Assembly: GCF_035818615.1 (NCBI RefSeq)
Contig: NZ_JAYKZY010000001.1
Location: 7,501 to 71,500 of the forward strand
DNA from: Sphingobium sp. CR2-8
GTDB taxonomy: Bacteria; Pseudomonadota; Alphaproteobacteria; Sphingomonadales; Sphingomonadaceae
Length of the DNA: 64,000 nt
Direction of reading: 5' to 3'
Every line of letters begins with the position of its first letter. Positions within the stretch are counted from its first letter, which is position 1. Positions 1 to 64,000 of this stretch are shown here, piece by piece. A program made the translations under genes and the position numbers. The notes beneath the pieces were generated by a model, which worked only from the letters and a program-made list of their open reading frames with translations, was not told the DNA's origin and did not search any database.

Positions 1-737
1 AGGCGGATCGCCAGTTCGTCCCACAGCCGATCATCGGACCAGTCTTCGACTTTTTCATCCAATGCGACTTGCACATAATAGCGGCTGCGGGTGGCCGATC
101 GCATCGAAGCCAATGCGAAACCCCGTTCGTGATTGGCGTAGATCAGCTCGTGATTGCACGGCGGCACGTCGGCCAAGATGCCGAGCCAGCCGAACGGATA
201 GACTTTCTCATAGCTACCAGCGACCGAGGCAGGGATCGCTTTGCGCGAGGGACCGTGGAATCCGTCGCAACCGCACAGAAATTCCGCATCGATGCAATGG
301 GTCGCCCCATCCTTGTTGTAGCTAAGATAGGGTGCGTCGCTATCGACATCATGCAGGGTCACATCGGACGCCTCATATATGACCTGAAGGCCGCGTTCCG
401 GGGCGGCGTCCATCAGATCGCGGGTCACTTCGGTCTGGCCATAGACCATGACCCGGTGACCCGTCAGCGCTTCGATATCGATCCGGATCAGACGTTCGCC
501 ATCGGCCAGGTGGAACCCGTCATGCGGCAACCCTTCCGCATGCATGCGTGCGCCCAGGCCCAATTGGTCCATCAGGTCGGTCGTGGTCCGCTCCAGGACA
601 CCGGCGCGAATACGGCCCAGAACATAGTCTGGGGACGCCCGTTCCACAACGACGGCATCGATCCCCTCCGCACGCAACAGATGCCCCAGCATCAACCCAG
701 CGGGGCCGGCCCCGACGATAGCAACCTGCGTCTTCAT
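1..737 (-). CDS. pobA: 4-hydroxybenzoate 3-monooxygenase (partial, C-terminus outside window)
   Basis: Translating the minus strand from the ATG at 735-737 gives an open frame to the left edge of the window (about 245 residues). It begins with a Rossmann FAD fingerprint (VAIVGAGPAGLMLGHLL), then LGRIRAGVLE, DGFHLADGERLIRID and the second FAD/NAD(P)H signature CGCDGFHGPSRKAIP. This is the order seen in PobA, the FAD-dependent hydroxylase that converts 4-hydroxybenzoate to protocatechuate with NADPH and O2. The product feeds the lig genes downstream. The AraC-type regulator at 5887-6798 is its probable activator. About 150 C-terminal residues lie beyond the window. Confidence 0.93.
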   Translation of the reverse strand, partial: MKTQVAIVGAGPAGLMLGHLLRAEGIDAVVVERASPDYVLGRIRAGVLERTTTDLMDQLGLGARMHAEGLPHDGFHLADGERLIRIDIEALTGHRVMVYGQTEVTRDLMDAAPERGLQVIYEASDVTLHDVDSDAPYLSYNKDGATHCIDAEFLCGCDGFHGPSRKAIPASVAGSYEKVYPFGWLGILADVPPCNHELIYANHERGFALASMRSATRSRYYVQVALDEKVEDWSDDRLWDELAIR

Positions 738-901
738 GACGATCCTCTCTCACGCATATTTGCGAGAGATCATGCTGTGCTGGCGCTTCATTGGACATGG
801 TCGGACCATCCTTTTGCTTGGACGATTCAACCGGCCCTGTCGGAAGATTGCTATGCATCATCGTTCCCGGGTCCGGAAAAGATGGATAATCCAGCCTTCT
901 T

Positions 902-3343
902 TCAGGCGGCAGGGACCGTCACGACGCTGTCGGGCGCATCACGCAGCCGCAGATACAGCTTGCCATCCTGTGGCGCAGGCGCGTTGAGCGCCGACCCGGT
1001 ATAGCCATTGGCCACCTGCGCGGCCTGCTCCAGCGTCGGCGTCGCCCCGACCGCGTCGATCAGGAAGAGGTCGCGCCCCTTGATCGTGCAGCCAGCATCC
1101 TTCCCTTCGCAGGCCACGCCCTCGATCTGGGGCAACCGCGCCAGTGTCACCAGCGGCCGCCAGTCGCTGGCCTCGCCGCCGCGCATCAGTCGGAACCGCA
1201 AAGGCCCGAACAGCGAAGGTGCCATCGTCTTGGCGTCCAGTGTCGCCACCATCACCTTGGGGCTTTCCAGCCTTAGCCCATCGGCAGAAGTCAGGCGGAC
1301 AGCCGCGCTATCGTCGGCGGGCGCGACCTCGATCGCGTCGTTTGCGCTGAGCGTCGTCCCCTCGCCCGCGCGTATCGAGAAGACGAGCCGACCATTGTCC
1401 GGAAGGAGATTGTCGCCATGGAGCGCCAGCGCCCTGCCATTGGCAGGTGGCGCACCAAGGCTGATATCCTTGCTGAGCAAACTCACCTGCGGGCGAGCGG
1501 GCGCAACCCTCAGGCTCAGGCTTACGCTGCGTCCGTCGCGCAGCTTGATCCGCGCCGTCGCTTCGCTGCCCGCCTCGGCGGCCACGCCCTCCCCCTGCCC
1601 GACCAGCCGCAGCCGATCTACCGCGCCGTCCCGCGTCAGGCCGTCAGGGCGCAGTGACAGGCCGCCGACTTCCACGCTTTCCACCTGGTCCAGCCGTTGC
1701 CCCGACAGCAACGCCGTCTTGTCTCCCGCATGCAGCAACAGCCCGTCCAGCCGACTTGCCTGCGCATAGCTGCGCAGGGCAATAGCGGACGGTTGCGCCA
1801 CGCCCTGATATTTGATGTCGATGCTGAGCGCGCCTGGCTTGCGGTCGGCCAACGGCACGGTCAGCGCCAATGCGTCGCGGCCCTGGACTTTCCATGCCAC
1901 CGGGCGGGGCGCCCCGTCCCCCTGCCGCATGGTGACGCTTTCGACGCAGGCGGGCGCACCGCCCTTCAACACCAGGCCATTGTCGCGCCCGACCACCAGT
2001 GCGGACGTTTCGCCATCGACCGTCCATGTGCCTGCGTCGGGCATCTGCATGGTAAAGTCCGGCCCGTCGAACCGATCGAATCCCCAGCGGCCATAAAGAT
2101 GCCCTTCAACCGTACCCTTGAAGGTCGGCGGCAATGCGCCGCCCGTCAGCACATAGCCGCCCCGGTCGGCGCGCGCCTCCACCGGCAGTTCGACGGTTTC
2201 GCCCGAAGCCGCTTTCAATACCAATTTCACGTCGCGCGCATAATCGGTCGAGAAAATCAGCGGCGCCCCTTCGACGGGCAAGACCGTGCCCGCGCGCGCC
2301 GCGCAGATCGGCGCATCCCCGCCCCGGCGAAGGCGCGGCGGACTGTCCGCCTCGATCGACGGCATGGCGACGACCATGACCGACTTGGGCTTTTGGAAAG
2401 AGGGCGCCGCGTTGAGCAGCAGGGATATGCCATCGGCCTTGCGCACGCTCAACGTGGGCAGATAGTCGAATTGCGGACTGCTGAACGCACCGAATATCTT
2501 GGCGATGTCGCGCACCACCCCGATATAGGCGCTGTAATAGCCATAGCCCGCCTCCCGCGTGGCGCTCAATTGCAATGCCAGATCGGTCGGCGCGCCGGTC
2601 AATGTCTCGGCGATGGAACTGCTATGGACGTCGGCCAGCACCAACGTCTCACGATTGTTGAGCAGACAGGCGGCCTGCATTTCGACCACCTTGGACAGGC
2701 AATCTTCATTCAGTTTCATCGACAGGCTGCGCGCCAGCGTCGGCGCGACGCTGCGCAAAAATTCGGGATGACTATTTTCCTGCGCCTTGATCGCCGACAT
2801 GAAGGCGTCCAGCCGCGAACGGTCGAGCGAAGCCTGGTTCAGATCCTGCGTCGCGCGTACGAATTCACCCGGCTTCCCGCGCACCGCGTCGGACAGCACG
2901 CCTTCCGCCCCGCCCGTGTCCGGCACCAGGAACAACACCATCTGCCGCGCGCCCTTCGGCACGGTCAGCACCAGCGCCTTGTCCTTGTCCTTCTTCTTCC
3001 ATGTTTCGGCGAACTGGACCCAATCCTTAGGCGGCGGATTGGTCGCGCCGCGCAGAAAGGCGGACACGAGAATGAAGCGCGCGCCCTGGTCGCTGGGCAG
3101 GTCCGCCTCGATCGAGAGCCGGTCGCCTTCGGAAAGACTGGGCACCTGCGCGATCGGCAGGCTCTGCTCGCCGCGCATCACCAGTATATCGAGCGCAGGG
3201 CCGGACAGTTCGAAGGGGGCAGGTTCCGCCGCGCCAAGGGACGCAGGCATCAGCAGCGACAGCATCAACGTGCCCAGGCCCACGCGGGCGGTTCGGATCA
3301 TCCTGCCGGTGGGCAAAGGCATCATGTGACTGTCCAGCTTCAT
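902..3343 (-). CDS. Large secreted/periplasmic protein of unknown function (813 aa)
   Basis: The ATG at 3343 has an AAAGG ribosome-binding site about 8 nt upstream. Residues about 15-38 form a signal peptide (MIRTARVGLGTLMLSLLMP, cleavage near SLGAAEP), so the mature protein should be exported. The remainder is about 770 residues without transmembrane segments, rich in short beta-strand-like stretches and with a few scattered cysteines. I recognise no catalytic motif or domain. The repeated pattern of a hydrophobic strand followed by a charged turn resembles Ig-like or other all-beta surface proteins, but that is only an impression. It lies between pobA and an ECF sigma operon transcribed in the opposite direction, with no clear operon partner. 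Confidence 0.75.
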   Translation of the reverse strand: MKLDSHMMPLPTGRMIRTARVGLGTLMLSLLMPASLGAAEPAPFELSGPALDILVMRGEQSLPIAQVPSLSEGDRLSIEADLPSDQGARFILVSAFLRGATNPPPKDWVQFAETWKKKDKDKALVLTVPKGARQMVLFLVPDTGGAEGVLSDAVRGKPGEFVRATQDLNQASLDRSRLDAFMSAIKAQENSHPEFLRSVAPTLARSLSMKLNEDCLSKVVEMQAACLLNNRETLVLADVHSSSIAETLTGAPTDLALQLSATREAGYGYYSAYIGVVRDIAKIFGAFSSPQFDYLPTLSVRKADGISLLLNAAPSFQKPKSVMVVAMPSIEADSPPRLRRGGDAPICAARAGTVLPVEGAPLIFSTDYARDVKLVLKAASGETVELPVEARADRGGYVLTGGALPPTFKGTVEGHLYGRWGFDRFDGPDFTMQMPDAGTWTVDGETSALVVGRDNGLVLKGGAPACVESVTMRQGDGAPRPVAWKVQGRDALALTVPLADRKPGALSIDIKYQGVAQPSAIALRSYAQASRLDGLLLHAGDKTALLSGQRLDQVESVEVGGLSLRPDGLTRDGAVDRLRLVGQGEGVAAEAGSEATARIKLRDGRSVSLSLRVAPARPQVSLLSKDISLGAPPANGRALALHGDNLLPDNGRLVFSIRAGEGTTLSANDAIEVAPADDSAAVRLTSADGLRLESPKVMVATLDAKTMAPSLFGPLRFRLMRGGEASDWRPLVTLARLPQIEGVACEGKDAGCTIKGRDLFLIDAVGATPTLEQAAQVANGYTGSALNAPAPQDGKLYLRLRDAPDSVVTVPAA

Positions 3344-3470
3344 ATCGGTGACCCTTTAGACCATTCGCACCCAGGCTGGAACCGCGCAAACCGATCGTCG
3401 TTTCACAGCGTCGCCAGCCCCGCACCAGCGCCAGATGTGTAGAGCCATGCGGCATGTCCCACGATAGTGA

Positions 3471-3495
3471 CCGAAATGGGGATTGGCCATTTCGG
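3471..3495. repeat. Inverted repeat upstream of the ECF sigma operon
   Basis: Perfect 9-bp arms CCGAAATGG and CCATTTCGG are separated by 7 nt. The site lies in the divergent spacer between the 813-aa protein gene and the sigma-factor gene. There is no T-run, so an operator is likelier than a terminator. The rest of this about 260-bp spacer shows nothing recognisable. Confidence 0.45.
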
Positions 3496-3607
3496 GGTGG
3501 ATATCAACGCCGCGATCCGGCGCATCTGCCTTTTCGACCATCATCCCTTCGGTGAAACAGTGCAAATTCGATTGCATAGGATGGTGCCGGTGATAGGCTA
3601 AAGTCTT

Positions 3608-4168
3608 GTGGGAACTGCGGATACCGAACGCGATACATTGATCGCCGCATTGGCCCGCGTGGCCCAGCAGGATCGTGTCGCGCTTCGCCAGGTCTATGAC
3701 ATGACATCCGCGAAACTTTTCGGCGTCTGCCTCCGTATCTCTTCCGACCGGGAAGCTGCGGAGGATATCTTGCAGGACGTCTACGTGAAAATTTGGAGCC
3801 GTGCCGACAGGTTCGACGCCACGCGTGCCAGTCCGATCACCTGGCTTTGCGCCATCGCGCGCAACACCGCAATCGATTGGCGCCGCTCGGTCCGCGGGCC
3901 TGCCACGCTGCCGCAGGAATCCGCTGCCCTCGTCGCGGACGATGCGCCAGCGGCGGACGTGGTGATCGAACGCGACCAGGCACGGGCCAGCATGATGATG
4001 TGCCTGGATCAGCTTGAAGAAAGGCAGCGTTTTTCGATCCGCGCGGCCTTTCTCGACGGACTGACCTATGCGCAACTGGCCGACCATATGGCGGTTCCCC
4101 TGGGCACCATGAAGAGCTGGATCCGGCGGGGCATGCAACGGCTCAAAGAGTGCCTTGGCGATGGTTGA
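3608..4168 (+). CDS. ECF RNA polymerase sigma factor (SigK/RpoE type)
   Basis: A 186-residue protein starting at GTG. Region 2 is seen as AAEDILQDVYVKIWSRADRFD and TWLCAIARNTAIDWRR. Region 4 is seen as LDGLTYAQLADHMAVPLGTMKSWIRRGMQRL. This is the compact two-domain layout of extracytoplasmic-function sigma factors. The next gene, overlapping by 8 nt (ATG inside ATGGTTGA), encodes the matching membrane anti-sigma factor, and a secreted fasciclin-domain protein follows. This three-gene order matches SigK-RskA-fasciclin modules. The factor probably directs RNA polymerase to its own operon when the anti-sigma factor is inactivated by an envelope signal. Confidence 0.9.
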   Translation: MGTADTERDTLIAALARVAQQDRVALRQVYDMTSAKLFGVCLRISSDREAAEDILQDVYVKIWSRADRFDATRASPITWLCAIARNTAIDWRRSVRGPATLPQESAALVADDAPAADVVIERDQARASMMMCLDQLEERQRFSIRAAFLDGLTYAQLADHMAVPLGTMKSWIRRGMQRLKECLGDG

Positions 4169-4880
4169 CGCGCCGCTGAGCCGCGAAGAGCGCGACGCCT
4201 TGACCGCCGAACTCGCGCTGGGCCTGCTCGATCATGCTGAACGAGCGACGGCGCTGCGCCGCCTGATGGCTGATCCTGGCTTTGCGCCGGAGCAGATCGA
4301 CGCTTGGCACGAACGGCTGGCGCCTCTTTACGATGACTATAGGCCAGTGCCTGCGCCGCATTCGCTATGGACCGGCATCCAGGCGCGCATTGCCGAACCC
4401 TTTGCGGAACGCGACACCGTCATGCGGCGATTGCGCCTGTGGCGAGGCACCAGCGTGGCTGCAAGCACGATAGCCGCGTCGCTCGCGCTGATGTTGCTGT
4501 TCCGTCCAACACCGCCCGTATCCGATCCGCCCCTTGCCCAAAGCGCGCCGGTGGCTATTGCACAGATGACCGGGACGCCCGCTGGCCCGGTCATTCTGGC
4601 CCGCTATGATCGGGTCACCGGCCAGCTTGTCCTGCGGCCATCCGGCATGGAGACTAGCCCTCTGACGCCCGAACTTTGGGTCATTCCGGCCGATGGGAAG
4701 CCTCGTTCGCTCGGCCTGATAGCGGGCGGCAGCGACAGCCGGGTCTTCGTGGATACGCCCTTGCGCACGCTCATGCAGGAGGGTGCGACCCTGGCCGTCA
4801 CGATGGAGTCTGCCTCCGACGCCCCGCATGCCGCCCCCAGTTCCGCGCCTGTCGCCGTCGGCAAAATTTCTTTGATCTGA
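4161..4880 (+). CDS. Anti-sigma factor, RskA/ChrR-like membrane protein
   Basis: 239 residues from the ATG at 4161, chosen because it gives the short ATGG/TGA-type overlap with the sigma gene; a TTG at 4155 is the alternative. The cytoplasmic N-terminus (SREERDALTAELALGLLD, then AERATALRRLMADPGFAPEQIDAWHERLAPL) is the usual anti-sigma domain that holds the ECF factor. A single membrane span follows (VAASTIAASLALMLLFRP, about residues 100-117). The periplasmic C-terminus ends with an RskA-type domain (TPELWVIPADGKPRSLGLI and LAVTMESASDAPHAAPS). It should keep the upstream sigma factor inactive at the membrane. Only one transmembrane segment is visible. Confidence 0.85.
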   Translation: MVDAPLSREERDALTAELALGLLDHAERATALRRLMADPGFAPEQIDAWHERLAPLYDDYRPVPAPHSLWTGIQARIAEPFAERDTVMRRLRLWRGTSVAASTIAASLALMLLFRPTPPVSDPPLAQSAPVAIAQMTGTPAGPVILARYDRVTGQLVLRPSGMETSPLTPELWVIPADGKPRSLGLIAGGSDSRVFVDTPLRTLMQEGATLAVTMESASDAPHAAPSSAPVAVGKISLI

Positions 4881-4956
4881 TCTGCGTCCATTGCGCGTGC
4901 GTTTCCGTAACTAGACCGCGCCCATGAAAGGACGCGAGAGATAGGAAGGAAGCCTC

Positions 4957-5514
4957 ATGACAAGCAGCCTGACAAAATTTGCGGTGTCGATAGCCGGAGC
5001 GATGCTGATCGCGGGCGGTGCTCCTGCGATGGCCAAGAACCCGATGGTCGGCGGCGCAGCGATGTATCCAACCAAGGATATCATCGATAACGCCGTCAAT
5101 TCGAAGGATCACACCACCCTGGTCGCCGCGGTCAAAGCGGCCGGCCTGGTCGATACGCTCAAGGGCAAGGGGCCGTTCACCGTATTCGCGCCGACCAATG
5201 CCGCCTTTGCCAAACTGCCGGCTGGCACCGTCGACACTTTGCTGAAGCCGGAAAACAAGGCGACGCTGACCAAGATACTGACCTATCATGTCGTCGCCGG
5301 CCGCCTGAGCGCGAGCGACATCGCCGCGAAAGCGAAGGCCAATGGCGGCAAAGCTATATTGACCACCGTTCAGGGTGAGAAACTGACTGCGTGGGAGAAG
5401 AACGGCGCCTGGTATCTGACGGACGCCAAGGGCGGCTCATCGAAGATAACCATCGCCAACGTGATGCAGTCCAATGGCGTCATTCATGTCGTCGATACGG
5501 TGCTCATGCCCTGA
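4957..5514 (+). CDS. Fasciclin (FAS1)-domain secreted protein
   Basis: 185 residues with an N-terminal signal peptide ([21 protein letters not shown]). One FAS1 domain follows: [19 protein letters not shown], then the H1 box [34 protein letters not shown] and the H2-like end [13 protein letters not shown]. It resembles the MPB70/MPT83 type controlled by SigK/RskA pairs, which supports its being the target of the two genes upstream. It is likely an exported adhesion or envelope protein. A GAAGGAAG ribosome-binding site lies about 8 nt before the ATG, and a strong terminator follows at 5546-5587. Confidence 0.92.
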
Positions 5515-5545
5515 CCCGATCGACCCTGTGAATTTTTGGACTGCA

Positions 5546-5587
5546 GGAAGTCCGCCGGCCCTTAACTGACCGGCGGGCTTCCTTTTT
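5546..5587 (+). terminator. Rho-independent terminator after the fasciclin gene
   Basis: The stem pairs GGAAG plus CCGCCGG with CCGGCGG plus CTTCC around an 11-nt loop and is followed directly by TTTTT. It lies 31 nt after the fasciclin stop codon and closes the sigma/anti-sigma/fasciclin operon. The following 5588-5886 (about 300 bp) holds no gene I can support; it is presumably the leader of the AraC regulator. Confidence 0.9.
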
Positions 5588-5886
5588 GCCTGTCGATACC
5601 ATGCGGATCGCCCAGTTTAAGAGCGGCACGACGTGTCGGCGGTAATGTTACTCGGTCAGACCGTAGGTGTACCACCTCGCCCGCAAAGCGCCCTGCCGCC
5701 ATTCCGCCCACTGTCGCGCGCGGGTGAATGGCTGCCCGTACCACGAACGGACCGGCGCAACCGGCTAAAACTGACCAAAATTGCAGGATTTGCTGACAAT
5801 CGAGGCAGACGCATCAAGGTCGCGGATGTACGGACTTGCAGCAGGGTTTACGCGGTGAAGCTAAGTCCATAGATGGACGATCCACC

Positions 5887-6798
5887 ATGTCGATCGCGCC
5901 CGTCCCCAGCTTCTATCTCTACGGCGAACCACAGCGCTGCGTGGCGGAAGGGTTTGTGCATGTGGAAAGTCTCGATGATCGATCGCGTCCCAGCGAATGG
6001 ACGATCCGCCCGCATGTCCATCGCGACCTCAACCATATCATCCTGATTGCGCAAGGCGGCGGCGCGATGCAGGCGGAAGCGGCGCAGGTGCATTTCGAGG
6101 CCCCGTGCCTGCTGCTGATACCTGCCGGGATCGTCCATGGCTTTACCTGGCACCGGGAATCGCGCGGCCATGTGACCACCATCGCCAATTCCTATCTGCG
6201 CCATCTCATCGCCCGCGATTCGGATCTGACGCCTTTGCTCGCCCATCCCCATGCCGTCCCCCTTCCACCCGCAGACTGTGCGGCGGCGGAAGACAGCATC
6301 GCTCGCATGGCGCAGGAATTGGGCTGGTCCGGCCCCGGCCAGCGGGCCGCCGTGGAATCCGCGCTGCTGCTGCTGATGGTCATTGCGTTGCGCCATGCGA
6401 CGATCGTGACGGACACCCCCCGCCCCGGCACCGCCCGCCAGGCGGCCCTGGTCGCCCGGCTGCGCGAGCGGATCGAACAACGCTTTCGCCAACGCGAACC
6501 GGTGGCGACACATGCCCGCGCGCTGGGCACCAGTCCTACCGCCCTACGTCAAGCCTGCGCCAGCGTAGCGGGTAGTTCGCCCGCGCAGATGCTGGACGAC
6601 CGCGCCCTGCTGGAGGCGCGCCGCCTGCTGCTCTATTCCCAGCTCTCGGTCACGGACATCGCCTACGCCGTCGGCTTTGAAGATCCGGCCTATTTCTCGC
6701 GCTTCTTCGCTCGCCACATCGGCCAGCCGCCCAGCGTCTGGCGCGCCGCGCGAGAGGCGTTGACGCCACCCGGTCCGCCTCTACATAGCCACGCATGA
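5887..6798 (+). CDS. pobR: AraC-family regulator, PobR-like
   Basis: 303 residues from the ATG at 5887 (MSIAPVPSFYLYGEP); the frame is open upstream but codon choice there is poor. The N-terminal cupin effector domain (TIRPHVHRDLNHIILIAQGGG, LLLIPAGIVHGFTW) precedes a double helix-turn-helix: ALGTSPTALRQACASVAG and DIAYAVGFEDPAYFSRFFAR. This is the layout of AraC-type PobR, which activates pobA with 4-hydroxybenzoate as effector. pobA lies about 5 kb to the left on the opposite strand, so regulation of pobA is an inference from family and location. The stop overlaps the next start (ATGA), coupling it to a 75-aa protein. Confidence 0.82.
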   Translation: MSIAPVPSFYLYGEPQRCVAEGFVHVESLDDRSRPSEWTIRPHVHRDLNHIILIAQGGGAMQAEAAQVHFEAPCLLLIPAGIVHGFTWHRESRGHVTTIANSYLRHLIARDSDLTPLLAHPHAVPLPPADCAAAEDSIARMAQELGWSGPGQRAAVESALLLLMVIALRHATIVTDTPRPGTARQAALVARLRERIEQRFRQREPVATHARALGTSPTALRQACASVAGSSPAQMLDDRALLEARRLLLYSQLSVTDIAYAVGFEDPAYFSRFFARHIGQPPSVWRAAREALTPPGPPLHSHA

Positions 6799-7022
6799 CA
6801 GCGGACAAGCTCACCGACCTGCTCGTGGCCCGCCTGGTCCGCGACCATGGCAAAAGCAAACATCACTGGCGCAAGGTGGTCGGCAAGCTGCGGCTCTACA
6901 GCCCCGCCACGCACCCGCATTGCAACTGGAACGCCATGCCGACCGGCAGCGTCCAGGATGTCGCGCTGATCGAAAGCCTGCTCGACGATCTGCGCATGAC
7001 GCACCCGTTGTTGAGCGCCTGA
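6795..7022 (+). CDS. Small conserved-looking hypothetical protein (75 aa)
   Basis: The ATG overlaps the stop of the AraC gene (ATGA), so it is probably translated by coupling. The sequence (MTADKLTDLLVARLVRDHGK, then HHWRKVVGKLRLYSPATHPH, ending SLLDDLRMTHPLLSA) has an amphipathic N-terminal helix, a basic centre and no signal peptide or membrane segment. I do not recognise the family. The coupling and sensible codon use argue that it is a real gene and possibly a partner of the regulator. Confidence 0.65.
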   Translation: MTADKLTDLLVARLVRDHGKSKHHWRKVVGKLRLYSPATHPHCNWNAMPTGSVQDVALIESLLDDLRMTHPLLSA

Positions 7023-7130
7023 CTTGAGCAGCACGGCGACATAAAACTGTTCCCCGGCCACAAACACAAGAAAAAAGGGCGCAGCAGAATTTCCGCCACG
7101 CCCTTCCTGCGACCCCGAAGGGATTCCCGA

Positions 7131-8072
7131 TCAACCCGCCAGCTGCTGCTCCAGCTCGCCCAGTACGCGATAGCAATCGAACACCTTGGCGACGCTGCTG
7201 TTGGGATCGCGGCCTTCGCGGATCGCGCTGATGAACTCGCGGTCCTGCAATTCTATGCCGTTCATCGACACGGCGACCTTCGATACGTCGATCGCCTCTT
7301 CCTTGCCGTTCACCAGATCGTCGTAACGCGCGATATAGGTGTCGGTGTCGCCGATATAGCGGAAGAAGGTGCCGAGCGGCCCGTCATTGTTGAACGACAG
7401 CGATAGGGTGCAGATCGCACCCGTCTCGCTCTTCAACTGGATCGACATATCCATCGCGATGCCAAGATCGGGGTGGATCGGCCCCTGCAACGCATGCGCC
7501 TCCACGATCTTGCCCGCCTGATAGGCGAACAGGTCGACCGTATGCGCGGCATGGTGCCACAGCAGATGGTCGGTCCAGGACCGCGGCTCGCCCTTCGCAT
7601 TGATATTCTTGCGACGGAAGAAATAGGTCTGCACGTCCATCTGCTGGACGTTGAACTCGCCCGCCTTGATGCGGTTATGGACATACTGATGCGACGGGTT
7701 GAAGCGGCGGGTATGGCCGACCATGCAGGTCAGGCCGGTTTCCTTCTGCTTGGCCAGCACCGCCTGCGCATCGGCCCAACTGTCGGCCAACGGAATTTCC
7801 ACCTCGACATGCTTGCCCGCGTCCATGCAGGCGATCGCCTGCGCCGCGTGCATCTGCGTGGGCGTACACAGGATCACCGCGTCCACGTCATCGCGCGCCA
7901 GCGTCTCATCGAGGTCGGTCGTCACATGGCCGATGCCATATTTCTCCGCCACCTTCTTCGTGGCCTCCAGTTCGCGACCAATGATCGACGTGACGGTCAC
8001 GCCGTCGATATTCTTCAGGCCATCAAGATGCTTTTCGCCAAAGGCACCGGCGCCAGCCAGGGCAATACGCAT
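7131..8072 (-). CDS. ligC: 4-carboxy-2-hydroxymuconate-6-semialdehyde dehydrogenase
   Basis: 313 residues in the Gfo/Idh/MocA fold. The N-terminal NAD(P) motif is MRIALAGAGAFGEKHLDGL. CTPTQMHAAQAIACMDAGKH follows, then HTRRFNPSHQYVH and the active-site stretch WTDHLLWHHAAHTVDLFAYQ. This combination is characteristic of LigC, which oxidises the ring-cleavage product of protocatechuate (in its hemiacetal form) to 2-pyrone-4,6-dicarboxylate with NADP+. It is the last gene of the leftward ligJ-ligA-ligB-ligC block, separated from ligB by a 92-bp gap with a C/G hairpin repeat. Its product is the substrate of LigI at 14819-15697. Confidence 0.95.
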   Translation of the reverse strand: MRIALAGAGAFGEKHLDGLKNIDGVTVTSIIGRELEATKKVAEKYGIGHVTTDLDETLARDDVDAVILCTPTQMHAAQAIACMDAGKHVEVEIPLADSWADAQAVLAKQKETGLTCMVGHTRRFNPSHQYVHNRIKAGEFNVQQMDVQTYFFRRKNINAKGEPRSWTDHLLWHHAAHTVDLFAYQAGKIVEAHALQGPIHPDLGIAMDMSIQLKSETGAICTLSLSFNNDGPLGTFFRYIGDTDTYIARYDDLVNGKEEAIDVSKVAVSMNGIELQDREFISAIREGRDPNSSVAKVFDCYRVLGELEQQLAG

Positions 8073-8094
8073 GATTGCAACTCCATACTAAAAG

Positions 8095-8117
8095 CCCCTC
8101 CCCTTTTGGGGGAGGGG
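8095..8117. repeat. C/G hairpin repeat between ligB and ligC
   Basis: CCCCTCCCC and GGGGGAGGGG face each other around TTTT and are followed by GTTGGGGTGGGG. It looks like a dispersed intergenic hairpin element. It may modulate ligC expression relative to ligAB or may be neutral. Confidence 0.5.
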
Positions 8118-8164
8118 TTGGGGTGGGGGAGCGCGGCAAAACGCAGCATCCGCTCCCCGATGAA

Positions 8165-9511
<1,347 letters not shown>

Positions 9512-9515
<4 letters not shown>

Positions 9516-10537
9516 AGTCCCCTCTCCTTCAATTGGGCATCCAGGCGCGGGAAGACGCGACGGGCATTGCCCGCGAAGATCGCGGCGCGCTCCTCGTCAC
9601 TAATCTCCAGCGCATCGACATAGCGTTTGGTGTCGTCAAAATAATGGCCCGTAGTCGGGTCGATGCCACGCACCGCGCCGACCATTTCCGACCCGAACAA
9701 TATGTTCTTATTCTCGATCACGTCCGCCAGCAGGTCCACGCCCGGCTGATGATAGACGCAGGTGTCGAAGAAGATATTGTTCATCAGATGCGTCGACAGG
9801 TCGGGCTTCTTGAGCATGTCGGCCAGCCCACGATAGCGCCCCCAATGATAGGGCACCGCGCCGCCGCCATGCGGGATGATGAAGCGCAGCGTCGGGAAAT
9901 CCTTGAACAGGTCGCCTTCCAGCAATTGCATGAAGGCGATCGTGTCGGCCGCGATATAATAGCCGCCGGTCGCGTGCATCGCCGGATTGCAGCTGCCCGA
10001 CACATGGATCATCGCGGGCACGTCCAGCTCCACCATCTTCTCGTAGAAGGGATACCAATATTTGTCGGTCAGCGGCGGATGGGTGAAATGCCCGCCGCCC
10101 GGATCGGGATTGAGGTTGCAGCCGATAAAGCCCAGTTCGGTGACGCAGCGCTCCAACTCTGCGATGCTGTTGCGCATGTCGGCCTTGGGCGACTGCGGCA
10201 ACATGCATACGCCGACGAAGGTTTCGGGGAACATCGCCACCACCCGCGCGATCAGGTCGTTGCAGCGGATCGCCCATTCCTTCGCCATCGCCTCGTCGCC
10301 GACATGCGGCGCCATCGCGGACGCGCGCGGGGAAAAGATGGTCAGGTCCGCGCCGCGCTCCTTGATGAGGCGCAACTGGTTCGCCTCGATCGTCTCGCGA
10401 ATTTCCGCGTCGCTGATGTCGGGATAGGGCGGACACGCCGTCCCCGCCTTGAACGCGGCCTTCTGCTCTTCGCGCCAGGCGTCATGCCCTTTGGGCAGGA
10501 CGGTATAATGACCATGGCAATCGATAATCAGGCTCAT
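9512..10537 (-). CDS. ligJ: 4-oxalomesaconate hydratase
   Basis: 341 residues of the amidohydrolase superfamily. The N-terminal metal motif is LIIDCHGHYTVLP (HxH). Further landmarks are NLNPDPGGGHFTHPPLTDKY, MIHVSGSCNPAMHATGGYYI, FIIPHGGGAVPYHWGRYRGL and NILFGSEMVGAVRGIDP. This pattern is characteristic of LigJ, which hydrates 4-oxalomesaconate to 4-carboxy-4-hydroxy-2-oxoadipate, the substrate of LigK. It is the first gene of ligJ-ligA-ligB-ligC and overlaps ligA by ATGA. Upstream lies a CCCCAGC hairpin and then the oxidoreductase gene 10603-11490 in the same direction, so co-transcription is likely. Confidence 0.95.
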
Positions 10538-10567
10538 CGCGTCTCTTTCCTCAACCCTTATCCATCA

Positions 10568-10585
10568 CCCCAGCGAAGGCTGGGG
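10568..10585. repeat. REP-like hairpin (CCCCAGC-GAAG-GCTGGGG)
   Basis: Perfect 7-bp arms around a GAAG tetraloop. It belongs to the same C(C)GGCGAAGGCCGGGG-type family seen at 41404-41427, 42644-42709 and 44901-44966 in this window. It lies in the 65-bp spacer between ligJ and the DUF1932-type oxidoreductase. Confidence 0.6.
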
Positions 10586-10602
10586 TCTCAGGCGACAGCA
10601 TG

Positions 10603-11490
10603 CTACGCTCGCCCCAAAAACTCCGTCATCACCGCCTTTGCGGGAATGCCATCGGAAGAAATCACCCCGATCTTCGCGCCCAGCCCTTCCGGCGGCGTCT
10701 TCACGCCCAGCGCGCCGATCGCCGCCTGCCGCGCCACCGTGCCGCGCGTCATCGCCGCGCCCGTGCCCAGGCCGTCCAGCGTCTTGACCACTTCCTCCAT
10801 CTCGGCCGCGCGGCGCGTGCCATGCACCAGCATCCGGTCGAGATTATAATCCGCCCGCACGCCCCACGGTTTCGCCTTCTCGCTGGCATCCAGCGACGCC
10901 AGCACCTCGTCCAGCACGTCGGCCGCTTCCGCCGCCAGCATGCATTCGGCGGTCAGCGCTTCGATCCCTTTCACCATCACCGACCGGATCATCTTGATCG
11001 AGGAGGCCCGCCCCACGTCCACGCCGACGACGCGCGTCTTGCCAAAGCCCAGCGCGCGCAACCGCGCCTCGGCATCCTCGGCCCGCGCACCGCTCAACAG
11101 CAACGGTACGTTGAGCCGCGCAGGATCGACCGGCGCCATCACCGCTACATCGACATAATGGCCCCCGGCCGACTCGACCAATGTGGCCGCGGCCTGCTTG
11201 GTCTGTGGCGCAACGCTGTTCATGTCGCAGAAGACCGTTCCCGGCGCGATCCGCGTCGCGGCGTCGCGCGCTACCGCCAGCGCCTGGTCCGCGGTCACCA
11301 GCGACAGGATCATCGGCACGCCGCGTACAGCATCGCCCAGCCGGTCGCACCAGGCGACGTCCATCTGCGCCATGATGTTGGCCCGCGCGGAATCACGATC
11401 ATGCGCCCGCGCCCGACGCCCCCACGCGCCGGCTGCCGCGAATGTGCTGCCCGCCTCGCCAAATCCGATCAGGAGAATGTCGGTCGTCAT
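10603..11490 (-). CDS. NAD(P)-dependent 6PGDH-like oxidoreductase (DUF1932 type)
   Basis: 295 residues from MTTDILLIGFGEAGSTFAAAG; the in-frame upstream Met is less likely. The N-terminal domain is a 6-phosphogluconate/hydroxyisobutyrate-dehydrogenase-like Rossmann fold (GFGEAGSTF, VFCDMNSVAPQTKQAAA, HYVDVAVMAPVDPARLNVPL). The helical C-terminal part (SSIKMIRSVMVKGIEALTAE) fits the DUF1932 domain. It sits between the lig regulator and ligJ in the lig orientation, so it probably belongs to the operon. Its role is not defined by the sequence. It could act on a carboxylated intermediate or side product of protocatechuate cleavage, but the six known lig enzymes already account for the pathway. 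Confidence 0.8.
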   Translation of the reverse strand: MTTDILLIGFGEAGSTFAAAGAWGRRARAHDRDSARANIMAQMDVAWCDRLGDAVRGVPMILSLVTADQALAVARDAATRIAPGTVFCDMNSVAPQTKQAAATLVESAGGHYVDVAVMAPVDPARLNVPLLLSGARAEDAEARLRALGFGKTRVVGVDVGRASSIKMIRSVMVKGIEALTAECMLAAEAADVLDEVLASLDASEKAKPWGVRADYNLDRMLVHGTRRAAEMEEVVKTLDGLGTGAAMTRGTVARQAAIGALGVKTPPEGLGAKIGVISSDGIPAKAVMTEFLGRA

Positions 11491-11574
11491 GGCGGAACTC
11501 TGCCCAACCCGGCCCAAAACGACAAATCGGATCAGGTGCCCGGCCATTAGCTGGCGCTAAACATCGTTCAACCG

Positions 11575-12720
11575 TCAACCCCGCGACACCGCCTTCAGAT
11601 CGTCCATGAATTCGCCCTGCACCGTGGTCGGGCGCCACGACGCCCGCGTGGTCACACCGATCGCCCGGCTGGCGGGCGATACAGGCGTATCGATCCGGCA
11701 CAGCCATCCCGCCTCCAGCTCCACCGTCACCTGATCCGGCGACAGCAGCGTCAGGAAGTCGTTGTCGATCAGCAATTGACGGATCGTCATGACCGATCCC
11801 GACTCGATCGGCACCACCGGCAAAGCGATACCCTGCGCGCTGAACAACGCCTCCCAGCTTTCGCGCAACGGCGCGCCCGACGCGGCGATGATCCATGGAT
11901 AGCGCGCCAGATCAGCCATTACAGGCTGCGTCCCCGCCAGCGGATGCCCCGCCCGCGCGATCACCACCGGCAGATCATCGAACAACGCCGCCTGCTCGAA
12001 ATCCGCCTCCAGTAGCGGCTGGCGCAGCGCCCCCACCATCATGTCGATCGCCCCGTTGCGCAGCGGCTCGATCAGTTCGGTGCGCGACCCTTCCAATATG
12101 GTGATCCGCACCCCCGGCCGCCGCCGCAGGAAGCGCGAAACGGCAGCGGGCAACACCCGCGCCCGCGACAAGGGCATCGCGCCGATCACGATGCTGCGCG
12201 TCTCATACCCTTTCAGCGCCGCCAGTTCCGCCAGCGCCGCGACCAGTTCCACCCGCGCGAGGCGAAAGGCGCGCGCCATCCGCACCCCCGCCTCGGTCAG
12301 CATCACCACCTTGCCTTGCCGCCGCACCAATGGCCGCCGCAGCGACAATCCCAGGTCGTTGACCGCGCGATGCAGCGAGGGAATGGACAAACCCGTCAGC
12401 AGGCTTGCCGCCGGATAGCTGCCCGCATCCGCCAGCGCGATCAGCGCGCGGAACCGCGCCATCGTCACATGCGGGCTGGCGATATGGTCCAACGCCGCGC
12501 GAAAGCGCGGTACCAGCAGCGCGCCCGCGTCAGTCACCGTCATCCCATCATGCCGCCGGTCGAACAACGGCGCGTCCAGCATCGCTTCGAACCGCGCCAG
12601 CGCCTGGGTTATCGCTGGTTGCGTCAGGCTGACCGCCGCAGCCGCCGCATTCATCGTTCCCCGCTCGGCAATTTCCACGGTCGCGCGCAAATGCCGCAGA
12701 TTGATATCGGTCCAGTCCAC
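11575..12720 (-). CDS. LysR-type regulator with two tandem winged-helix segments (probable lig regulator)
   Basis: About 381 residues if started at the GTG at 12720 ([19 protein letters not shown]). Upstream in-frame ATGs would run into the divergent promoter and ligK. The first LysR HTH is [21 protein letters not shown] second HTH-like unit about 95 residues later reads [20 protein letters not shown], then [21 protein letters not shown] periplasmic-binding-like effector domain follows ([40 protein letters not shown]). Usual LysR proteins are about 300 residues with one HTH. It is divergent from ligK with a TTAGT-N4-ACTAA box between, so it is the likely LigR-like activator of both lig arms. 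Assignment as ligR is by location. Confidence 0.82.
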
Positions 12721-12730
12721 GATGCCATAT

Positions 12731-12744
12731 TTAGTGAAAACTAA
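12731..12744. promoter_or_regulatory. LysR-type operator box, TTAGT-N4-ACTAA
   Basis: Perfect dyad TTAGT-GAAA-ACTAA (a T-N12-A pattern) in the 145-bp divergent region between the LysR gene and ligK, about 10 nt from the proposed GTG of the regulator. LysR regulators commonly bind such dyads and repress themselves while activating the divergent operon. It overlaps the A/T-rich patch that would carry the regulator's own promoter. Confidence 0.6.
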
Positions 12745-12865
12745 TGGCTTGGCCAGATTTCCTTTTTGCCCTTTGCGCACGAAGGGTCCAGCCAGCAACC
12801 TGTCTCGCGCCGCCCGAACATTAACTTGGTCCGGGCGCGCACCGTCATCAAAGGAGAAGGTCAGC

Positions 12866-13540
12866 ATGTCCGGCATCGTTGTCCAGAATATCGAGCGGGC
12901 GGACCTCTCCGTCGTCGACGGCCTCGCCCAATGCGGCGTCGCCACCGTGCATGAAGCGCAGGGCCGCACCGGCCTGCTCGCCTCGTACATGCGCCCGATC
13001 TACACCGGCGCGCGCATCGCCGGCAATGCCGTCACCATCTCCGCCGCGCCCGGCGACAATTGGATGATCCATGTCGCGATCGAGCAACTCAGGGAAGGCG
13101 ACGTCCTCCTCCTCGCCCCCACCAGCCCCTGCACCGACGGCTATTTCGGCGACCTGCTCGCCACATCGGCGCAGGCACGCGGCTGCCGCGGGCTCATCAT
13201 CGACGCGGGCGTGCGCGACGTGCGCGACCTGACCCAAATGCACTTCCCCGTCTGGTCGAAGGCGGTCCACGCCCAGGGCACGGTCAAGAATACGATCGGG
13301 TCGGTGAACGTGCCGGTGGTCTGCGCCAATGCGCTGGTCCATCCGGGCGATGTCGTGATCGCCGACGATGACGGCGTCTGCATCGTGCCCCGCGCCGACG
13401 CAGCATCGGTCCTTGAAAAGGCGCAGGCCCGTGAAGCCGCCGAAGAAGCCAAGCGCGTCCGCCTGGCCGCCGGCGAACTCGGCCTCGACATCTACAATAT
13501 GCGCCCGCGCCTGGAAGAGATGGGCCTGAAATATGTATAA
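12866..13540 (+). CDS. ligK: 4-carboxy-4-hydroxy-2-oxoadipate aldolase / oxaloacetate decarboxylase
   Basis: 224 residues from [20 protein letters not shown], with AAAGGAGAAGG as ribosome-binding site. It has the RraA-like fold: [15 protein letters not shown], then [35 protein letters not shown] (metal and substrate residues) and [16 protein letters not shown]. This is the class II aldolase LigK/PmdK/GalC type. It cleaves 4-carboxy-4-hydroxy-2-oxoadipate to pyruvate and oxaloacetate with Mg2+, the last step of protocatechuate 4,5-cleavage. It is the first gene of the rightward ligK-ligU-ligI block, divergent from the LysR regulator. Confidence 0.95.
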
Positions 13541-13564
13541 ATCACGCCTCCCTCGCCTGTTCGG

Positions 13565-13610
13565 TTCGAGCTTGTCGAGAACCCAGCGCACCGTTCTCGA
13601 CAAGCTCGAA
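13565..13610. repeat. 18-bp perfect inverted repeat between ligK and ligU
   Basis: Arms of 18 bp (TTCGAGCTTGTCGAGAAC and its complement) flank a 10-nt loop. The core CTTGTCGA resembles the hairpins at 14701-14730 and 46177-46252, indicating one dispersed REP-like family. No T-run follows, so it is not a simple terminator, but it could damp expression of the downstream genes or stabilise mRNA ends. Confidence 0.7.
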
Positions 13611-13627
13611 CAGAACGGAGGTGGGAA

Positions 13628-14689
13628 ATGAGCGCCCATGCTTCCGCCCCCGTCCTGTGGATGCGCGGCGGCACCTCCAAGGGTGGCTATTTCCTGGCCG
13701 AGGACCTGCCCACCGACACAGCCGCCCGCGACGCCTTCCTGCTGCGCGTCATGGGCTCCCCCGACCCGCGCCAGATCGACGGCATGGGCGGCGCCGATCC
13801 GCTGACCAGCAAGGTCGCGGTCGTGAAGACATCGACACGGGACGGCGTGGATATCAACTATCTCTTCCTCCAGGTCTTCGTGGATCAGGCTATCGTCAGC
13901 GACGCCCAGAATTGCGGCAATATCCTGGCCGGGATCGGCCCCTTCGCCATCGAACGCGGCCTCGTCGCCGGGCAAGACGGCGAGACCCGCGTCGCCATCT
14001 TCATGGAAAATACCGGGCAAATCGCCATCGCCACGGTCCAGACGCCCGATGGCAAGGTCCGCTATGACGGCGACGCGAAGATCGACGGCGTGCCCGGCAG
14101 CGCCGCCCCCATCCCGCTGGAGTTCCGCGACACCGCCGGTTCTTCCTGCGGCGCGCTCCTCCCCACCGGCAACGCCTTTGACGAGGTGGAGGGCGTGCGT
14201 GTCACCCTGATCGACAATGGCATGCCCTGCGTGGTGATGAAGGCGGAAGATGTCGGCGTCACCGGCTATGAAGACCGCGACACGCTCGACAAGGACAGCG
14301 ACTTGAAAGCGCGCATCGAGAAAATCCGTCTCGCCGTTGGCGAGCGGATGAATTTGGGCGACGTGAAAGAAAAATCGGTGCCCAAGATGATGCTGGTCGC
14401 CCCGCCCCGCAATGGCGGCACGGTCACGGTGCGCAGCTTCATCCCGCATCGCGCCCACGCCTCCATCGGCGTATTGGGCGCGGTCAGCGTCGCCACCGCC
14501 TGCCTGATCGAAGGCTCGCCCGCTTTAGAGGTCGCCTCCATCCCCGACGGCAATCGCAAGACGCTCTCGGTCGAACATCCCACCGGCGAAACCACCTGCG
14601 TCATGGACCTGGACGACAGCGGCGCCGTCATCAGCGCCGCCATGCTCCGCACCGCCCGCAAACTGATGGACGGCATCGTTTTTGCATAA
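13628..14689 (+). CDS. ligU: 4-oxalomesaconate tautomerase
   Basis: 353 residues, with an AACGGAGGTGGGAA ribosome-binding site before ATG. It belongs to the PrpF/GalD isomerase family: VLWMRGGTSKGGYFLAEDLP, then RQIDGMGGADPLTSKVAVVK, QNCGNILAGIGPFAIERGLV (active-site cysteine) and IPHRAHASIGVLGAVSVATA. This is the usual LigU/GalD layout of two pseudo-symmetric domains. The enzyme isomerises the double bond of 4-oxalomesaconate so that LigJ can hydrate it. It lies between ligK and ligI, separated from each by hairpin-rich spacers. Confidence 0.93.
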   Translation: MSAHASAPVLWMRGGTSKGGYFLAEDLPTDTAARDAFLLRVMGSPDPRQIDGMGGADPLTSKVAVVKTSTRDGVDINYLFLQVFVDQAIVSDAQNCGNILAGIGPFAIERGLVAGQDGETRVAIFMENTGQIAIATVQTPDGKVRYDGDAKIDGVPGSAAPIPLEFRDTAGSSCGALLPTGNAFDEVEGVRVTLIDNGMPCVVMKAEDVGVTGYEDRDTLDKDSDLKARIEKIRLAVGERMNLGDVKEKSVPKMMLVAPPRNGGTVTVRSFIPHRAHASIGVLGAVSVATACLIEGSPALEVASIPDGNRKTLSVEHPTGETTCVMDLDDSGAVISAAMLRTARKLMDGIVFA

Positions 14690-14700
14690 CCCGTTCGGCC

Positions 14701-14730
14701 CTTCGACAAGCTCAGGAGAGCCTGTCGAAG
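14701..14730. repeat. REP-like hairpin between ligU and ligI
   Basis: Arms CTTCGACA and TGTCGAAG with an inner GCTC/GAGC pair form a compact hairpin. The sequence belongs to the family containing CTTCGACAAGCTCAGG, also found at 46177-46252. It lies 12 nt after the ligU stop codon. Confidence 0.65.
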
Positions 14731-14768
14731 CCCCGCACTTTTCTTCTAGCAAAAATTGCCCTTCGACA

Positions 14769-14796
14769 TTTGAACGAGACAAGTGGCTCGTTCAAA
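14769..14796. repeat. Second inverted repeat between ligU and ligI
   Basis: Perfect 10-bp arms TTTGAACGAG and CTCGTTCAAA with an 8-nt loop, 23 nt upstream of the ligI start. It does not match the other hairpins. It could fold over the leader of ligI and affect its translation. Confidence 0.5.
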
Positions 14797-14815
14797 CAGG
14801 GCGAACGGAGTTTAG

Positions 14816-15697
<882 letters not shown>

Positions 15698-15724
15698 ACC
15701 TTCACCGAACAGCGAAAGCGACAG

Positions 15725-15752
15725 TTGACCACGATCGCGAAAAGGCTATGAT
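15725..15752 (+). promoter_or_regulatory. tracrRNA promoter, derived from a CRISPR repeat
   Basis: TTGACC (15725-15730) and TATGAT (15747-15752) are separated by 16 bp, a good sigma-70-type promoter. Transcription would begin near 15759-15761, at the start of the anti-repeat. From GACC to TATGAT (26 nt) the segment matches the crRNA-sense repeat ungapped at 20 of 26 positions, including GACCACGATC and GG(C/T)TATGAT. Each repeat carries the same arrangement (TGGACC, 16 bp, TATGAT). Confidence 0.72.
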
Positions 15753-15758
15753 GGCCTT

Positions 15759-15835
15759 TCAGAGATCGTGGTCTGGCGGCTAACAAGCAGCTAGTCTGCA
15801 CCAGATAAGGGCGACGCTACGGCGTCGCCTTTTTT
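15759..15835 (+). ncRNA. tracrRNA of the type II-C CRISPR system
   Basis: The anti-repeat at 15757-15784 (TTTCAGAGATCGTGGTC, then TGGCGGCTAAC) is complementary to the first about 26 nt of the crRNA-sense repeat, with a single inserted T and two G-U-type changes near its 3' end. A small GCAG-CTAGT-CTGC hairpin (15787-15799) and a strong terminator hairpin with six Ts (15810-15835) follow. The predicted RNA is about 77 nt. Its position upstream of cas9 on the same strand and the anti-repeat, nexus-like hairpin, terminator order are as in other II-C loci. It should pair with each crRNA, guide RNase III processing and be held by Cas9. Confidence 0.9.
15810..15835 (+). terminator. Rho-independent terminator of the tracrRNA
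   Basis: An 8-bp stem GGCGACGC/GCGTCGCC around TACG is followed by TTTTTT. As in other tracrRNAs, the terminator hairpin is probably also a structural 3' hairpin of the mature RNA. Confidence 0.92.
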
Positions 15836-15848
15836 GCATCCGGCGCCA

Positions 15849-15874
15849 TTCAGAGATCGCAGTCCGACAGCAAC
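15849..15874 (+). repeat. Degenerate CRISPR repeat / second anti-repeat in the cas9 leader
   Basis: TTCAGAGATCG-CAGTCC-GACAGCAAC aligns without gaps to the last 26 nt of the array repeat as written on this strand, with about 20 identities including TCAGAGATCG, GTCC and GCAAC. It lies 13 nt after the tracrRNA terminator and about 257 nt before cas9. The part matching TATGAT in true repeats is lost, so the copy has no repeat promoter. It may be a decayed array end or a duplicate of the tracrRNA anti-repeat. Confidence 0.7.
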
Positions 15875-15888
15875 TAGCTATGATTCAG

Positions 15889-15905
15889 ATTGCTGATTCA
15901 GCAAT
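15889..15905. promoter_or_regulatory. Palindrome in the cas9 leader
   Basis: ATTGCTGA-T-TCAGCAAT: 8-bp arms around a single central base, directly after the degenerate repeat. The rest of 15906-16130 is noticeably A/T-rich and holds the cas9 leader. No T-run follows, so an operator for cas9 or for an antisense transcript is more likely than a terminator. Confidence 0.4.
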
Positions 15906-16130
15906 ATGGTTTGGCCAGTTGGATGGGTGGTGCATCCGCATACAGCACCACCCATATCGTAAGTAGCAGACGGGATTTGCGGATGCCCTTCGTCACTCTT
16001 GATACCATCTTCAATAGCGACAGCCAGATCAATGTCAATGCCATAGCTAATGATTATTAAATCAGCCAATCTGGATGCTATGCATATTGCTTCGTTTTCG
16101 GCACGATGCACATATGGATCGGACGGGGGT

Positions 16131-19100
16131 ATGATGAAAATACAGACAAGACTTGGCCTGGATCTGGGCACCAACAGCCTGGGCTGGTGCCTCTACACCC
16201 TCGACGCGCACGGCAATGCCAACGGCATAAAGGGTATCGGCGTCCGTATCTTCAGCGATGGCCGTCATCCCATTTCGAAGGACTCGCTTGCCGTCGAACG
16301 CCGCAATGCGCGGGCCATGCGGCGGCGGCGCGATCGCTATCTGCAACGCCGCTCCGCCCTGCTGGCTGCCCTGATCGTCCATGGCCTGATGCCGCAGGAT
16401 GCCGCCCAGGCGCGGGCGCTGGTCGGTCTCGACCCCTATGACCTGCGTGTCCGCGCGCTGACTGACAAACTGCACCCCCATGAAATCGGCCGCGCGCTGT
16501 TTCATCTCAACCAGCGCCGCGGCTTCAAGAGCAATCGCAAGGCCGACCGCCGCACCAGCGACAAGGACGCCGGCGTCGTCAAGCAGGCCGAGATCGAACT
16601 GGACCGCGCCATGGCGGAGGCTGGGGCGGACACGCTGGGCCAGTTTCTCCATGGCCTGGCAACCAAGCGGGTCAGGATGGCGGCCGACGGCAGCGGCTAT
16701 GATTTCTATCCGCAACGCCGCCATTATGAATATGAATTCGATTCCATATGGGCGGCGCAGGCGGTTCATCATCCTGCACTGCTGAACGAAACCGCCCGCG
16801 CCCATATCCGCAGCATCATCTTTCGCCAGCGCCCTCTGGCAGCCCAAAAGGTCGGCCAATGTACGTTCCTGGAAGAAGAGCGCCTGCCAAAGGCGCACCC
16901 TCTCTTCCAGGAACGTCGCCTTTATGAAGAGGTGAACCAGCTGCGCATTCGCGAGAGCGGCGAAGAACGCCCGCTCAGCCGCGACCAATGCGACACCGTC
17001 ATCCTGGCCCTGAAATCGAAAAAGAAGATCAGTTTCGAAACCCTGCGCAAGCGCGTCCTGAAACTGTCCGACGACGCGCGGTTCAACAAGGAAAGCGAAG
17101 CGCGCAAGGAGTTGCTGGGCGACGAGATCCATGTTGCCATGAGCCATGCGAGCCGCTTTGGCGGGCGGTGGGGGGATTTCCCCGAAGACGCGCGCTGGCA
17201 GATCATTCGCCAGGTCATGGAGGAGGAAAGTCACGACGCCCTGCTCGGATGGCTACAATCCCAATGGTTTGTGGACGAAGCCACCGCGCAGGCGATCGCG
17301 GCGGTCCATCTGCCCGAAGGCCATGGCCGCCTGGGCGAAACCGCCTCCCGCCTGATCCTTACCGAACTCAAGCGGGACGTGATCGACTATGACGAAGCGG
17401 TGCGGCGCCATGCCGACCTGCTGGGCCATCATTCGGATCGACGGCCCGAAGAGGGGCGCGACACCCTCCCCTATTATGGCGAAATCCTGGACCGCGACCT
17501 GAAACCGGGGAGTAACGATCCGGCCGATCCGCCCGAAATCCGTTTCGGCCGGATCAGCAACCCGACCGTCCATATCGGCCTTAACCAGGTGAAGGCGGTG
17601 ATCAACGACATCATCGCCGTTCATGGCCGACCCGACCAGATCGTCGTGGAAATCGCGCGCGAGTTGAAACAGAATGACAAGCAGCGCGAAGCCGCCAACA
17701 AAAGGATCGCCGCCAACACGCGCGCGGCCGAAGAGCGATCGAAAATCCTGCGGGATCACGGAATCGAGGATAATGGCGCCAACCGCATGCGGCTACGCCT
17801 GTGGCAGGAACTCAGCCCCGCCAGCGTCATGGATCGCTATTGCCCCTATTGCGGTACGCTGGGCAAGACCATCGGCATCCGTCAGCTCTTCCACAGCAGC
17901 GAAGTCGATATCGACCATATCCTGCCCTATTCCCGCACGCTGGACGACGGCCCGGCCAACAAGGTCGTCGTCCATACCGCCTGCAACCGGCAGAAGGGGA
18001 ACCAGACCCCCCATGAAAAATGGGGCCATGATCCCGATCGCTGGGACGCGATATTGGACCAGGTGTCGCGCCTGCATAGCGCCAAGCAGTGGCGCTTCCT
18101 GCCCAACGCCATGGACCGCTTCGACAAGGAGGGCGGCTTTGCCGAACGCCAGCTCAAGGACACGCAATATCTGTCGGTGCTGGCGGGCAAATATCTGGGC
18201 AGCCTCTACGGCCGCGACGAAGGACGTCGCGTCTATGTGATCCCGGGGCAGATGACGTCGATGCTGCGGCGCATATGGGGCCTCAATTCCATCCTCGGCG
18301 ATCATAATCAGGTCGTGAACAAGCATAGCGATGCGCCCAAGAACCGGCTCGACCACCGCCATCACGCGCTGGACGCTGCGGTCACGGGCGTCACGACCCA
18401 TGCCCTGATCCAGAGGATCGCGGCCGCCGCCGGCCGTGCGGAGCAGGATAATCTGGATCGCCTTTTCACCGATCTGGAACATCCCTGGCCCGGCTTTCGC
18501 GATGCGCTGAAGGCGGCGCTCGACAGGACGGTGGTCAGCCATCGCCCCGACCACGGATTGAAGCCCAAGGCGGCATTGCACCAATCCGCCCCGCCGCACA
18601 TGACTGCGGGCGCGCTCCACAATGATACCGCTTATGGTTTTACGGGTCAGGTCAACGCCAATGGCGTGCCGATGGTCGTGCATCGCGTGGCGATCGGGTC
18701 GATCAAGCCGGAACATCTGATCGACGGCGGCACGGGCCGCAGTCCCGCCTGGATCGTCGATGACGCGCTGCGCAAAGCCCTGGCCGTCGCAACCCATGGG
18801 AAGGCCGACAAGACGGCCTTCGCTCATGCCATCCGCGCCTTCGCCAAGACCCATCCGCAATTCCAGGGCATCCGTGGCGCGCGCATCATCGAAGGACTGA
18901 ACCTGATCCCGGTCCGCGATCGAACCGGCAAAGTCTATAAAGGCTATAAGGGCGATTCCAATTATCGATACGACATATGGGAAATGCCCGACGGCAAATG
19001 GGTGACAAGCTGGAAGGACGCGCAGGGCCAGACGCAATCGGGCACCCTATCGATGTTCGACATGCACCAAACCGGTGAGGAACGTCGCCCCCACCCCGCC

Positions 19101-19400
19101 GCGCGAAAGGTCTTGAGCCTGCATCGCAACGACGTGCTCGCCTTCGATCGCGGCAGCGGGCGCGAATTGATGCGCGTGGTCAAATTTTCACCTGCCCAGC
19201 TTGCGCTCGCCCCGCTGCATGAAGCCCATGTCGATGCGCGCAGCCGGGACAAGGAATCGGGCTTCCGCTACACCCTCCCCGCCCCGTCCCGGCTGAAGGA
19301 ATGGCAGGCGCGACAGGTTATCGTGGATGCCTTGGGCCGGGTCCGCGACCCCGGCTTTCCGGCGCGCACGGCCCGCCGCAAGACAGGGGCACAACCCTGA
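16131..19400 (+). CDS. cas9: CRISPR-associated endonuclease Cas9, type II-C
   Basis: 1089 residues from the ATG at 16131, or 1088 from the adjacent ATG at 16134; GGACGGGGG lies just upstream. Numbering from 16134: RuvC-I RLGLDLGTNSLGWCL with D10; an arginine-rich bridge helix (RRNARAMRRRRDRYLQRRS); RuvC-II IVVEIAREL with E506; a CPYC pair; HNH DIDHILPYSRTLDDG with H595, then CNRQKGNQ; RuvC-III HHALDAAV with H744 and D747. The C-terminal about 300 residues form the PAM-interacting region. The size is close to the 1082-residue Neisseria enzyme, and the absence of csn2 and cas4 fits subtype II-C. All nuclease residues are present, so it should be active. The PAM cannot be read from this sequence. 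Confidence 0.97.
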   Translation: MMKIQTRLGLDLGTNSLGWCLYTLDAHGNANGIKGIGVRIFSDGRHPISKDSLAVERRNARAMRRRRDRYLQRRSALLAALIVHGLMPQDAAQARALVGLDPYDLRVRALTDKLHPHEIGRALFHLNQRRGFKSNRKADRRTSDKDAGVVKQAEIELDRAMAEAGADTLGQFLHGLATKRVRMAADGSGYDFYPQRRHYEYEFDSIWAAQAVHHPALLNETARAHIRSIIFRQRPLAAQKVGQCTFLEEERLPKAHPLFQERRLYEEVNQLRIRESGEERPLSRDQCDTVILALKSKKKISFETLRKRVLKLSDDARFNKESEARKELLGDEIHVAMSHASRFGGRWGDFPEDARWQIIRQVMEEESHDALLGWLQSQWFVDEATAQAIAAVHLPEGHGRLGETASRLILTELKRDVIDYDEAVRRHADLLGHHSDRRPEEGRDTLPYYGEILDRDLKPGSNDPADPPEIRFGRISNPTVHIGLNQVKAVINDIIAVHGRPDQIVVEIARELKQNDKQREAANKRIAANTRAAEERSKILRDHGIEDNGANRMRLRLWQELSPASVMDRYCPYCGTLGKTIGIRQLFHSSEVDIDHILPYSRTLDDGPANKVVVHTACNRQKGNQTPHEKWGHDPDRWDAILDQVSRLHSAKQWRFLPNAMDRFDKEGGFAERQLKDTQYLSVLAGKYLGSLYGRDEGRRVYVIPGQMTSMLRRIWGLNSILGDHNQVVNKHSDAPKNRLDHRHHALDAAVTGVTTHALIQRIAAAAGRAEQDNLDRLFTDLEHPWPGFRDALKAALDRTVVSHRPDHGLKPKAALHQSAPPHMTAGALHNDTAYGFTGQVNANGVPMVVHRVAIGSIKPEHLIDGGTGRSPAWIVDDALRKALAVATHGKADKTAFAHAIRAFAKTHPQFQGIRGARIIEGLNLIPVRDRTGKVYKGYKGDSNYRYDIWEMPDGKWVTSWKDAQGQTQSGTLSMFDMHQTGEERRPHPAARKVLSLHRNDVLAFDRGSGRELMRVVKFSPAQLALAPLHEAHVDARSRDKESGFRYTLPAPSRLKEWQARQVIVDALGRVRDPGFPARTARRKTGAQP

Positions 19401-19444
19401 TCCGGCCTTTCCAGCCACGCTAGGACGACAAAGGGAGTAGCATC

Positions 19445-20368
19445 ATGGATCGGATCGTCGACATAGCGACCGATGGCCGTCACTTGTCCGCGCTCCGTGG
19501 CTTCCTCATCGTATCGCAGGATCATGCCGAGGTCGGCCGTGTGCCGCTGGACGATGTCGCGGCCGTGATCGTGCATGCCCATGGCGTCACCTGGTCGACC
19601 AACCTCATCGTCGCCCTGGCGAAACGCGGCGCCGTGATGCTGCTATGCGGCAGCAACCATGCGCCGGTGGCGATCTGTCTGCCGATCAACGGACACCATG
19701 CCCAAAATGCGCGGATGCGCGCACAATGGGAGGCAGGCAGGCCGCTTTCCAAACAGCTTTGGCGCAGGATCGTGATTGCCAAGATACGCTGGCAGGCGGC
19801 GGTTTTGGACGCCAATGGCATATCCGCGTCCGCCTTCGACCTGCTCGCGCGCCGCGTCGGCTCCGGCGACCCCGACAATGTCGAAGCACAGGCTGCCCGC
19901 CGCTACTGGCCGCTGCTGATGGGAGAGGCATTCCGTCGTGATCGCGATGCCGACGGAGCCAACGCCCTGCTCAATTATGGCTACACGGTCCTGCGATCGC
20001 TATGCGCGCGGGCGGTAGTGGCGTCGGGCCTGCATCCCTCGATCGGGGTGCATCACGCCAACCGCACCAATGCGCTGGCCTTGGCGGACGACCTGATCGA
20101 ACCCTTCCGTCCCCTCGTCGATGCACTGACCCTGCGCCTGATGGCGCGCGGTGTCGAAACGGTTACTCCGGAGGCCAAGCGCGCTTTTGCCGGCCTGATC
20201 GCGCTCGACCTGCCAGGCGCGGACGGCACCACGACCGTGGCCGGCGCCGCCAATCGCGCGGCACAAAGCCTGGCCCGCGCGTTCCAGAGCGGCACCGCCG
20301 CCGACATAGTCCTGCCTACGCCCCCTTCCGCGCTGGAACTGGCGGGCCTGGATTCCCTGCTCGCATGA
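19445..20368 (+). CDS. cas1: CRISPR integrase Cas1
   Basis: 307 residues; ATG preceded by AAAGGGAGTAG. It has the usual type II Cas1 layout: beta-rich N-terminus (LRGFLIVSQDHAEVGRVPLD), VTWSTNLIVALAKRGAVMLL, then the active-site stretch with the metal glutamate in DNVEAQAARRYWPLLMGEAF, and GLHPSIGVHHANRTNALALADDLIEPFR providing the histidine and aspartate. It integrates new spacers with Cas2. It begins 44 nt after the cas9 stop and overlaps cas2 by ATGA, so cas9-cas1-cas2 is one transcript. Confidence 0.97.
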   Translation: MDRIVDIATDGRHLSALRGFLIVSQDHAEVGRVPLDDVAAVIVHAHGVTWSTNLIVALAKRGAVMLLCGSNHAPVAICLPINGHHAQNARMRAQWEAGRPLSKQLWRRIVIAKIRWQAAVLDANGISASAFDLLARRVGSGDPDNVEAQAARRYWPLLMGEAFRRDRDADGANALLNYGYTVLRSLCARAVVASGLHPSIGVHHANRTNALALADDLIEPFRPLVDALTLRLMARGVETVTPEAKRAFAGLIALDLPGADGTTTVAGAANRAAQSLARAFQSGTAADIVLPTPPSALELAGLDSLLA

Positions 20369-20703
20369 GCGCGACCCAACTGAGCGGATATCGGCTGATG
20401 TGGATTTTCGTCATGTTCGACCTGCCGGTCGCCACGAAGGAACAGGCGCGCGCCGCCACCAAATTCCGCGAATTTCTGTTGGACGAAGGTTTTGAGAAAA
20501 GCCAGTTTTCCGTCTATGCTCGCTTCTGCAACGGCAAGGAACAGTTCGAAACCTATATGCGGCGAGTTGAATCGCACCTGCCCGATCGCGGCGACGTCCA
20601 CATCCTCAGTTTCACGGACCGGCAATATGAAAATATCGTGCGATATTCAGGCCAACGCCGCGGTCGGCAACGGAAAAACCCCAATCAGCTCGCCCTATTC
20701 TAA
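20365..20703 (+). CDS. cas2: CRISPR adaptation protein Cas2
   Basis: 112 residues from the ATG overlapping the cas1 stop; the longer open frame upstream is only the shadow of cas1. The ferredoxin-like core LMWIFVMFDLPVATKEQARA carries the conserved aspartate, followed by FRRF-equivalent FREFLLDEGFEKSQFSVYAR and DRGDVHILSFTDRQYENI. The basic C-terminus is RGRQRKNPNQLALF. It forms the Cas1-Cas2 integration complex. The stop lies 72 bp before the first repeat. Confidence 0.96.
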   Translation: MSATQLSGYRLMWIFVMFDLPVATKEQARAATKFREFLLDEGFEKSQFSVYARFCNGKEQFETYMRRVESHLPDRGDVHILSFTDRQYENIVRYSGQRRGRQRKNPNQLALF

Positions 20704-20730
20704 CGATATCCGCCATTTTTGGGGCCACAG

Positions 20731-20773
20731 ATCATCGGTTATTGCATTCCATTCCAATGCACTAACCGATGAT
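20731..20773. repeat. Hairpin between cas2 and the CRISPR array
   Basis: An 11-bp perfect arm pair (ATCATCGGTTA / TAACCGATGAT) encloses an inner 6-bp pair (TGCATT / AATGCA) around CCATTCC, so almost the whole spacer folds into one hairpin ending 2 nt before repeat 1. No T-run follows on either strand. It could block antisense readthrough from the array into cas2 or mark the array boundary. Confidence 0.75.
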
Positions 20774-20775
20774 CC

Positions 20776-21669
20776 ATCATAACCACTCAGAGATCGTGGT
20801 CCAGCGGCAACTTTTTAATTCGCGCGCCGGTCACATCAGAGATCATAACCACTCAGAGATCGTGGTCCAGCGGCAACCCTTCGACCAGTCGCAAATGCGC
20901 GGGCTTCATCATAACCACTCAGAGATCGTGGTCCAGCGGCAACGGATGAAGGATATGGGCTTCGCGCTCGTCGATCATAACCACTCAGAGATCGTGGTCC
21001 AGCGGCAACCATCGGAGCCTACGCCTACTATGTGCTCGAATCATAACCACTCAGAGATCGTGGTCCAGCGGCAACTATTGTTCGCACATAACGAACATTC
21101 AATCAATCATAACCACTCAGAGATCGTGGTCCAGCGGCAACGTAGCGGCGGGCGTTGTTGGTTCGATTATAATCATAACCACTCAGAGATCGTGGTCCAG
21201 CGGCAACAGCGCCCACTTGTTGATCATGGAGACGCAGATCATAACCACTCAGAGATCGTGGTCCAGCGGCAACCAATTCTGCCAGGCAACATAGACCGCC
21301 GCCATCATAACCACTCAGAGATCGTGGTCCAGCGGCAACTTCTTAAACCCCTTCATCCGTATGAAGAAAATCATAACCACTCAGAGATCGTGGTCCAGCG
21401 GCAACTTCTTTAACACCAACGCAATCGCGATCATGATCATAACCACTCAGAGATCGTGGTCCAGCGGCAACGATGAAGCCGGCGCAGTGGTATCGACGAT
21501 AATCATAACCACTCAGAGATCGTGGTCCAGCGGCAACAGGATGCAGCGCTGGGCGACCGGATGCTGGAATCATAACCACTCAGAGATCGTGGTCCAGCGG
21601 CAACTAGCTGCCCGTCTGCTGGAAATCCTCGAAATCATAACCACTCAGAGATCGTGGTCCAGCGGCAAC
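20776..21669 (-). CRISPR. Type II-C CRISPR array, 14 repeats and 13 spacers
   Basis: Fourteen 36-bp repeats start at 20776, 20842, 20908, 20974, 21040, 21106, 21172, 21238, 21304, 21370, 21436, 21502, 21569 and 21634. As written on + they begin ATCATAACCACTCAGAG and end GTCCAGCGGCAAC. I saw no mismatch among them. Spacers are 30 nt except the twelfth (31) and thirteenth (29), and all differ. The crRNA-sense strand is minus, because there the repeat begins with GTTG, as in Neisseria-type II-C repeats, and its first about 26 nt pair with the tracrRNA. The 3' end of each crRNA-sense repeat carries TATGAT with TGGACC 16 bp upstream, a possible promoter per unit. Spacers look like mixed-GC coding DNA; their targets cannot be named from here. 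Confidence 0.98.
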
Positions 21670-21914
21670 CGGGCATTACTGACAGAGCTATCGTCTTTGT
21701 TGTTAGAGACATGCAGCATGACGGCGTCGATTGTTGGGCATCTATTCCAGAAATTAGGAGTAGAGCGCCAATCCGCAATGTATATGACGACTTCCTTTAT
21801 GCCGTCCATAGTTTACTAAAAATTCCTATCATATTGAAATAATAACCGTATTTCTATATCATAAGAATTGCATAATTCCGGCTGCAAAGATGATAACCCT
21901 CAGGATATAATAGC
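21670..21914 (-). promoter_or_regulatory. A/T-rich probable leader at the distal end of the array
   Basis: This 245-bp stretch is markedly A/T-rich compared with the flanks, especially 21800-21880 (TTGAAATAATAACCG, TTTCTATATCATAAG). It sits at the 5' end of the array in the crRNA direction, where leader and spacer-integration site are expected. On + a 57-codon frame (ITDRAIVFVVRDMQHDGV, ending SLLKIPIILK) reads out of the last repeat to a stop at 21840-21842 with unusual codon use. That may be chance or the remnant of a gene cut by the array. Confidence 0.5.
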
Positions 21915-22340
21915 ATGTCCGATAACACGTTGCTATTCGCCTATGCAGACGCGCAATCGATGCTGGCGCGCCTGGAAGAACGACGACGCCTGAGTGTGGT
22001 TCGTCGTCCCTGGAAGATACGATGCTTCATCGGCGAACGCCAGGCGCTTGCATGGGTAGACGCGACGACAATCGATGATAGCATGTTTACCGTCGATGGC
22101 CGGGGTGCCGTGGGCGGGGCCGAATTCGATCTTACCCATTGGCGCCAAGCTGTTGGTGCGGACGTCACACTCGAAACGATCCAGACGGACGATGCTGGCC
22201 TGCTGGATTGGCTGGGCGTCCAAGATAGTGGCACTGCGACCGCTTCATGGGGAACAGCCGGATGGCCGCTCGATGATATCCGTCATCGGGTCCGCCTGTG
22301 GCAACAAGATGTCGCCGCCCTCCCCCCTCCCCTCCCCTGA
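21915..22340 (+). CDS. DUF1612/HTH_13-like protein, N-terminal part (frameshifted gene)
   Basis: 141 residues, beginning MSDNTLLFAYADAQSMLARL. The pattern 'SxxLARLEERRRLS...WKIRCFIGERQALAWVDATTI' resembles the N-terminus of DUF1612 proteins, a plasmid-associated family in rhizobia and sphingomonads with a C-terminal winged helix. The frame stops at 22340 inside a C/T-rich run (22315-22338, CCCTCCCCCCTCCCC). Adding one C there joins it to the 22355-22933 frame and gives a single protein of about 339 residues. It starts just beyond the CRISPR leader and precedes the plasmid replication region. Function is unknown; DNA binding is inferred from the C-terminal part. Confidence 0.55.
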   Translation: MSDNTLLFAYADAQSMLARLEERRRLSVVRRPWKIRCFIGERQALAWVDATTIDDSMFTVDGRGAVGGAEFDLTHWRQAVGADVTLETIQTDDAGLLDWLGVQDSGTATASWGTAGWPLDDIRHRVRLWQQDVAALPPPLP

Positions 22341-22354
22341 TCCATGGTGCTCGC

Positions 22355-22933
22355 ATGGCATCAGCCTGGCGTCGGTTCTCTCCAATCGGCCGCGGTGACG
22401 CAGTAGCGAGCTTTCTGATCGGCGAAAGATATGGGCCTGGCCGTTGGGATGCATCTTTTGGCGGACTTGTGGCCCTTGGCTTTCAGAAGCGCGGCGCTGC
22501 GTGGAAGATCGCACAAGGGTCGCAACTGGAACTTCTATGGCTGCATGCCATTGCAGACGGCGCGCGCCATCATCTCGATTGGGAGATGCGGTTACGCGCC
22601 TATGCTGGTCGCGCCACAGCACATATCCTAGCCCGCCGTCGTCCGGGACGCCTGAAGGAGGTCATAGCGATGGCTATGTCTCGACCCTATATTAATAGCC
22701 GCATGGTATCCGAAAGACTGGATATCACGTCTGCGGGTGCGATCAAATTGCTCACGAATGCCGTTGAGGCAAGCCTGCTACTGGAACGATCCGGACAGAA
22801 TAGCTACCGCACCTATGCCATTCCGCTGGGGCCCGGTGCCGCTGCCGCCTCGTGGCGATCGGATCCTATGGATGTCGGCACGCCAAATTTTTGGGACGAG
22901 GACGAAAATACACTCTCGTCACAAAGTCGCTGA
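22355..22933 (+). CDS. DUF1612/HTH_13-like protein, C-terminal part (frameshifted gene)
   Basis: From MASAWRRFSPIGRGDAVASF to the stop, in the frame that continues the preceding gene after one added base. The centre (GFQKRGAAWK, then ARHHLDWEMRLRAYAGRATA) is helical. Near the C-terminus MSRPYINSRMVSERLDITSA followed by GAIKLLTNAVEASLLLERSG has the 'RP.(V/I)(S/N).. M(I/V)(A/S)..L.(I/V)T' pattern of the HTH in DUF1612 proteins, ending with an aromatic 'YRTYAI' strand. It is probably not an independent gene. The downstream 22934-23210 (277 bp) holds nothing I can support. Confidence 0.5.
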   Translation: MASAWRRFSPIGRGDAVASFLIGERYGPGRWDASFGGLVALGFQKRGAAWKIAQGSQLELLWLHAIADGARHHLDWEMRLRAYAGRATAHILARRRPGRLKEVIAMAMSRPYINSRMVSERLDITSAGAIKLLTNAVEASLLLERSGQNSYRTYAIPLGPGAAAASWRSDPMDVGTPNFWDEDENTLSSQSR

Positions 22934-23210
22934 GCGCGATTTCGGCCCTTTGCCTAGTCAGCCTATGCCAATTTGCCCTTGACGCTGCAGCGACCTTCCA
23001 GACGCCATACTGCGACGCCGCAGTTCTAAGGCTGTCGGAACCCTTACGAAACTGACTGTCGACGCCATATAACCGGAATTATCGCCGGTCATTTTCGCTG
23101 CAAACCTAGCTTTCCTCATATCACTGGAAACGATACGCGTCCGTTTGGTCGCGATCGCAATTTGCTGCCCAAGAGGCTCGGTCGACATGCTCTAGGCGGC
23201 GTGGACAAAT

Positions 23211-23534
23211 TCAGCCGTGCCGGATCATCCTTCGTCCCGCTAAGCGGGCATCCGCTTCGCGCTGGCGATAACACTCGGCACATATGATCGTGATGCCGTC
23301 AGGCACCTCCACAGCATCTTCGATCCACTCGCTGCCGTTGCTTTGCAGATAGGCGTCGCAAGCGTCACACCATGCATCCCGAAGGTCGTCTTCATCCTCT
23401 GGCGGAAAGGAAACAAACCCGGCTGTGTCCGGTGATGTTCGACCCACGATATGGGCGCAGACGAACGTGATGGGCTGATGCCCATGCACCTCGCAGTCGC
23501 AATGATCGTCGTTGTTGTTCGCTGTCGTGGCCAT
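23211..23534 (-). CDS. Small cysteine-rich, zinc-ribbon-like hypothetical protein
   Basis: 107 residues from MATTANNNDDHCDCEVHGHQ, chosen over the longer upstream start. Three metal-type clusters are visible: CDCEVHGHQPITFVCAHI (C-x-C-x2-H then C-x2-H), WCDACDAYL and IICAECYRQRE. The rest is acidic (FPPEDEDDLRDAW). The pattern suggests a structural zinc-binding protein. I know no function for it. It lies between the DUF1612-like gene and the IS5-type element, with its 5' end facing the element. Confidence 0.65.
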   Translation of the reverse strand: MATTANNNDDHCDCEVHGHQPITFVCAHIVGRTSPDTAGFVSFPPEDEDDLRDAWCDACDAYLQSNGSEWIEDAVEVPDGITIICAECYRQREADARLAGRRMIRHG

Positions 23535-23634
23535 ATCGCGATGGATCGTAACTGCATCTGGCCTCAACAGCCAGACGAGTTACGGTTGACGCCGAACAGA
23601 ACGGTTGATTCAAGGCTGCTTTTTGGAGGCAGAT

Positions 23635-24411
23635 TTGAGCCGAGGCGATCTGACTGAAGCAGAATGGCGCGTTCTAAAGACCTTGCTGCCCATCGAGCCT
23701 GAAAAACGTAGTCGAGGCCGTCGGCCCGAGCACAACCGTTCGATCATTAATGGCATACTCTGGCGGCTGCGTTGCGGTGCCCCGTGGCGCGACGCGCCAC
23801 CCAAATATGGCAGCTGGAACACCATTTATCGCCGGTTTCGGCGATGGAGTGAAGCCGGGGTCTGGGAGACCGTCGCCGTGACGTTGGCCGAGATCATGGC
23901 GGACAGTGGCCACTATAGCATCGACAGCACCACAGTCCGCGCCCACGTCTCGGCAGCGGGCGGAAAGGGGGACTCATCGACGCGCTCTTGGCCGCTCGCG
24001 GGGCGGGTTCACCAGTAAGCTTCACTGCCTGGCTGATGCCCTCGGGCGACCGCTCGCCTTCCATCTGACGGTCGGCGAGGCGGCAGACTGCAAAGCCTAT
24101 GACGCCCTGATCGACCTACCCGAGCGCGCACCTGACGCCTTGCTCGCCGACAAGGGCTACGATGCCGACGCAATCCGTGCTAACCTTGCCAAACGGAATA
24201 TCGAGGCCGTCATTCCGGGCCGGTCAAACCGCCGCGTGAAAATCGAGCATGACCGGGCGCTCTACAGCGCAACCGCATCGAACGCATGTTCGGGCAACTC
24301 AAGATCAACCGTGCCATCGCCACTCGATACGACCAACTGGCCAACAGCTTCCTTGGCATGGTCCATCTCGCCACCGCCAGATACTGGCTCAAATTTGTCC
24401 ACGCCGCCTAG
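23635..24411 (+). mobile_element. IS5-family (IS427-group-like) transposase, degenerate
   Basis: A TTG start at 23635 has GGAGG 6 nt upstream. The first frame (LSRGDLTEAEWRVLKTLLPI, WRLRCGAPWRDAPPKYGSW, SIDSTTVRAH with the first catalytic Asp) shifts near the G-run at 23966-23972 into a second (GRSRGGFTSKLHCLADA, LLADKGYDADA with the second Asp). One frame change here is normal for two-ORF IS427-type elements. A second shift near 24262-24275 is needed to reach the third catalytic region RNRIERMFGQLKINRAIATR and the stop at 24411, apparently a small deletion after ALY. The element is therefore probably inactive. I could not find convincing terminal inverted repeats or target duplications. Confidence 0.85.
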
Positions 24412-24715
24412 AGAGGTAGCTCCGCATCACAATCGCTACCGCCGTAGGTATTCGCCAGGTCCTGAATAGGGCAGGGGGGCACTCATGTCGTGATGGAGAT
24501 ACGCGCCAACGTGTTTTCAGAATCTCCTGAATGACCCGCCATTCTTCATCCACTCTTCCGAGAAGAGATGGCAGCTGATCATTTCTAGGACGCAGAATGG
24601 CTGATTTCCGGCGATATGCTTCTGCAACCCTAAGGCTGCCAAAAGCTATATCAAGCTCACACTGGCTGACCGCACCTGTAGAACATGCGATTCCGAAAAC
24701 ACGCCGGATGCGCGG
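24412..24715. other. Noncoding stretch downstream of repA
   Basis: About 300 bp between the IS5 remnant and the 3' end of repA. I see no supported gene, hairpin with T-run or tandem iterons. Short frames here have poor codon use. Confidence 0.4.
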
Positions 24716-25966
24716 TTAAGAACGCAGTCGATACTTGTTACGGCTATGATGTTCCTTGACGAATCCGTAGAAGCGCTTCGAATAGTTACGCGGGACTTCG
24801 AGTGGGTTTGTCCCAAGAAAGGCGTCAAACCGCCTGATCAGATCGTCATAATCCCAGCCCGGAAAATCCCGACGGATCGCGGCGTAAATGTCCGCGTCCA
24901 ATATGTCGATCGCACGATTGGCCGATGCCGATTTCGGCAGCTGCCTCCTCTTGTCTGCGCCGGAACTACGCAATCCACCGGCCGCCTTCGCGAGCAACTG
25001 CATCGCTTGCCGCGGATCGATCATGTCATCCCCGTCATCTTGGCTCGGCCTATCCTGCGTAGGGGGCAGGGGAGGGCGCGCACGACCGGATCGCTGACGC
25101 TCCGCAACATGTCGCCGCATCACCATCCGCATCTTGGGTTTCGTGCTGTCGCCGTTGATGACTTCCAGGCTGATATCCGGCAGCTCGTTGGCCCGTGCGA
25201 GATCCAATAGCTTGCGCTTGAACACCGGATAGCTGCTTTCGCTACCGCTCTTCTGATGCAGCGTTTCAAACCCGATCACGAAGCCTTCCGTCCCGTTCCC
25301 CCCTGCATGTTTACGAGACGCACGGTAAAGCCATTTGCCCAATCCGCTGGTGATCTCAAAATAGAGCGGCGAGATGGCCAGGACATTGCGCTTGTCCATC
25401 ACGCCGTCAAAGAACCATTTGGATAGCGTAATCTCCATGCCCAGAGATCGTTGCGTGCGCTCATCCACCAGATGGGTATAGCTGTCGATCCATGAGAAGG
25501 TCGTTTCGCGGCTTTTGGCGCTAGCGCGGATATTCGTCTTGATAGTCGTCGCCTGCAGCCGATCCAGCGCGCTCACCAGACGTTCATAGGCGCGCCCGCT
25601 GGTGCCCCAGCAGATGCGCTTGAGCAGATCACCCGGCTGCAATCGAACGACGGGCGACATATCGTTGATGCCTCGCTCGCGCATTTCATTAAGATGGGAC
25701 GCCAGATAGATCATGATGTCCGCGTCCCAGATCGTCGCCATGCCGTAGGTCGGATTGGCAGAGACATGGACCGTCACCGATTTGTCAGGACTGACATATT
25801 CTATCGGCTTGATGCGTTTGCGCTTCGACAGGCTGAAGAAAGGACGCTGCATCGTCTCCTGATAGTCGCGCAGCGAAATATCGCTGAAATCGGGCAGAGT
25901 GAAGAACATCTCGAACTGGACCTTGCGCTCCTTCAGCGCCGTCTTGAGTTCGCCCTCCTGCTTCAC
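24716..25966 (-). CDS. repA: Plasmid replication initiator (RepA family)
   Basis: 416 residues with the conserved core of the 'replication initiator protein A' family: SLRDYQETMQRPFFSLSKRK, RIKPIEYVSPDKSVTVHVSA, YGMATIWDADIMIYLASHLN, LLKRICWGTSGRAYERLVSA and GFETLHQKSGSESSYPVFKR. The winged-helix initiator binds origin DNA and starts plasmid replication. A lysine/arginine/proline-rich linker (about 290-345) separates the core from a C-terminal helical part (IRRDFPGWDYDDLIRRFDAF). The annotated start is GTG at 25966; an internal start near 'MFFTLPDF' cannot be excluded. It shows that this window is part of a plasmid or chromid. parB and parA lie upstream in the same direction. Confidence 0.93.
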   Translation of the reverse strand: MKQEGELKTALKERKVQFEMFFTLPDFSDISLRDYQETMQRPFFSLSKRKRIKPIEYVSPDKSVTVHVSANPTYGMATIWDADIMIYLASHLNEMRERGINDMSPVVRLQPGDLLKRICWGTSGRAYERLVSALDRLQATTIKTNIRASAKSRETTFSWIDSYTHLVDERTQRSLGMEITLSKWFFDGVMDKRNVLAISPLYFEITSGLGKWLYRASRKHAGGNGTEGFVIGFETLHQKSGSESSYPVFKRKLLDLARANELPDISLEVINGDSTKPKMRMVMRRHVAERQRSGRARPPLPPTQDRPSQDDGDDMIDPRQAMQLLAKAAGGLRSSGADKRRQLPKSASANRAIDILDADIYAAIRRDFPGWDYDDLIRRFDAFLGTNPLEVPRNYSKRFYGFVKEHHSRNKYRLRS

Positions 25967-26076
25967 CCTGCTTCATCCCGCTTTAATCGTCCCCCCGGGG
26001 GAAATCATATATAACAATCTGAAATATAAGAATTATTATCATAATTTCAGCTTTTCAATATTATTCCGATCCCCGC

Positions 26077-27092
26077 TCAGCCCAGCTTGGCCGTGCGGAT
26101 ACGTGCGGCTTCGATGACGGGTCGCAATGCTTCCAAAATCGCATCGGTCGACAGCCCCGAAGGCGTCAACGACAGCGTAAGGATCTTCTGCTGATCCTTG
26201 ACTACCTCCCCGATCGCCTTGCCGTTCCCCCCGCAATTGACGCTTTCTGAACCCGGCCTTTTGCGGTCACGGCTTTGAGCAAGCGGTTCATCACCTCCGC
26301 GCCCCCAATCGGCGGCTCGTCACCCGATCGGCGAAAGCTTTGTTCGGAAGCAATCTGGTCAGCCGCATTTTCCAGCTTCGTCCGGTTCGCCGGGTCACGC
26401 AGCAACGGCAGCAGCTTCTCGCCATATTTCGCCTGCAAATCCATCGGCGAATGAAAGGCGCTGACGAGGAAGGGCGGTATGTCGGTCAGTGCGATATAGC
26501 GCGCCAATTGCGACTTGGAGATTTTCAGCCGCTCGGCCATGCGCAGCTGCACCCCCCCATAAAAGCGCTCGACCGCGCCCTTATAATTAAGGCCGCGTTC
26601 CAAATCGGAAATATCCTCGCGCTCACGATTTTCGATATCGGCCAGGCGAAAGGCCGCCTCATCGTCCAGATCCTCGATAATCGCGATCAGATCGATGTCA
26701 GGATAATGATTGGCGTTAAGCCAACTAATTGCCCAATGTCGCCGCGTTCCCGTTACCAGTTCATAGGGGAGGGGGCCACCGGGCGTGCGCCGCACCACTG
26801 CGGGAATGCGATTACCACTCTCGGCCAGGATCGAATCGATCAGGCTGCGCAACCGGTGTTCGTCCAGCAAAGAATAGTCGCGCGCGTTGCCCGACCAGAT
26901 CGAACATTCCGCTGGCTTCAACCGGATTGTCGGCCGCTTGACGATCCGCGCCGCTTCGCCAAAAGCCTCCAGCCGCTTGTTGGTGAAGTTGACCCGCCCG
27001 GCGGCCGCCTCCGCGCCAGCCGCATCGCTGCTAACGACCGGGTCCGCAGGCACAGAGGCGAGCGCTTCGCTGATCAGCGATCGCCGGCTCAT
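26077..27092 (-). CDS. parB: ParB/RepB-type partition protein (apparent frameshift near C-terminus)
   Basis: Starts at the ATG overlapping the parA stop (ATGA). It has the ParB nuclease-like core: SLIDSILAESGNRIPAVVRR, the ELVTGTRRHWAISWLNANHY box, DIENREREDISDLERGLNY and the HTH MAERLKISKSQLARYIALTD. The frame breaks at a six-base G/C run (26227-26232) and ends at 26202. Adding one base there restores GKAIGEVVKDQQKILTLSLT and SGLSTDAILEALRPVIEAAR to a stop at 26077, giving about 338 residues, a normal length. ParB binds parS sites and works with ParA to segregate the plasmid. Confidence 0.9.
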
Positions 27093-28282
27093 GCCGCGAC
27101 ACTCACGCTGGCGTCCGCGCCGGTGAGGCTGGTCGATGGCCATTGCTGGCGGATCTGTTGCTCGACCTCGCCGAACACCGCGTCCAGATTGTCCCGGCAG
27201 CGTGTATAGGTCTGGTGCGACGCCGACGGCTTGGATTCATAGATGGACCGGAAAGCCTGGGTGGCGTTCTTGATTTCCTCCGACGCCAGGATCGGTTGCC
27301 CGAGCAGCAGTCCGGCATAGGTCGCCTGCATGATCCGCCACATATCATTCTCCCCCGGTTTGTTGGGCGAGAAGGTGGAACAGACGACACGGATGAAACC
27401 GTAATTGACCGGCGTGCCATTCTGCTCGAGGATTTCGATATTGTCGGCGATCGTGTCCATGAAATGGATGGTCGACAGATAATCAAGCTGGCGCGCGGGA
27501 ACAGGGATCAGCAGGCCGGTCGCGGCCGCCATCACGTTGAGGCCCAGAAAGCCCATCGCTGGCGGCGGATCAAGCAGGATCACGTCGAAATCCTTCGCCA
27601 CGCTGGCAATGCCGATCCGCAGCGCCTGCAAGCTTTCGCGCACGGCCTGGCCGCCCTCGCGCAATGTGGACGTCAGGTCCCATTCCGCGTCCTGAAGGCC
27701 AAGGCTGGACGGTACGATCTTGATCGTCGGCCAGGGGGTGTCGCGAATGGTCTGGGCGAAATCGCTGAAAGTGCTGCGCGGCGAGAGAAAGGTTCCCAAG
27801 GTCTGGTCGTCGTCGATCAGCGTTTCAGGCTGGATATCGAACATCGTCGTGGTCGACGCCTGTGGATCGCAATCGATCACCAGCACGCGATAGCCATGCA
27901 GCGCGAGATAATCCGCCAGATGTTTGGTGATCGTGCTTTTGCCCACACCACCCTTGAAATTCTGCACTGCCAGCACGACCGCATCTTCATCCGGCTGCTT
28001 GCCGACGTGGATGCCCAGCGCTTCGCGAATCTGGGTCAGATCCTGCAGCGTATAATAGCGGCGGCCGTTGGGCTGTTGCTTGGGCTGGGGCAGTCGTCCC
28101 TTCGCTTCGGCCTTGGCCAGCGCTTCGGGTGTCCGACCGATCAGTTCGGCGGCGACGGTCGGGCCGAAGGTGATATCGAGCGTCTTGCGCGTGTCGGGAC
28201 GGAACACGATCGTCTTGATATGGTCGCGCATTTGCTGGCACGCGGTGGTGACATTGCGCAGCGTATTGACGGTAAACGACAT
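27089..28282 (-). CDS. parA: ParA-type partition ATPase
   Basis: 397 residues. An N-terminal HTH/regulatory domain (AAELIGRTPEALAKAEAKGR, then RRYYTLQDLTQIREALG) precedes the ATPase with deviant Walker A VQNFKGGVGKSTITKHLADY, VLVIDCDPQASTTTMFDI and DFDVILLDPPPAMGFLGLNV. The extra N-terminal domain marks the larger plasmid ParA/RepA class that also represses its own promoter. It moves the ParB-parS complex over the nucleoid. It overlaps parB by 4 nt, so parA-parB-repA read leftward in series. Confidence 0.96.
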   Translation of the reverse strand: MSFTVNTLRNVTTACQQMRDHIKTIVFRPDTRKTLDITFGPTVAAELIGRTPEALAKAEAKGRLPQPKQQPNGRRYYTLQDLTQIREALGIHVGKQPDEDAVVLAVQNFKGGVGKSTITKHLADYLALHGYRVLVIDCDPQASTTTMFDIQPETLIDDDQTLGTFLSPRSTFSDFAQTIRDTPWPTIKIVPSSLGLQDAEWDLTSTLREGGQAVRESLQALRIGIASVAKDFDVILLDPPPAMGFLGLNVMAAATGLLIPVPARQLDYLSTIHFMDTIADNIEILEQNGTPVNYGFIRVVCSTFSPNKPGENDMWRIMQATYAGLLLGQPILASEEIKNATQAFRSIYESKPSASHQTYTRCRDNLDAVFGEVEQQIRQQWPSTSLTGADASVSVAA

Positions 28283-28731
28283 AGCGCCCCTCTAGCCGAA
28301 TCATGGCGATAAACTGGTTCGTGTTCAATGCGCCTATTTTGGCTTGAAAGTCAAACCGAGCGCAACCCTGCGAAGGAGTCGCCTCATCCGCCATTTAGGT
28401 TGCAGCGAAATACAACCGTTCGAATAAAAGGGAAGGGAAAGCCTAGGTCCCAGCTGATAGCCCTTGGACACCAAATCGAGGCGCGGATTGACCGGCAAAG
28501 GCGGCATTAGAGATTTTAGAATGAGATTAGGGGGATTAGGCCCATCCCAATCTCAGCGCAAATGACCGAAAATCAACGATTCGCGTATCGGCATGAAAAT
28601 CCGATCACACGACGCAGGCGGATTGATAACACGCTCCGGCGGTTCCAAAAACACGGCAAGCTGGTCTTGATAACACGTCCTGCCTCTCGCTCCACCGGTG
28701 CAACAGAAAGAAGGCACGCCGATATCACGGA
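28283..28731. other. Noncoding region upstream of parA, candidate parS/operator sites
   Basis: About 450 bp without a supported gene. It contains an interrupted dyad GGTTG-N10-CAACC (28398-28417), two direct copies of TTGATAACACG (28623-28633 and 28667-28677), and a cluster of GATT-AG motifs around 28510-28545 (GAGATTAGGGGGATTAGG). Position upstream of parA and repeat content suit an autoregulatory operator and/or parS; an origin is also possible. Confidence 0.5.
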
Positions 28732-30126
28732 TCAGCGATCCGCAATGATGGCGGCTGTGTCGCCGCTGCCGATATCCATCAACTGTGCTTTTGCCGGATC
28801 ATACCGTGGCCAATCAGACAGGTCGGCACCGTTCGGATTACCGGTCTTGACGAAATTGACGAGATACCCGCTCGCCAGCTGCCCGATGGCGCGATCGCTC
28901 GCCGTTGTCGCCGCGCCATATTTTGCCCGGACCGTATCGAAGAAATAGGGGATTTCACTGGCATGTCCCGCCCCCTTCGTCGCGGCGGTCCGTATCGAGG
29001 GCGCGACATAGGAGAAACGATAATAATAGGTCGGCACACCCTGGTGCGCGAAAGATTGCGCCATGGATCGCGCACCCGCCACCATCGGCCCGGTCGGTCC
29101 GCCGATATCGTCACTAGTCGCGCCGATCATCACCGGCACCTTGGCGAAACGCCCAGCCCGATAAGCCGCCAGATTGTCGACGGCGATCCGTCCATCCACG
29201 ATCGGGCTGCTATGGGTGCGCGGTCCCGCCGCAAACAGCGCCGCCAGATTGAGCCCGTCAACGATCGCATCCGCCGACAACGCCCGCAACTTCGCCAGCG
29301 CCGAAGGATCATCGGGCGCTATTCCCTTTGTCCGGGCGAAGGCGGCCCCGGTCTTTTCCGCCGCCGCCATCGTGGCGTCGCCCACCGGCATGGGACCGCC
29401 AGATTGAATCACCGCTTTTTGGAACAGCCCTTGCGCCATGGGGGACGTCAGCAGCGCGTGGACCGACATGCCGCCGGCGCTTTCGCCGACGATAGTGACA
29501 TTGGCGGGATCACCGCCGAAGGCCGCGATATGCCGCTGCACCCAGCGCAGCGCGGCGATCTGGTCCATATAGCCATAATTGGCCTGCAGGCCCTTATCCT
29601 CATCCGCCTTCGTCAGGGCAGGGTGGGCGAAGGTGCCGAACCGCCCCAACCGATAGTTGAAACTGACGACCATGATGCCCTGCCGCGCCAGCCCATCACC
29701 GGCATAAGTGGGCGGCGACGATCCGCCATTGACGAAGCCGCCGCCATAGATCCACACCATGACCGGCAACTTGCCGGTCTGCGCCGCCGGTTTCCAGACA
29801 TTCACAAACAGGCAATCTTCCGCCGGCGGGGTGCCGAGCGGCGCGGCGTCGCTGGGGAAGGGCAACTGCATGCAGTCATGGCCATAGCGGCTCGCGTCGC
29901 GCACGCCCTGCCAGCGCGCCACGGGTTGCGGCGCGCGCCAGCGCAAGGCGCCGACCGGCGGCGCGGCGAAGGGGATGCCCTTGAACGCGACGACGCCATC
30001 CTTGTTTACGCCGCGCACCGCGCCCTCCGCTAGGGTGACGACCGGCTGGACAGGGTCGGTCTTCGCGCTGGCAAGCGGTGTTGCAGCGGCGACGGCGATC
30101 AGCAGCGCGCGCAAAGAAAGGGCCAT
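28732..30126 (-). CDS. Secreted type-B carboxylesterase
   Basis: 464 residues with a signal peptide (SLRALLIAVAAATPLASAK). Carboxylesterase/para-nitrobenzyl esterase features: GVVAFKGIPFAAPPVGALRW, DCLFVNVWKP, MVWIYGGGFVNGGSS (oxyanion hole) and the nucleophile elbow TIVGESAGGMSVHALL. The catalytic His lies in KGAGHASEIPYFF. This is a serine hydrolase for carboxylic esters, probably periplasmic or secreted. Length is slightly short for the family (about 500-550), mostly through a shorter centre. It is followed at 17 bp by an oxidoreductase gene in the same direction. The substrate cannot be read from the sequence. Confidence 0.9.
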   Translation of the reverse strand: MALSLRALLIAVAAATPLASAKTDPVQPVVTLAEGAVRGVNKDGVVAFKGIPFAAPPVGALRWRAPQPVARWQGVRDASRYGHDCMQLPFPSDAAPLGTPPAEDCLFVNVWKPAAQTGKLPVMVWIYGGGFVNGGSSPPTYAGDGLARQGIMVVSFNYRLGRFGTFAHPALTKADEDKGLQANYGYMDQIAALRWVQRHIAAFGGDPANVTIVGESAGGMSVHALLTSPMAQGLFQKAVIQSGGPMPVGDATMAAAEKTGAAFARTKGIAPDDPSALAKLRALSADAIVDGLNLAALFAAGPRTHSSPIVDGRIAVDNLAAYRAGRFAKVPVMIGATSDDIGGPTGPMVAGARSMAQSFAHQGVPTYYYRFSYVAPSIRTAATKGAGHASEIPYFFDTVRAKYGAATTASDRAIGQLASGYLVNFVKTGNPNGADLSDWPRYDPAKAQLMDIGSGDTAAIIADR

Positions 30127-30142
30127 TTGTCATCCTCCAGAT

Positions 30143-31189
30143 TTAGGGTGGCGTCAGCACCACCACCCGGTTTTCGCGCGCCGACACCATCGCCGCTTCC
30201 ATCACGTCCTGCACCGCCAGCGCTTCTTCAAGCAGAATAGGCAATGGCGCGCCATGCGTCAGCGCGCGCCCAAGCTGCGCATAGAAAAGTTCCTGGCATC
30301 CGGTCGCCGCCGGGCGCAGCGTCATGCCGCCAATGCCGTCATGAAGTTCTACTGGATCGGGATCGACACCCCAGCCTTCGTCGCCGGGCCGCAGCCCCGC
30401 GATCAACTGCGCTTCCTGCGGATCGAGCCGCCGCTTGACGAGCGATCCCGTGCTGCCATGGACCGCAAAGCGGGGACTGCCGCCCGTTTCGCCGCCCGGC
30501 GCAGTCAAGCTGGCGTGCAGCACAACCCGCAGCCCGTCATAGCGCAACAGGACGTGCGCCCAATCGTCGGACGCCGATCCCGGGCGCAGCGCCACGATAT
30601 CGGCGCTCACCGCCATCGGTCGCCCGAACAGGGCCAGCGCCTGATCCAGCAGATGCGGCCCCAGGTCGAACCAGACGCCAGACCCCGGCGATCCATCCTC
30701 ACGCCAGCGGTCGCGCACTTCTGGACGAAAGCGATCGAAATGGGACTCGAAATGAGTCACCCGGCCGAGCGCCCCGTCCGCGATGGCCGCACGGATGCTC
30801 AGAAAATCGCTGTCATAGCGGCGATTGTGAAACACCGTCAGGGCGCGCCCACGCGTGTCCGCCAGCCGCGCCAGATCGCGCGCCTGCGCCAGCGTCAGGG
30901 CGAACGGCTTGTCGACGACCACATGCTTGCCTGCGTTCAGCGCATCTGCGGCAATCGCCGCATGTGTCGCACTCGGTGTCGCAATCACGACAAGGTCGAT
31001 CGATGGATCGGCGAGCAGATCGGCCTGCGTCACGCAGCCGATCGCCGGGTCGAGCGCCGCGACCTCATCTGCCCGACGGGTCGCGATCGCCACCAGTTCC
31101 AGCGTCGGCGCACAGCGGATCAGCGGCGCATGAAAGACGCGCCCGGCCATGCCATAGCCGATCAGGCCGACCTTCACCCGTGCCGTCAT
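30143..31189 (-). CDS. Gfo/Idh/MocA-family oxidoreductase
   Basis: 348 residues. The N-terminal NAD(P) fold is VKVGLIGYGMAGRVFHAPLI, followed by NAGKHVVVDKPFALTLAQAR (the (E/D)KP motif with catalytic Lys) and a C-terminal alpha/beta domain (YDSDFLSIRAAIADGALG, WFDLGPHLLDQALALFG). It is closest in pattern to YdgJ/scyllo-inositol-dehydrogenase-like proteins, so a polyol or sugar dehydrogenase is plausible. The stop-start arrangement with the upstream SGNH gene overlaps (ATGA at 31186-31189), so the two are translated together. The exact substrate is unknown. Confidence 0.88.
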   Translation of the reverse strand: MTARVKVGLIGYGMAGRVFHAPLIRCAPTLELVAIATRRADEVAALDPAIGCVTQADLLADPSIDLVVIATPSATHAAIAADALNAGKHVVVDKPFALTLAQARDLARLADTRGRALTVFHNRRYDSDFLSIRAAIADGALGRVTHFESHFDRFRPEVRDRWREDGSPGSGVWFDLGPHLLDQALALFGRPMAVSADIVALRPGSASDDWAHVLLRYDGLRVVLHASLTAPGGETGGSPRFAVHGSTGSLVKRRLDPQEAQLIAGLRPGDEGWGVDPDPVELHDGIGGMTLRPAATGCQELFYAQLGRALTHGAPLPILLEEALAVQDVMEAAMVSARENRVVVLTPP

Positions 31190-31908
31190 GGCTTGAGCGC
31201 CCCGGCCACGACAGGGGCCAGTTTGCCGACGATGACATCCACACCCTTGTCATTGGGGTGAATGCCATCGGGCAGTTGCAATGCGCGATCCCCGATCACC
31301 CCATCCAGCATGAAGGGATAGAGCGTCGCATCATATGTCCGCGCCAGATCGGGATAGATGCCGTTGAAGGCGGCGGCATAGTCCGGTCCCATATTGGGGG
31401 AGGCGAGCATGCCCGTCAGCAGGATCGGAATGCCGCGCTTCTGCAATTCCGCCAGAATGGCACTTAGATTGGCCCGCGTCTCGACAGGCGACAGACCTCG
31501 CAGCATGTCGTTGCCGCCAAGACCCACCAGGATCAGGTCGGGCTTGCGCGGCAGGCCGTCCAGCGTGAAGGCGAGGCGGGAGAGGCCCGCCGCGCTCGTA
31601 TCGCCCGACACCCCGGCATTGACGACCCGCGCCTTTACCCCGCGTGCCTTGAGCGCCGCTTGAAGCACCGGCGCCAGCCCCTTGCCCTGATCCAGATTAT
31701 AACCGGCATAGAGGCTGTCGCCGAACGCCACGACCAGCCGCTCGTCCGCAGCGGGCGTAGCTGCCTGCGCGCCATTCTCGACCTGCACGGCATCGTTCGA
31801 CGGGGCTGGGGCAGCTGTTTTATCCGAACAGGCCACCGCCAGTTGGACAAACAGCGCCAATGCCCCATATTGCATCCACTTGTGGCCCAAGGAGCGCTCC
31901 TTTTTCAT
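31186..31908 (-). CDS. SGNH-family lipoprotein hydrolase (TesA/arylesterase-like)
   Basis: 240 residues from MKKERSLGHKWMQYG. This start gives the positive n-region needed ahead of ALALFVQLAVAC (lipobox LAVAC, lipid-anchored Cys); a start at 31875 would lack it. SGNH blocks: block I VVAFGDSLYAGYNL (Ser), VVNAGVSGDTSAAGLSR (Gly), LILVGLGGNDMLRGL (Asn) and LPDGIHPNDKG (Asp and His). The family includes TesA-type thioesterase/lysophospholipase/arylesterases of the periplasm. It is divergent from an ABC-transporter ATPase; their ATG codons overlap on opposite strands at 31906-31909, an order shared with E. coli tesA-ybbA. Confidence 0.9.
   Translation of the reverse strand: MKKERSLGHKWMQYGALALFVQLAVACSDKTAAPAPSNDAVQVENGAQAATPAADERLVVAFGDSLYAGYNLDQGKGLAPVLQAALKARGVKARVVNAGVSGDTSAAGLSRLAFTLDGLPRKPDLILVGLGGNDMLRGLSPVETRANLSAILAELQKRGIPILLTGMLASPNMGPDYAAAFNGIYPDLARTYDATLYPFMLDGVIGDRALQLPDGIHPNDKGVDVIVGKLAPVVAGALKP
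31889..31902. promoter_or_regulatory. Palindrome containing AAGGAG on both strands
   Basis: AAGGAGCGCTCCTT is a perfect 14-bp palindrome just inside the lipoprotein gene. On + its AAGGAG lies 12 nt before the ATG of the ABC ATPase and may be that gene's ribosome-binding site. On - the same motif lies downstream of the proposed lipoprotein start. Confidence 0.5.
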
Positions 31909-32608
31909 GCATTTGCCCATCGATCCCGCCACTATCGCGATCCGCGCGCAGGATGTCACCCTTTCCCTTGGAACACGCGAAGCGCCGGTGGCGATCCTCA
32001 AGGGTGTCGACCTCACCATCCTGCGCGGCGAAAGCCTCGCCATATTGGGTGCGTCGGGATCAGGCAAAAGCTCGCTGATGGCGGTATTGTCGGGCCTGGA
32101 ACGCACCAGTGGCGGCAGCGTTAGCGTAGGCGGCGTCGATTATGGCACGTTGGACGAGGATGGACTAGCCCGCGCCCGGCGCGGTCGCATCGGCATCATC
32201 CTGCAAAGCTTCCACCTGCTGCCCACCATGACGGCGCATGAAAATGTCGCCGTGCCCCTGGAACTGGCGGGCCACGCCGACGCGTTCGATCGCGCGGCGG
32301 ATGAATTGCGCGCGGTGGGCCTGGGCCATCGGATCGACCATTATCCCGCGCAGCTGTCGGGCGGCGAGCAGCAGCGCGTCGCCATCGCCCGTGCCGTCGC
32401 GCCGCGTCCGACCTTGCTCTTTGCCGACGAGCCGACCGGCAATCTCGACGTCACCACCGGCGCGACCATCATGGACCTGTTGTTCGAACGGCAACGCGCG
32501 GCGGGCGCGACCCTGGTCATCATCACCCACGATCCGGTGCTGGCGGCGCGCTGCGGCAGGATCGTGGAAATGCGCGACGGCCTCATCGTCGCCGACCACG
32601 CCGCATGA
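31907..32608 (+). CDS. ABC transporter ATP-binding protein (YbbA/LolD-like)
   Basis: 233 residues from MHLPIDPATIAIRAQDVTLS. Walker A is LAILGASGSGKSSLMAVLSG; the Q-loop region is GIILQSFHLLPTMTAHENVA; the signature is AQLSGGEQQRVAIARA; Walker B is TLLFADEPTGNLD. The phrase EPTGNLD is typical of the MacB/LolD/YbbA group, which energises FtsX-type permeases rather than import. The stop overlaps the start of the permease gene (ATGA). Together with the divergent SGNH lipoprotein it mirrors the tesA-ybbA-ybbP arrangement. Confidence 0.93.
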   Translation: MHLPIDPATIAIRAQDVTLSLGTREAPVAILKGVDLTILRGESLAILGASGSGKSSLMAVLSGLERTSGGSVSVGGVDYGTLDEDGLARARRGRIGIILQSFHLLPTMTAHENVAVPLELAGHADAFDRAADELRAVGLGHRIDHYPAQLSGGEQQRVAIARAVAPRPTLLFADEPTGNLDVTTGATIMDLLFERQRAAGATLVIITHDPVLAARCGRIVEMRDGLIVADHAA

Positions 32609-35126
32609 ATGCGCTCGACTGGCGGGCCAGCTGGCGCATCGCCCGGCGCGACCTGCATCTGGGCTTTCGCGGCCTGCGACTGCTCTTCCTCTGCCTGTTT
32701 CTGGGCGTCGCCACGCTCGCCGCCATCGGCAGCCTGACCGCCGCCATCACGCAGGAATTGAGCGACCGGGGCCGCACCCTGCTGGGCGGCGACATCGAAA
32801 TCGCCATGACGCAGCGCGAAGCGCGCCTGGGCGACAAGGAAGCCTTTCGCCAGCTCGGCACGCTCAGCGAAACCATCCGCCTGCGCGCCATGGCGCAGCG
32901 CGAAGGGCAGGGGAGAGCAGAATCTCCGCCCGCCGTGCTCACCGAACTGAAGGGCGTCGACAGCGTCTATCCGCTCTATGGTGCACTCACCCTGCGCGGC
33001 GGCACATATCAACCGCTCGATCCCGACCATATCCTCATCGGCGACGCGCTGGCGGAGCGGCTCGACCTTCGCCCCGGCAACCGGCTGCGCTATGGCACGG
33101 CCAGCTTCACCATAGCCGACATCATCGCTGACGAACCCGATCGCCTCGGTGAAGGCTTCACCCTGGGTCCGGTTGCCATCGTCTCCTTGGATGGCCTCCG
33201 CCGCACCGGCCTCATTCAGCCCGGCAGCCTCTACAACAGCAAATATCGTATCCGCCTCAACCCCGGTTTCGATCCCGCCACCGTCCGCAAGGACATGGAA
33301 AAGGCGCATGAAGCCGACGGTTGGAGTCTCAAGGACCGCGATCGCGCCGCCCCCGGCGCGAATCGTTTCATCGAACGTATGGGGCAGTTCCTGTCGCTGA
33401 TCGGCTTGGCTGCTCTCGTGATTGCGGGTATCGGCGTCAGCAACGGCGTGGCGTCCTATCTGGCGGGCAAGCGCGGCGGCATCGCGACGTTGAAGGTGCT
33501 GGGCGCGACCTCCGCCGATATCGGCCGCATCTACCGGATGCAGGTCGGGGCGGTCGCCCTGCTCGGCATCGGCGCGGGCCTGATCGTCGGCGCGCTCCTG
33601 CCGCCGCTTATCGTCGCGCTGGCGGGCGACGTCCTGCCGGTCAGCCCCGGCTTCCGCCTTCATCCCCTCCCGCTCCTGACCAGCGCCGCCTATGGAATGC
33701 TCATCGCCTTCCTCTTCACCTTCCCCCGCTCGGCCGTGCGCGCACACAACCGGCCGCCGCGATTTTCCGTGGCGCGGTGGAAAGCCGGGGCGGCATCGAC
33801 CGGCGCAGCGTCGCGGCCATGGGCGGGGCAGGGACATTGCTCGTCGCGCTGGCCCTGTCCACTGCGCGCGAACCATTATTCTCAGCCGCGGTTCTGGGCG
33901 CGACCGCCGCCATATTATTGCTGTTGCTCGCCCTCGGCAAGGCCGTGCGCCGTCTGGCCCTGCTCGCGCCGCGCCCTCGTCGGCCGCTCCTTCGTCTCGC
34001 GCTCGCCAATCTCCACCGTCCCGGCGCACAGACCGCCGCGCTCATCGTCGCGCTGGGCCTGGCCCTCACCCTATTCGTGACGCTGGCGGGCATCCAGACC
34101 AGCCTCGACAGCGAAATCCGCAACGTCGTGCCTGAAAAAGCGCCCAACCAGTTCGTCCTCGACATTCCATCGACGCAGGTCGATCGCTTCCGCGCCATAG
34201 CCCTGGCGCAGGCGCCCGAAGCGAAACTCAACATCGTCCCCACCCTGCGCGGCACGATCGTCGCCTATGGTGCGCAGAAAGTCGCGGATCTCAAGGAACT
34301 GCCCGATGGCGCCTGGTTCCTGCGCGGCGAACGCGGCGTCACCTACAGCGCCGTCCTGCCGGAGGGCAGCGATCTGACCGCAGGCCAATGGTGGGCGCGC
34401 GACTATGCCGGACCACCGCTCGTCTCGCTGGATGATGAGGCGGCGAAGGTCATGCAGGTCGGCATCGGCGACACGCTGACCGTCAGCATCCTCGGCCGTG
34501 AAATCACCGCGCGCATCGCTTCCCTGCGAAAGGTCAACTGGGACACGATGGGCTTCAACTATATCCTCGTCTTTTCGCCCAATGTGCTGGCCGCCGCCCC
34601 GCACAGCATGACCGCGACCATCACCATGAACCCAGGCCGCGACAGCGCCATGACCCGTGCGCTCCTCGCGGCCTTCCCCGGCATATCGGTGATCGCGGTG
34701 GGCGACGTCATCGATCAGGTCGGCACGATCATGACTCAGATGTCGCGCGCCATCGTCGCCGCCGCGTCGGTCGCGATCCTGGCGGGCATCGCCGTGCTGG
34801 TCGGGGCGATCGCCGCCTCGCGCCAGGCGCGCAGCTATGACAGCGTGATATTGAAGACGCTGGGGGCGACCCGCTGGCAGATACTCGCCGGTCAGGCGCT
34901 CGAATATGGTCTGCTCGCCTCCATGCTGGCGCTGGTCGCGCTCGCGCTCGGGATGACGGCGGCCTGGTTCGTGATCGTGCGGATATTCGAATTTCACTGG
35001 TCGCCCGGCTGGCTGGTGGTTTTGGCGACGCTGGGCGGCGGCGCGCTGCTGACCTTGGGCATCGGCCTTGCCGGTGCGATCCCGCTGATATCGGTACGGC
35101 CCGCCCGCGCCCTGCGGCAGTTGTAG
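32605..35126 (+). CDS. FtsX/YbbP-like ABC permease (apparent frameshift)
   Basis: The first frame runs MNALDWRASWRIARRDLHLG, membrane helix RLLFLCLFLGVATLAAIGSL, a periplasmic MacB-like domain, and a membrane block (LIGLAALVIAGIGVSNGVAS). At the C-run 33730-33735 (TTCCCCCGCTC) it shifts. Adding one C gives FTFPPLGRARTQPAAAIFRG and continues through further helices (AAILLLLLALGKAVRRLALL, IVAAASVAILAGIAVLVGAI) to RPARALRQL. The repaired protein is about 840 residues, the normal YbbP length. It pairs with the preceding ATPase and probably moves or extracts a lipophilic substrate from the inner membrane. The break looks like a one-base undercall. Confidence 0.88.
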
Positions 35127-35240
35127 CGGCGCGCGATGCGGCAAACGGCAGGGCGCACGGTCGCGCCCTGCGCCCTCGGCGCATAGTGCCGTGCGCGCGA
35201 CCTATGCTGCCGCCTTGTTCAAAGACCAAGGAAGGCCGGC

Positions 35241-35966
35241 ATGACCAGCACCGCATCGCAAACCCGCACCCGTTCCTTCATCGATCTGCGCGCCTGGGCG
35301 GATGACGCCATGGTCGCCGCGCCGTCCGGCGACCCTTTCCTCACCGCCCGTGCCGACCTGCCGCTGGCGCCCGGACAGATCAGCGTCGGTCTCATCGCCT
35401 TGCCGCAAGGGACGGGCGCAGTCCACGCGATGCCCGCCGAAGAATTCATCATCGTCGCGTCCGGCGCAGCACGGATCGAACAGGCGGGCAAGATCTTCAC
35501 GCTCGATGAAGGCGACAGCCTTCTCCTGCGCGAGGGCGCGGCCTTCGCCTGGTCATGCCATGCCGACACGCGCCTGCTCTTCATGCGCCGCACCGGTGGC
35601 CCGGCGGGCGACGGGGCGATCATTCCCGTCGATACGCAAGCCCCGCTCGAACCATCAGGCGCGCCGCTGGCCGAACTGCTGGTCGGCCCGACGCCGCAAT
35701 GCCGCAACCATGGCGATTACAAATCCGAAGACGGCGAATATATGGTCGGCACCTGGGATTCGACGCCCTATCACCGCCGCCCGATGGTCTATCGCCATTA
35801 TGAACTCATGTATCTGCTCGACGGCAGCGTGACCTTCGTCGACGAAGACGGCGCGGAAGGCACCTTCCATAAGGGCGACATCTTCCTGGTCGAACAGGGC
35901 GCCAGTTGCAGCTGGGACAGCCAGGTCGATGTGAAGAAAGTCTATTGCATCTACCGACCGGCCTGA
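35241..35966 (+). CDS. Bicupin protein of unknown function
   Basis: 241 residues; AGGAAGG precedes ATG. There are two cupin folds. The first is IALPQGTGAVHAMPAEEFII, then IFTLDEGDSLLLREGAAFAW; the second is MVYRHYELMYLLDGSVTFVD, then GTFHKGDIFLVEQGASCSWD. The second resembles DUF861/ureidoglycine-hydrolase-type cupins, with the metal-type pattern H-x-E. No regulatory HTH is present. It stands between the permease and the convergent copD gene. The reaction is not deducible; a small-molecule isomerase or hydrolase is possible. Confidence 0.75.
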   Translation: MTSTASQTRTRSFIDLRAWADDAMVAAPSGDPFLTARADLPLAPGQISVGLIALPQGTGAVHAMPAEEFIIVASGAARIEQAGKIFTLDEGDSLLLREGAAFAWSCHADTRLLFMRRTGGPAGDGAIIPVDTQAPLEPSGAPLAELLVGPTPQCRNHGDYKSEDGEYMVGTWDSTPYHRRPMVYRHYELMYLLDGSVTFVDEDGAEGTFHKGDIFLVEQGASCSWDSQVDVKKVYCIYRPA

Positions 35967-35977
35967 TCCAGCGCGGA

Positions 35978-36853
35978 TCAGGCCATCGGATCGAGCGTCC
36001 CCAGCCAGGCCACCAGCCCGATGATGGCGATGGCGGCGCTCGTTTCGATCAGCAGCGACAACCGCAGATGCGCGATCGCATGCTGCGGCTCGCCGCCTTC
36101 CAACCGGGGCGTCAGCCGCCAGCGATTGAGCGCCGCCAGCCCCAGCATCAGCCCGAACAGCGCCAGCTTCGCGCCCAGTAACAGCCCGTATCGGCTCCCC
36201 ATCAAGGCCGGAAGCTGCGCCAGCCCGACGATCATCACGCCATTGATCGCGCCGCTGACCACCAAAGTCGCGACGATCAGCGTGCCCATCAGCGCAAAGC
36301 GCGACAACATCGTGGCCACCCGGCGCATGTCGGCCGTAACCGGACGCACCGTCAGCGCAGCATGCAACAGCACGGTCAGCGCCCCGATCCATCCCGCCGC
36401 CGCCCAGATATGCGCGACGTCGGCGATGCGATGCACCGTTCCGGCCATATCCTCGGTCGCCCCGGCATGGCCTGTCCACGCCAGCGTCGCGGCGGCCACG
36501 GCGGCGGCCATCAGCGTCAGCCGCTGCCGACCGGCGCAGGCGGACACCAGCGCCAGCAGCAAGGCGCCACCGCGCACCGCCAGCACCGTCCCGATCGGCG
36601 TCATCGTCAGCACTATCTGCGCGCTGGCCCAGTCGGGGGCGATGATCGATGTCCCGGTCATGCCCGCGACGCTCACCAGCAGCCACAACGCGGACAGCGC
36701 CATGCCTCCCAGCGCCAGCGCCACCGGCACCCATCGCCGCGCCGGGCCGGAACTTGGCATACCCATCACCTGCCAGAACAGCGGCAGGCCCATGAGCAGG
36801 GCAAGGTCGACCATCAGCGCAAAGCGCGCACCGATCAAAGCCCCCTCGATCAT
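35978..36853 (-). CDS. copD: Copper resistance protein CopD
   Basis: 291 residues, about eight hydrophobic helices (WVPVALALGGMALSALWLLV, GTVLAVRGGALLLALVSACA, LSRFALMGTLIVATLVVSGA, IETSAAIAIIGLVAWLGTLD). Histidines in HIWAAAGWIGALTVLLHAAL fit the copper-binding helices of CopD/PcoD, an inner-membrane protein thought to bring copper into the cytoplasm together with periplasmic CopC. It follows copC by 6 bp in the same direction. Confidence 0.9.
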   Translation of the reverse strand: MIEGALIGARFALMVDLALLMGLPLFWQVMGMPSSGPARRWVPVALALGGMALSALWLLVSVAGMTGTSIIAPDWASAQIVLTMTPIGTVLAVRGGALLLALVSACAGRQRLTLMAAAVAAATLAWTGHAGATEDMAGTVHRIADVAHIWAAAGWIGALTVLLHAALTVRPVTADMRRVATMLSRFALMGTLIVATLVVSGAINGVMIVGLAQLPALMGSRYGLLLGAKLALFGLMLGLAALNRWRLTPRLEGGEPQHAIAHLRLSLLIETSAAIAIIGLVAWLGTLDPMA

Positions 36854-36859
36854 CGGCCC

Positions 36860-37234
36860 TTACTTGACCTTGAAGCTGTAGCCGCCTTCCATCTTGTGCT
36901 GGTCCGCGCCGACCAGATGCCATTTCAGGTCATAGGTGCCGGCCGGCAGCGCGCGGGGAAAGGTCAGCGTCATCGTCTTGCCTTCGACGCTGGTCTTGAA
37001 ACCCTTGATCGGCATGGCGGGGTGATCGGTCATGCCCGGCATGGCCGTCATGGTCAGTTCCGCCCCGCTCATCGGCGCCAGGAAGGTTTCGGAAAAGGTC
37101 AGCGTCACCTTGGTCGGCTTGGCGACGGTCGCATCAGCGGCGGGATTGGACGAAACGAGCTTGCTGTGCGCGCTCGCCGCAGCGGGCAGGATCATCGCGA
37201 AAGCGGCGGCGGCGGTCAGGAAAATACGGGTCAT
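36860..37234 (-). CDS. copC: Periplasmic copper chaperone CopC
   Basis: 124 residues from MTRIFLTAAAAFAMILPAAA. The signal peptide is cleaved at SA-HSKLVSS, leaving an N-terminal histidine as in Cu(II)-binding CopC. A beta-sandwich follows: TKVTLTFSETFLAPMSGAEL, then TMTAMPGMTDHPAMPIKG (Met/His-rich loop) and LPAGTYDLKWHLVGADQHKM. It binds copper in the periplasm and works with CopD. It is divergent from the sigma/anti-sigma-like genes at 37376. Confidence 0.95.
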   Translation of the reverse strand: MTRIFLTAAAAFAMILPAAASAHSKLVSSNPAADATVAKPTKVTLTFSETFLAPMSGAELTMTAMPGMTDHPAMPIKGFKTSVEGKTMTLTFPRALPAGTYDLKWHLVGADQHKMEGGYSFKVK

Positions 37235-37375
37235 TGCAATGTCTCCAGCAGGGTCGCTAGAGGAGATTACGCAGGGACTTGTCCCACCCCTCGGCCCGTG
37301 CGCATATTTTTCCCGAGCCTTGCATGAGGGGTAAACGCCGCCCGCGCGTATGCGACAGGGACGATGGAGACGATG

Positions 37376-37636
37376 ATGACCGACCTGGACCAGTATCTGG
37401 ACGCCCTGCGCGCGATGCCGACCGACACCCGGCTCGCGGACATGGACGCCGCTGTGATGGGCGGCCTTGCTAGGCGGCGCGACCAGATGACTGCGCGGCG
37501 CAGCCTGATGCTGGCGGGCCTGCTGGCGATCGGCATCGGCTGGGCGGGCAGCATCGTGCCGACCGCCCCGGCACAGGCCGCACCCACGCCGATCGGCATG
37601 TCCGACTACACGCCCTCCCGCCTGCTCGGCCAATGA
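37376..37636 (+). CDS. CnrY-like small membrane protein (putative anti-sigma factor)
   Basis: 86 residues from the ATG at 37376, which gives the best spacing to GGAGA; ATGs at 37364 and 37373 are alternatives. The cytoplasmic N-terminus (DLDQYLDALRAMPTDTRLAD, then AVMGGLARRRDQMTAR) is followed by one membrane helix (SLMLAGLLAIGIGWAGSIVP) and a short periplasmic tail (AAPTPIGMSDYTPSRLLGQ). The size, single span and position before a periplasmic metal sensor and an ECF sigma factor match the CnrY/NccY role. There is no obvious direct sequence similarity. Confidence 0.65.
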   Translation: MTDLDQYLDALRAMPTDTRLADMDAAVMGGLARRRDQMTARRSLMLAGLLAIGIGWAGSIVPTAPAQAAPTPIGMSDYTPSRLLGQ

Positions 37637-38070
37637 CCGTCCGCCGTTATGCGCTGGTCGCTCTCGTCGCCTTCGCCGCCGCGCTGGCAGCCGTGCTGGT
37701 AGCCCGCACCTGGCTTGCCCCAGCGCCGCGCGTCGAAAGCCAGGTCCATGCCCTGCTGCATGAAAAGCTGACGCTCGACGCCGCGCAGGAACAGCGCATC
37801 CATGCGCTCGAAAGCGCCTTCGCCACGCGCCGCGCCGCGCTGGAGGCGGAAATGCGCGCCGACAATGAACGGCTCGCCACGGCGATAGAGGGCGAACATG
37901 GCTATGGTCCGAAGGTGGCGGAGGCGGTCGATCGCTCCCACCATGTGATGGGGCAACTGCAAAAGGAAACGCTCCAGCACATCTTCGCGATGCGCGGCGT
38001 GTTGCGCCCCGATCAGGCGGCGCAGTTCGACGCCGCCATCGTCAAGGCGCTGACCCAGCCCGCCCGGTGA
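37633..38070 (+). CDS. Periplasmic heavy-metal sensor, CnrX-like
   Basis: 145 residues overlapping the preceding stop by ATGA. One N-terminal membrane helix (YALVALVAFAAALAAVLVAR) anchors a helical periplasmic domain rich in His/Glu/Met: ESQVHALLHEKLTLDAAQEQ, then RIHALESAFATRRAALEAEM and VDRSHHVMGQLQKETLQHIF. This is the CnrX/ZraP-type heavy-metal-binding hairpin. It likely senses copper (or Ni/Co) in the periplasm and relieves the inhibitor's hold on the sigma factor encoded next. Confidence 0.85.
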   Translation: MTVRRYALVALVAFAAALAAVLVARTWLAPAPRVESQVHALLHEKLTLDAAQEQRIHALESAFATRRAALEAEMRADNERLATAIEGEHGYGPKVAEAVDRSHHVMGQLQKETLQHIFAMRGVLRPDQAAQFDAAIVKALTQPAR

Positions 38071-38642
38071 CGGCCCGCAACCCCGATCCCGATTCCGAAC
38101 CGGACGATCGGGAACTGGCGGCTCGCGCGCTCGCCGGGCATCAACCCGCTTATGGCGCCTTGATGCGGCGGCATCGCGACGCGGTCTATCGCCTTGCCCG
38201 CGGACATGTGGGTAACGGCGACGAAGCGCTCGACATCACGCAGGAAACATTCGTGGCCGCCTTCGCCGCGCTCGCGCGCTATGACGGGGTGCGTCCGTTT
38301 CGCGTCTGGATCGCCCGGATCGCGCTCAACAAATGCCGCGACTGGGCGCGCCGCCGCACGGTTCGCCGCCTCTTCACCTTCGCTAGGCCCATCGACGATG
38401 CGCTCGCCATCGCCAGTCCCGACGCCACGCCGGAGGAAGTCGCCCATTCGCATCGCGAAGTCGCGCGCATCAACGCCGCTATCGCTGCGCTCCCGACCAA
38501 TCTCAAGCAGGTGGTGCTGCTCCGCACGATAGAGGGGATGAGCCAGGCGGAGGCGGCCGATGTGCTGGGCGTCACCGAAAAGGCGGTCGAAACCCGGCTC
38601 TACCGCGCCCGCGCGAAATTGACCGAAATTTTGAGGGATTGA
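38067..38642 (+). CDS. ECF sigma factor, CnrH-like
   Basis: 191 residues, overlapping the sensor gene by ATGA. Region 2 is HRDAVYRLARGHVGNGDEAL, then DITQETFVAAFAALARYDGV and RVWIARIALNKCRDWARRRT. Region 4 is LPTNLKQVVLLRTIEGMSQA, then EAADVLGVTEKAVETRLYRA. The Y-X-H style trio (37376-38642) matches cnrYXH of Cupriavidus but stands here beside copC/copD and copA/copB. It is therefore probably a copper-responsive switch for these genes. The binding site is not identified. Confidence 0.88.
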   Translation: MTARNPDPDSEPDDRELAARALAGHQPAYGALMRRHRDAVYRLARGHVGNGDEALDITQETFVAAFAALARYDGVRPFRVWIARIALNKCRDWARRRTVRRLFTFARPIDDALAIASPDATPEEVAHSHREVARINAAIAALPTNLKQVVLLRTIEGMSQAEAADVLGVTEKAVETRLYRARAKLTEILRD

Positions 38643-38666
38643 AGTCCCGCTCGCGTATGAAGGGGC

Positions 38667-40409
38667 ATGACGACACCCATCGCCCTCGACCGCCGCACCC
38701 TCATCAAAGGCGCGGCAGCGCTCAGCCTCGTCGGCGCCTTCCCCGCCTGGGCGCGCAGCGGCACGCCGGGCCTGCACCCCGCGCCCGGGGTCCTGTCGGG
38801 CGACCGCATTGCGCTCACCGTTGGCGAAAGCCATTTCGGCACCGGCGGCCGATCCGCCCATGCGATCACGATCAACGGCACCGTCCCCGCGCCGCTCATC
38901 CGCCTGAAGGAAGGGCAGCGCGTCCAGCTCGCCGTCACCAACAATCTCAAGGAAGACACGTCGATCCACTGGCACGGCCTGATCGTGCCCTTCCAGATGG
39001 ATGGCGTTCCGGGCATCAGCTTCCCCGGCATCCGTCCGGGCGAAACCTTCACCTACGACTTCCCGATCCGTCAGTCCGGCACCTATTGGTATCACAGCCA
39101 TTCGGGCATGCAGGAAGCCATGGGCCATTACGGCCCGATCGTCATCGATCCCGCAGGCGTCGATCCGGTACAGGCTACGCGCGAACATGTGATCGTGCTG
39201 GCGGACTGGTCGCCGGTCCACCCGCATATGCTGCTGAAACGCCTCAAGCAGATGGGCGGCTATCATAATTTTCAGCGCCAGACCCTCGCCGGGCTGCTCG
39301 CGGGGAAGGACCAGCCGCTCAAGGATCGCATCGACTGGGGCAAGATGCGCATGGACCCGACCGACATCTCCGACGTCACCGGCTCCACCTACAGTTTCCT
39401 CATCAACGGCCATGGCACGCCCGAAAATTGGACCGGGCTGTTCACGCCGGGTGAGCGCGTCCGTCTGCGCATCGTCAACGCCTCCGCCATGACCAATTTC
39501 AACGTCCGCCTGCCTGGCCTCCCCATGACCGTGGTCCAGTGCGATGGCCAGCATGTCCAGCCGGTCGACACCGACGAATTCCAGATCGGTATCGCCGAAA
39601 CCTATGACGTCGTCGTCCAGCCGACAGACGCCAAAGCCTACGCCCTGATCGCGGAAGCCATCGACCGCTCCGGCCAGGTGCGTGCGACGCTCGCGCCGCA
39701 ACTCGGCATGGTCGCGCCGATTCCCGATCTTCGCCAACGCCCGCTGCTGACGATGAAGGATATGGGCATGGATATGTCCGGCATGGACATGGGGCAGGGG
39801 GGCGTCATCGACTTGAGCCAGCCCGCCAACGACAGCATGGCGGGCCACGCCATGAAGATGCTCGACCCCTCGGTCGCGCCGGACGTGCCGATGGGGCCGG
39901 GCGTCGCGACCCTCTCCTCCATGCCCGCCGATCGCACTGCCGATCGGCCCACGGGGCTGGAGGATGTCGATCATCGCGTCCTCACCTATGCCGACCTGCG
40001 ATCGCTCGAACCGAACACGGATATCCGCACGCCCACCCGCACGCTCGACATTCATCTGACCGCCAATATGGAACGCTATATGTGGTCCTTCGACGGCGTG
40101 AAGCTGTCGGACGGCGCGGAACCGATCGCCTTCCGCCACAATGAACGCGTGCGCGTCACGCTCATCAACGACACGATGATGCCGCACCCCATCCATATCC
40201 ACGGCCATTTCTTCCAACTGCTGACCGGGGACGATCCTACCCATAATCCGCGCAAGCATACGGTGAACGTCCTGCCCGGCGGCAAGATCAGCTTCGATCT
40301 GACCGCCGATGCGCTGGGCGACTGGGCCTTCCACTGCCACATGCTGATGCACATGCATGCAGGGATGATGCGCGTCGTCACGGTCCGCCCAACGGAGGAC
40401 GCGGCATGA
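38667..40409 (+). CDS. copA: Multicopper oxidase CopA
   Basis: 580 residues with a twin-arginine signal (LDRRTLIKGAAALSLVGAFP). Copper-site motifs: TSIHWHGLIVPFQMDG, GTYWYHSHSGMQEAMGHYG, HPIHIHGHFFQLL and WAFHCHMLMHMHAGMMRVV. Together these give the ten His and one Cys of types 1, 2 and 3 copper. The insert MKDMGMDMSGMDMGQGG is the Met-rich segment of CopA/PcoA/CueO-like periplasmic Cu(I) oxidases. It oxidises Cu(I) to the less toxic Cu(II) in the periplasm. It lies 24 bp after the sigma gene and is followed at once by copB. Confidence 0.97.
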   Translation: MTTPIALDRRTLIKGAAALSLVGAFPAWARSGTPGLHPAPGVLSGDRIALTVGESHFGTGGRSAHAITINGTVPAPLIRLKEGQRVQLAVTNNLKEDTSIHWHGLIVPFQMDGVPGISFPGIRPGETFTYDFPIRQSGTYWYHSHSGMQEAMGHYGPIVIDPAGVDPVQATREHVIVLADWSPVHPHMLLKRLKQMGGYHNFQRQTLAGLLAGKDQPLKDRIDWGKMRMDPTDISDVTGSTYSFLINGHGTPENWTGLFTPGERVRLRIVNASAMTNFNVRLPGLPMTVVQCDGQHVQPVDTDEFQIGIAETYDVVVQPTDAKAYALIAEAIDRSGQVRATLAPQLGMVAPIPDLRQRPLLTMKDMGMDMSGMDMGQGGVIDLSQPANDSMAGHAMKMLDPSVAPDVPMGPGVATLSSMPADRTADRPTGLEDVDHRVLTYADLRSLEPNTDIRTPTRTLDIHLTANMERYMWSFDGVKLSDGAEPIAFRHNERVRVTLINDTMMPHPIHIHGHFFQLLTGDDPTHNPRKHTVNVLPGGKISFDLTADALGDWAFHCHMLMHMHAGMMRVVTVRPTEDAA

Positions 40410-41329
40410 AGCGCCTGATCGCCCCGGTCGCGCTGCTGCTCGCCAGCGCCGCCGCGCCCGCCCTTGCGCAGGACCACAGCCAGATGGATCATGGCGCGAA
40501 CCAAATGCCGCAACCGGAGGCCGCGCCCGTGTCGGCCGAACCGGCCAATCCTCATGCCGGACATGCCATGCCCGCACCGGACGATAGCGTCCCCAAGGGC
40601 TTCGCCCCCCCGGTCCCGACCGACCACGCCGCCGACGCGCTCTACGACCCCGCCATCATGGCTCGCGCCCGCGCCGCCATGACGAAGGAAAATGGCGGCA
40701 TGACCTTCTCGCAACTGATGATAGACCGCCTCGAATATCGCACGCAAAAGGGCACGGACGGCTATGCCTGGGAAGGGGAAGGCTGGATCGGCGGCGACAT
40801 AAACCGGCTCGCCATCAAGTCGGAAGGGGAGGGGGACGTCGGCGGCCGCCTCGAAAGCGCCGAACTCCAGGCGCTCTACAGCCGCGCCATCGACCCGTGG
40901 TGGAACATCGTCGCGGGCGTCCGGCAGGACTTCCGCCCGCAACCCCAGCGCACCTACGCGACCATCGGCATCGAAGGCCTCGCCCCCTATTGGTTCGAGG
41001 TCGAAGCCCAGGCTTTCCTGTCCGACAAGGGCGACGCCCATCTGCGCATAGAGGGCAGCTACGACCAGCGCATCACCCAGCGCCTGGTCCTGCAACCCGC
41101 CGCCGAAGTGAACATCGCGGCGCAGGACGTGCCGGAATTGGGCATCGGTTCGGGCCTGTCGAACATCGAACTCGGCCTGCGCCTGCGGTACGAATTCGCC
41201 CGCGAATTTGCGCCCTATATTGGGGTTAACTGGGAACGCAGCATCGGCGACACCGCCCGCTACGCCCGTGCGGCGGGGGAGGGCGCGTCCGCCACCAGCC
41301 TCGTCATGGGCATCCGATTCTGGTTCTGA
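40406..41329 (+). CDS. copB: Copper resistance outer-membrane protein CopB
   Basis: 307 residues, overlapping copA by ATGA. A signal peptide (LIAPVALLLASAAAPALAQD) is followed by a His/Met-rich segment (DHSQMDHGANQMPQPEA, NPHAGHAMPAP) that probably binds copper. The C-terminal two-thirds is a beta-barrel (YRTQKGTDGYAWEGEGWIGG, IVAGVRQDFRPQPQRTYATI, YWFEVEAQAFLSDKGDAHLR) ending ATSLVMGIRFWF with the terminal aromatic of outer-membrane proteins. It works downstream of CopA in periplasmic copper handling. Confidence 0.95.
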   Translation: MKRLIAPVALLLASAAAPALAQDHSQMDHGANQMPQPEAAPVSAEPANPHAGHAMPAPDDSVPKGFAPPVPTDHAADALYDPAIMARARAAMTKENGGMTFSQLMIDRLEYRTQKGTDGYAWEGEGWIGGDINRLAIKSEGEGDVGGRLESAELQALYSRAIDPWWNIVAGVRQDFRPQPQRTYATIGIEGLAPYWFEVEAQAFLSDKGDAHLRIEGSYDQRITQRLVLQPAAEVNIAAQDVPELGIGSGLSNIELGLRLRYEFAREFAPYIGVNWERSIGDTARYARAAGEGASATSLVMGIRFWF

Positions 41330-41403
41330 CATCTTCAGGGCGGGCCAGCAAAAGCCGTGCGGGCTGAAACCCACTTACCTTCATTGGAAACTACGGCCTG
41401 TTG

Positions 41404-41427
41404 TTCCCCAACGAAGGCCGGGGTCCA
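41404..41427. repeat. REP-like element (CGAAGGCCGGGGTCCAG type)
   Basis: TTCCCCAACGAAGGCCGGGG, then TCCAG, between copB and the M20 gene. Same family as 10568-10585, 42644-42709 and 44901-44966. Confidence 0.6.
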
Positions 41428-41455
41428 GTTCTGAGCGTAAGACGGGACCCCAGCA

Positions 41456-42601
41456 TCAGCCCAAATGCCGTTCCGCCAACGCGACATGCAACTTGATGCC
41501 CAACCCCAGCACATCGTCGTTGAAATCATAATGCGGGTTGTGCAGCGGCATCGACCCCTTGGGCTTGGCTTGTCCCAACCAGATATAGGCACCCTTGCAC
41601 GCTTGCAGCATGAAGGCGAAATCCTCCGACGTGAAGGCCGGGTCGGGCGCCAGCCGCGCTTCGCCCACGCTCGCTGCGGCGTCCAGCGCTTCCTGCGCCG
41701 CTTCTGCATCGTTGATCGTCGCGGGATAATAGCGTTGATAATCGACGGTCGCGGACAATTCCCCCGCCAGCGCGACGCCGGCTGCAATCTCGCGTATCGA
41801 CGCCTCGATCCGGTCCTGGACCACCGGATCGAATGTCCGCACCGTCCCGGAAACCGTCACCAGCTCGGGGATCACATTATGCGTATGCCCGCCATGAATC
41901 TGCGTGATGGACAGCACGGCCGACGCCGTGGGCGCAATGCGGCGCGACACGATCGCGTTCAATTGCTGCACCAATGCTGCTGCAGCAAAAATCGCGTCGG
42001 GCGTATCCTGCGGGATTGCCGCATGGCCGCCGCGCCCTTCCAGCCGGATCTCGAACTTGTCGGCTGCGCCCATGATCGGGCCGGGCCGCGTCGCGATCGT
42101 CCCGGCAGGCAGGTCGGGCCAATTGTGCAGCCCGAACACGCGGTCGCAGGGGAATCGTTCGAACAGCCCTTCATTGACCATCTCGCGCGCGCCGCCCTGG
42201 CCTTCCTCGGCGGGCTGGAAGAAGAAGTTGATGGTCCCATCGAAATGGCGACTGCGCGCCAAATGCTGCGCCGCGCCCAGCAGCATGGCGACATGCCCGT
42301 CATGGCCACAGCCATGGAAACTGCCCGGCGTCGTGCTGGCATAGGGCAGGTTGGTCTGTTCATGGATCGGCAGCGCATCCATGTCCGCGCGCAGGCCGAT
42401 GCTGCGCGAAGACGTCCCATGGCGCAACACGCCGACCACACCGGTCCTGCCGATCCCTTCATGCACCTCCAGCCCCAGCGCGCGCAATTGCTCGGCGATG
42501 CGACCTGCCGTGCGATGCTCGCAAAAGCCAAGCTCGGGATGCGCATGAATGTCGCGGCGGAACGCGATCAGCGGTTCGATCAGGTCGGAAATGTCGGTCA
42601 T
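41456..42601 (-). CDS. M20-family amidohydrolase (hippurate hydrolase-like)
   Basis: 381 residues from MTDISDLIEPLIAFRRDIHA. Metal motifs: IHAHPELGFCEHRTAGRIAE, GLRADMDALPIHEQTNLPYA, GSFHGCGHDGHVAMLLGAAQ (Cys/His metal ligands), FQPAEEGQGGAREMVNEGLF (catalytic Glu pair) and a dimerisation domain (GRGGHAAIPQDTPDAI). Proteins of this group remove acyl groups from N-acyl amino acids. Here it may release an amino acid or amine for the enzymes that follow. It reads left, after the AsnC and aminotransferase genes. Confidence 0.92.
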   Translation of the reverse strand: MTDISDLIEPLIAFRRDIHAHPELGFCEHRTAGRIAEQLRALGLEVHEGIGRTGVVGVLRHGTSSRSIGLRADMDALPIHEQTNLPYASTTPGSFHGCGHDGHVAMLLGAAQHLARSRHFDGTINFFFQPAEEGQGGAREMVNEGLFERFPCDRVFGLHNWPDLPAGTIATRPGPIMGAADKFEIRLEGRGGHAAIPQDTPDAIFAAAALVQQLNAIVSRRIAPTASAVLSITQIHGGHTHNVIPELVTVSGTVRTFDPVVQDRIEASIREIAAGVALAGELSATVDYQRYYPATINDAEAAQEALDAAASVGEARLAPDPAFTSEDFAFMLQACKGAYIWLGQAKPKGSMPLHNPHYDFNDDVLGLGIKLHVALAERHLG

Positions 42602-42643
42602 GCAAAAAAGCCCATCACGAAAATTGAATCTCGCCATCATAGT

Positions 42644-42709
42644 GTTCCCCGGCGAAGACCGGGGTCCAGTCCCACGATCCGACCTGGACTCCGGCCTTCG
42701 CCGGGGAAC
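42644..42709. repeat. Paired REP-like inverted repeat
   Basis: Two REP units face each other: GTTCCCCGGCGAAGACCGGG on the left and CCGGCCTTCGCCGGGGAAC on the right, with CCAG/CTGG inside. The whole could form one long hairpin, between the M20 and AsnC genes. Confidence 0.7.
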
Positions 42710-42751
42710 AAGCAGTTGCTGCCAGCTACCATGTGGCGCACGGCATAGACC

Positions 42752-43246
42752 CTACCGCTGCTCACCGAACAGATGCTGGATCGGGTAATGATGTTTGATG
42801 AAGGGCGACTTGATCACGACATAGCTGAAATATTTCTCGATCCCGTAATCGCTTTCCAGCATCCCTTCGATGATCGACTGATAATGCGCCACGCCCCGCG
42901 TCACGAATTTCAGCAGATAGTCGTATCCGCCGCTCACCAGATGACATTCGACGATCTCGTCCAGCTTGCGGATGCGGGTCTCGAACCGCGAAAAGTCGCC
43001 CGCGCGATGCTCCGTCAGCGTGACTTCGGTAAAGACCGTCAGATATTCGCCCAGCTTGTGCAGGTTGATATGCGCGCCATAGCCGGTGATATAGCCCGCC
43101 TTCTCCAGTCGCTTGACGCGGGTTAGGCACGGGCTGGGCGACAGGCCGACCGCATCGGCCAGCTCGACATTGGTGATGCGGCCTGATTGCTGAAGCTGCG
43201 TCAGGATCTTGAGGTCGATCCTGTCCAGTCTGGGTCCGCCCAACAT
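42752..43246 (-). CDS. Lrp/AsnC-family transcriptional regulator
   Basis: 164 residues: an N-terminal HTH (LDRIDLKILTQLQQSGRITN, then VELADAVGLSPSPCLTRVKR and LEKAGYITGYGAHINL) and the C-terminal RAM effector domain (TVFTEVTLTEHRAGDFSRFE, then VSGGYDYLLKFVTRGVAHYQ). Such regulators sense amino acids and control uptake or catabolism genes. It lies 19 bp downstream of the aminotransferase gene in the same direction and is the likely regulator of the amino-compound genes around it. Confidence 0.92.
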   Translation of the reverse strand: MLGGPRLDRIDLKILTQLQQSGRITNVELADAVGLSPSPCLTRVKRLEKAGYITGYGAHINLHKLGEYLTVFTEVTLTEHRAGDFSRFETRIRKLDEIVECHLVSGGYDYLLKFVTRGVAHYQSIIEGMLESDYGIEKYFSYVVIKSPFIKHHYPIQHLFGEQR

Positions 43247-43265
43247 ATGCCTTGCTCCCCGTTTC

Positions 43266-44669
43266 TTATCCCAGCGCCGCGCGAATATCCGCTTCTTCCA
43301 GCATATCGTCTAGCGTTTTGCGGATACGCGCGAAGATCTCGTCCATCTCTCCATCCGACGCGCAGAGCGCCGGGGCCAGCCCGATGATATTGTCGGCAAA
43401 GGCGCGGAAGATGACGCCATTGTCATAGGCTTTGGCGAACAGCCGGTCGGCCAGTTTCAGCGCGGGATCGAAGCGCGTCTTGCCGCCCTTGTCCGCGACC
43501 AGTTCGATCGCGCCCAGCAGGCCCCGCCCGCGCGTGTCGCCCACCATCGGATGATCCGCGATCCCCGCCAGCCCCGCGTCGAAGCGCGCGGCGACCTTCT
43601 GCCCGTTCGCTAATATGCCACCATCGGTATAGAGCCGCAGCACTTCCAGCCCCACCGCCGCGCTCACCGGATGGCCCGAATAGGTCGCGCCATGGCCGAT
43701 CGCGACATCGGGCGCCGCGCCATCGGCGATACCCTGATAGACTTTGTCCGACATCAGCAGCGCGCCCATCGGCACGTAACCGGCGGTGAGGCCCTTGGCG
43801 ACGGTCATCAGGTCAGGCGACACATCTTCCGCTTCGCAGGCGAACATCGGGCCGGTGCGGCCGAACGCCGTTATCACCTCGTCTGCGACCAGAAGGATGT
43901 CGAGTTCGTCGCAGGCCTGCCGCATGGCCTTGAGCCAGCCAACCGGCGGCACGATAACCCCGCCCGATCCCTGGATCGGCTCGCAGAAGAAAGCGGCGAC
44001 ATTGTCGGCCCCCAGTGCCGCGACCTTGTCCTTCAATTCCTGCACCGACCGGGCGATGATCGCGGCGTCGTCGCCTTCCAGGTCGCTGCGATAGGGGTAG
44101 GGCGATGCGATATGATGCTGCCAGCGCAGCGGCAGGTCGAAATTGCGATGGAAATTGGTCAGCGCCGTCAGCCCCGCGCCGGTGCTGCTCGATCCATGAT
44201 AGCCACGCTCCAGCGCGATGCACTGCTTCTTCGCCGGCTTGCCGATCGCATTATAATAATGGGTGATATAGCGGACGGCGGAATCCACCGCATCCGACCC
44301 GCCCAGCGTGAAATAGACATGGTCCAGCCCCTCGGGGCTCAGGTCGACCAGCCGCTGCGCCAGCCGCGCGGCGGGTTCGCTGCCGAAATGGAAATAGCCC
44401 GTCGCATAGGGCAGGCGGCGCATCTGCTCGGCCGCTGCCTCCACGATGCTGTCCTGACCATAGCCGACATTGACGCACCATAGCCCGGCAAAGGCGTCCA
44501 GCAGTTCGCGGCCGTCCATGTCCGTCAACCACATGCCCTTGCCGCTTTGCAACATGGTCGCACCGCGCGCTTCATGGGCGCGGAAGGACGTGACCGAATG
44601 GATCAGATGATCGCGGTCGATGTCCAGCAGGGATCGGTTGGATTGGTGCATCGTCGGGTCGCTCGCCAT
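43266..44669 (-). CDS. Class III (omega) aminotransferase, PLP-dependent
   Basis: 467 residues. Typical stretches: HEARGATMLQSGKGMWLTDM, GLWCVNVGYGQDSIVEAAAE, FTLGGSDAVDSAVRYITHYY, GYHGSSSTGAGLTALTNFH, DILLVADEVITAFGRTGPMF and the PLP lysine in LMTVAKGLTAGYVPMGALLM. The family transfers amino groups from omega-amino acids or diamines (beta-alanine, 4-aminobutyrate, putrescine) to pyruvate or 2-oxoglutarate. The semialdehyde product would suit the aldehyde dehydrogenases at 46266-47729 or 48793-50265. The donor is not deducible. An alternative start is at 44651. Confidence 0.92.
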   Translation of the reverse strand: MASDPTMHQSNRSLLDIDRDHLIHSVTSFRAHEARGATMLQSGKGMWLTDMDGRELLDAFAGLWCVNVGYGQDSIVEAAAEQMRRLPYATGYFHFGSEPAARLAQRLVDLSPEGLDHVYFTLGGSDAVDSAVRYITHYYNAIGKPAKKQCIALERGYHGSSSTGAGLTALTNFHRNFDLPLRWQHHIASPYPYRSDLEGDDAAIIARSVQELKDKVAALGADNVAAFFCEPIQGSGGVIVPPVGWLKAMRQACDELDILLVADEVITAFGRTGPMFACEAEDVSPDLMTVAKGLTAGYVPMGALLMSDKVYQGIADGAAPDVAIGHGATYSGHPVSAAVGLEVLRLYTDGGILANGQKVAARFDAGLAGIADHPMVGDTRGRGLLGAIELVADKGGKTRFDPALKLADRLFAKAYDNGVIFRAFADNIIGLAPALCASDGEMDEIFARIRKTLDDMLEEADIRAALG

Positions 44670-44900
44670 GGTGGTTATGCGGTCAGCCTATCCCCCATGC
44701 TGCGGGGCGATAGCCCGATATGGTGGGACCAGGCACCATCGCTCTCCGTAATCGCAAAGTGCCGCAGCATATTATGCCGCTGTCCTACAGGATGCCTGCC
44801 ATGCCACCATATCCCGTTTGATCGTGGGGAACGTTCCTCACGAATTTGCTCATGACCAGATTGGGGATGTAAACATGGATGCTCATAGACAAGGCGATAG

Positions 44901-44966
44901 TGCCCCGGCGAAGGCCGGGGTCCAGTTCCAGGCTCCCGGCTGGACTCCTGCCTCACCGTGGAACAC
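44901..44966. repeat. REP-like element upstream of the aminotransferase
   Basis: TGCCCCGGCGAAGGCCGGGG, then TCCAGTTCCAGG and a degenerate facing copy (CTGGACTCCTGCCTCACC). It lies within the 419-bp gap 44670-45088, which otherwise shows no gene, only the probable promoter region of the aminotransferase. Confidence 0.6.
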
Positions 44967-45088
44967 GAGGCTTGGCTGTCATCCAGCTCAGCGGCACCAC
45001 CAGCTTTTTGATAGGATCAGCCGCGCGCAACAAAATGTCGAAATCGGCGGGAAATGTGCGAAGTTAAGCGTCCCGCCGATATCGTCTG

Positions 45089-46168
45089 TCAGCTCAGCGC
45101 GTCGGCAATCGCCTTGCCGCACTGCTCGGTATTGGCCGTGCCCTTCAGGTCGCCGGTGCGCAGGCCCGGCTCCGCCAGCACCGTCTCCACTGCCCGCATG
45201 ATCGCGGCGGCGGCCTCCGCTTCGCCCAGATGCTCCAGCATCATCGCCGCCGACCAGATCTGCCCTACCGGATTGGCTACTCCCAAGCCCGCGATGTCGG
45301 GCGCGGACCCATGGACCGGCTCGAACAGGGAAGGGTGCGTGCCGTCCGGGTTGATATTGCCCGAAGGCGCGACCCCAATCGTGCCGGTGCAAGCGGGGCC
45401 AAGGTCGGACAAGATATCGCCGAACAGGTTGGACGCCACGACCACATCGAACCGGTCGGGGTTCAGCACGAACTGCGCGGTTAGAATGTCGATATGATAT
45501 TTGTCATGGGTGACGGTCGGATAATGTTTCGCCATCTCTACCACCCGCTCGTCCCACCACGGCATGGTGATCGCTATGCCGTTCGACTTGGTCGCCGACG
45601 TGACATGTTTGCGGTCCCGCGTCGCCGCCAGGTCGAAGGCGTAACGCAGCACCCGGTCGGTGCCATGCCGGGTCATCACCGTTTCCTGGATCACGATTTC
45701 GCGATCGGTGCCGGGAAACATCTTGCCGCCGACGGAGCTATATTCGCCCTCGGTATTCTCCCGCACGACCCAGAAATCGATGTCGCCCGGCTCGCGGCCC
45801 ACCAGCGGGCAGGGGACGCCGGGCATCAGCCGCACCGGGCGCAGATTGACATATTGGTCATATTCGCGCCGGAACTGGAGCAGCGATCCCCACAGCGACA
45901 CATGATCCGGCACCGTATCGGGCCAACCCACTGCGCCGAAGAATATGGCGTCGGGCTTGCCGATCCGTTCCTTCCAGTCGTCCGGCATCATCTGGCCGTG
46001 CTTGGCATAATAGTCGCAGCAGGCGAAATCCTGCCAACTCTGGGTAATGCTGAACCCATAAAGGCTCGCCGCCTGCTCCAGCACGCGAATGCCTTCGGGC
46101 ATGACTTCCTTGCCGATCCCGTCGCCGGGGATCACGGAAATGGCGTAGGTGCGGTTGCTTGCGGACAT
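45089..46168 (-). CDS. Tartrate dehydrogenase/decarboxylase-like (isopropylmalate dehydrogenase family)
   Basis: 359 residues: ISVIPGDGIGKEVMPEGIRV, IFFGAVGWPDTVPDHVSLWG, VRENTEGEYSSVGGKMFPGT, DRKHVTSATKSNGIAITMPW, NLFGDILSDLGPACTGTIGV and EPVHGSAPDIAGLGVANPVG. The family fold is that of NAD-dependent beta-decarboxylating dehydrogenases; the residues around the substrate loop are those of the TtuC/DmlA group (D-malate or tartrate). It would feed pyruvate or oxaloglycolate to central metabolism. It is leftward, following the semialdehyde dehydrogenase after a REP hairpin. Confidence 0.85.
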   Translation of the reverse strand: MSASNRTYAISVIPGDGIGKEVMPEGIRVLEQAASLYGFSITQSWQDFACCDYYAKHGQMMPDDWKERIGKPDAIFFGAVGWPDTVPDHVSLWGSLLQFRREYDQYVNLRPVRLMPGVPCPLVGREPGDIDFWVVRENTEGEYSSVGGKMFPGTDREIVIQETVMTRHGTDRVLRYAFDLAATRDRKHVTSATKSNGIAITMPWWDERVVEMAKHYPTVTHDKYHIDILTAQFVLNPDRFDVVVASNLFGDILSDLGPACTGTIGVAPSGNINPDGTHPSLFEPVHGSAPDIAGLGVANPVGQIWSAAMMLEHLGEAEAAAAIMRAVETVLAEPGLRTGDLKGTANTEQCGKAIADALS

Positions 46169-46176
46169 AACATACT

Positions 46177-46252
46177 CCGTTCGCCCTGAGCCTGTCGAAG
46201 GGCTTTTTTGTCTTGAGAAGTAGAGGGCTTCGACAGGCTCAGCCCGAACGGG
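46177..46252. repeat. REP-like inverted repeat (CTTCGACAGGCTCAG type)
   Basis: Left arm CCGTTCGCCCTGAGCCTGTC plus GAAG; right arm CTTCGACAGGCTCAGCCCG plus AACGG. It forms a hairpin of more than 20 bp with a small bulge between the two dehydrogenase genes. A TTTTTT run lies in the loop, not after the stem. Confidence 0.75.
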
Positions 46253-46265
46253 GGAAAGGCGGTTC

Positions 46266-47729
46266 TTAAAGCTTCAACCCCGCAATATGGAACGCCTTGG
46301 TTTCCAGATATTCCTCGATCCCCGCATGCGCCCCTTCGCGGCCCAGGCCGGACATCTTGACCCCGCCGAACGGCGCGCATTCCATCGCGATCGCCCCGCT
46401 GTTCAGCGCCACCATGCCCGCCTCCAGCCGCTCCGCCACGCGGAAGGCGCGATGCAGATTCTCGGTATAGAAATAGGCGGCCAGACCGTAGCTGGTGGCG
46501 TTGGCGAGTTCGATGCCTTCCTCTTCATGGGTGAAGCGGAACAGCGGCGCGACCGGCCCGAACGTCTCTTCCTCCGCCAGCCGCATGGCCCGCGTCGCCC
46601 CGGTCAGGACGACCGGTGTCGCGAACCGATCGCCCGTCGCCCCCTGCGGCGCCTGCGCAAACAAGGTCGCGCCGTGCGCCAACGCATCGTCCACATGCGC
46701 CTTCACTTTGTCGGCCGCCGCGACGTTGATCAGCGGCCCGATCGTGCTGCCCGGCACATCACCCGGCGCGATCCGCAGGTCCGACACTGCCTTGGCCAGC
46801 TTCTGCGCAAACTGCTCGTACACGCCGTCCTGCACCAATATGCGGTTCGCGCAGACGCAGGTCTGCCCGGCATTGCGGAATTTGCTGACCATCGCGCTGG
46901 CGACGGCAACATCGATATCAGCATCGTCGAACACGATCAGCGGCGCATTGCCACCCAGTTCAAAACTGACCCGCTTGATCGTGTCGGCGCATTGCCGCAT
47001 CAACAACGCGCCTACCCGCGTCGATCCTGTAAAGGACAATTTGCGTACGACGGGGCTGGCCGTCAGCGCTCCGCCGATCGCGGTCGGCATGCCGGTGACC
47101 ACATTGAACACGCCCGCCGGGAAACCCGCTTCCTCCGCCAGCTTCGCCAGCGCCAGCGCGGTGAAGGGCGTCAGTTCGGACGGCTTGACCACCACCGGGC
47201 AACCCGCCGCCAGGGCAGGCGCGCATTTGCGGGTGATCATCGCCGCCGGGAAATTCCATGGCGTGATCGCCGCCGACACGCCGACCGGCTCCTTCATCAC
47301 CAATATGCGGCGATCGGCTTCGGGCGCGGGGATGATACCGCCATCGACCCGGCGCGCTTCTTCCGCGAACCATTTGATGAAGCTGGCGGCATAGCGGATC
47401 TCGCCCTCCGCCTCGGCGATCGGCTTGCCCTGTTCGGCGGTCATGATGCGGCCCAGATCGCCGACATTGTCCAGCACCAACGCGTGCCAGCGTTCCAGGA
47501 CGGCGGCGCGATCGGCGGCGGTCCGCGCCTTCCAGGCCGGGAAGGCCGCCTCGGCCGCCGCGATGGCGGCCTGCGTATCGGCCTCCCCGCAATCGGGCAC
47601 GGTGCCGATGATCGCGCCGGTGGCGGGATTGTCGACCGGCAGGCTCGCACCCGAAGTCGCGCCGACCCAGGTTCCGCCGATGAAGGCGCGTTCGATGAAC
47701 AGCGTGGGATTGTTGAGGCTAAGGGTCAT
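46266..47729 (-). CDS. NAD(P)-dependent succinate-semialdehyde-type aldehyde dehydrogenase
   Basis: 487 residues from MTLSLNNPTLFIERAFIGGT; this start overlaps the upstream GNAT gene by ATGA. Landmarks: AAITPWNFPAAMITRKCAPA, VVKPSELTPFTALALAKLAE, KLSFTGSTRVGALLMRQCAD, SFELGGNAPLIVFDDADIDV (general base Glu) and NAGQTCVCANRILVQDGVYE (nucleophilic Cys). The GabD-type 'FVCANR'-like end suggests succinate semialdehyde or another short omega-semialdehyde, as formed by the aminotransferase nearby. Substrate remains inferred. Confidence 0.93.
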   Translation of the reverse strand: MTLSLNNPTLFIERAFIGGTWVGATSGASLPVDNPATGAIIGTVPDCGEADTQAAIAAAEAAFPAWKARTAADRAAVLERWHALVLDNVGDLGRIMTAEQGKPIAEAEGEIRYAASFIKWFAEEARRVDGGIIPAPEADRRILVMKEPVGVSAAITPWNFPAAMITRKCAPALAAGCPVVVKPSELTPFTALALAKLAEEAGFPAGVFNVVTGMPTAIGGALTASPVVRKLSFTGSTRVGALLMRQCADTIKRVSFELGGNAPLIVFDDADIDVAVASAMVSKFRNAGQTCVCANRILVQDGVYEQFAQKLAKAVSDLRIAPGDVPGSTIGPLINVAAADKVKAHVDDALAHGATLFAQAPQGATGDRFATPVVLTGATRAMRLAEEETFGPVAPLFRFTHEEEGIELANATSYGLAAYFYTENLHRAFRVAERLEAGMVALNSGAIAMECAPFGGVKMSGLGREGAHAGIEEYLETKAFHIAGLKL

Positions 47730-48583
47730 CCGAGCGCCTGCGTGGTAAGGGAAAAGGTCGTGACCATGGGATCGCTGGCCGGTGCAGGCCCGCGCACCAT
47801 GCGCATCACCCGGCCGACACACGGCAGGCCCAACTCATCCAGCCAGCCGCCCAATCCGCTTTCCTCCGGCACGTCCAGGCGGCAGAACATGCCGCTATTG
47901 GACCCCAGCCAGTGGGATATCAGCGCCTTGGCCCCACCCGTGTCGGGCGCAATCGTCGGCCCGACGACATAGCCGCGCCCAAATCGCCGAAACAGCGCAA
48001 AGCCCACCGGCTCGTTGTGCCGGGTCAGCACCACGCCCTGCGCGCCCGGCACCAACGCATCGAGCAACGCATCGCGATCCATCCCCGTAGCCCGTCGCGC
48101 CAGATCGCGCAGCGTCGCCATATCCTTGACGCCCAGCGGGCGGACCCGTTCGTCGGGGATCAGCTCCGCCATCGGCACGGCAAAGGCCGCGCCCTGATGC
48201 TGGAACACCGGGCCGATGGGTTCAAACCCCATCTTGCGATAAAGCGGCGCGCCCTCGTCGGTGGCGTTCAGCAATACCGTCCGCGACCCCAGATCGCCCA
48301 GCACCGCGTCCATCAACCGTCGGCCAAGGCCCATGCCCTGCGCCTGGGGCGACACGATGACCATCCCAAGCGTCGCGGCATCCTGCCCATATAGCCACGC
48401 CATCGCGGTGCCCACCACCACGCCGTCGCGCTCGACGACATAGCCGAAACCCAGGCCGAACAGCATCTCCCAATCCTCGATCCGGTGCGGCCATTTCTGC
48501 TCGCTCGATAGCATATGGGCGGCGGCCAGATCGTCCGGCGTCATGCGCCGCAGGTCCACCATCGCCTCTATATCTGTCGCCAT
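47726..48583 (-). CDS. GNAT-family protein with two acetyltransferase-like halves
   Basis: 285 residues. The N-terminal half has the acetyl-CoA motif LGMVIVSPQAQGMGLGRRLM (Q/R-x-x-G-x-G/A) and RRMTPDDLAAAHMLSSEQKW. The C-terminal half (LARRATGMDRDALLDALVPG, VLTRHNEPVGFALFRRFGRG) resembles the extra GNAT-like domain of DUF4081/acetyltransferase_18-type proteins. The substrate is probably an amine or amino acid, given the neighbours. It overlaps the aldehyde dehydrogenase by 4 nt. Confidence 0.8.
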   Translation of the reverse strand: MATDIEAMVDLRRMTPDDLAAAHMLSSEQKWPHRIEDWEMLFGLGFGYVVERDGVVVGTAMAWLYGQDAATLGMVIVSPQAQGMGLGRRLMDAVLGDLGSRTVLLNATDEGAPLYRKMGFEPIGPVFQHQGAAFAVPMAELIPDERVRPLGVKDMATLRDLARRATGMDRDALLDALVPGAQGVVLTRHNEPVGFALFRRFGRGYVVGPTIAPDTGGAKALISHWLGSNSGMFCRLDVPEESGLGGWLDELGLPCVGRVMRMVRGPAPASDPMVTTFSLTTQALG

Positions 48584-48792
48584 GCATCTTGCTCCTCGGC
48601 GGGGAAGGGGCGCCCGCCTGCTTACAATGGGAATCGTCTATGATCGACTATTAGCGGGCGGCCCTAAGCATTGGCTGCTGCCTTCACCCTGATTTTGGAA
48701 GATTATCGCGCGGATTTTCCCGCGCAACTGCAACACATGCCGTCGCTCGCCCCTATTGTGGCGGGCGACTGCCGAAAAAGGAGACACGCGCC

Positions 48793-50265
48793 GTGGACGG
48801 TTTCGACCCCGATCAGATCAGCCTGCCGCAGGCGAATAATTTCATCGGCGGGCGCCGGGTCGCCGGACGGGGACCGGCGATCGTCGTGCGGCGGCCGTCC
48901 GACGGCCGTATCCAGGCGGACCTCGACAGCGTCGATGCGGACCAACTCGCCCAGGCCGTCGAAGACGCGCAGCAGGCCTACAAGACCAGCGGCTGGGCGC
49001 AGAGCGACCCGCGCGCCCGGATGAAGGTGATGCGCCGCTGGGCCGACCTGATCGAAGCGGACGCCGCCACGCTGGCCCCGCTCGAAGCGCTGGGGTCCAC
49101 CCGGATGCTCAAGGAAATCAACGTCTGGGACTTGAGCTATACCGCCGAAACCATCCGCTTCTTCGCCGAATGGGTGGACAAGGTGGGCGGCGAAGTCGCG
49201 GCGACCACGCCCGACAAGCTGGGCCTCACCATCACCGAACCCTATGGCGTGGTCGCGGCGATCGCACCCTGGAACCTGCCGCTGGTGATGGCGGGATGGA
49301 AGATCGCGCCCGCCATCGCGGCGGGGAACAGCATCGTGCTCAAGCCCTCGGAAATAACGCCCTTCAGCATCGTGCGATTGGCCGAACTGGCGATCCAGGC
49401 CGGGCTGCCCGCAGGCATCTTCAACATCGTGCAGGGCGATGGCCGCAGCGTCGGCGACCCGTTGGTCCGTCGTCCCGAAGTGGCGAAGGTTACCTTCACC
49501 GGCTCCACCCGCACCGGCGCCGCGATCATGGCGGCCTGCGCGCAAACCGGGCCAAAGCCGGTCACGCTGGAACTGGGCGGCAAAAGCCCGCAGATCATCT
49601 TCGCCGACGCCGGGCTTGACCAGGCGTCGGCCCTGGTCGCCCGCGCCATCACGCTCAATGCCGGGCAGGTCTGCGTTGCCGGATCACGCCTGCTGGTGCA
49701 GGACAAGGTCGCCGACCAGGTAATCGACCGCCTCCTCACCGCCTTCGATGCGCATAAGGCAGGACCGACCTGGGCGGCGGACACGACGCTGGGGCCGATC
49801 ATCTCGGACGGCCAGCTCGACCGGATCGACGGCATCGTCGCGCGCGCGATCGCATCGGGCGCGCAGGCGCTGACCGGCGGCGGCCGCGCCACCGCACCGC
49901 AGGAGGGCAGCTATTTCGCCCCGACCCTGCTCGCCAACGTCGACCAGAAAAGCGAAGCCGTGCAGGGCGAAATCTTCGGCCCGGTCCTGACCGTCCAGAC
50001 CTTCGCCGATGAGGAGGAGGCTTATGCGCTCGCCAATGACAGCGACTATGGCCTCGCCGCGGGCGTTCATACCGGCGACCTCAGCCGCGCCCTGCGTGCG
50101 ACCCGTGCGCTCGAAGCCGGCACCATCTGGGTCAACCGCTATGGCCGCAGCAACGACTTCATCCTGCCCACCGGCGGTTACAAGCAATCGGGCATCGGCA
50201 AGGATCTGGGCCGCGAAGCCTATATGGCGAACCTCAAGACGAAGGTCGCCTTGATCGAATTCTAA
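48793..50265 (+). CDS. Aldehyde dehydrogenase
   Basis: 490 residues starting at GTG (VDGFDPDQISLPQANNFIGG), after GAAAAAGGAGACACGC. Typical family stretches: VVAAIAPWNLPLVMAGWKIA, VLKPSEITPFSIVRLAELAI, VTFTGSTRTGAAIMAACAQT, VTLELGGKSPQIIFADAGLD and NAGQVCVAGSRLLVQDKVAD (catalytic Cys). The C-terminal 'GGYKQSGIGKDLGREAYMAN' is usual for omega-aminoaldehyde or betaine-aldehyde types. It is divergent from the GNAT-SSADH genes; the shared 48584-48792 region holds the promoters but no clear operator. Confidence 0.93.
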   Translation: MDGFDPDQISLPQANNFIGGRRVAGRGPAIVVRRPSDGRIQADLDSVDADQLAQAVEDAQQAYKTSGWAQSDPRARMKVMRRWADLIEADAATLAPLEALGSTRMLKEINVWDLSYTAETIRFFAEWVDKVGGEVAATTPDKLGLTITEPYGVVAAIAPWNLPLVMAGWKIAPAIAAGNSIVLKPSEITPFSIVRLAELAIQAGLPAGIFNIVQGDGRSVGDPLVRRPEVAKVTFTGSTRTGAAIMAACAQTGPKPVTLELGGKSPQIIFADAGLDQASALVARAITLNAGQVCVAGSRLLVQDKVADQVIDRLLTAFDAHKAGPTWAADTTLGPIISDGQLDRIDGIVARAIASGAQALTGGGRATAPQEGSYFAPTLLANVDQKSEAVQGEIFGPVLTVQTFADEEEAYALANDSDYGLAAGVHTGDLSRALRATRALEAGTIWVNRYGRSNDFILPTGGYKQSGIGKDLGREAYMANLKTKVALIEF

Positions 50266-50567
50266 GATCCGAACCCATCACTGGCGGCCAGGGCATCCAG
50301 ATCGCGTGCGCCGTGGACGACACGTACGACCACGATGTCCTCGCCGGAAAACAGATAATAGGCAGCATAGCTACCATGAAGCAGCGTGCGCAGCCCCGCT
50401 GCCAGATGATCGCGAGGCGGGCCGGACAAGGGGAATTCTTCCAACCGCATCAATGCTGTTTGCACCGATCGAATGTAGCGGGTCGCCCGCTCTTCCGATG
50501 ACGCCATGGCGATGTGCAACCAGATGTCCGCCAAATCGGCTTCCGCTGTTTCGGTCAGGCGGATCAA
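50262..50567 (-). CDS. ParE/RelE-type toxin
   Basis: 101 residues: MIRLTETAEADLADIWLHIA, ATRYIRSVQTALMRLEEFPL and GPPRDHLAAGLRTLLHGSYA, then AYYLFSGEDIVVVRVVHGAR. This is the compact ParE fold (gyrase inhibitor). It overlaps the upstream antitoxin gene by 4 nt and the 3' end of the aldehyde dehydrogenase by 4 nt. As part of a toxin-antitoxin pair on a plasmid it probably helps maintain the replicon. Confidence 0.9.
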   Translation of the reverse strand: MIRLTETAEADLADIWLHIAMASSEERATRYIRSVQTALMRLEEFPLSGPPRDHLAAGLRTLLHGSYAAYYLFSGEDIVVVRVVHGARDLDALAASDGFGS

Positions 50568-50839
50568 GTATCGGCCAATAACGCCCTCCCGCGTGCAACG
50601 ATCGCATCGGTGTCAAACGGCACGAGTCGACCGGCACCGATATCGGCCAGCCCCTTGGCTATATCGTTCCGGAGCGCTTCCAATTGCTGGACCTGTTGGC
50701 TGCGTTTGGCCTTAAGATCACGGATCGCCTCCCGCACCACTTCACTCGTCGACGCATAGTCGCCCGTCTCGACGATGCTTTTGACGAACGCCGCCATTTC
50801 GGCGGGCATCGTCACCGTCATTCGCTCGATCGTTGACAT
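50564..50839 (-). CDS. ParD-type antitoxin (ribbon-helix-helix)
   Basis: 91 residues from MSTIERMTVTMPAEMAAFVK; the Met seven codons upstream is less likely. The N-terminal RHH motif is followed by SIVETGDYASTSEVVREAIR (the usual ParD GxYxSxSEVVR), then a long helix (DLKAKRSQQVQQLEALRNDI) that binds the toxin. It neutralises the downstream ParE-type protein and represses the operon by binding upstream of its start. An A/T-rich stretch near 50850-50880 may be the operator. Confidence 0.92.
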   Translation of the reverse strand: MSTIERMTVTMPAEMAAFVKSIVETGDYASTSEVVREAIRDLKAKRSQQVQQLEALRNDIAKGLADIGAGRLVPFDTDAIVARGRALLADT

Positions 50840-50903
50840 GGCCATTCTCCTCACGATCATACTTTATCATATTTATGAGGATATGCCAGACCAGCCGGAC
50901 ATG

Positions 50904-52037
50904 TCAGCCCGCCGCAAACCGCCCGATGCGATAGGGCGTCATGGGAATATCCGTCGTGCCCGTCGCGATGATCTCCGCCATCGTCTCGCCCACGCCCGGC
51001 CCGATCTGGAATCCCGACCCCGAAAAGCCGAAGGCATAATAAAGCCCGCTGGTCGTCGCGCTCGGCCCCATCACCGGCTGGCTGTCGGGCATATAGCCCT
51101 CGATCCCCGACCAGACCCGGATGATGTTGAGCCTGCCCAGCGAAGGCGCGAGCCTGCGGATCTGCTTCAACTGGCTCAGCGTATTTTGCGGCTCGACATA
51201 GGCGCGATACTGGTCGGGAAAGGATGGCCCGCGCGTACTGCCGCCCAGCACGATATTGCCGCGCGCGACCTGTCGGAAATAGACCGTCTCCTCCTCGATC
51301 GGCGTCATCACCCCGACGGCGGGAAGGATGGCATAGGGCACCGGTTCGGTGACACTCATATTGGGGCCGCGCGGCACGATCGGCACCGGTTCGCCGAATT
51401 GGCTGGACAGCGCATTGCCCCATGCCCCCGCCGTCACCAGCAAGGTGGGCGCGCGAAACGTCCGCCCGTCCGCTGCGGTAACGATGAAATCCTCGCCCAC
51501 CTTCTGCGCGTCCACGATCTTCGTATTTTCGTGGATTACCGCGCCCATCCGCTGCGCCGCGCGAGCGAAGGCGGGGGCGGCAAGCCGCGGATTGGCATGC
51601 CCATCGGTCGGGGAATAGGAACCCGCCAGCACATCCGCCCCGAAAAAGGGGAATTTGTCGCGCAGCGCATTGCCGCTCAGCAATTCCAGGTCCAGCCCTT
51701 CCTCGCGCGCCTGCGCTGCATAATCCTCCATCGACCCGACCAGTTCGGGCCGTTCGCGATAGCAAACGCGGATGTGCCCCGACTGAAGATATTCGACGTC
51801 CGCGCCCAACAGTTCGCGCGACTTGCGCCAGATGGCGATGGCGCGGTTGGCCAGCGGCAACTGGTGGATCGCGCGACCCTGTCGCCGGACGTTGCCGAAA
51901 TTGGTGCCGCTCGCCTGCCGCCCGATCAGGTCGGTTTCCAGCAAAGTGACCGAAATCCCATGCCCGCGCAGGAACAGCGCGGCGGACGATCCCATCAATC
52001 CGCCGCCCACGATGATGACGTCGCTGGCCGCGCTCAT
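50904..52037 (-). CDS. FAD-dependent amino-acid/opine oxidase beta subunit (DAO fold)
   Basis: 377 residues from MSAASDVIIVGGGLMGSSAA, overlapping the preceding gene by ATGA. Dinucleotide fold VIIVGGGLMGSSAALFLRGH, GRQASGTNFGNVRRQGRAIH, DGHANPRLAAPAFARAAQRM and GFSGSGFQIGPGVGETMAEI. This is the DadA/SoxB/OoxB-type subunit of multi-subunit dehydrogenases such as opine oxidase or D-hydroxyproline dehydrogenase. With the FAD/NAD-type alpha subunit and the 2Fe-2S protein upstream it should oxidise an N-substituted or D-amino acid. Electrons would pass to the respiratory chain. Confidence 0.88.
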   Translation of the reverse strand: MSAASDVIIVGGGLMGSSAALFLRGHGISVTLLETDLIGRQASGTNFGNVRRQGRAIHQLPLANRAIAIWRKSRELLGADVEYLQSGHIRVCYRERPELVGSMEDYAAQAREEGLDLELLSGNALRDKFPFFGADVLAGSYSPTDGHANPRLAAPAFARAAQRMGAVIHENTKIVDAQKVGEDFIVTAADGRTFRAPTLLVTAGAWGNALSSQFGEPVPIVPRGPNMSVTEPVPYAILPAVGVMTPIEEETVYFRQVARGNIVLGGSTRGPSFPDQYRAYVEPQNTLSQLKQIRRLAPSLGRLNIIRVWSGIEGYMPDSQPVMGPSATTSGLYYAFGFSGSGFQIGPGVGETMAEIIATGTTDIPMTPYRIGRFAAG

Positions 52038-53407
52038 TGGTCGTCTCCGATCGCGATGGGCAACGGCTTGACCGGCGCCTGCCCGCGCAAGCGCCCGACC
52101 TGTTCGACCGGCACCCCACTTTCCGCAGCGATCAGCTCGGCGGCGGCCAGCCCGCAATAACGCCCCTGACACCGCCCCATGCCGACCCGGCTGAATGCCT
52201 TGGCGCGGTTCGCCTCCTTCGCACCTGTCTCGCGCATCACCGCGCGCAGGTCGCCCGCGCTCACCCCCTCGCACCGGCACAGGATCGCGTCGTCGGGCAA
52301 GGCGCTCGCCTGCGCTGCGGGCCAGGGGAAAGCCGTGGCCAGCCCCCGCGCGAATTTGGCATAGGTCGCCACATCGCCCCGCAGGCTCGTCATCTCGCCC
52401 TTGTCGATCGGCAGTCCCAAATCAGCCAAAGCCGCCAAGGCCGCCAGCCGTCCGCTTGCCTCGGCCGATCGCGCGCCCAATATCTTCGCGCCGTCGCCCG
52501 CCAGATATATGCCAGCGACGCTCGATCGCCCATCACCGTCGCGCTGCGGCAACCATTGCCGCGTGCCCGGATCGAAGGCGAAATCGCAGCGCGCCAGATC
52601 GGCCAGCTGGGTTTCGGGCCGCAAATGATGCCCCATTGCCACCGCGTCGCAGGCAATCGTCTCCACCTTGCCCGACCCCGTGCGAAACCGGATGCCGCCG
52701 ACCCCGGCGTCGGCATCGCCCATGATCTCGATCGGCGTCACGCCATGATGCACCGCCACGCCCGCGCGCGTCAGCGTCCGCGTCAGCGCCACGCCGTTCC
52801 ACAACACCGACGGCATCGCCAGCAGGTCGGGCAAAGCCCTGACCCGTGCGCTGAACGGCACGGTATCCAGCACCGCCGCCACGTCCGCCCCGGCCTCCGC
52901 ATATTGGCTGGCGACCAGGTAGAGCAGCGGCCCGGATCCCAGAAACACGACCCTGCGTCCGATCGACACCGCCTGGCTCTTGAGCGCGACCTGCGCCCCG
53001 CCCAGACTATAGGCCCCCGCATATTGCCAGCCCTTGACCGGCATCAGCCGATCGGTCGCCCCGGTGCACAGCAACAGCGCATCGAACGGGATAGCGTCCT
53101 GAACTGTCTAACTCGCTGTCCACACTTGCCCGCCCGCAATGTTCCAGACCAGCGTTTCGGGCCGGTAATCGATCGCGCCTTTCAGCCCATCGAACGTCTC
53201 ATGCAACGCCCGCGCCCGCCCGGCTTCGGTGCCATAAAGCTTCGCATAGGGCCGCTTGAAATTGTCGGGTTGGCGGCGATAGATCTGCCCGCCATCGCGC
53301 CGCCCTTCGTCGATGACGATGGGGCGGATGCCCGCCTGCACGCAGGCCTGCGCCGCGCGCGTCCCCGATGGTCCTGCGCCGATGACGATTATCCGTGGGC
53401 TGGCCAT
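52034..53407 (-). CDS. FAD/NAD-type oxidoreductase alpha subunit, interrupted by an in-frame TAG
   Basis: Start MASPRIIVIGAGPSGTRAAQ. The N-terminal half ends at VWNIAGGQVWTAS, where a TAG (53108-53110) stops translation. The same frame continues at once with TVQDAIPFDALLLCTGATDR, GWQYAGAYSLGGAQVALKSQ, RVVFLGSGPLLYLVASQYAE and the Fe-S/BFD-like C-terminus DDAILCRCEGVSAGDLRAVM, then RVGMGRCQGRYCGLAAAELI. Apart from this codon the product would be 457 residues, the usual length of OoxA/HcnB/D-hydroxyproline-dehydrogenase alpha subunits. It is either a nonsense mutation or a sequencing error. The gene is otherwise intact and overlaps both neighbours. Confidence 0.85.
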
Positions 53408-53694
53408 GACGCCTCCGGCTGGCTGGTGAGAATGCGCTGGCCTGGTGCAGCCAGCGTGGAGCAGGCGCGCAGGCGATCGCCACTCTCGGTCCATACCCAG
53501 CAATCCTGGCACGCGCCCATCAGGCAGAAACCCGCGCGCTTCTCCGGGCCGAACTCGCTCTGCCGCAACCGGCCGCCCGCGCTCAGCATGGCGACCATCA
53601 GCGTGTCGCCCTTCAGCGCGGCGACGGGCGCACCATCGACATGCAGGATCACAGGCGGGCGGTCGGTTTCGCCCAAACGTACAAAGCGGCTCAT
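53389..53694 (-). CDS. 2Fe-2S ferredoxin-like subunit of the amino-acid dehydrogenase
   Basis: 101 residues from MSRFVRLGETDRPPVILHVD; this start overlaps the ABC gene by 4 nt. One 2Fe-2S motif is present: FCLMGACQDCWVWTESGDRL, RACSTLAAPG (C-x4-C-x2-C plus a distal C). Small proteins of this kind are the gamma subunit of D-hydroxyproline dehydrogenase and the N-terminal domain of heterotetrameric sarcosine oxidase. It probably shuttles electrons between the flavin subunits. Confidence 0.88.
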   Translation of the reverse strand: MSRFVRLGETDRPPVILHVDGAPVAALKGDTLMVAMLSAGGRLRQSEFGPEKRAGFCLMGACQDCWVWTESGDRLRACSTLAAPGQRILTSQPEASWPAHG

Positions 53695-55499
53695 GACGCG
53701 ACCAAGCTTTCGTCTCCCAAATGACACAGGATGCGGCTGCCCTTATCCAGCGGACGGCGCGGCGGTGGCGTGACGTTGCACAGGCCGTCCATCCGCGCGG
53801 CGCAGCGCGGCAGAAACCGGCAGAGGTCGGGATGGTCGCCCGCATGTCCGATCGGTGGCGGCATAGCACCGGCATGGCTTTCCTCCAGCCACCCCGCCCG
53901 CATCTCCGGCACCGATCCGATCAGCAGGTCGGTATAGGGGTGGAACGGTGCGGCGGCAAACGCGGTACGCGGTCCCGTCTCGACCATCGTCCCTGAATAA
54001 AGCACCAATATGTCGTCGCAAATGGCGCGCACTGTGGAGATATCATGGCTGATGAACATCGTCGCGATGCCCAGTTCGCGGCGCAGTTCCGCCATCAGAT
54101 CCAAAATGGCCGCACCCACCACCGTATCCAGCGCCGACGTCACTTCATCGCACAATATGATCTGCGGATCGGCCGCCAGTGCGCGGGCCAGGTTGATGCG
54201 CTGCTTCTGCCCGCCCGACAGGCCACCGATCGGTCGATCGATCAGCGTCGCGGGCAGGCGAATGAGGTCCAGCAGTTCCAACACCCGCAAATGGGCGGCA
54301 TTGCCCTTCAACCCATGATAGAAAGTCAGCGGCCGCTGCAATATCTGCCCCACGCTGTGCGCGGGATTGAGCGCGGTGTCGGCATTCTGGAAGACCAGCT
54401 GGACTCGGCGGAACTGCTCGCGACTGCGGCCTTGCAATCCGGGCGGCAGAGGCTCGCCGTCCAGCAGTACCTGGCCTCTCGCGGGCGGCAACAGCCCGGC
54501 GATGACCCGCGCGATGGTCGACTTGCCCGACCCGCTTTCGCCGATCACGCCCAAAGTCGCGCCGCGTTCGATCGTCAGGTTGATGTCGCGCAACACGGGT
54601 ATGCGCGGGCGGCCATCCTTGCCGATCTTGCCATAACCCGCCGTCATGCCCCGGATTTCCAGCAGCGGCGCGGCGGGCAGGTCGGCCTTGGGCGGCGACG
54701 GGCGGATCGCAGGCCGCGCGGCGGCCATCAACGTCCTTGTGTAATCATCTGCCGGCGCATGTAGTATCTGCGCGGCGGTCCCCGCCTCCTGGATGCGCCC
54801 CTGGCTCAGCACGACGATCTGGTCGGCCATCTGCGCCACGACCGCCAGATCATGGGATACATAGATGGCGGTCGCGCCGCGCTCCAGCACCACGGCCTTG
54901 AACGCGCGCAGCACTTCGATCTGCGTCGTGACGTCCAGCGCGGTGGTCGGTTCGTCCAATATCACCAGTTCGGGGTCGGTGATCAGCGCCATCGCCGCCA
55001 TCAGTCGTTGCAACTGCCCGCCCGACAATTGATGCGGATAGCGCGCGCCGATCGTGTCGGGGAAGGGCAGGGCGAGCGCGCGGAACAGTTCCACCGCCTT
55101 CGCCTCGGCGTCGCCACGCCGCATCAAACCGTGGATCAGCGCAGGCTCCACCACCTGGTCCATGATCGTGCGTGACGGGTTGAATGCCGACGCGGCGCTC
55201 TGCGCGATATAGGCGATGCGGTTGCCGCGCAATTGCGCCAGCTCGGTGCGATCCAGCGCCGTGATCTCGGCGTCGCCCACGCGGATCGATCCGCCCGCGA
55301 TGCGCGCGCCCGGCCGGGCATGGCCCAGCAGCGTCAACGCGATCGTCGTCTTGCCCGACCCGCTTTCCCCGATCAGCGCCAGCACCTCGCCGCGTTTCAG
55401 CGCGAAGCCGATGCCGCTGACGATCGGAAAGACCGCCCCCGCCGCATTGCGCGCGGTGACGACCAGGTCCTTCACTTCGACATGGGGCCTCTTGCTCAT
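53691..55499 (-). CDS. ABC importer ATPase with two fused nucleotide-binding domains (Dpp/Opp type)
   Basis: 602 residues. NBD1: Walker A LALIGESGSGKTTIALTLLG, signature YPHQLSGGQLQRLMAAMALI, Walker B PELVILDEPTTALDV. NBD2: LGVIGESGSGKSTIARVIAG, IGGLSGGQKQRINLARALAA, PQIILCDEVTSALDT. The C-terminal PYTDLLIGSVPEM plus cysteine stretch (HPDLCRFLPRCAARMDGLCN) is the oligopeptide/dipeptide ABC signature. The fused DppD-DppF layout serves the two permeases and the binding protein next to it. Substrate is likely a peptide-like or N-substituted amino compound oxidised by the downstream enzymes. Confidence 0.94.
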   Translation of the reverse strand: MSKRPHVEVKDLVVTARNAAGAVFPIVSGIGFALKRGEVLALIGESGSGKTTIALTLLGHARPGARIAGGSIRVGDAEITALDRTELAQLRGNRIAYIAQSAASAFNPSRTIMDQVVEPALIHGLMRRGDAEAKAVELFRALALPFPDTIGARYPHQLSGGQLQRLMAAMALITDPELVILDEPTTALDVTTQIEVLRAFKAVVLERGATAIYVSHDLAVVAQMADQIVVLSQGRIQEAGTAAQILHAPADDYTRTLMAAARPAIRPSPPKADLPAAPLLEIRGMTAGYGKIGKDGRPRIPVLRDINLTIERGATLGVIGESGSGKSTIARVIAGLLPPARGQVLLDGEPLPPGLQGRSREQFRRVQLVFQNADTALNPAHSVGQILQRPLTFYHGLKGNAAHLRVLELLDLIRLPATLIDRPIGGLSGGQKQRINLARALAADPQIILCDEVTSALDTVVGAAILDLMAELRRELGIATMFISHDISTVRAICDDILVLYSGTMVETGPRTAFAAAPFHPYTDLLIGSVPEMRAGWLEESHAGAMPPPIGHAGDHPDLCRFLPRCAARMDGLCNVTPPPRRPLDKGSRILCHLGDESLVAS

Positions 55500-56323
55500 C
55501 GGCCTTTCCCCCGTCCCGGCAGCGCGTCGATCAGCAGGTTCACGCCGACCGTCAGCGTCGCGATCGCCACCGCCGGCGCCACGATCGCGAGTGCGCCTTC
55601 GCCCAGCCCTGAAATATTCTCGCGCACCAGCGACCCCAGGTCCGCGTCGGGCGGCTGCACGCCCAGCCCCAGGAAAGACAGGCCCGACAGCAGCAAGACG
55701 ATGAACACGAAGCGCAGGCCGAAATCGGCCAGCAGCGGGTGGATCATGTTGGGCAATATTTCGGCGATCGCGATATGCAATCGCCCTTCGCCCCGCGCCC
55801 GCGCCACCTGCACATAATCCATCTGCGCCAGATTCACCGCCAGCGCGCGGGCGATGCGATAATTGCCCGGCACATAGGTGATCGCCGCGATCAACAGCAA
55901 CAGCGGCAGCGACGATCCGAAAGCGGCCACCAGCACCAGCGAGAAGATCTTGGACGGGATGGAAATCAGCATGTCCATGAAGCGCGACAGCGGCTCGTCC
56001 ACCTTCGCGCCGCCGACGGCCGCCGTCAGCGCCAGCGCGGTTCCTGTCGCACTCGCCAGCATCGCCGCCGCCGCCGCCAGCCCCACCGTATAGCGCGCGC
56101 CCGACAGCAACCGGCTCAGCACGTCGCGGCCGAGATAGTCGCTGCCCAGCCAGTGCGCCGCCGACTGCCCGTCGAACACATCATAGGCCACGAACGCGCC
56201 CACCGGATAGGGCGCCAGCATCGGTCCGACCAGCGCGACAGCCAGCCAGAAGAGGACCAGCGCCAGCCCGACCTTGCCCGACAAAGGCAGGGCTTTGGCC
56301 CTACGGAAAGCCGAACCCATCAT
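55496..56323 (-). CDS. ABC importer permease (DppC/OppC type)
   Basis: 275 residues; the start (ATGATG at 56318-56323) overlaps the upstream permease stop. N-terminal anchor GLALVLFWLAVALVGPMLAP is followed by DVFDGQSAAHWLGSDYLGRD, which precedes the transmembrane core in DppC proteins. Then come several helices and the ATPase-contact loop YVQVARARGEGRLHIAIAEI, then LPNMIHPLLADFGLRF. With the DppB-type partner it forms the membrane channel. Confidence 0.92.
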   Translation of the reverse strand: MMGSAFRRAKALPLSGKVGLALVLFWLAVALVGPMLAPYPVGAFVAYDVFDGQSAAHWLGSDYLGRDVLSRLLSGARYTVGLAAAAAMLASATGTALALTAAVGGAKVDEPLSRFMDMLISIPSKIFSLVLVAAFGSSLPLLLLIAAITYVPGNYRIARALAVNLAQMDYVQVARARGEGRLHIAIAEILPNMIHPLLADFGLRFVFIVLLLSGLSFLGLGVQPPDADLGSLVRENISGLGEGALAIVAPAVAIATLTVGVNLLIDALPGRGKGR

Positions 56324-57300
56324 TGCGCGCGCAGCCTGGGGTTGGCGAGGATCGCCGTGACATCCGCGATCAGCATCAGCAGGAGGTAGGCGGCGCAAAA
56401 TATCATCGCGCAGGCCTGCAACAACGGCATGTCGCGGCTGGTGACGGCATTGACCATCAGGCTGGCGAGGCCGGGATAGTTGAAGATCGTCTCCACGATC
56501 ACCGCGCCGCCCAGCAGGTAGGACAGGCTCAGCGCCACGGCGTTGACGATCGGCGCGATCGCGTTGGGCATGATGTGGCGCAGCACGACCTGCACCGGCG
56601 CCACGCCTTTCAGCACCGCCATTTCGACATAGGGCCGGTCCATCTGGTCGATCACCGCTGCGCGCGTCATCCGCGCCATCTGGGCGATCACGATGACGCT
56701 CAGCGTCAGGATCGGCATCGCCACGCCGGGCAGATAATCCCCCCATGCCATATCGTCCGACACCAGGGCGATGGACGGCAGCCAGCGCAGCTTCACCGAA
56801 AAGAGCAGCACCGCGATCGTCGCGACCAGAAATTCGGGCACCGCGACCATGGACAGGGTGGCGATATTGAGCGCCCGGTCGATCCGACCACCTCGGTTCA
56901 TCGCCGATCCGATGCCGATCGCCAGCGCCACCGGCACCGCCACCAGTGCGGTCAGCGCCGCCAGCAGCAGGCTGTTGGGCAGGCGGCTGGAAATCACCTC
57001 CGCCACCGGCATGTTGGCGACCATCGACTGGCCCGGATCGCCGCTCACCATGCCGGTGAGCCAACTAGCGTAGCGGACATAGGCCGGGCGATCGAGGCCC
57101 ATCTCATGACGCAGCGCCGCGACCTGTTGCGGTGTGGCGCTTTGCCCCAGCGCTTCCTGCGCCGCGTCGCCGGGCAGCAATTGCGCGATGACGAAGATCG
57201 TCACCGACACCAGCAGCAATGTGAGCAAAGACGACGCGAAACGTCTGGCGATCAGGCTCAGCGCGGCCTGCATGCCGCTGCGGGACGGCGCGCCCGCCAT
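56320..57300 (-). CDS. ABC importer permease (DppB/OppB type)
   Basis: 326 residues from MAGAPSRSGMQAALSLIARR, whose ATG overlaps the SBP stop. Typical DppB N-terminus RFASSLLTLLLVSVTIFVIA, LPGDAAQEALGQSATPQQVA, then six helices and the EAA-like loop YVEMAVLKGVAPVQVVLRHI, then MPNAIAPIVNAVALSLSYLL. It pairs with the next permease gene and the dual ATPase. Confidence 0.92.
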   Translation of the reverse strand: MAGAPSRSGMQAALSLIARRFASSLLTLLLVSVTIFVIAQLLPGDAAQEALGQSATPQQVAALRHEMGLDRPAYVRYASWLTGMVSGDPGQSMVANMPVAEVISSRLPNSLLLAALTALVAVPVALAIGIGSAMNRGGRIDRALNIATLSMVAVPEFLVATIAVLLFSVKLRWLPSIALVSDDMAWGDYLPGVAMPILTLSVIVIAQMARMTRAAVIDQMDRPYVEMAVLKGVAPVQVVLRHIMPNAIAPIVNAVALSLSYLLGGAVIVETIFNYPGLASLMVNAVTSRDMPLLQACAMIFCAAYLLLMLIADVTAILANPRLRAQ

Positions 57301-58841
57301 CAGCCTTCCCACCAGACATGCTCCGCGAACTGATAGCCCATCAGGCCGCCCAGCGACACGGGATACAGCCCCTTCAACCGCCGGTCATAGCCGTCGATCA
57401 GGCTGATGAACACCGGGATGCCGACCCCGCAATGGTCGCGGACCAGCCCCTGCATCTCGCCATAAAGCTGTTTGCGCCGCGCCTGGTCGGCCTCGCCCCG
57501 CGCCTCCAGCAGCAGCCGGTCGAAACGCGGATTCTTCCATCCGCTCTCGTTCCAGGCCGCGTCCGATTTGTAGAACAGGCTGAACAGCAGGTCGGCGGTC
57601 GGCCGTGGGTTGGTGTTGCCGAAGCCCAGCGGATGCTTCATCCAGTGGGTCGACCAGTATCCGTCCGCCGGTACCCGGTTGACCGCCAGCTTCAACCCCA
57701 CGCGCGACCCATATTCCTGCAATATCGACGCCATGTCGACCGATCCGTCGGCGGCGGGCGACGCATAGATCGGCAGGCGCACGCCGGTCAGCCCCGCGCG
57801 CTGCAAATGCCATTTCGCCTTGTCCAGGTCGAGCGACCGCTGCGGCAGATCGGCGCGATAGTAGGGGTGGAAGGGCGGGATCGGCTGGTCGTTGGCGATC
57901 GTCGCATAGCCACGATACAGCGCCCGCTTGATGAGCGGCCGGTCGATCAGATATTTCATTGCCGCCACGAAATGCGGATTGCCGGTCGGCAATTGGCGCT
58001 GCTGCATGATGAGATTGGTGTAGAGGCCCGACTGGGTTTCCAGCAGCGCATGGCCGCGCGACGCCATGATGCGCTTGGTCGATCGCGGATTGACCGCGAT
58101 CACCAGATGGACGTCCCCCGACAATAGCGCATTGACCCGGCTGACCTCGTCGGGAATGCCGATCAGCTCGATCTCGTCCAGATAGGGTTTGCCCGGCTTC
58201 CAATAATGGGGGTTGCGCCGCGCCAGCGTGCGGACGCCGGGCCGGAACTGCGCACATATATAGGGACCGGTGCCGTTCGCGATGCTGAAATCGCGCGTCC
58301 CCGCCTTGAGGATCAGGAAATGCGACTGGGCCAGAATCGCGGGCAGATCGGCATTGGGACCGATCAGCGTGATGACGACATCCCGGTTCCCCGCCGCCTT
58401 CACCTGCGCGAACTGTTCGGCGATCGGCGCCATCTTCGATCCCGTCGCCGCATCCTTGTGTCGCAGCAGCGACCAGACGACGTCCTGCGCGGTCAGGCTC
58501 GCGCCGTCGTGAAAGGTGACGCCCTTGCGCAGGCGCACATGCCACACGGTCTGGTCGCTGCTCTCGATCCGCTCGGCCAGCGCGGGGCGGGCGACCAGAT
58601 GCCGGTCCATCTCGGTCAGGCCGCTATAGAACATATGATGGCGCACATAGTCGGTCGACAGCGCACCCTTGGCCGGGTCCAGCGTATCGGCGGTCGAGCT
58701 GGACAGGCTGGCGACGCGGATGCGTCCGCCCCGGCGCGGCTGGCTGGCCGCCCACGCGCCATCGGGCAGCAGCAGCCCCGCGCCCAGGCCAAGCCCCGCA
58801 CCGATCATCTCGCGCCGGGAAAAGGGCGGCTGTCCATCCAT
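57300..58841 (-). CDS. ABC importer substrate-binding protein (family 5), Tat-type signal
   Basis: 513 residues from MDGQPPFSRREMIGAGLGLG; this ATG overlaps the oxidase stop (ATGA). The N-terminus SRREMIGAGLGLGAGLLLPD is a twin-arginine signal. The SBP_bac_5 pattern follows: GALSTDYVRHHMFYSGLTEM, WHVRLRKGVTFHDGASLTAQ (the family signature), GTGPYICAQFRPGVRTLAR and FLISLIDGYDRRL-like end FISLIDGYDRRLKGL. It captures the substrate in the periplasm for the Dpp-type permeases. The exact ligand cannot be inferred; family members bind peptides, opines and nickel. Confidence 0.93.
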   Translation of the reverse strand: MDGQPPFSRREMIGAGLGLGAGLLLPDGAWAASQPRRGGRIRVASLSSSTADTLDPAKGALSTDYVRHHMFYSGLTEMDRHLVARPALAERIESSDQTVWHVRLRKGVTFHDGASLTAQDVVWSLLRHKDAATGSKMAPIAEQFAQVKAAGNRDVVITLIGPNADLPAILAQSHFLILKAGTRDFSIANGTGPYICAQFRPGVRTLARRNPHYWKPGKPYLDEIELIGIPDEVSRVNALLSGDVHLVIAVNPRSTKRIMASRGHALLETQSGLYTNLIMQQRQLPTGNPHFVAAMKYLIDRPLIKRALYRGYATIANDQPIPPFHPYYRADLPQRSLDLDKAKWHLQRAGLTGVRLPIYASPAADGSVDMASILQEYGSRVGLKLAVNRVPADGYWSTHWMKHPLGFGNTNPRPTADLLFSLFYKSDAAWNESGWKNPRFDRLLLEARGEADQARRKQLYGEMQGLVRDHCGVGIPVFISLIDGYDRRLKGLYPVSLGGLMGYQFAEHVWWEG

Positions 58842-60123
58842 CAATGGATCACATCCTGCCATTTATACCACAGTCCCACCAGCGGCAGGAACCAGGGCTT
58901 GCCGAAATGGCCCGGCACGCTCGGCCAGTCGAGACCATCCCACGGATTGGCGGATGGCTCCCCGCTCATCACCCGCGCCATCATCTGCCCCATATGGGTC
59001 GCCATTTGCACGCCATGGCCGCTATAGCCCATGGAATAATAGAGCCCGTCCTGCTCCCCCGCGCGCGGCAGGCGGTCGGCGGTCAGGTCGACCATCCCGC
59101 CCCATACATGGTCCACGCCCACGTCCTTAAGGGCCGGGAACATATCGCCCATCGCCTTCTCAAGGATGCGCCCGCTCTTGGCGTCCGACCGGGGATTGCT
59201 GATCGCAAAGCGCGCCCGCCCACCGAAGATCAGGCGATTGTCGGGCGTCAGCCGGAAATAATTGCCGATATTCTTGCTGGTCACATAATTGCGCCGTCCC
59301 GGCAGCAGCCGGTCGATCAGCGCGTCGTCCAGCGGCTCGGTCGCGATGATGAAGCTGCCAACGGATATGATCCGCCGACGGAAAAAGCCGAATGGCGCAG
59401 AGGCCGGCGCGCCGCCCGTGGCGACCAGCACCTGTTTGGCCATGATCGTCCCGCGCCCGCTCGTCACGCGCCATCCGCGCGGCTGGCGCGCCATGTCCGT
59501 GACCTCCGCCCCCTCATAGATATGCGCGCCCGCCCGCACTGCGGCTTGCGCCAGGCCCACGCCGAAGCGGCCGGGATGGACCTGCGCGCTGATCGTCTGG
59601 ATCAGCGCGCCGTGGAAAGCGTCCGACCCCACTTCGTCGCGGATGCGTTCGGGCGGCACCAACCGGACATTCTGGTCCACTTCCGCCGCCAACAGATCAT
59701 GCGCGCGCACCAGCTTGTCATAATGGCCAGGCTTGGCCGCCAGCTTCACCCGGCCGCAGCGATTGAAGTCGCAGTCGATGCCCTCTTCGCGCGCCAGCCG
59801 TTCGACCGTGTCGACCGCGTCGCAATGCGCGCGATAATAGGCCTTGGCGATATCTTTGTCGAACCGCGCGGACAGCGCGCCATAATCATGGGCCGTGCCA
59901 TTGTTGCACTGGCCCCCATTGCGTCCCGAAGCCTCGCCTGCGACCCGCCCCGCCTCCAGCAGCACGACGCTCGCCCCTCGTCTGGCCAGCGCCAGCGCCG
60001 CCGACAGGCCGGTAAAGCCGCCACCGATGATGGCGACGTCCGCCGAACCCTCGACACCGCCCTTCGCGCCGCCGGTGAAGGGCGGCGCGCTGGCGAGCCA
60101 GTAGGAGAGGGGGAGGCGGCCAT
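58841..60123 (-). CDS. FAD-dependent amine oxidase (PuuB/OrdL-like), start region frameshifted
   Basis: The conserved frame runs from SYWLASAPPFTGGAKGG through DVAIIGGGFTGLSAALALAR, EAGRVAGEASGRNGGQCNNG, KQVLVATGGAPASAPFGFFR and YYSMGYSGHGVQMATHMGQM. No start codon is in that frame after the upstream stop. One extra C in the run 60109-60113 joins it to ATGGCCGCC (60121-60123) and gives 427 residues, close to E. coli PuuB. The family oxidises gamma-glutamylputrescine and related secondary amines to aldehydes plus ammonia or amines. Its product could go to the aldehyde dehydrogenases in the region. Confidence 0.87.
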
Positions 60124-60130
60124 GCCGGAC

Positions 60131-60799
60131 TTACAGCCCGACGACCGCAGGCAGACAGCCGATATGGGGGATTTCGACGTCGCGATAGAAGGGGTTGGAC
60201 GGCTCATGCCCACGGCCCACGAACACGCGGCACCCGAAATGCAGGTCGGTCGCCGTATTCTGGTCGTAACGGAAGCTGGAGGAGACGTGCATCATATCCT
60301 CCGGGTTCGCGCCCAGCTGGTCGAACATATATTCGAACGCCTGCATGCGCGGTTTGTACGCCTGCGCCATCTGCGCGGTGTAGACCGCGTGGAAGGGCGC
60401 GCCGAGCTGGCCCACATTATGGTGGATCTGCTCGTTCATCGCGTTGGACAGGATCACGAGCGGTATCTTGTCGCCGATCTGGCTCAGACCGCCTGCGACA
60501 TCGTCATGCGGCCCCCATGTCGGCACGGCGGCATAGACTGCATCGGCGTCGGCTTCGTTGTAAGCAACGCCCCACTTCTCGCACGTCCGGCGCAGCGAGT
60601 TGCGGATGATCTCCTGATAGGGCTCCCAATCGCCCATCACCTGATCGAACCGATAAGCGCCCCAATCCTTGCAGAAGGCGGGCAGCCTTTCCGCCGCGAT
60701 GCGATCGGCCATGAAGGCGGTCGCCATCTCGGTCATGCGGAAGCGGGTCAGCGTGCCATAGCAGTCGAAGCTGATATATTTGGGCCGGAAATTGGGCAT
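60131..60799 (-). CDS. HAD-superfamily hydrolase (haloacid dehalogenase type II-like)
   Basis: 222 residues from MPNFRPKYISFDCYGTLTRF. Motif I FDCYGTLT carries the nucleophilic Asp; motif II is LVILSNAMNEQI; the Lys is in AYKPRMQAFEYMFDQL. The later FRYDQNTATDLHFGCRVFV occupies the motif IV region but deviates from the usual DxxxD pattern. The fold is that of 2-haloacid dehalogenases, though many members of this branch are phosphatases. It stands between the oxidase and the hydroxyacid dehydrogenase. A real dehalogenase role is not established. The 60800-61037 gap holds no recognisable element. Confidence 0.85.
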   Translation of the reverse strand: MPNFRPKYISFDCYGTLTRFRMTEMATAFMADRIAAERLPAFCKDWGAYRFDQVMGDWEPYQEIIRNSLRRTCEKWGVAYNEADADAVYAAVPTWGPHDDVAGGLSQIGDKIPLVILSNAMNEQIHHNVGQLGAPFHAVYTAQMAQAYKPRMQAFEYMFDQLGANPEDMMHVSSSFRYDQNTATDLHFGCRVFVGRGHEPSNPFYRDVEIPHIGCLPAVVGL

Positions 60800-61037
60800 C
60801 GGCGGAACGTCCTTTGCGAGTTCTGAAATGGGCCTGCAAAGCCATGTGACAGCAGCATTACGACATGGCGGAGCCGGAACATGCATCCGATTGGCTTGGG
60901 TCGGGGCGCAGATTCGGACCTTTTATCGCATGGCTTTCGGCATAGTTTGCCGCGCTTCTTTTACAGGGACCATCAGGGCCTGAGCATAGCGGGAAAAGCC
61001 CTAGTGGCACAGGCATACGGCAGACAATGTCGCGCGC

Positions 61038-61964
61038 TCAATAGCCCCGGTCACGCGCGACTTCGCCATCCATCGGCAGTCCGTCGGCAAAGCGCCGGAT
61101 ATTGGCGATCAGCGCCCGGGCCGCGCCGTCCGGGCGGGTCATGCTGGCGACATGCGGTGTCAGCAGAATGCGCGGATGCGCCCAAAATGGGTGGTCCGTG
61201 GGCAAAGGTTCGGGATCGGCTACGTCCAGAACCGCGCCCGAAAGATGGCCTTCGTCCAGCAGGGACAGCAGATCCTGCTCCACCAGATGTCCACCGCGTC
61301 CGACATTGATCAGACCCGCACCGGCGGGCAGGTGCGACAGCGTGTCCCGGCACAAAATGCCGCGCGTTGCGTCGGTCAACGGCAACAGACAGATCAGGAT
61401 ATCGCATCGCGCCAGAAAGTTCGGCAGCGCCTCTTCGCCCGCATGGCAATCGACGCCGACTATCTCGCGCGGCGACCGGCTCCAGCCCGACAGGGCGAAG
61501 CCGAACGGCGCCAAAGCCTGCAACACCGCCTGCCCCAGATTGCCCAGACCCATGACGCCGATCCGCCGTTCGGTCGCGGGGACCAGCTTGATCGGCGCCC
61601 ACCGCCCCTCGCGCTGCGCTTCGCTATAATCGATCAGGTTCCGGTGCAGCGCCAGCACCGCCATCGTCGCATATTCGACCATGCCCGCCGCGATGCCCGG
61701 CTCGATCATGCGGACCACGCGGATATGGGGCGGCAGGGCATCCATGTCGAACTGGTCGATGCCTGCGCCGATCGAAAACAGGATTTCCAGATGGGGTAGG
61801 CTGGCGATCAGTTCGGCCGACGGGCTCCAGGCGGCCAGATACCGGATCGTAGCGGGATCATAGGGCTGCGACGGATCGACGAAATCGACGTCCGGCGCTT
61901 CCTCGGCGAAGATATCGCGCCAGACGCGGCCGCGTGTCGGATCGGATGTGTAGAGTAGGGTCAT
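61038..61964 (-). CDS. D-2-hydroxyacid dehydrogenase (GhrA/glyoxylate reductase-like)
   Basis: 308 residues from MTLLYTSDPTRGRVWRDIFA. NAD(P) fold RRIGVMGLGNLGQAVLQALA; catalytic Arg in GLINVGRGGHLVEQDLLSLL; Glu in VLDVADPEPLPTDHPFW; His in HPRILLTPHVASMT. The subgroup resembles E. coli GhrA and would reduce glyoxylate or hydroxypyruvate (or the reverse), possibly disposing of the keto acid produced by amine oxidation. It is the last gene before the terminator of the receptor gene, leftward. Confidence 0.92.
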   Translation of the reverse strand: MTLLYTSDPTRGRVWRDIFAEEAPDVDFVDPSQPYDPATIRYLAAWSPSAELIASLPHLEILFSIGAGIDQFDMDALPPHIRVVRMIEPGIAAGMVEYATMAVLALHRNLIDYSEAQREGRWAPIKLVPATERRIGVMGLGNLGQAVLQALAPFGFALSGWSRSPREIVGVDCHAGEEALPNFLARCDILICLLPLTDATRGILCRDTLSHLPAGAGLINVGRGGHLVEQDLLSLLDEGHLSGAVLDVADPEPLPTDHPFWAHPRILLTPHVASMTRPDGAARALIANIRRFADGLPMDGEVARDRGY

Positions 61965-61980
61965 GGATGCGCCTTCGGAC

Positions 61981-62031
61981 AAAAAGACGCCGCCGACGCC
62001 CCCGGAGCTTGGAGGGGGAGCGTCGACGGCG
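61981..62031 (-). terminator. Rho-independent terminator after the TonB receptor gene
   Basis: On the minus strand, GCCGTCGACGC and GCGTCGGCGGC pair, with an inner CCCCC/GGGGG pair around TCCAAGCTC, and are followed by GTCTTTTTG. It lies about 30 bp after the receptor stop and separates it from the hydroxyacid dehydrogenase. Confidence 0.85.
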
Positions 62032-62061
62032 ATCGGGATGGGCACGTCCCGGAGGAGGATA

Positions 62062-64000
62062 TCAGAAGTTGAAGCTGGCCCGGACCGTATATTGCCGTGG
62101 CGTACCCGGCTGAATCCACAGCGCCGAATAGGAACTGGCATAATATTTCTTGTTGAACAGGTTGTTCACATCCGCCGACAGTTTGATCTGCTCGGTGATG
62201 TTGAACGACCCCAGAACCTTGGCGATGGTGTAGCTCGGCAGGAAGAAGCTCGTCGCCGTCTCGCCCAGGCGGCGACCGACATGGGTGACGCCCGCGCCCA
62301 GCATCGCATCATGTTCGCCGATGGAGAAGGTCTTGAACAGCAGGGCGTTGCCCTGATGCTTGGGAATGTTGATCAGCGGATCACCCTTGCGGATCGGAGC
62401 GGCGAAATTGGGGTCCAGCGCATTGGTGGCCCATCCGGCGTCGGTATAGGCATAGGTCAGGAACAGCTCGAACCCGGCGGGCAGCTTGGCGTTCAGGTCG
62501 AACTCGACGCCCTTGCTGTCGGCCGAACCGACCGGCCGGGAAAAGCCTGCGTTGACCGGATCGGTGGTCAGCACATTGCTCTTCTTCATCTTGTAGAGCG
62601 ACAGCGTGCTGGTCACGCGCCCGTCGGGCGTGACGAACTTCGCGCCGACTTCATAGGATGTGCTGACTTCCGGTTCGAACGGCTGCCCGTCGAAACCCAC
62701 GCCGCTGTTGGGGCGAAACCCTTTGCCATAGCTGCCATAGAAGGACAGGCTGCTGGTCGGCTCGAACACCAGGCCCGCCATCGGGCTGAACTTGGTATAG
62801 CTTTTGCGCGGGTTGGTGTTGTTCAGGCGCAGGTCGATATCCTGGCTGAAATCATCATAGCGCCCGCCGATCCGCACCTTGAACTGCTCGGTAATCTCGA
62901 TCTGGTCCTGCGCATATATGCCCCAGGCCTTTTGAATTTCGGTCGCATTCTGGATGACGACGGTCGGCGTGGGCGCCGGGATGGTGTAGTTGGGGTTGAA
63001 GATGTCGATCGCGTAGGACAGGTCCGTCGCGGTCGGGCGATAGCGGGTCTGGAACGTCTTGATCTTGAACTTGTCCCAATCGCCGCCGATGCGGATATTG
63101 TGGACGATCGACCCGGTCTCCAGCTTACCGCTGATCTCGCCACGGAACACCATATGGGTGGTGCTATAGTCGCGGTAGCGCCGCTGGCGGCTCAGGGTCC
63201 GGCCGTCATTGTCCAGGCGCTGGCGGCTCAGCACCAGCTCCGGGTCACTCGAAAAGCCCTCGAACGTCGTGTCCTTATATCCCGCGCCCAGCATCAGCGT
63301 CCAATCCTGGCTGAAATCATGCTGATATTGCGCCTGATGGCCCAGCACCTCCACCTTGGTCGGGCCGTCATTGGGATTGCCCAGGAAGCGCGAATTGGGG
63401 ATCGTGCCCAGATTATAGCGGATCGTGCCATTGGCCACGGTCGGGATGGCGACCACGCCGCGCTCGAACGGGACTTCCTGGTTCACATATTCCAGTTCGT
63501 AGGTGAAGATGTCCTTGTCCGACAGCTTCGCCAGGAAGGACGGGGTCAGCGTATATTTCTGTGTTTCCACCGTGTCGCGGAAGCTTTCGGCCTGTTCCGA
63601 CGATCCGTTGATGCGCACGGCGACGCTGTCGCTCAGCGGCAGGTTATAGTCGCCTTCGACCCGATAGGTTTCAAAGCTGCCGGCCGATGCCGCGAAGCTT
63701 CCGCCTTCCTTGAAGGTCGGCTTCTTGGTCACGATGTTGACTGTGCCGCCCGGTTCGCCGCGGCCGAAGAGCGCGCCATTGGGCCCCTTGAGCACCTCGA
63801 TCCGCTCGACATTGGATGCGTCGCGCGGGCCACCATAGCCACGGCCTCCGTTGAAGCCGTTGACCAGGAAGCCGCTCGGGAAATTCTCGTCCCCGGCAAA
63901 TCCGCGAATGGCGAAACTGTCCCACAGGCCGCCGAAATTATTCTGCTTCGACACGCCGCTCGCCAGTTCCAGCGCGGTGTCCAGGCGGGTGATGTTGAGG
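62062..64000 (-). CDS. TonB-dependent siderophore-type receptor (partial, N-terminus outside window)
   Basis: The frame is open to the right edge. It begins within the plug domain (LNITRLDTALELASGV, then WDSFAIRGFAGDENFPSGFL and RIEVLKGPNGALFGRGEPGG with the RGEPGG turn and VNIVTKKPT). The beta-barrel follows (KTFQTRYRPTATDLSYAIDI, FYGSYGKGFRPNSGVGFDGQ, STSYEVGAKFVTPDGRVTST) and ends with the aromatic strand RQYTVRASFNF. The pattern is that of FhuA/FpvA-like ferric-siderophore receptors. Given the ABC importer beside it, it may instead bring a peptide-like substrate across the outer membrane. The signal and TonB box lie outside the window. Confidence 0.93.
   Translation of the reverse strand, partial: LNITRLDTALELASGVSKQNNFGGLWDSFAIRGFAGDENFPSGFLVNGFNGGRGYGGPRDASNVERIEVLKGPNGALFGRGEPGGTVNIVTKKPTFKEGGSFAASAGSFETYRVEGDYNLPLSDSVAVRINGSSEQAESFRDTVETQKYTLTPSFLAKLSDKDIFTYELEYVNQEVPFERGVVAIPTVANGTIRYNLGTIPNSRFLGNPNDGPTKVEVLGHQAQYQHDFSQDWTLMLGAGYKDTTFEGFSSDPELVLSRQRLDNDGRTLSRQRRYRDYSTTHMVFRGEISGKLETGSIVHNIRIGGDWDKFKIKTFQTRYRPTATDLSYAIDIFNPNYTIPAPTPTVVIQNATEIQKAWGIYAQDQIEITEQFKVRIGGRYDDFSQDIDLRLNNTNPRKSYTKFSPMAGLVFEPTSSLSFYGSYGKGFRPNSGVGFDGQPFEPEVSTSYEVGAKFVTPDGRVTSTLSLYKMKKSNVLTTDPVNAGFSRPVGSADSKGVEFDLNAKLPAGFELFLTYAYTDAGWATNALDPNFAAPIRKGDPLINIPKHQGNALLFKTFSIGEHDAMLGAGVTHVGRRLGETATSFFLPSYTIAKVLGSFNITEQIKLSADVNNLFNKKYYASSYSALWIQPGTPRQYTVRASFNF

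Follow-up and report, generated by a model that had tools for sequence, protein, structure and literature searches.

The stretch of DNA analysed here, hereafter the window, covers 64 kb of the genome of Sphingobium sp. CR2-8. It holds a type II-C CRISPR-Cas locus, in which cas9, cas1 and cas2, all recognised by their profiles, are accompanied by an array placed directly after cas2, with neither csn2 nor cas4 in between:

16131 to 19400, plus strand: cas9 (start at 16131 or 16134; TIGR01865, 563.9 bits against a cut-off of 100)
19445 to 20368, plus strand: cas1 (TIGR03639)
20365 to 20703, plus strand: cas2 (TIGR01573; start picked by frame and ATG)
20776 to 21669, minus strand (taken as the crRNA sense): CRISPR array, 14 repeats of 36 nt with spacers of 29 to 31 nt

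Read on the plus strand, the array repeat is ATCATAACCACTCAGAGATCGTGGTCCAGCGGCAAC. Type II repeats start with GTT, and the crRNA sense was for this reason assigned to the minus strand. Adjoining cas9 on its upstream side is a tracrRNA gene, with an anti-repeat complementary to the array repeat, a structured tail and a terminator:

15725 to 15752, plus strand: tracrRNA promoter TTGACC-N16-TATGAT (-35 at 15725 to 15730, -10 at 15747 to 15752; 10 of 12 consensus matches)
15727 to 15752, plus strand: R2, a repeat-like copy in crRNA sense, GACCACGATCGCGAAAAGGCTATGAT, resembling repeat positions 11 to 36
15759 to 15784, plus strand: anti-repeat core of the tracrRNA, TCAGAGATCGTGGTCTGGCGGCTAAC
15785 to 15809, plus strand: tracrRNA tail, with the family motif TGCACCAGATAAGG at 15797 to 15810 (tail and core conserved in 86 of 103 loci)
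15810 to 15835, plus strand: tracrRNA terminator, a hairpin GGCGACGC-TACG-GCGTCGCC (15810 to 15829) followed by six T (15830 to 15835)

The fold of positions 15759 to 15836 has a z-score of -4.63. Rfam, run over the window at gathering thresholds, returned no match, and the hairpin at 15810 to 15835 is absent from the list produced by a pattern scan.

The locus from 16131 to 20703 is a mosaic. Its Cas1 is 92 to 93% identical to that of two loci of the same genus (L086 and L088), and the repeat and the tracrRNA resemble those of the same clade. Cas9 shares no more than 59% identity with any relative and falls in a different clade; the final 88 residues are nearer to the clade of L086 and L088. 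Further upstream, positions 13549 to 13626 form an 85% inverted repeat with arms of 34 nt and a gap of 10 nt, typical of a strong intergenic hairpin.

A tracrRNA promoter that looks like a repeat

The first-pass annotation of this DNA had read the tracrRNA promoter as a decayed CRISPR repeat. The alignment on which it relied is correct: positions 15727 to 15752 match the crRNA-sense repeat without gaps at 20 of 26 positions, including GACCACGATC and TATGAT, and the promoter it described there, TTGACC and TATGAT separated by 16 bp, is borne out. It had also placed the start of the transcript at the anti-repeat; our prediction is the same, because the core begins at 15759, some 7 nt past the -10 hexamer.

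When the 100 nt upstream were shuffled 400 times with dinucleotides preserved, 20 of 26 was attained once, so such a likeness is rare by chance. In the whole 64 kb, on both strands and with the array excluded, the only 26-mers with at least 18 identities are this segment and the anti-repeat. Promoters resemble one another anyway, so a stricter test looks at the 16 nt that separate the hexamers and whose sequence is not dictated by promoter function. This interior agrees with the locus's own repeat at 10 of 16 positions, in register (shuffle p = 0.001, a somewhat optimistic value as the segment had been chosen beforehand for its likeness), and together with the 20 of 26 overall this is the pattern of a repeat-derived promoter. 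The CRISPR repeat is itself promoter-like, reading TGGACC-N16-TATGAT, from which TTGACC is a single G-to-T change away. The repeat would thereby carry a weak built-in promoter; as one such change, in the copy facing the anti-repeat, gives TTGACC, the repeat's own promoter would now drive the tracrRNA, and a short tracrRNA would start at the anti-repeat.

The first-pass annotation did not mention that this segment and the anti-repeat also form an inverted repeat, matching at 19 of 23 positions. This suggests another origin, local template switching (quasi-palindrome correction), in which the left arm would have been copied from the neighbouring anti-repeat to give a near-palindrome of 23 nt. 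The left arm fits the reverse-complemented anti-repeat at 19 of 23 positions and the array repeat at 17 of 23; at the four sites where these two differ it has the letter of the anti-repeat at three and that of the array at one, and the pairing AAAGGC/GCCTTT is not found in the array repeat. Against this, the TATGAT end tracks the array repeat. In the window the segment is no less similar to the reverse-complemented anti-repeat than to the array repeat, and either may have been the source of the copy.

The same promoter in relatives

The family yielded Cas9 relatives in 29 of its 397 genomes (E ≤ 1e-40) and the genus in 20 of its 94 (E ≤ 1e-100); among genome contigs they amount to at least 80 named loci. 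From 125 loci, 18 duplicates and 4 with too little upstream sequence were removed, leaving 103, a sample in which counts of loci are not counts of independent events since relatives share ancestry. The tracrRNA tail and the anti-repeat core are recognisable in 86 of these, the other 17 lacking the core as defined by pattern. TTGAC lies 24 to 46 nt upstream of the core in 77 of the 86; with the 9 loci without TTGAC and 11 without a usable repeat of their own set aside, 66 loci entered the promoter test. In this test L124 was given a repeat borrowed from L043; in another part of the analysis L033, L044 and L050 were assigned the repeats of other loci.

The tracrRNA points away from cas9 in 83 of the 86 loci and towards it in three: the window, L095 and L099. 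In the last two it lies behind a tRNA-like sequence, and no match to the second repeat-like element described below (R1) is present. Elsewhere, one genome (G463) without cas9 at E 1e-100 has a stretch, L244, that resembles the tracrRNA tail (query positions 66 to 121, 88%), perhaps an orphan tracrRNA.

Several relatives keep the repeat in their promoter better than the window does. Compared in register with the repeat of the same locus, the interior reaches 14/16 in L151 (Methylopila turkensis), 13/16 in L139 and L175, 11/16 in L147 and 10/16 in L135, as against 10/16 in the window, with lower scores in L047 and L129 (9/16 each) and in L160 (8/16); in L164, where the array was not found, it is 13/16 to the repeat typical of the clade. 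In L151, L139, L147, L175 and L135 the -35 coincides with the TGGACC of the repeat and the -10 with its 3' end, and these better-kept copies lend support to the earlier proposal of a promoter made from a decayed repeat. A second register, displaced by +6, appears in L124 (16/16, to its borrowed repeat), L096 (12/16) and L043 (11/16). With the last TTGAC taken instead (n = 64), loci with at least 9 identities are most numerous at shift 0 (six, followed by four at shifts -22 and +8).

These copies belong to a minority. The test gives p < 0.05 in 6 of 66 loci and p < 0.01 in 4 of 66; 60 of the 66 show no significant trace of the repeat in the promoter, and the mean identity over all loci, 5.18/16 at the right register, barely exceeds the 5.09 at shift -6. 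The distribution is also patchy: in L138, sister of L135 and with a repeat that differs by one base, the interior is down to 7/16 (p = 0.078). That the interior is unrelated in most relatives, although the TTGAC is the same, could speak for plain convergence, in which a sigma-70 promoter would resemble the repeat merely through the promoter-like character of the repeat. This explanation has to face interiors of 10 to 14 out of 16 in six loci, all in one register, besides the shuffles of the window, one in 400 of which reaches 20/26; it is already disfavoured, and we regard it as very unlikely.

Template switching fares somewhat better. The copies of L151 and L139, read by eye, extend beyond the part complementary to the anti-repeat and go on tracking the array repeat there, so that they are copies of the repeat rather than inverted copies of the anti-repeat, and L160, whose promoter is homologous to that of the window (84% over 15725 to 15835), keeps 8/16 to its own repeat. 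As the sole origin it appears unlikely to us, although it may have acted together with copying of the array repeat. The promoter repeat copy is real in a minority of loci, and a crRNA-sense copy of the repeat is very likely the ancestor of the promoter in the window.

The first-pass annotation went further and saw in this segment a direct trace of the birth of the tracrRNA, with an inverted pair of repeats giving rise at once to the promoter and the anti-repeat. The layout fits. The comparison across related loci by which it had proposed to check the idea gives, in most of them, no significant likeness at this place (L138 is one, with its repeat a single base away from that of L135), an outcome that it had itself named as a refutation; with 60 of 66 loci lacking the trace, the copy does not tell how the tracrRNA arose. 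The patchy distribution and the two registers speak against such an origin, as does the fact that copies resemble present-day repeats though the tracrRNA is homologous to that of loci without a copy. We therefore consider this origin distinctly improbable. Because the tracrRNA core and tail extend over Cas9 clades that lack the copy or have it in the +6 register, the copies look like pieces of a tracrRNA leader that were gained or renewed when a tracrRNA was already there.

Probable natural guides in front of a second degenerate repeat

In many relatives, a second degenerate repeat, R1, which starts with GTTGC, lies on the tracrRNA strand upstream of the promoter. Every minus-strand element lying 60 to 450 nt before cas9 was taken as a candidate if no more than 4 substitutions separated it from the repeat over the first 14 nt, which gave 51 elements from 42 of the 103 loci. 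For each, the adjoining 5' sequence was then matched against the cas9-upstream region. For 17 of the 51 a match of at least 11 nt ends at the R1 boundary, and for 20 a match of at least 10 nt, 11 nt being the commonest length. The same guides tried on the regions of other loci reach these lengths in 0.15% and 0.33% of cases, respectively, and anchor points elsewhere in those loci do so in 1.5% and 2.4%. One of the 20, L124, has a long match that is off its true repeat boundary, and it was left out of the PAM-motif and folding analyses.

Past the target, the 19 remaining loci share a PAM-like motif, NGGNATT (G in 17 and G in 15 at positions 2 and 3; A in 13, T in 14 and T in 12 at positions 5, 6 and 7), and in 9 of the 19 the stretch contains TTGA. 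A 10-nt match is absent for 31 of the 51 candidates; when mismatches are allowed and NGG is required, 7 of these 31 (in L110, L114, L115, L096, L132, L035 and one of those in L159) match at a level that no more than 2% of other regions reach. The carriers of guides are spread over the Cas9 tree. Among 37 further loci at the level of the order or class, guide evidence comes only from L192 (12 nt, no NGG) and L175 (10/12, beside AGGCATT). Of 18 long tracrRNAs folded for minimum energy, 12 show the pairing expected of a single-guide RNA, between the start of R1 and the 3' part of the anti-repeat, and 6 do not.

One locus, L136, has both R1 with an 11-nt guide match and, 300 to 400 nt cas9-ward of the anti-repeat, between the tracrRNA and cas9, two well-kept repeats in anti-repeat sense, possibly a mini-array.

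A putative guide and R1 on the other strand

The window has these elements too, arranged differently:

15846 to 15874, minus strand (crRNA sense): R1, degenerate repeat GTTGCTGTCGGACTGCGATCTCTGAATGG, unmentioned in the first-pass annotation
15875 to 15885, minus strand: putative natural guide of 11 nt, AATCATAGCTA, directly 5' of R1
16044 to 16055, minus strand: putative target AATCATTAGCTA (the guide with one T added), 76 bp upstream of the start of cas9
16034 to 16043, minus strand: PAM-like TGGCATTGAC, adjoining the target and overlapping a perfect -35, TTGACA, at 16033 to 16038 on the minus strand

Here the guide and R1 run on the minus strand, convergent with the plus-strand tracrRNA and not fused to it. 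The same unit exists in L127, from Sphingomonas sp. HITSZ_GF, where tracrRNA, terminator and R1 align at 83% with positions 15761 to 15875, the whole lying in the opposite orientation to cas9 relative to the window. As L127 has this unit, the window belongs to a split form, with guide-R1 and tracrRNA convergent. An inversion of the tracrRNA from the usual minus-strand layout was considered as the origin of the window arrangement; the alignment with L127 is better explained by a shared split cassette.

Further examples are scarce. A search of the genus with positions 15715 to 15920 found the tracrRNA in other genomes (18 of 94 matched) and no second tracrRNA-R1 unit; exact GAATCATAGCTANGG was not found in the genome of the window; and the 37 order- and class-level loci, scanned with a repeat profile (best two matches per strand, score at least 12), gave no more split cassettes, a scan in which weak elements could be missed.

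The piece from 15846 to 15885 might be a dead remnant that no longer regulates anything, only promoter and tracrRNA being of consequence, and we give this a little less than an even chance. In favour of a remnant, the guide is split from the tracrRNA and the locus is mosaic; an ungapped target is missing as well, the best being 8 nt without NGG (null 3.3%) or 7/12 with NGG (null 83%). The plus-strand CATAGCTA (16042 to 16049), 8 nt without NGG and with that same null of 3.3%, was tried as a target and is unconvincing. The fit listed above, beside TGGCATT, requires a one-base bulge in the target, near the seed, which may well weaken binding, and it was found after looking. With NGG, a bulged fit of this kind occurs in 0 of 102 other regions and for 11 of 1500 random 11-mers. 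What argues against a remnant is that R1 is conserved with L127, that the L127 guide fits its target at 11/12 beside GGGAACTTGAC, which has NGG, with 0 of 102 other regions as good, and that the window target is followed by the PAM-like motif of the family: with NGGN[AC][TC]T, none of 1500 random 11-mers fits with one edit. Since the guide-R1 piece lies on the other strand, it would, if active, pair with the tracrRNA in trans, as would that of L127.

A proposed leader built from repeats

The reading that we hold to be probable is that a promoter made from a repeat copy drives a short tracrRNA and is part of a leader itself built from repeats, which in relatives includes a guide that would repress cas9 and which is split in the window. 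The sequences themselves show the repeat likeness, the R1 elements, the guide matches and the conserved layout; that the promoter is used, that the RNAs are made and fold in this way in the cell, that cas9 is repressed and how the arrangement evolved is inferred from them. In many relatives the leader would read guide, R1, promoter (sometimes R2), anti-repeat and tail, and its RNA would be a long tracrRNA folding like a single-guide RNA. The guide, of 10 to 13 nt, would take Cas9 to the cas9-upstream region, beside NGGNATT. By analogy with Streptococcus pyogenes (PMC11417352), a pairing of about 11 nt would be too short for cleavage and would leave Cas9 as a repressor, lowering the transcription of cas9 and perhaps that of the guide RNA itself. 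Many relatives thus probably repress their own Cas9. For type II-C systems of Alphaproteobacteria, we lean towards a general formulation: 11-nt guides made from repeats would steer a non-cutting Cas9 to NGGNATT at the cas9 promoter, a neighbouring copy would serve as the tracrRNA promoter, and the split form of the window and L127 would work in trans.

Parts of this picture have counterparts elsewhere. CreR are crRNA-like regulators of cas genes in types I-B, I-E and V-A, made of a degenerate repeat with a partial match to a cas promoter. The split R1 of the window may be of this stand-alone form, with R1 and guide present and a target fit that needs one bulge; it belongs, in contrast, to a Cas9 system, which needs a tracrRNA. 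In the type II-C arrays of Neisseria, promoters lie inside the repeats, with the -10 at the 3' end of each, as here; in the present loci this element would drive the tracrRNA instead.

The closest counterpart is tracr-L of the type II-A system of S. pyogenes. There, guide, repeat-like arm and anti-repeat stand on one strand upstream of the tracrRNA, with an 11-nt match to the cas promoter beside a PAM and a second promoter for the short form (PMC11417352); PMC8730458, which also describes the long tracrRNA of type II-A, gives the match as 9 bp. This tracr-L represses cas9. Many relatives have the one-strand layout of guide, R1 and anti-repeat, and 17 of the 51 candidates match the region upstream of cas9 by at least 11 nt, whereas in the window R1 and the tracrRNA occupy opposite strands, minus and plus respectively. 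The present cases further differ in that they are cas9-cas1-cas2-array loci of Alphaproteobacteria, in that the motif is NGGNATT, partly lying over a -35, and in that the promoter of the short form is sometimes a repeat copy. The scaRNAs of Francisella novicida (II-B) and Neisseria meningitidis (II-C) are likewise Cas9-associated small RNAs with repeat-like parts (PMC13431127); the Neisseria II-C RNA acts there on an mRNA, efeO, and the targets named in that source are other genes or mRNA, whereas here the putative target is a DNA site upstream of cas9. Within the openly accessible literature searched, we recognised no description of natural guides against cas9 in type II-C, nor of a repeat-derived tracrRNA promoter.

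If the proposal is true, natural autorepression by a single guide would extend from type II-A to a broad II-C-like set, and one and the same system would use its repeats twice over, to scaffold a guide and to make a promoter. A group of Cas9 proteins would have a predicted PAM, NGGNATT, derived from its own regulation, and the evolution of tracrRNA leaders would become testable across dozens of loci.
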